The notes beneath the pieces are model-generated. The model worked only from the letters and a program-made list of their open reading frames with translations, was not told the origin of the DNA and made no database searches. This document shows positions 1-16,320 of a stretch of 16,320 nucleotides of DNA, piece by piece. The stretch's first letter is position 1. Each line of letters begins with the position of its first letter. Made by a program: the position numbers and the translations under genes. The stretch is from an uncultured Clostridia bacterium (GTDB lineage Bacteria > Bacillota > Clostridia > Lachnospirales > Lachnospiraceae): contig CAMORF010000013.1 of assembly GCA_946623485.1 (NCBI GenBank), positions 1 to 16,320 of the forward strand, written 5' to 3'.

Positions 1-1149
1 GAACTTCAGGCATTGCAGGCAGACCGTAACCGCATCTCCAAATCCATCGGCATGCTGATGAAGCAGGGGAAGAAGGAAGAAGCCGCACAGGCCAGGGAAG
101 AGGTCGTCAAAAACCAGGCACGGGTGGCAGAGCTTTCCGCAAGGGAGAAGGATGTAGAGGATGAACTGAAGAAAAAGATGATGATCATCCCGAACATCAT
201 TGATCCTTCGGTTCCCATTGGGAAGGATGATTCCGAGAATGTGGAGATCGAACGTTTCGGTGAGCCTGTCGTGCCCAATTTCGAGATTCCATATCATACA
301 GAGATCATGGAAAAGCTGCACGGCATCGACATGGATGCCGCGGGAAGGGTCGCCGGCAATGGGTTTTATTATCTTCTTGGAGATATTGCAAGGCTCCATT
401 CCGCCTGTCTGTCTTATGCGAGAGATTTCATGATTGACCGGGGCTTCACCTATGTGATACCGCCATACATGATCCGCAGCACAGTAGTAGACGGAGTCAT
501 GTCTTTTGCCGAGATGGACAGCATGATGTATAAGATTGAAGGGGAAGATCTCTATCTGATCGGAACATCAGAGCATTCTATGATCGGACGTTTTATCGGA
601 CAGACAATCGATGAGAAAAAGCTGCCGTACACCCTGACCTCTTACAGCCCTTGCTTCAGGAAAGAAAAGGGTGCCCATGGGATCGAGGAACGAGGGGTAT
701 ACCGCATCCATCAGTTTGAAAAGCAGGAGATGATCGTTGTCTGTAAACCGGAGGAATCACCGATGTGGTATGACCGCCTGTGGCAGAACACGGTTGACTA
801 TTTCCGAAGCCTCGAGATTCCGGTGAGAACCCTGGAATGCTGTTCGGGAGACCTGGCAGACCTGAAGGTGAAGTCTCTTGATGTAGAAGCATGGAGCCCG
901 AGGCAGAAGAAGTATTTCGAGGTTGGTTCCTGTTCTAATCTTGGAGATGCGCAGGCCAGGCGGCTTGGAATCCGTGTGAAGGGAGAGGATGGCAGGAAGT
1001 ACCTTGCCCATACCCTGAATAATACATGTGTTGCCCCGCCCCGGATGCTGATCGCATTCCTGGAGAATCACCTGCAGGCAGATGGAAGCGTTACGATTCC
1101 AAAGGCACTGCAGCCTTACATGGGAGGTAAGGAGATTCTTGTACCGTAA
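1..1149 (+). CDS. serS: Seryl-tRNA synthetase (5' end outside window)
   Basis: Charges tRNA-Ser with serine in the cytosol (class II aminoacyl-tRNA synthetase). The frame is open from base 1 (first codons E-L-Q-A-L-Q-A-D-R-N-R), so the true start lies upstream; the TTG at 13 is internal. Roughly 45 residues are missing by comparison with remembered clostridial relatives. The first ~60 visible residues are the long helical tRNA-binding arm. The catalytic core follows, with motif 2 (CFRKEKGAHGIEERG, near nt 650-700) and a motif 3 written LNNTCVAPPRML near nt 1015-1050. That replaces the more common LNGSGLA-type motif 3 and is typical of one clostridial SerRS subgroup. It ends with the usual PYMGG segment. 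The next gene starts 19 nt after the TAA, so co-transcription is likely. Confidence 0.97.
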   Translation, partial: ELQALQADRNRISKSIGMLMKQGKKEEAAQAREEVVKNQARVAELSAREKDVEDELKKKMMIIPNIIDPSVPIGKDDSENVEIERFGEPVVPNFEIPYHTEIMEKLHGIDMDAAGRVAGNGFYYLLGDIARLHSACLSYARDFMIDRGFTYVIPPYMIRSTVVDGVMSFAEMDSMMYKIEGEDLYLIGTSEHSMIGRFIGQTIDEKKLPYTLTSYSPCFRKEKGAHGIEERGVYRIHQFEKQEMIVVCKPEESPMWYDRLWQNTVDYFRSLEIPVRTLECCSGDLADLKVKSLDVEAWSPRQKKYFEVGSCSNLGDAQARRLGIRVKGEDGRKYLAHTLNNTCVAPPRMLIAFLENHLQADGSVTIPKALQPYMGGKEILVP

Positions 1150-1168
1150 TATGTCAGGAGACAGAAAT

Positions 1169-2077
1169 ATGATTTTAAGGCAGGAAGCGAGAATAACAGC
1201 CTGGGTGATTACTCTGGGATCTGTCATTTTCCTGATATTGGGTCTGGTTCTATGCGTGAGCCCCCGGAATGTATGGGCGGCGGACGCATTGGCCGGCTAC
1301 GGCGCGCCGGAGAAGGTTGAGGATCCGAACAGTTGGGAGAATTCAGAGCCTGCTCCTTTCCATATCAAGATCTGTTTTGATGAGAAAGAAGAGGAGCTGG
1401 ATGAAGAGGACACCAAAGACTGGAGAAGACTGACCCCGGCCGGATATTATATCTGGGATGACGAGCTGGTGTGCGAGTACCTGGAAAGGCTCAAGAAAAA
1501 GTATGACACTGACATGGGAGCCGTATCCTTTACGACGCATAATGGTGTCAAGATGATGATCTCAACCCAGAACTGCGGCTGGCATATGAATATCGAGATG
1601 ACCCGCATCAATCTTGAGGAAGGCGCAGACAAAGAGCAGGAGGTCATAGATCCTGCCTGGAATTCCGGGTGTATCTACAGCTCCAAAAACGGTGTCGGGA
1701 AAAAATATGTCGAGGTAAGCATAGACGAGCAAAAGGTTTATCTGGTGGAAAATGATGAAGTCATTTTTGAAACAGATTGCGTGACCGGAACCTATGGCTA
1801 TTCCGAGACAACGAAAGGTGTATTCCAGGTACAGTCAAAGGCATCCCCAACCGTACTCAGGGACAAGGACAAAAACGGGAATGCCTACGAACAGCCCGTT
1901 GAATACTGGATTGGCTTCAATGGATCCCAGGGAATGCATGACGCAACCTGGAGAGGAGATTTCGGAGGTGAGATTTACAAATCCTGGGGATCCCACGGAT
2001 GCGTCAACCTGCCGCTTGAGTCGGCGGAGCGCATCTACAAAGAGGTATATTTATACTATCCTGTGGTAGTTTACTAA
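1169..2077 (+). CDS. Membrane-anchored L,D-transpeptidase (YkuD family)
   Basis: Predicted to form 3-3 cross-links in peptidoglycan outside the membrane. The 302-residue protein has an N-terminal hydrophobic segment (about 9-28) that is an uncleaved anchor or a signal peptide ending near VWA-AD. A middle domain (about 75-160) resembles the peptidoglycan-binding-like domain often placed before YkuD domains. The YkuD catalytic domain runs from about 175 to the end, with His257 in MHDATWR and the catalytic cysteine Cys278 in SHGCVNLP. I chose the ATG at 1169 because AGGAG (1156-1160) lies 8 nt upstream; the in-frame ATG at 1151 has no well-spaced ribosome site. It lies directly behind serS, probably in one transcript. 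Its stop codon forms the edge of a hairpin repeat (2075-2120). Confidence 0.9.
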   Translation: MILRQEARITAWVITLGSVIFLILGLVLCVSPRNVWAADALAGYGAPEKVEDPNSWENSEPAPFHIKICFDEKEEELDEEDTKDWRRLTPAGYYIWDDELVCEYLERLKKKYDTDMGAVSFTTHNGVKMMISTQNCGWHMNIEMTRINLEEGADKEQEVIDPAWNSGCIYSSKNGVGKKYVEVSIDEQKVYLVENDEVIFETDCVTGTYGYSETTKGVFQVQSKASPTVLRDKDKNGNAYEQPVEYWIGFNGSQGMHDATWRGDFGGEIYKSWGSHGCVNLPLESAERIYKEVYLYYPVVVY

Positions 2078-2120
2078 GGAGCTGTAGAGAAATAACTTGT
2101 GCAGACTACCTGCAGCTCCT
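2075..2120 (+). repeat. Partial copy D of the stop-codon-adjacent repeat; hairpin
   Basis: The TAA of the transpeptidase is the first three bases of the element. An 11-bp stem, 2077-2087 (AGGAGCTGTAG) with 2110-2120 (CTGCAGCTCCT), closes a 22-nt loop. The one non-Watson-Crick pair is a G-U wobble if read on +. The loop contains AATAACTTGT, which is also in the copies at 10200-10275 and 12264-12340. The second half of the element is missing here. The hairpin fills nearly all of the 41-nt gap between two convergent genes and overlaps the channel gene's stop codon. There is no U-run, so it is not a classical intrinsic terminator. Confidence 0.6.
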
Positions 2121-3432
2121 AATAAGTGCGTATCAGGTATGCGCGGCATGGAGATGTATATGCTCCGGAAACCAATACGGGAGATGCATGGAGCATATAT
2201 TCCCCGTCATCAATGCCGGTCAGATCCAGACCGGTCAACAGAATCACGCGTCCTGCCAGCAGGATGCGTGATTCTGCGTTCATGCCCTGCAGGGAGTAAG
2301 GTTTTGAATCCATATGCTGCGAGGTGTATAATTCGGATTCATTGTTCTGTGAGAATCCGATGAGCAGGCAATGATACTGTATGAGAAAACGTACCGCGTC
2401 TTCGGTCAGCACGGCGTCTCCCCGAAGAAGGATTCTCCTGGAAGCCTCGCCGGATGCTTTGCTGATGACAGAACCGATGCGCTCCGCGGTCACTCTCCCG
2501 CTCATCGTTTCCACGATGCAGGAGCCGACAAAAGATTCCAGGGGAATCTGTTCGATGCTGCTTGCGTCATGGTCTGCCAGTCCGGGGGAGAGAACAGATG
2601 TGACGGTGGTGGAGATATCCAGGAGCTTTCCGAAAGAGGACATATGCTCTTCCGAATCCCGGGAATTGGGGTCTGTATACCGGATGACCTCCATGAACCC
2701 AGCAGTGATGATGCCGGTAGGAACCGCGACGATACACATGCCAAGCAGAGTAATCATGATCGCAAGCATCTTCCCAAGAAAGGTTACCGGATAGATATCC
2801 CCGTAGCCGGTTGTGGAAAGCGTAGAGACAGACCACCAGAGGCCGGAAAAAGCATTTTTGAAAACATCAGGCTGTGCTTCATGTTCTGCATAATAGAGCA
2901 ATAAAGAAGCAGAGAACATCAGAACAAAAACAAGAAACCAGGATGCAAAGATCATCTTAGCCTTGCGTCGAAGGATGGACAGGATTGCAGCAACCGGATC
3001 CAGATAGCGATTGATGCGGAATAAGCGCAGAATCCTGGCAACGCGGATCAGGCGGAAGACCACCATGCCTGCCGGAATCAGGCCGGAGAGATAGAACGGC
3101 AGGATGGAAAACAAGTCGATCAGAGCCGGCAGGGAGATGAAAAACCTCAGGTATGGAAAGCGCGCCGATGGATAGAGAAGGTCAGCAGTCCACAGCCGCA
3201 GGGCGTATTCAACCGTAAAAGCAATCATGCAAACCGCTTCCAGAACATCAAGAATCCGAATCCAGATTTCAGGGAGTGAAAATGTCTGGGCGGTTGTGAC
3301 CACGATGGAAAGAATGATCAATACGATAATGATACGGTCAAACGTACGGCTCATCGTATCAGACCCTCCGGCGATCTGGATGATTTCAAATATCCTATGC
3401 TTTTTTGAACCCGATAAAGAAGCTGGTTTCAT
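2119..3432 (-). CDS. Voltage-gated-type potassium channel with unassigned C-terminal domain
   Basis: A six-transmembrane Kv-like channel of 437 residues. S1-S3 lie between about 32 and 117. S4 (about 124-142) has arginines at nearly every third position (127, 130, 133, 136, 139, 142), the voltage-sensor pattern. The pore carries the selectivity filter TTGYGD at 207-212, followed by a long S6. The last ~185 residues are cytosolic and I do not recognise them: no clear RCK/TrkA-N Rossmann motif (GxGxxG) is visible. The frame stays open upstream to 3555, but I chose the ATG at 3432 because its mRNA has AGGAG 8 nt ahead; upstream starts lack a ribosome site. It is divergent from the MATE gene (72-nt gap) and convergent with the transpeptidase. 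Confidence 0.88.
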   Translation of the reverse strand: MKPASLSGSKKHRIFEIIQIAGGSDTMSRTFDRIIIVLIILSIVVTTAQTFSLPEIWIRILDVLEAVCMIAFTVEYALRLWTADLLYPSARFPYLRFFISLPALIDLFSILPFYLSGLIPAGMVVFRLIRVARILRLFRINRYLDPVAAILSILRRKAKMIFASWFLVFVLMFSASLLLYYAEHEAQPDVFKNAFSGLWWSVSTLSTTGYGDIYPVTFLGKMLAIMITLLGMCIVAVPTGIITAGFMEVIRYTDPNSRDSEEHMSSFGKLLDISTTVTSVLSPGLADHDASSIEQIPLESFVGSCIVETMSGRVTAERIGSVISKASGEASRRILLRGDAVLTEDAVRFLIQYHCLLIGFSQNNESELYTSQHMDSKPYSLQGMNAESRILLAGRVILLTGLDLTGIDDGEYMLHASPVLVSGAYTSPCRAYLIRTY

Positions 3433-3504
3433 GATGCCCACTCCTGACATGACATCGACTTGCGAAGACTCTATAAACAGAATTTTACCAGAGAATGGAG
3501 GATT

Positions 3505-4875
3505 ATGAAACAGATTGATTTTGAACATGGAGGCGTTTTGCGTTGTATTCTGCAAAGCGCTGTTCCGATGCTGGTGGCGCAGGTGCTGAATCTGCTTTAT
3601 AACATTGTGGACCGGATCTATATTGCGCGGATTCCAGACATCGGCACGGATGCCATTGGATCCGTTGGGCTGTGCTTTCCGATCATCATTATCATCACAG
3701 CGTTTACGAACCTGTATGGCTCAGGCGGCGCGCCCCTGTTCTCCATGGAACTCGGGAAGAAGGAGGAAAAGCAGGCAAGGAAGCTGATGAATCTGTCTTT
3801 CCGGATGGAGGTTCTGACAGGAATCGTCCTCATGTTATGCGGAGAGCTGCTCTGCAATTCATTGCTTACTCTGTTTGGAGCATCTCCCGTGACATTGCCG
3901 CTGGCATCTTCCTATCTGCGGATTTATCTCCTCGGAACAGTGTTTTCCATGATTGCGGGAGGAATGAACCCCTTTATCAACGCACAAGGTTTCCCGATGA
4001 TCGGGATGCTCAGTGTAGCGGCCGGCGCGGTTATGAACATCATCCTGGATCCGGTGATGATTTTTTCCCTGAAACTGGGTGTGCAGGGAGCCGCGGTCGC
4101 GACAATTCTGTCCCAGGCTGTTTCCGCATGCATCGTAATCTGGTTTTTATCATCCGGAAAGGCCACGAGCAGGTTCATGCGGATGTCATGGAAGGCATTC
4201 CTTGCTTCCGGGCGTGAGATCCGCCGGATGGTCAGCCTTGGGCTTCCATCCTTTATCATGCAGTTCACCAACAGCCTGGTCTCAGTGTCGTGCAACAGTG
4301 TTTTATCCAGGACGGGAGGAGATGTTTATGTCAGTGTCATGACCATCATCTCCTCCGTGCGGCAGCTGATGGATACCCCGATCCTTGCGGTTGCTGACGG
4401 TGCTTCTCCTGTCATCAGCTACAACTATGGGGCAGGAAAGCCGCAGCGGGTGATACGATCGGTCCGGATCATGACGGTGCTTGGATTTTCCTACACGATC
4501 CTGGCATGGATCTTTATTATCCTGCGCAGTGATCTGGTAATCGGCATCTTTACTTCTGACAGGGAAATCCTGAAAGACGCGGTACCGTCCCTGCATATCT
4601 ATTTCTTCGCATTTGTATTCCAGACATTCCAGTATGCGGGCCAGACAGCTTTCAAAGCACTGGGAAAAAGCAGGCAGGCAATTTTCTTTTCCCTACTGCG
4701 CAAAGCACTGATCGTAGTGCCGCTTACATTTCTCCTGCCATATGCATTCCACCTGGGAACAGACGGGGTATTTATGGCAGAGCCGATTTCAAACGTAATC
4801 GGAGGCCTTGCCTGTTACCTGACGATGAGATGCACCATCTTTCCGGAGCTTCGACGCATGGATGAGAGGGAATAA
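3505..4875 (+). CDS. MATE-family multidrug/toxin exporter
   Basis: A 456-residue polytopic membrane protein of the MATE family (NorM/DinF-like), expected to export cationic compounds in exchange for Na+ or H+. The N-terminus IDFEHGG...PMLVAQVLNLLYNIVDRI is the family's typical entry segment, and about 12 hydrophobic helices are spread over the full length, matching a complete protein. The conserved SYNYGAGKPQRV segment lies near residue 310. The start is the ATG at 3505, preceded by GGAGG (3497-3501) at an unusually short 3-nt spacing; the in-frame TTG at 3460 is less likely. Substrate cannot be told from sequence. The following 60 nt hold no terminator that I can see. Confidence 0.93.
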   Translation: MKQIDFEHGGVLRCILQSAVPMLVAQVLNLLYNIVDRIYIARIPDIGTDAIGSVGLCFPIIIIITAFTNLYGSGGAPLFSMELGKKEEKQARKLMNLSFRMEVLTGIVLMLCGELLCNSLLTLFGASPVTLPLASSYLRIYLLGTVFSMIAGGMNPFINAQGFPMIGMLSVAAGAVMNIILDPVMIFSLKLGVQGAAVATILSQAVSACIVIWFLSSGKATSRFMRMSWKAFLASGREIRRMVSLGLPSFIMQFTNSLVSVSCNSVLSRTGGDVYVSVMTIISSVRQLMDTPILAVADGASPVISYNYGAGKPQRVIRSVRIMTVLGFSYTILAWIFIILRSDLVIGIFTSDREILKDAVPSLHIYFFAFVFQTFQYAGQTAFKALGKSRQAIFFSLLRKALIVVPLTFLLPYAFHLGTDGVFMAEPISNVIGGLACYLTMRCTIFPELRRMDERE

Positions 4876-4940
4876 TTATGATATGATAGATATGCACCCC
4901 TCCAGGCAGGAACATGCGAAGATGGACATCAGATGGAGAA

Positions 4941-5078
4941 ATGAGCATGAGTGTGGGGATCATCAATGCCGACAGCAGCGCAGGGAAAACCCTGGAGGAA
5001 TATATTCAGGAAGCGGACGCGCTGATGTATGAGAAAAAGAAAAAAGCCCACGGTGCATCCCGCAGGCAAAGTGTGTAA
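4941..5078 (+). pseudogene. Relic of a GGDEF (diguanylate cyclase) domain, C-terminal end only
   Basis: Forty-five codons from ATG 4941 to TAA 5078 read as the last part of a GGDEF domain: a strand ending MSVGII, then TLEEYIQEADALMYEKKKK, the characteristic final helix with the ADxxMY-x-KK pattern. The catalytic GGDEF signature and everything before it are absent. In frame the sequence is open back only to a TAG at 4887, and those extra residues do not look like GGDEF sequence. A weak start at 4914 is possible. It is squeezed between the MATE stop and the convergent aminotransferase (11 nt away). I read it as a deletion remnant without cyclase activity, although a small expressed peptide is not excluded. 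Confidence 0.6.
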
Positions 5079-5089
5079 AGAAGAGATCT

Positions 5090-6262
5090 TTACATCAGAA
5101 TATGAGACTGGCGGATCGCTTCGGCGGCCGCTTTCATTTTTTCAGGAGGAAGGACAAGAGCCATACGGACATATCCTTCCCCCAATGATCCAAAGGAAGC
5201 GCCGGGCGTAACGATTACGCCGGTTTTTTCCATCAGTTCCATAGTGAAAGCGGAGGAGTCCCGGAAGCCTTCCGGAAGAGGCGCCCATACAAACATGGTT
5301 CCCTTCGAGTCAGGCACGTTCCAGCCAATCTGCCTGAGGCTGCCGCAAAGGGTTTTCATCCGTTTTTCGTAATCTGCGCATTGTCTTTGGACAGTGTCCT
5401 GGGGACCTGTGAGAGCGGCCGCGATTCCATATTGAAGCGGCAGGAACATCCCGTAATCAAACTGGCTTCTGACATCCCGGAAGGTCTTTATGATCTCTTT
5501 GTTTCCCACGACAAGGGAGGTCCTTGCGCCCGTCATATTGTAGGATTTGGAAAGGGAGTAAAATTCAATGCCGATCTCCCTGGCACCCGGGTAGGAGAGA
5601 AATGATTTTCCTTCCAGGCCGCCGTAAATGATATCAGAATACGCATTGTCATGGACGACAATGACATTATGCTCCCTGGCCCAGGCAATCAGGCGCAGAT
5701 AAAACGCGTCATCCGCAGTCGCGCAGACGGGGTTCAGCGGATAGGAAACCAGGATATATCTCGCCTTGCCGGAGATTTCTTCCGGGATTGCGTCAAGATC
5801 CGGCAGAAAATCATGTTCGGGAAGAAGGTCATAGGGCACAACATTGGCGCCGCACAGCGAAGGGCCGATGGAAAAGATCGGATATCCGGGATTGGGAACA
5901 AGGACGATATCTCCTGGATCACACAGCGCCAGGGCGATATGCGCCATTCCCTCCTGGGATCCGCTGATGGTCATAATCTCATCATCGTCCAGGGAAACAG
6001 AAAAGCGGCGCTGATAGAATCCCTTCACGGCATCGAGGAGGAAAGGACGGTCTGTCAGGGAATATTTGTAATTTTCCGGATCCTTCGCGGCATCACTCAC
6101 CGCCTGGGTAATATGCGGCGGTGTGGGAAAGTCAGGCGTGCCGACAGAAAGGTTGTAGATCGTTCTGCCTTCCTTCTGGAGCTTTCGTTTCTTTTCATCC
6201 AGGATGGCAAAGATGCCGGCCTGGAATGTCATGGCGCGCCTGGAAAATGTAAGGTTGCTCAT
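5090..6262 (-). CDS. PLP-dependent aminotransferase, class I/II (DapL/AspC-like)
   Basis: A 390-residue fold-type I aminotransferase. The cofactor lysine is Lys239 in SLSKSYNMTGAR. The PLP-ring aspartate is Asp205 in VHDNAYSD with Tyr208, and the phosphate-loop region GSQEGM lies at 101-106. The usual YPNNPTGA segment reads SYPLNPVCA (173-181), keeping Asn177. The protein resembles LL-diaminopimelate aminotransferase-like enzymes of clostridia, and its position directly after murG fits supply of diaminopimelate for peptidoglycan. However, AspC-type or methionine-related specificity cannot be excluded. Its mRNA has CGGAG 6 nt before the ATG. The 66-nt gap from murG, same strand, suggests one operon. 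It is convergent with the GGDEF relic. Confidence 0.88.
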   Translation of the reverse strand: MSNLTFSRRAMTFQAGIFAILDEKKRKLQKEGRTIYNLSVGTPDFPTPPHITQAVSDAAKDPENYKYSLTDRPFLLDAVKGFYQRRFSVSLDDDEIMTISGSQEGMAHIALALCDPGDIVLVPNPGYPIFSIGPSLCGANVVPYDLLPEHDFLPDLDAIPEEISGKARYILVSYPLNPVCATADDAFYLRLIAWAREHNVIVVHDNAYSDIIYGGLEGKSFLSYPGAREIGIEFYSLSKSYNMTGARTSLVVGNKEIIKTFRDVRSQFDYGMFLPLQYGIAAALTGPQDTVQRQCADYEKRMKTLCGSLRQIGWNVPDSKGTMFVWAPLPEGFRDSSAFTMELMEKTGVIVTPGASFGSLGEGYVRMALVLPPEKMKAAAEAIRQSHILM

Positions 6263-6328
6263 AGTAATCTCCGTTCTATGAAATGTCTCTTTTATCCCGA
6301 TGGGATGTTTCTCACATCCCTGATCATC

Positions 6329-7390
6329 CTACCCGCGGATTAGCGTCATGATCTTATCAATGGCGTTGCTCTGTCCGCTTTTTGACATTGCCTCGATATA
6401 GTGATCCTTATTTTCAGAAAGCTCTTTCAGGGAATGGAGCAGGGATTCCGGTGTCAGGAGCTCTTCCTTCAGCACCATGCTGTATCCCTGTTTCTGGTAA
6501 GACTCCGCATTCAGGATCTGGTCGCCGCGGCTTGCGGAGGCTGACAGAGGAACCAGGAGGTTCGGTTTTCTGAGTGCCAGAAGTTCGCAGATGGAATTCG
6601 CGCCTGCGCGGGACAGGATAAGGTCAGCCAGGGCAAACAGGTCCTTTAATTCATCGGAAACATATTCCAGCTGGGCATATCCTTCCAGGGAATTCAGGGA
6701 ATTGTCAAGATTGCCTTTTCCGCACAGATGGATGATACGGAGTTCTTTCCGCAGCAGCTCAAGATCCTGCCGGAGCGCTTTGTTGATGACGGCAGAACCC
6801 TGGCTTCCCCCCATCACCAAAAGCGTTGGCTTTGTACTGTCCTCCCAGCCCAGATAACGGAGCGCATCCTGCCTGTTTCCTTCCAGAAGCTCCTTCCGGA
6901 TCGGGGAGCCGGTCAGAACCGCTTTTTCCTTTGGAAGGTATTGCAGTGTCTCCGGGAAGGAGCAGCAAACTTTATCGGCAACAGGGATCGAAAGGCGGTT
7001 CGCAAGCCCGGGCGTCATGTCGGATTCATGAATGATGGTCCGGATATGAAGGCTTCCCGCAGCACGGACCACGGGCACGCTGACAAAGCCACCCTTGGAA
7101 AAGATGACATCCGGGCGCAGTTTTTTGAGCAGTGAACGAGCCTGTGAAAATCCATGGATGACACGGAACGGGTCAGTGAAATTCTTCCAGTCAAAATACC
7201 GGCGCAGCTTCCCGACGGAGATTCCATAGTAGGGAATCCCCTGGTCGCGGATCAGGGAAGCTTCAATTCCGTCATAGGATCCGATATAGAAAATCTCATA
7301 TCCTGCTTCCTTCAGGGAGGGAAGCAAAGCGATATTCGGTGTAACATGGCCGGCGGTTCCTCCTCCGGTTAAAACGATTCTTTTTCCCAT
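6329..7390 (-). CDS. murG: UDP-GlcNAc:lipid I N-acetylglucosaminyltransferase
   Basis: Adds GlcNAc to lipid I to make lipid II on the inner membrane face, the last cytoplasmic step of peptidoglycan synthesis. The 353 residues match the usual MurG length. The N-terminal glycine-rich loop GGGTAGHVTPN (9-19) binds the lipid-linked acceptor. HESDMTPGLANR lies in the middle. The C-terminal donor domain shows GGSQGS and the SRAGANSICELLAL segment that holds the UDP-GlcNAc-binding residues. The ATG at 7390 has an AAGGA ribosome site about 8 nt upstream. It is not in a dcw cluster here but leads a two-gene unit with the aminotransferase. It is divergent from the 104-residue unknown gene, and the two share the A+T-rich stretch 7391-7470 as control region. 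Confidence 0.97.
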   Translation of the reverse strand: MGKRIVLTGGGTAGHVTPNIALLPSLKEAGYEIFYIGSYDGIEASLIRDQGIPYYGISVGKLRRYFDWKNFTDPFRVIHGFSQARSLLKKLRPDVIFSKGGFVSVPVVRAAGSLHIRTIIHESDMTPGLANRLSIPVADKVCCSFPETLQYLPKEKAVLTGSPIRKELLEGNRQDALRYLGWEDSTKPTLLVMGGSQGSAVINKALRQDLELLRKELRIIHLCGKGNLDNSLNSLEGYAQLEYVSDELKDLFALADLILSRAGANSICELLALRKPNLLVPLSASASRGDQILNAESYQKQGYSMVLKEELLTPESLLHSLKELSENKDHYIEAMSKSGQSNAIDKIMTLIRG

Positions 7391-7460
7391 GGCTAATTCC
7401 TTCTGTGTTGGAAAAAAATATATTGTTTACAGTATTTTTATGAATATTCTGAAATAGATG

Positions 7461-7469
7461 TGCTATAAT
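7461..7469 (+). promoter_or_regulatory. Extended -10 promoter (TGCTATAAT)
   Basis: TG-C-TATAAT is a perfect extended -10 element, in A+T-rich DNA with no convincing -35 at 17 nt (the hexamer there is poor, as extended -10 promoters tolerate). Transcription would begin near 7476 and run 150 nt before the first + strand gene at 7627. Confidence 0.6.
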
Positions 7470-7475
7470 CTACAT

Positions 7476-7626
7476 GACTGAACATGGATTGTCCCCGCTG
7501 CTTCCCGCTTCTGCTGTCAGGCAGTATGCAGGGCGATCATCATTATAGCATAAAACACGGAATTCAGCAGAAGAAAGGAGGATGAGAGGGAAAGGAAAGC
7601 ACATACTATAATGGGAAAGGAGGAAC
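7476..7626 (+). promoter_or_regulatory. Long leader with a 9-bp inverted repeat
   Basis: Predicted untranslated leader of the 104-residue gene. CTTCTGCTG (7510-7518) is perfectly complementary to CAGCAGAAG (7565-7573), enclosing 46 nt. Just after it come AAAGGAGG (7574-7581) and then the real ribosome site GGAGG before ATG 7627. A second TATAAT (7607-7612) lies within 15 nt of the start codon and is probably chance. I do not recognise the leader as a known riboswitch or as 6S or SRP RNA. Confidence 0.4.
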
Positions 7627-7941
7627 ATGAAACCTGCAGGAAGAATCCTAGGGTTTCGAGAGGAGGGCCTGAGGGGACTCCATTTCTACATCAAAGGCCT
7701 GGAATTTCCGGTCGTAGCCGCAGAGTATTCAGAGCGGGATGCGATGTGTTTCAAGTATCTGGATGAAAATGTGAAGAAGGGATTGATGGACAGTGAGAGC
7801 ATCTGTCAGTGGTGCATCAGCCATGAGATCTACTTCACCCTTCTGTACGGAATCCGCCTGAGCCATGTGATCCGCTATCCGGGGAAAACATGGAGATTTA
7901 TACGAATGCGGGTGAGATTAAAGAATTACGCTGTCCGATAA
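7627..7941 (+). CDS. Hypothetical protein, 104 residues
   Basis: I do not recognise this protein. It is basic, with a C-terminal cluster of Arg and Lys (WRFIRMRVRLKNYAVR), no signal peptide, no transmembrane segment and no metal-binding motif. The central stretch contains CQWCISHEIYF, but the two cysteines alone do not make a zinc site. That it is real rests on context: an extended -10 promoter upstream, an AAAGGAGG site just before ATG 7627 (short 3-nt spacing), and a strong intrinsic terminator at 8022-8056. It stands alone on +, between murG and the TadZ-like gene on the other strand. I infer a single-gene transcription unit. Confidence 0.55.
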   Translation: MKPAGRILGFREEGLRGLHFYIKGLEFPVVAAEYSERDAMCFKYLDENVKKGLMDSESICQWCISHEIYFTLLYGIRLSHVIRYPGKTWRFIRMRVRLKNYAVR

Positions 7942-8001
7942 ACAACGGCAGCCACCAGTATGCAACGAGGTGACAAGTGAACAAAAGCCTGAACATGATA
8001 A

Positions 8002-8018
8002 GGGAAGAAATGCTTCCC
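8002..8018 (+). other. Small hairpin ahead of the terminator
   Basis: GGGAAG (8002-8007) pairs perfectly with CTTCCC (8013-8018) across a 5-nt loop, 3 nt before the terminator stem. It may form a tandem 3' end structure for the 104-residue gene's mRNA. Confidence 0.4.
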
Positions 8019-8021
8019 GGG

Positions 8022-8056
8022 TAAGACTGCGGCACAGGTCCGCAGTCTTATTTTTT
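8022..8056 (+). terminator. Rho-independent terminator
   Basis: Stem TAAGACTGCGG (8022-8032) with CCGCAGTCTTA (8040-8050), an 11-bp perfect match around the loop CACAGGT, followed by a T-run to 8056. The T-run is on + only, so it ends the transcript of the 7627-7941 gene and does not serve the TadZ-like gene arriving from the other side. Confidence 0.9.
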
Positions 8057-8125
8057 GATGATTCAGGAAGCAGGACTGTGGCCGCATGCAGCGAAGCATC
8101 ATGTTTCTAAGGATCTGCTCATAAA

Positions 8126-9187
8126 TCATTTATGGTATTGCTTGTTTTTTTCCGATTCATTGATTGTTCCGCGCGAAAGGGCTGTGCTTTCCTCCAGCAT
8201 CTGCCGGACAAACTGACCCATGCTTCCATACATCAGGTCATCAAGAAGGGAAGCGCCAAGGTTGTGTACGGTCACAGAAGGAAGATAAAGTCTGATCAGC
8301 TTCATTCTGATCTCACTCATGGACAGGGCATCCAGGTTTTTTTCAAATTGTGAGACCTTCGCGCGGGAAACCGGGTCGGGAAGAATGGGAAAACAGACTG
8401 CCGAACTGAATTTTAAAAGCTCCGGGATATCCTTGATCTGGTCTCCGACATCGAGCACGATCGTCTGGTATCCGGCTTCCTGGACAAGTGCCGCAAAGAA
8501 ATGCATCCATTCTGCAGCGCTTGTTTCCCGCAGGTCTTCCGGGAAAAATGGAGGCGGGCAGATGTCAAGGTTTCCAAAGCATTTTACAATGCCTTCCAGC
8601 ATCGCATGCAGGTTTTCCGGCTCCGTGCGGGATGCATGGATCAGGTCCGCCAGGTCTTCGCGCCAGCTTGCTTTCAGCAGGCCCTCCAGCCCGCTGCAGC
8701 TTTCCAGATTCAGATAAAGCGTTTTTTCGGCCTGTGCGATGCTCTGGGCAAGGGTCAGAGAAAAAAATGTCTTGCCGCAGCGGCCGATGGGGGAATAGAC
8801 ACTGATCAGCCTGCAGCTTCCAAGAGAATCCTTCAGGCGTTCATTTGCCTGCCCCGAAAACCCGCAGACAAGCCGCGCAATCGTATCGGAATCCTGATAT
8901 TTATCGATGAACAGGTCCTCGTCTTCCAGGTTCGGCGTCTCTCCGTCAGACAGGATAATGGTCCGGTGGACATTAAGGCTGCGCACTTCATCTGTCATGG
9001 CTTCCACAGAGATCAGCAGGATCTCTATTTCATTTCCCTTCGCGTAATCAATCAGGCTGTCCAGCTGTGTAAATGCCATTACCCGGAAGGGCATGTCAGG
9101 CTTCTGGTTCAGGTAATCCGCCAGATGAACGACATAGGCCTCCTCAAGATCACAGATTGCAAAGATTTTCTTTTCTTTCTTCATCAT
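8126..9187 (-). CDS. tadZ: TadZ/CpaE-like pilus localisation ATPase
   Basis: A 353-residue protein with the two-part TadZ/CpaE layout: a receiver-like domain without an obvious phospho-acceptor (about 1-105) and a MinD/ParA-superfamily ATPase domain (about 125-330). The P-loop reads YSPIGRCGKT (131-140). Gly138-Lys139-Thr140 are kept, but the signature first lysine of the deviant Walker A box (KGGxGKT) is Ser132, so ATPase activity may be altered. IVLDVGD fits Walker B. The TadZ family places Tad/Flp pilus machinery at a cell site. A prepilin peptidase lies just upstream on the same strand, supporting the assignment, but no other tad genes are in view. The start at 9187 (the first of two ATGs) has GGAGG 6 nt upstream. 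Confidence 0.75.
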   Translation of the reverse strand: MMKKEKKIFAICDLEEAYVVHLADYLNQKPDMPFRVMAFTQLDSLIDYAKGNEIEILLISVEAMTDEVRSLNVHRTIILSDGETPNLEDEDLFIDKYQDSDTIARLVCGFSGQANERLKDSLGSCRLISVYSPIGRCGKTFFSLTLAQSIAQAEKTLYLNLESCSGLEGLLKASWREDLADLIHASRTEPENLHAMLEGIVKCFGNLDICPPPFFPEDLRETSAAEWMHFFAALVQEAGYQTIVLDVGDQIKDIPELLKFSSAVCFPILPDPVSRAKVSQFEKNLDALSMSEIRMKLIRLYLPSVTVHNLGASLLDDLMYGSMGQFVRQMLEESTALSRGTINESEKNKQYHK

Positions 9188-9207
9188 TCAGAACCTCCAA
9201 AATTTTT

Positions 9208-9228
9208 TTCTCCGCCTGATGCGGAGAA
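9208..9228 (-). other. Hairpin just upstream of the TadZ ribosome site
   Basis: TTCTCCGC (9208-9215) and GCGGAGAA (9221-9228) form a perfect 8-bp stem with a 5-nt loop. On the - strand the stem is followed by an A-run, then TTTTGGAGG and the tadZ start. The T-run lies on the wrong side for a terminator in either direction. A translational or mRNA-processing role in the tadV-tadZ transcript is possible. Confidence 0.4.
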
Positions 9229-9250
9229 GAACCTATTATAAAATGTGCGG

Positions 9251-9300
9251 TGTGATTGATTTCTGAGCTGTGGGATTCGGATGAAAAGACAGGCAGGAGA
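9251..9300 (-). repeat. Partial copy A of the stop-codon-adjacent repeat
   Basis: Only one substitution separates 9251-9272 from 12265-12286, and after one indel the match continues to 9299 (aligned to about 12312) with two more differences. It holds the second half of the element (TGATTGATTTCTGAGCTGTG on +, then CGGATGAAAAGAC). The CTTGTACATC half is missing, and the truncated edge abuts the stop codon of the prepilin peptidase gene (9301-9303). Confidence 0.7.
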
Positions 9301-9879
9301 TCAGAACAGGAAGGATGTTCCGTGAGAGCCGGCAAGAACAAGCAGGAGGGCACATAGAATCGGAACAGCAAAACAGAATTCACCGGAGGAATCCATGTTC
9401 GTATGATCTGCCGCAGGATCAGTCAGGGAGGTTTCACTCGATCGGTATGCTGAGAATGTCCTGTCTGAGATTCCCTTCAGGATATATTGATACAGATAGT
9501 TCAGCCGATTCGTGAGATTTTTCTTCCTGGCCACGAGAACAGCGGAATATGCCGCGCCAAAGAGAAGGGAATACCACATGATGCTAAGGCATGGCTTTAT
9601 GCCAAGCTGAAGCCCGATTACGGACAGCAGCTTTACATCACCGCCCCCCATCATCTTCAGGGCAGCCAGCAGGCCAAAGCACAGCCATGGCAGCAGGCAG
9701 CCCGCGCATCCATCCACCATAGCGCCGGGCAGATCAGGAATATGCCGGAAAGCCGGGAAAAAACGTGAAAGAAGCGCTCCGGCCAGGCCGCACAGGATCA
9801 GGGAATTCGGGATTTTGCCGGACTTCAGATCCGAGCATGCGCAGGCGCAAGTAAAAGGGAGTAAAGTAAACAGAGCCAT
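9301..9879 (-). CDS. Type IV prepilin peptidase, A24 family (TadV/CpaA/FlaK type)
   Basis: Membrane aspartic protease that removes the leader from Flp-type prepilins. The 192 residues lack the N-terminal methyltransferase domain of PilD, as in the short TadV/FlaK type. Both catalytic aspartates are visible: Asp17 in CSDLKSGKIPN and Asp81 in the GxGD motif MMGGGDVK. Several hydrophobic helices and a hydrophobic C-terminus fit a polytopic protein. The ATG at 9879 was chosen because AAAGGAGG lies 4 nt before it; the frame extends up to a TTG at 9975 without ribosome-site support. It probably shares a transcript with the TadZ-like gene (113-nt gap holding a repeat and a hairpin). A promoter is visible at 10026-10054. 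Confidence 0.82.
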   Translation of the reverse strand: MALFTLLPFTCACACSDLKSGKIPNSLILCGLAGALLSRFFPAFRHIPDLPGAMVDGCAGCLLPWLCFGLLAALKMMGGGDVKLLSVIGLQLGIKPCLSIMWYSLLFGAAYSAVLVARKKNLTNRLNYLYQYILKGISDRTFSAYRSSETSLTDPAADHTNMDSSGEFCFAVPILCALLLVLAGSHGTSFLF

Positions 9880-10025
9880 GAAACCTCCTTTCATTGCGGG
9901 GACAAGATTATGCAGGGAAAGGGCAGGAAGGGTATGCCAGTGACATATTCCGGCATCTGAGAAAATGCCACACAAAAATGAGATGCAAAATTACAAAGCA
10001 GATAAGATAAATGTAGATTTGCTAT

Positions 10026-10054
10026 ATCTTAACATGAAAGAATGGAAAGGTCAA
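10026..10054 (-). promoter_or_regulatory. Sigma-A-type promoter of the tadV-tadZ unit
   Basis: On the - strand, TTGACC (10054-10049), a 17-nt spacer and TAAGAT (10031-10026). Start near 10019 gives a ~140-nt leader before ATG 9879. In that leader I see only a short ATGCC/GGCAT repeat near 9934-9956. Confidence 0.6.
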
Positions 10055-10067
10055 ATGATTTTTAGGA

Positions 10068-10100
10068 TGAAAAGAATCTGAAAAGAACCTGAAAAGAACC
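10068..10100. repeat. Three tandem 11-bp repeats (TGAAAAGAAYC)
   Basis: TGAAAAGAATC, TGAAAAGAACC, TGAAAAGAACC in direct succession (10068-10078, 10079-10089, 10090-10100), running into the left arm of the large hairpin. Read on -, they give TTCTTTTCA tracts after the hairpin, so they might help ending of nhaC transcription. Confidence 0.75.
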
Positions 10101-10164
10101 TCCTATGATGCGATAAGGCATGGCGTTGAGCGCCTGACTGATCGACTGATCGCGTCATAGGAGG
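10099..10164 (+). other. Large hairpin with 16-bp stem that buries a Shine-Dalgarno sequence
   Basis: CCTCCTATGATGCGAT (10099-10114) pairs with ATCGCGTCATAGGAGG (10149-10164). The single imperfect pair is G-U on + but C-A on -, so the + RNA folds better. The 34-nt interior can form a small GGCG/CGCC hairpin (10122-10134). The 3' arm contains AGGAGG, placed 8 nt before an ATG at 10173, and would be hidden by the fold. That ATG opens only MESKG and then stop. It lies in the 397-nt gene-free stretch 9880-10276, with the tadV promoter and repeat C. Confidence 0.6.
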
Positions 10165-10199
10165 TAGTCTTCATGGAAAGTAAGGGTTAATCACATTTC

Positions 10200-10275
10200 T
10201 AAAGCCTGTCATGGAATAACTTGTACATCTTGCCTGTCACTGCATCCGATGGAACAGATCAAAAATCAATCATAG
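10200..10275 (+). repeat. Near-full copy C of the stop-codon-adjacent repeat, inverted relative to nhaC
   Basis: Shares with copy B an exact 19-mer (10215-10233, AATAACTTGTACATCTTGC), CATCCGAT (10243-10250) and an exact 13-mer CAAAAATCAATCA (10260-10272), in the same order and close to the same spacing. The 5' end is more diverged (TAAAGCCTGT against TAAGGAGCTGT), so the closing stem is weaker. Its far end lies 2 nt from the nhaC stop codon (10277-10279), facing it. Confidence 0.75.
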
Positions 10276-10276
10276 A

Positions 10277-11923
10277 TCAGCCCTGCGCTTCAGCTTTGTC
10301 TGCTTTCCTGCCAAGCGTAATTGTAACACCGATCATAAGAACAATCGAAAGCGGCAGGGCAATGACAGCCGGAATGCGATTGACTGCGAAGATTCCGGCC
10401 AGCAGATAACCCAACGCGGAAACGAAGGCGCAGGTCAGGGCATAAGGCAGCTGTGTCGAAACATGATTGACATGGGAGCATTGCGCGCCAGCAGAGGACA
10501 TGATGGTGGTATCCGAGATCGGGCTGCAGTGATCTCCACAGACGGCACCGGCCATGCAGGCAGCGACACAGACGATGGAGATGGGATTGCCCGATGACCA
10601 CGGGAAAGCATTCAGGACGATCGGAATCAGGATTCCGAAGGTGCCCCAGCTGGTTCCGGTTGCAAAGCTCAGTACGCAGCCGATCAGGAAGATGACAGCG
10701 GGCAGGAACATCTGCAATCCTTTTGCGGAGCCCTCGATCAAGCCGGCGACATAGACATCCGCGCCGAGGAAGGACGTCATATTCTTCAAGGACCAGGCAA
10801 AAACCAGGATCATGATCGCAGGAACCATGGCTTTGAAGCCTTCCGGAACACAGGACATTGCTTCCTTGAAGGTGAAAGACCTGCGGGCAACATAATAGAT
10901 GATGGCGAAGAGAAGCCCGAACGCGGAACCTAACATCAATCCGATGGAAGCATCAGAATTCGAGAACGCCTCAATGAAATTCGCTCCGCTGAAGAAACCG
11001 CCGGTGTAGATCATACCGATGACGCAGCAGATAACAAGCACAATGATTGGGAGAACAAGGTCAATGACCCGGCCCTTCCCCTCCGGAACGTTATTCGCTT
11101 CATTTTCGTAGGGATTCGCGCCGGAAAAAATATCGCCCGCTTTCGCATTTTTCTCAAACTTCAGCATTGGGCCATAATCCAAGTTCTTAAGTGTAAGCGT
11201 AAGCATCATGGCGATGGTCAGAAGCGCATAGAGATTATAGGGGATTGTGCGGATAAAAAGCGCAAGGCCTGAACCATCATCGACAAAGCCGGAGACAGCC
11301 GCTGCCCAGGATGAGATGGGCGCAATGATGCAGACCGGCGCGGCCGTCGCATCGATCAGGTAGGCAAGCTTCGCCCTTGAAATCTTGTGCCGGTCCGTTA
11401 CAGGCCGCATGACTGAGCCGACAGTCAGGCAGTTGAAATAGTCATCGATGAAGATCAGGATCCCAAGCAGGATGGTGGAAAGCTGCGCGCCGCGGCGCGT
11501 TTTGATATGTGCCTCCGCCCATCGGCCAAATGCGGCAGAGCCTCCGGCCTTATTCATCAGGGAGACAATCGCGCCTAACATAATCAGGAACACCAGGATC
11601 CCAACGTTATAGGAATCTGAGACAGACGCGACGATTCCATTGGTGAAGACGTTGTTTAGTGTTTCCTCGAAATTCCAGTTTGCCGCAAAGCCGGCAGCTA
11701 CGATAATTCCGATGAGCAGCGAGGAATAAACTTCCTTTGTGATGAGAGCAAGGATGATTGCCACGAAGGACGGAATCAGCGCCCAGAACGTATTATAGAA
11801 GTGGGAGCTGGAGGCAATCTTTTCCGCCACGTCCTCCGCCATCACCGGCATAGCGAGGAACAGGGCGGCGAGAAGTCCCGCGGGCAGGATCCATGCCAGC
11901 CTGTTTTTTACTGAACGATTCAT
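10277..11923 (-). CDS. nhaC: NhaC-family Na+/H+ antiporter
   Basis: A 548-residue polytopic membrane protein of the NhaC/arsenite-permease-like superfamily, expected to expel Na+ (or exchange an organic acid) against protons. The N-terminus has a signal-like hydrophobic segment ending VMA-ED near residue 29. Many hydrophobic helices follow. The conserved FATGTSWGTFGILIPI segment lies near residue 425-440, close to a CGDHCSPISDTT-type motif that is typical of this family. The ATG at 11923 was chosen for the strong GGAGGAGG site ending 4 nt ahead; the frame upstream to 12016 is open only because it crosses a structured leader. The leader of about 175 nt carries structured RNA element copy 1, which may control expression. 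The true substrate is not certain. Confidence 0.87.
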   Translation of the reverse strand: MNRSVKNRLAWILPAGLLAALFLAMPVMAEDVAEKIASSSHFYNTFWALIPSFVAIILALITKEVYSSLLIGIIVAAGFAANWNFEETLNNVFTNGIVASVSDSYNVGILVFLIMLGAIVSLMNKAGGSAAFGRWAEAHIKTRRGAQLSTILLGILIFIDDYFNCLTVGSVMRPVTDRHKISRAKLAYLIDATAAPVCIIAPISSWAAAVSGFVDDGSGLALFIRTIPYNLYALLTIAMMLTLTLKNLDYGPMLKFEKNAKAGDIFSGANPYENEANNVPEGKGRVIDLVLPIIVLVICCVIGMIYTGGFFSGANFIEAFSNSDASIGLMLGSAFGLLFAIIYYVARRSFTFKEAMSCVPEGFKAMVPAIMILVFAWSLKNMTSFLGADVYVAGLIEGSAKGLQMFLPAVIFLIGCVLSFATGTSWGTFGILIPIVLNAFPWSSGNPISIVCVAACMAGAVCGDHCSPISDTTIMSSAGAQCSHVNHVSTQLPYALTCAFVSALGYLLAGIFAVNRIPAVIALPLSIVLMIGVTITLGRKADKAEAQG

Positions 11924-11940
11924 ACAACCTCCTCCTGTGA

Positions 11941-12053
11941 TCAATGCCTTTGGCGCCAGTTCCCTTGCTGGCGGCAAGCCCACCTTTCGCGGGCACACCT
12001 CCCCGAGGCCAGGCAAGGTCCGGTCCGCCTCCGTCTGGTGCAGATAGGAACCT
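11941..12053 (-). ncRNA. Conserved structured RNA element, copy 1 (nhaC leader)
   Basis: Read on -, the element holds: hairpin a (12048-12052 with 12022-12026, inner 12041-12044 with 12030-12033), the block GCCTGGCCTCG (12014-12004), hairpin b (11993-11989 with 11983-11979), hairpin c (11973-11968 with 11959-11954) and AAAGGCATTGA (11951-11941). It ends 4 nt before the antiporter's AGGAGGAGG site. Hairpins a and b use G-U pairs where copy 2 has mostly Watson-Crick pairs; read on the other strand these become A-C mismatches. I do not recognise it as a known riboswitch family. Placement suits a cis-regulator of nhaC, but a mobile or trans-acting RNA is also possible. Confidence 0.6.
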
Positions 12054-12066
12054 GCACTTTAATCAG

Positions 12067-12084
12067 CAACGCTTTACAACGTTG
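12067..12084. other. Short inverted repeat in nhaC leader
   Basis: CAACG (12067-12071) and CGTTG (12080-12084) enclose 8 nt, lying between the nhaC transcription start and the structured element. A minor stem, with no function proposed. Confidence 0.3.
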
Positions 12085-12103
12085 AAGAATAAGATACAAA
12101 TTT

Positions 12104-12131
12104 ATTATCGCAAATTAACAGATAATGTCAA
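12104..12131 (-). promoter_or_regulatory. Sigma-A-type promoter of nhaC
   Basis: On -, consensus TTGACA (12131-12126), a 16-nt spacer and GATAAT (12109-12104). Start near 12097 predicts a ~175-nt leader that includes the structured RNA. It is the only strong promoter in the 414-nt gene-free stretch 11924-12337. Confidence 0.7.
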
Positions 12132-12179
12132 GCAGGCTTTCTCATCGAGAATGATAGCCAGATAGATCGCATCTGGAAA

Positions 12180-12201
12180 GGAAACGAATAAATTCGTTTC
12201 C
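12180..12201. other. Near-perfect palindrome between gpsA terminator and nhaC promoter
   Basis: GGAAACGAA (12180-12188) with TTCGTTTCC (12193-12201) gives a 9-bp stem and a 4-nt loop. On - it is followed by TTTCC and may be a second, weaker stop for gpsA transcription. An operator for the nearby nhaC promoter is an alternative. Confidence 0.4.
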
Positions 12202-12206
12202 TATAC

Positions 12207-12240
12207 AAAAACACCCGCCGCCAAAAAAGGCGGGGGTGTT
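12207..12240 (-). terminator. Rho-independent terminator of the STAS-ATPase-gpsA unit
   Basis: On -, AACACCCCCGCC pairs with GGCGGCGGGTGTT (one bulge) around a T6 loop, followed by TTTG. It lies ~100 nt after the gpsA stop, with repeat copy B in between. Confidence 0.85.
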
Positions 12241-12263
12241 GAATCATTACAAAGATACTTACT

Positions 12264-12340
12264 ATGTGATTGATTTTTGAGCTGTGCTATCGGATGAAAA
12301 GACAAGCAAGATGTACAAGTTATTTTGTAACAGCTCCTTA
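12264..12340 (-). repeat. Full copy B of the stop-codon-adjacent repeat
   Basis: Read on -, it starts with the gpsA stop codon: TAAGGAGCTGT (12340-12330), then AATAACTTGTACATCTTGC (12324-12306), CATCCGAT (12296-12289) and CAAAAATCAATCA (12279-12267). The ends of the core, GAGCTGT (12336-12330) and ACAGCTC (12285-12279), are perfectly complementary and enclose 44 nt, so the RNA can close on itself. Confidence 0.8.
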
Positions 12341-13354
12341 GGATTTGCGGTACTCCATCTCAGAGCGAGGCGCTCTTGTCATAAGGAAATGTACCGTCTT
12401 CTTCGGGTCTGCCCCGTGGTTGACCACCGCATCGACCGCGTTGACCAGGGGCATCTCGACCTTGTATTTTTTCTGCAGTTCAAGCGCGGCTGGGATGGCG
12501 TTGATTCCTTCCACTACCATTCCGATCTTTTTGATCGCGTCGGCAGGAGCCATTCCCTGGCCGATCAGATGCCCGCAGCGATTGTTCCGCGAGTGCTCTG
12601 AGGTCGCGGTCACAATCAGGTCGCCGATTCCGGCAAGCCCGGAAAATGTACCCGGATCACAGCCCATCGCGACGCCAAGGATGGTAATCTCATGCATTCC
12701 CCGTGTAATCAGTGCCGCTTTTGTATTGTCGCCGTATCCAAGCCCGAGGGCGACACCGCTGGCAAGAGCAATGATATTCTTCATCGCGCCGCAAAGCTCC
12801 ACTCCTGTGATGTCATCGTTCGTGTATACACGCATCACATCATTCATAAAGATGCGTTGTACGGCCAGGGCAGCTTCTTCCTTTTTGCTTGCCGCGACAA
12901 TTGTCGTGGGAAGATCCCGGGCAACCTCTTCTGCATGTGTGGGTCCGGAAAGCGCAACAAGGCGCGCTGATTTTCCAGCCTTCTCCAGCTCATCCGCGAT
13001 GACCCGGGTCAAGGTCATCAAGGTTCCGCTCTCGATCCCCTTGGCGGCATCTACGATCAGCTGCCCATCCGGAATAAAGGGCGTGGCAGCCGCCGCGGTG
13101 GAGCGCACAAAGACAGAAGGAACCACAAAAAGAAGCAGTTCCTTCCCGGTACAGACATCCTCGATGCTTGTGGTAAACTGAACCTCATCAGGAATCACCA
13201 TCCCCGGAAGGTTCGGCTGCCTGCGCGTGTTTTGATATGCTTCGATCTCCGCAGGTAACGCTGACCAGACGGTCACGCGGTGTCCGGTCAGAGAAAGCAT
13301 TCTTGTAAGCGCCATTCCCCATGTGCCGGCGCCAAGCACACCAATATCAGCCAT
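12338..13354 (-). CDS. gpsA: Glycerol-3-phosphate dehydrogenase [NAD(P)+]
   Basis: Reduces dihydroxyacetone phosphate to sn-glycerol-3-phosphate in the cytosol, the entry to phospholipid synthesis. The 338 residues match the family. The N-terminal Rossmann domain opens ADIGVLGAGTWGMAL (GxGxxG-type nucleotide loop). The catalytic lysine lies in GVELCGAMKNIIALASG, and the substrate-binding SEHSRNNRCG segment follows. The frame opens at 13378, but the ATG at 13354 places GAGGA 8 nt upstream and starts right at the Rossmann strand, so it is preferred. It follows the RsbW-like gene by 37 nt on the same strand and is probably the last gene of that unit. Its stop codon starts repeat copy B. Confidence 0.95.
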   Translation of the reverse strand: MADIGVLGAGTWGMALTRMLSLTGHRVTVWSALPAEIEAYQNTRRQPNLPGMVIPDEVQFTTSIEDVCTGKELLLFVVPSVFVRSTAAAATPFIPDGQLIVDAAKGIESGTLMTLTRVIADELEKAGKSARLVALSGPTHAEEVARDLPTTIVAASKKEEAALAVQRIFMNDVMRVYTNDDITGVELCGAMKNIIALASGVALGLGYGDNTKAALITRGMHEITILGVAMGCDPGTFSGLAGIGDLIVTATSEHSRNNRCGHLIGQGMAPADAIKKIGMVVEGINAIPAALELQKKYKVEMPLVNAVDAVVNHGADPKKTVHFLMTRAPRSEMEYRKS

Positions 13355-13391
13355 GATGCCTATCCTCAGAAAGACCATTCTTTCGCTGTGT

Positions 13392-13859
13392 CTACCTCAG
13401 TTTTTTACAGATACTGACGTGATTCTTGCCATCTTTATATTCATAGTACATGTGATCCATACTCTTTTTGACCATAAAGATACCAAGGCCGCCGATCCTG
13501 CGTTCTTTTGCAGAGAGCGTCACATCCGGATCTTCTTTGCTCAGCGGATTGAAGGGAGTTCCTGCATCAGACATCGTAACACGCAACCATGTGCCATTCA
13601 TATCCTCCGGAGTCATCCCGTCACGGCAATCCTCAGGAATCGGGCATGTATCCAGGGTTTCAATGGTAATATCCGCATCACCGGTGTCCGGCGAATAAGC
13701 ATAATTTGCAATATTAACAAACAGTTCCTCAACTGCAATGTCGATCTGCATCCGGGTTTTCATGGGACACATCTCCGCGTCGAGCTGTTCATCTACCTGT
13801 TCCAGTACTTTAGAAAGATTGTCAATGACTGCAAGAATCTTCAGATTCGTTTTATACAT
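13392..13859 (-). CDS. RsbW/SpoIIAB-like ATP-binding protein (anti-sigma factor kinase)
   Basis: A 155-residue GHKL-fold protein. The N box is EELFVNIANYAY (about 44-55), the G1 box is DAGTPFNPL (about 98-106) and the G2 box is GGLGIFMVKK (about 122-131). Such proteins bind ATP, hold a sigma factor or other partner, and phosphorylate a STAS antagonist. The segment CPMKTRMQIDIAVEEL is typical of clostridial members. I take the ATG at 13859 (GTGAGG 9 nt ahead); the in-frame ATG at 13883 would use up that ribosome site and add 8 residues. The STAS gene lies 70 nt upstream and gpsA 37 nt downstream, both on the same strand. Its target is not in the window. Confidence 0.85.
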   Translation of the reverse strand: MYKTNLKILAVIDNLSKVLEQVDEQLDAEMCPMKTRMQIDIAVEELFVNIANYAYSPDTGDADITIETLDTCPIPEDCRDGMTPEDMNGTWLRVTMSDAGTPFNPLSKEDPDVTLSAKERRIGGLGIFMVKKSMDHMYYEYKDGKNHVSICKKLR

Positions 13860-13929
13860 TGAGCAGATCCTCACCTCCTCCATCTCTCACTTCATCCTCG
13901 CCTTGAACCAAGGCAGTGGAAAGAAGCCG

Positions 13930-14229
13930 TCACTCAATGGTAAGGATGTCAGAGAAGCCGGTAACCTCGAAGATCTCATTCACATCGTCTTTGACATGGA
14001 TCAGCTTCATACTGCCCTGCTTGGACATGATCTTCTGCGCCGTGAGCAGGACACGGAGTCCGGCAGATGAGATGTACTCAAGCTTTTCAAAATCGAAAAC
14101 AAGCTTGGTAATGGAATCAATGAAACTCTTCAGATCGCTTTCCAGTTCCGGCGCGGTTGTCGTATCGAGACGACCCTCAAGGCAGACAGTCGCTTCGCTT
14201 CCATTGATCTGTTTTTGAATATTCAGCAT
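13930..14229 (-). CDS. STAS-domain anti-sigma factor antagonist (RsbV/SpoIIAA-like)
   Basis: A 99-residue single STAS domain. The phospho-acceptor motif is EYISSAGLRVLL, with Ser55 in the position usually phosphorylated by the partner kinase (Ser54 adjacent). Length and pattern match RsbV-type switch proteins: unphosphorylated it would bind the RsbW-like kinase and release that kinase's target. Its mRNA has GGAGG 6 nt ahead of ATG 14229. It is the first gene of a unit with the ATPase and gpsA, served by a promoter at 14433-14462. Its leader of nearly 200 nt crosses the antisense of structured RNA element copy 2. Confidence 0.92.
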   Translation of the reverse strand: MLNIQKQINGSEATVCLEGRLDTTTAPELESDLKSFIDSITKLVFDFEKLEYISSAGLRVLLTAQKIMSKQGSMKLIHVKDDVNEIFEVTGFSDILTIE

Positions 14230-14298
14230 ACTAAACCTCCTTCAGACAGATATCATTCATCAAGATATCATTTCATATCATGCCGGCAGGAAAATCAT

Positions 14299-14411
14299 AG
14301 GTTCGCTTCCGCATGAGACGGAGACGAACCGTACCTCGCCTGGCCTCGAAAAGACTTCCCGCCGCAGGCGGGCTTATCGCCAGCTTCCTTTGCTGGCGGT
14401 AAAGGCATCGA
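14299..14411 (+). ncRNA. Conserved structured RNA element, copy 2 (antisense to the STAS leader)
   Basis: Hairpin a: GGTTCG (14300-14305) with CGAACC (14325-14330), inner TTCCG (14307-14311) with CGGAG (14319-14323). Then GCCTGGCCTCG (14338-14348), identical to copy 1. Hairpin b: CCCGCC (14358-14363) with GGCGGG (14367-14372). Hairpin c: CGCCAGC (14378-14384) with GCTGGCG (14392-14398). Then AAAGGCATCGA (14401-14411). A T-G pair in hairpin a supports the + strand as the folding strand. No + gene follows, so this copy is either an independent RNA, an antisense RNA or an inserted repeat. Outer CCGGC (14283-14287) and GCCGG (14418-14422) could extend the closing stem. Confidence 0.55.
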
Positions 14412-14432
14412 ATTACCGCCGGATCAATAGCT

Positions 14433-14462
14433 ATTATACAAAAAGAAGGATGCAAATGTCGA
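14433..14462 (-). promoter_or_regulatory. Promoter of the STAS-ATPase-gpsA unit
   Basis: On -, TCGACA (14462-14457), an 18-nt spacer and a perfect TATAAT (14438-14433). Start near 14426 gives a leader of nearly 200 nt. It suggests the switch genes can be transcribed separately from the phosphatase gene. Confidence 0.6.
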
Positions 14463-14486
14463 GTAAAATCAGCACAGGCTTGAGGA

Positions 14487-14576
14487 TTTTCCAGATGCAT
14501 TTTCCATCCGGCTTTCCATGCTGCTTTTCCATTCGGCTTTCCATGCTGCCTTTTCCATCCGGCTTTCCATGCTGCC
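14487..14576. repeat. Tandem 12-13-nt repeats (TTTTCCATCCGGC type)
   Basis: Three 25-26-nt units (14500-14524, 14525-14550, 14551-14576), each made of two related halves, TTTTCCATYCGGC and TTTCCATGCTGC(C), plus a degenerate half at 14487-14499: seven short units in all. They lie ~60 nt past the phosphatase stop codon, in the 404-nt gene-free stretch 14230-14633. Confidence 0.85.
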
Positions 14577-14633
14577 TTTTTCAGCTGCTTTCTCCTGATA
14601 TTCTTTCCGGCAGCTGTTCCGGTTCAGACGCTT

Positions 14634-16295
14634 TCACTCTGAAACGGGGCCATTATAGCGCAGCGCGAGCATCGTAATATCATCAAATTGCGGGACATCC
14701 CCGTCAAAGTCATCGACGGTGCGCAGCATGTAATGTACGAGCTCCCGCGGATCGGCATCCTGTTTTTTGTTCAGCGCCTCAATCATACGTTCCGTGCCGA
14801 ACTGCTCATTTTCTGCAGTCGTCGCTTCCGGCACGCCGTCGGTGTACAGGAAAAGGGTCTGTCCGGGATCCAGGTCGAATTCGTAATCCTGATACCGCAC
14901 GCCGCTCATGCCCCCAACGACAAGGCCGTGCTTGTCATGATACAGATCATATCTGCCGGTTTTGTCCTGCAGGACAGGGAATTCGTGCCCTGCATTGGAG
15001 GCGATGACATGGCCGGTAGACAATGTCAGGATCCCGAACCAGACTGTGACAAACATATTTTCATTATTATTGACGCAGATCCGGTCATTTGACTTCTGCA
15101 GGACCTCATGGGGAGGAATCCCCAGCTGGGCAAAATGACTGATGATGATTTTTGCCATCATCATGAACAGGGAGGCGGGAATTCCTTTTCCGGAGACGTC
15201 CGCCATGACAATTCCCAGATGGTCCTGGTCGATCAGGAAGAAATCGTAAAAATCTCCCGCGACCGACTTTGCCGGTTTCATCAGCGCATAGACATCGAAT
15301 TCCGTGCGGTCTGGAAATGGCGGGAAGGTGCTTGGCAGCATGCTTGCCTGGATCTTGTTGGCGATATTCAGCTCTGTCCCGATCCGCTCCTTTTCCTCCG
15401 TGACAGCGGTCAGATTCTCCGTATAGCGGATGATCCCAAGCTGCATGTTCCGGAAGCTGAGGTAGAGATCCTGGATTTCATCGTCCTGCCTCAGGGGAAC
15501 CTCGATGACCTGGCTTTGCAGCGCTGATTCTTCATCGCCTGTGCCAAAGGCGCCCGCTTTCATGGCCAGGTCGCGGATGGGATCCGAGATCACCTTCCTG
15601 ATGTAAATGCTCCCCATCATCGCGGTGACCACAAGAATCACAGCGCTTTGCAGGATCATGGTAAATGCAAAATCATGCCTTCTGTCCATGATGCCGTTCA
15701 TCCTGAAATCAGCGCCGACAATCGCAGGAGCCGTGCCGTCGGAAGCCACGACAGGCTCCGCGCAGGTACACAGCCAGCCGTGCTTCAGGCTGGTCACGGT
15801 AGCAGGCACACGGACATTTTCCGTAAGATCTCCAAACCGTTCCGCACTTTCTTCCCGCAGCCCAAGTGACAGGATGGATTCGCCGGGGTTCAGAAGATAC
15901 ATCGCGCCGGCTTCGCTCAGGTCCTGGACATACAGGGATTCCATATTGGTGCTGTCCAGAAGAATCGAAAGCGTCCGGGTATTCCTCGTATAATCCGCGT
16001 ACAGCCCTTCTTTTTTCAGGTAATCCTCCAGAAGCTCCGGGCTCCCTTCGGCAACCGCTTCTTCCCGCAGCTCCCGGAACTTTGGCGAGGAAACCGCTTC
16101 CCTGAGCTTCACAAGAAAATCCCCGTCCATCAGGGAAGCTGCCGTCCGGGAAAGCTTTGTCACCTGATCCTGATATAAGGAATCGACCTCACGGGTGTGC
16201 GCAAAATAGCTGGTTACCAGCAGCAGGAGGATAATGATACTGAAGAAGAGCAGGAGTACGGTGATCAGTCTCCGGCCAATACGGTTTTTATTCAT
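14634..16295 (-). CDS. Membrane-bound SpoIIE-type PP2C phosphatase with HAMP domain (RsbU/RsbP role)
   Basis: A 553-residue sensor phosphatase. TM1 is at about 10-32. An extracytoplasmic sensing region (about 33-208) of likely Cache/PAS-like fold follows, then TM2 (about 211-232), a HAMP linker (about 233-295, start SDPIRDLAMKAG) and a SpoIIE/PP2C catalytic domain (about 330-547). Metal-binding aspartates are visible in AGDFYDFF (Asp348), MADVSGKG (Asp366), LYTDGVPEA (Asp486) and FDDITML (Asp538/539). By family it dephosphorylates a STAS protein; the STAS and kinase genes directly downstream on the same strand make that the probable substrate. The ATG at 16295 has AAAGGA 8 nt upstream. After the stop, the same frame stays open for 54 more codons over tandem repeats. 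Confidence 0.93.
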   Translation of the reverse strand: MNKNRIGRRLITVLLLFFSIIILLLLVTSYFAHTREVDSLYQDQVTKLSRTAASLMDGDFLVKLREAVSSPKFRELREEAVAEGSPELLEDYLKKEGLYADYTRNTRTLSILLDSTNMESLYVQDLSEAGAMYLLNPGESILSLGLREESAERFGDLTENVRVPATVTSLKHGWLCTCAEPVVASDGTAPAIVGADFRMNGIMDRRHDFAFTMILQSAVILVVTAMMGSIYIRKVISDPIRDLAMKAGAFGTGDEESALQSQVIEVPLRQDDEIQDLYLSFRNMQLGIIRYTENLTAVTEEKERIGTELNIANKIQASMLPSTFPPFPDRTEFDVYALMKPAKSVAGDFYDFFLIDQDHLGIVMADVSGKGIPASLFMMMAKIIISHFAQLGIPPHEVLQKSNDRICVNNNENMFVTVWFGILTLSTGHVIASNAGHEFPVLQDKTGRYDLYHDKHGLVVGGMSGVRYQDYEFDLDPGQTLFLYTDGVPEATTAENEQFGTERMIEALNKKQDADPRELVHYMLRTVDDFDGDVPQFDDITMLALRYNGPVSE

Positions 16296-16320
16296 GGCTG
16301 ATCCTTTCCGGGCGGCGCCG

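Follow-up and report, generated by a model that had tools for sequence, protein, structure and literature searches.

Leaders of the Na+/Li+ riboswitch type exist at antiporter genes, and small structured repeats can be mistaken for riboswitches. In the sections of PMC3733652 that define them, REPs of the GTAG superfamily are palindromic units of 20-40 bp with a GTAG tag and a RAYT Y1 gene flanked by the repeat, and MITEs are elements of 70-300 nt with no coding capacity, terminal inverted repeats of 15-30 bp and a target-site duplication. REPINs appear in parts of the same source and of PMC3116915 as inverted REP doublets.

We analyzed a stretch of Lachnospiraceae DNA of 16,320 nt (the window), in which the initial annotation had proposed two diverged copies of a structured RNA, one of them forming the leader of the antiporter gene nhaC. 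We found that both stretches are partly decayed copies of one dispersed repeat of about 110 nt. Very probably, the repeat is mobile, interspersed and non-autonomous, is recognised as a folded single strand, and came to lie at nhaC by chance. Matches were scored with a covariance model built from 12 copies (R1) and with a second model that also takes in G159 (R2). G000 is the window's own genome, G018 and G007 belong to the same genus, G159 and G723 belong to other genera, and all are drafts. The features in the window are as follows.

10277..11923, minus strand: nhaC, Na+/H+ antiporter (PF03553, E 1e-53), a neighbour outside the element
12104..12131, minus strand: promoter-like site of nhaC, TTGACA-16-GATAAT (11/12 in a consensus scan), upstream of the copy 1 insertion
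11944..12055, minus strand: copy 1 of the repeat (R1 81.8 bits, E 1.4e-14 in its own genome; R2 72.1 bits)
12022..12052, minus strand: copy 1 hairpin H1, a 13-bp stem in intact copies, here imperfect (alignments A2, A4)
12012..12014, minus strand: 5' arm (GCC) of the closing helix in copy 1, with its partner GGC at 11946-11948
11997..12009, minus strand: copy 1 hairpin H2 (from the alignment)
11979..11993, minus strand: copy 1 hairpin H3 (from the alignment)
11949..11978, minus strand: copy 1 hairpin H4 (from the alignment)
14297..14408, plus strand: copy 2 of the repeat (R1 104.7 bits, E 1.5e-19; R2 101.3 bits)
14300..14330, plus strand: copy 2 hairpin H1 (from the alignment)
14338..14340, plus strand: 5' arm (GCC) of the closing helix in copy 2, with its partner GGC at 14404-14406
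14343..14355, plus strand: copy 2 hairpin H2, decayed, with 3 of 5 pairs remaining
14358..14372, plus strand: copy 2 hairpin H3, CCCGCC GCA GGCGGG
14373..14403, plus strand: copy 2 hairpin H4 (from the alignment)

As first proposed, copy 1 on the minus strand aligns over its full length (about 112 nt) with copy 2 on the plus strand. Identity over the first 50 nt is 80% with no gap, in agreement with the 10 differences and no gap counted earlier. With copy 1 as the query against its own genome, copy 2 was matched over positions 1-87 (E = 1.3e-7). The proposed homology stands, and the covariance model moves the proposed ends of both copies by 2-3 nt. Both copies accommodate the proposed hairpins, with 2 of the 5 H2 pairs missing from copy 2. 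The gap of 4 nt between copy 1, as first bounded at 11941, and AGGAGGAGG of nhaC also holds, and is 7 nt when counted from the model end. The true start of nhaC is most likely the ATG at 11923, behind AGGAGGAGG; a mechanical list of open reading frames has the gene begin earlier, at a TTG, and read across copy 1 (11924-12016, minus strand). Copy 2 precedes a STAS-domain gene, follows a SpoIIE-type phosphatase gene and is antisense to both, and the two window copies have opposite orientations relative to the gene that each precedes. The STAS protein, the phosphatase and an ATPase-like open reading frame, judged from sequence, likely form a partner-switching set (13392-16295). Just downstream of the phosphatase gene, an imperfect tandem repeat of 25-26 nt (GGCTTTCCATGCTGCCTTTTCCATCC) occupies 14484-14585.

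A second family of repeats, about 75 nt in length, is also present in the window, and its core, GGAGCTGTTACAAAATAA, presumably recalls the ends of IS6-type insertion sequences. Its two copies, at 12265-12341 (minus strand) and 10206-10272 (plus strand), are 84% alike over 67 nt, and partial copies lie at 9251-9298 and 2074-2103. Tracts related to this second repeat were seen near copies of the ~110-nt repeat on G000 C126, G159 C12 (L092) and G018 C35 (L059).

A BLAST search with copy 2 matched 2 of 19 genomes of the genus, with 17 matches in G000 and 10 in G018, and R1 matched 3 of the 19 at E<=0.1. Since the palindromic H1 is hit on both strands and such overlapping hits enter the counts at this loose threshold (41 in G000 and 32 in G018), we quote counts at E<=1e-6, which are 12 matches in G000 and 16 in the sister species G018. 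G007 had one R1 match (E 2.4e-6). Across 200 genomes of the family, R1 matched two, G000 and G159, the latter from another genus and with 18 matches at E<=0.001. R2 found four matching genomes among 397 of the family and four among 392 of the order, with the window's own genome counted in each, and G171, G349 and G591 gave single weak R2 hits (E 1e-5 to 7e-5). Because few candidates were scored per genome (18 in the 200-genome search and 9 in the 397- and 392-genome searches), diverged members will have escaped detection. A deeper R2 search at E<=0.001 found 35 matches in G723, 29 in G159, 3 in G171, 2 in G349 and 1 in G717. The 35 matches in G723 fall within 1.8 Mb, and some units there form head-to-tail arrays with a period of 111-112 nt. 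Truncated copies were also found, some lacking the 5' side and some the 3' side. The repeat is multi-copy, dispersed, patchy among relatives and partly tandem.

When the GTDB 220 contigs were scanned for exact patterns, six stretches were returned, all from CAMJIC01, an 'uncultured Clostridia bacterium' that is probably the G018 assembly. Phage or plasmid carriage was rejected with the queries used, as three exact patterns of the repeat had no match in viral contigs, and searches of plasmids with one copy and of phages with another had none either. In G159 (L079-L093), many copies are followed on their 3' side by a second shared repeat (GGAACACCCACTA...), which is inverted beside L085, and contigs C12, C43, C49 and C88 of this genome stop about 100 nt past the element.

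We scored the genomic context of 54 selected better matches from six genomes, counting tandem arrays once. Only 3 of the 54 places were inside open reading frames. As scored, the gene on the 3' side ran with the element in 34 cases, against it in 15, and was absent in 5. The caller of open reading frames was crude: it overlooked nhaC next to copy 1, and the two frames that it took beside copy 2 were spurious; with copy 2 corrected by hand, 33 of the 49 genes were on the same strand and 16 on the opposite one. The repeat thus occurs in both orientations relative to genes, although the scored majority (34 of 49) runs with the 3' gene. At seven places (five in G723 and two in G159), the upstream frame stops exactly 4 nt into the element, at the element's TAG or TAA, which fits insertion at gene ends. 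Of 20 downstream genes extracted, nearly all chosen as co-oriented with the element, 17 were put to Pfam. They belonged to varied families, among them acetate kinase, RNase H and EPSP synthase, and HMGL-like was found twice; they had no common function by Pfam, and none was an antiporter. In a coding test of 49 copies, 24 had no frame open throughout, and the best frame was open in at most 19. In its length of about 110 nt and its lack of coding capacity, the repeat matches a MITE.

Of 49 copies, 33 carry ATAG as their end tag and 3 carry GTAG, so the terminal GTAG of REPs is not a property of the family. Terminal inverted repeats were not found when the first 25 nt of the 49 copies were compared with the reverse complement of the last 25 (mean score 5.8 and highest 8, compared with a random mean of 4.6 and a 95th percentile of 7). 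In a check of target sites by eye in 40 copies, AT was often present at both ends and was shared by neighbouring units in tandems, and the 5' and 3' dinucleotides often differed.

These properties bear on a narrower form of the mobile-repeat explanation, in which the repeat is a REP/BIME-type element moved by a REP-associated tyrosine transposase (RAYT). We consider this form possible but doubtful. Three properties are in its favor: H1, which falls within the 20-40 bp of a REP unit, also occurs alone in G000 as a palindrome of about 31 nt (L031, L033, L034), the elements form mosaics and tandems, and intact Y1 transposases (PF01797) are encoded in G723, G717 and G349. However, conservation extends over a unit of about 110 nt that has three hairpins beyond H1, the tag is mostly ATAG, and no element was found near the three intact Y1 genes of these carriers. 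G159 has 29 matches yet no PF01797 hit; G018 and G171 had none either, an absence that is provisional in drafts (G159 is 94% complete and G018 68%). A flanking association with a RAYT or Y1 gene is therefore not supported, again provisionally for drafts. The tag, the distribution of PF01797 and the surroundings of the intact Y1 genes together weaken RAYT mobilisation. In G000 the Y1 gene is truncated (L047:1462-1767, on C198); about 350 nt downstream, at L047 2107-2140, a short stretch resembling H3-H4 was seen by eye, with no R2 report at E<=1.

We next consider the fold of the repeat. The family fold consists of hairpin H1 followed by H2, H3 and H4, which are enclosed by a 3-bp helix, giving a four-way junction and four hairpins in total. 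H1 has 13 bp and a loop that is mainly ATCAG or ATCAA. In an alignment of 12 copies, 92.8% of cells were paired and both sides had changed at 13 of 39 pairs; in an alignment of 22 copies from three genomes, the corresponding values were 93.4% and 21 of 39. This strong covariation bears out the structured family proposed by the initial annotation, and homologues free of covariation were not what we observed. Only 2 of 500 shuffles of the 22 copies reached 21 such pairs. The covariation score of the 22 copies (0.440) exceeded all 500 shuffles (mean 0.157) and the slid controls (<=0.181), with the caveat that kinship of copies can by itself beat shuffles. Individual copies gave mixed results: copy 1 did not fold clearly better than shuffled sequences (z -0.92), nor did the whole nhaC leader with copy 1 stand far out (z -1.19). 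Copy 2 did fold clearly better, with z -2.58 on its own strand and a stronger value, z -3.23, on the opposite strand. One pair of H2 is G-G in 9 of 13 G159 rows, which counts against the preferred explanation.

Comparison of the majority rows of G000 and G159 revealed agreement at 30 of 36 unpaired positions, 10 of 12 in H3 and 7 of 10 in H2, against 14 of 26 in the H1 stem and 12 of 24 in the H4 stem. Between G000 and G018 the order was reversed (29 of 36 unpaired positions and 26 of 26 in the H1 stem), so the better conservation of loops than stems is valid between genera and not within the genus. About half of the stem letters of H1 and H4 have been exchanged by compensation between genera, with loops and linkers mostly kept. 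The closing helix is mostly GCC/GGC in G000, G018 and G159 (22-copy alignment). In G723 it is GAC/GTT in 13 rows, AAC/GTT in 9, GAC/GTC in 5, with a sixth GAC/GTC row carrying an adjoining change, and AAC/GTC in none.

The initial annotation had also read a one-sided wobble pattern, G-U pairs on the RNA strand that become A-C mismatches on the opposite strand, as the signature of selection on an RNA. The family structure does not support this reading. Copy 1 has 27 Watson-Crick pairs, 5 G-U, 3 A-C and 4 other, and copy 2 has 32 Watson-Crick, 2 G-U and 5 A-C of 39 pairs. Across 38 matches from G000, G018, G007 and G159, we counted 37 G-U, 35 A-C and 53 other mismatch cells, and when distinct events were counted there were 17 G-U against 31 A-C. 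The near-equal counts suggest that old inserted copies decay about symmetrically. G723 had 30 G-U against 14 A-C cells, with 13 of the 30 G-U at the closing pair, where G-C, G-U and A-U are present and A-C is not. This junction helix hints that the fold of the plus strand may matter in spreading copies, perhaps from few events.

A second narrower form of the mobile-repeat explanation is a bacterial SINE-like retroelement, whose transcript would be copied by a reverse transcriptase in trans. The conserved fold of one strand, the closing pair of G723, which is never A-C, and several copies truncated at the 5' side all point in this direction. We nevertheless consider it unlikely, given that copies truncated at the 3' side occur too, that the closing pair has two A-C cells and no G-U in G159, and that G-U is not in overall excess in G000, G018, G007 and G159. 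As truncations of both sides are seen, neither a DNA route nor a reverse-transcription route is established for the repeat.

The complementarity of the arms could also have been kept by template switching in replication, with no selection on the fold. Compensation is indeed strongest within the simple hairpins H1 and H4. This explanation is improbable, because the stems of H1 and H4 have diverged more between genera than the loops and linkers have, and because the closing helix, with arms about 65 nt apart, varies in a paired way, though perhaps from few events. A structure-reading mobilising activity is suggested by the stems of two of the four hairpins being about half replaced by compensation between genera with loops, linkers and junction mostly kept.

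We then compared the nhaC leader among relatives. The nhaC protein was matched in 14 of 19 genomes of the genus, the window's own included. Sites resembling the promoter-like site at 12131-12104 were seen by eye in sister leaders, and together with that site upstream of the insertion they indicate that copy 1 should lie in the 5' UTR of nhaC. The element was present in none of the 10 sister-species leaders inspected, and R2 gave no match over four sister nhaC leader loci. G018 and G007, the closest relatives (87% protein identity), align with both sides of the copy 1 insertion and visibly have an empty site. The G018 leader reads gctgattaaagt and then tatgaattacaaggagg, and the window reads gctgattaaagt, the element and then tgatcacaggagg. 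The element is present elsewhere in G018 and absent at its nhaC. This comparison demonstrates one empty site, at nhaC. Around copy 2, G003 and G009 have different sequence next to the SpoIIE-type gene, and in G007 the contig stops at this place. The flanks of 19 G000 query sequences shared no neighbourhood with 15 G018 loci, the only matches being of 29-43 nt to repeats. In G003 the nhaC leader has another hairpin-rich stretch (GCCGCTCCGCCGACGGCGG) near the same place (L107), and the leader may therefore be a recurrent insertion target.

The element was also compared with known RNA families. At gathering scores, Rfam had no match in the whole window, and at E<=5 the region of the copies gave nothing but a snoRNA hit that was outside the copies and far below its gathering score. 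Rfam likewise had no match on the element at four loci with better-preserved copies, where looser limits again gave only low-scoring snoRNA hits away from it. The earlier impression that no known riboswitch is matched is thus confirmed, and a known RNA family was rejected.

Absence from the sister leaders makes a passenger element more likely than a built-in ion sensor, and control of nhaC by ions or pH finds no support in an element dispersed both ways beside unrelated genes. The proposal of a cis-acting, riboswitch-like leader controlling nhaC in response to Na+, Li+ or pH retains hardly any credibility. In its favor are the placement of copy 1, with the promoter-like site on one side and the ribosome site on the other, the covariation of the family fold and the 34 of 49 copies scored as co-oriented with the 3' gene. 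It is largely refuted by the empty sites, and an empty site together with the wobble count decides the matter here. It is also contradicted by the ten sister leaders that lack the element, by the mixed orientation, with copy 2 antisense to both neighbours in the same window, by 17 downstream genes with neither a common function nor an antiporter, by the lack of an overall wobble bias, with copy 1 non-Watson-Crick at 12 of 39 pairs, and by the absence of an Rfam match.

The mobile-repeat explanation would account for these observations as follows. A putative enzyme acting in trans would recognise the folded single strand of the repeat, as ssDNA or RNA, and would copy it into mostly intergenic sites. 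Inserted copies would not be maintained and would decay. Copy 1 would have reached the 5' UTR of nhaC fortuitously, and if it altered nhaC translation or mRNA stability, that would be a side effect. Counting against this explanation are the uneven orientation of the copies, the G-U excess in G723, the missing contrast between unpaired positions and the H1 stem within the genus, the lack of terminal inverted repeats and of a clear duplication, the single empty site that could be read, and the failure of the PF01797 searches to point to a mobilising enzyme. More tentatively, and with considerable doubt, the family could represent an undescribed class of Clostridia mobile elements, in which a folded strand with four hairpins, one four-way junction, conserved loops and changing stems is moved in trans by a putative enzyme that reads structure more than sequence, possibly via RNA like SINEs. 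Among the matches listed from the open-licence literature, no title pointed to such a family. As the repeat occurs patchily in several genera and has no terminal inverted repeats, GTAG tag or consistent RAYT, its mobiliser can be searched for, for example via G723.

Among known systems, the Na+/Li+ riboswitch-type leaders resemble the repeat in that copy 1 occupies the leader of an antiporter gene. They differ in that the repeat has no Rfam match, is not kept in sister species and lies beside unrelated genes. Because the tests for a GTAG tag, a RAYT link and MITE-type terminal repeats all failed, and those for the length and non-coding nature of MITEs passed, we file the repeat as a small non-autonomous interspersed repeat. 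Like REP, BIME and REPIN elements, as characterised in portions of PMC3733652 and PMC3116915, it is short, palindromic, mostly intergenic and multi-copy, forms mosaics and tandems, and has compensatory stem changes. Unlike REP and BIME elements, it is about 110 nt long, with four distinct hairpins, a closing helix and a tag that is mostly ATAG; unlike REPINs, it is no inverted REP doublet. With the MITEs bcr1, RUP, NEMIS, ERIC and YPAL, to the extent that these are covered in excerpts of PMC3733652, PMC2229807, PMC2267715 and PMC10969869, it shares a length within 70-300 nt, a non-coding nature, dispersal near genes, the ability to fold when transcribed and the absence of an enzyme of its own. 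It differs from bacterial MITEs in having no terminal inverted repeats or clear duplication, and in its internal multi-hairpin fold with conserved loops.
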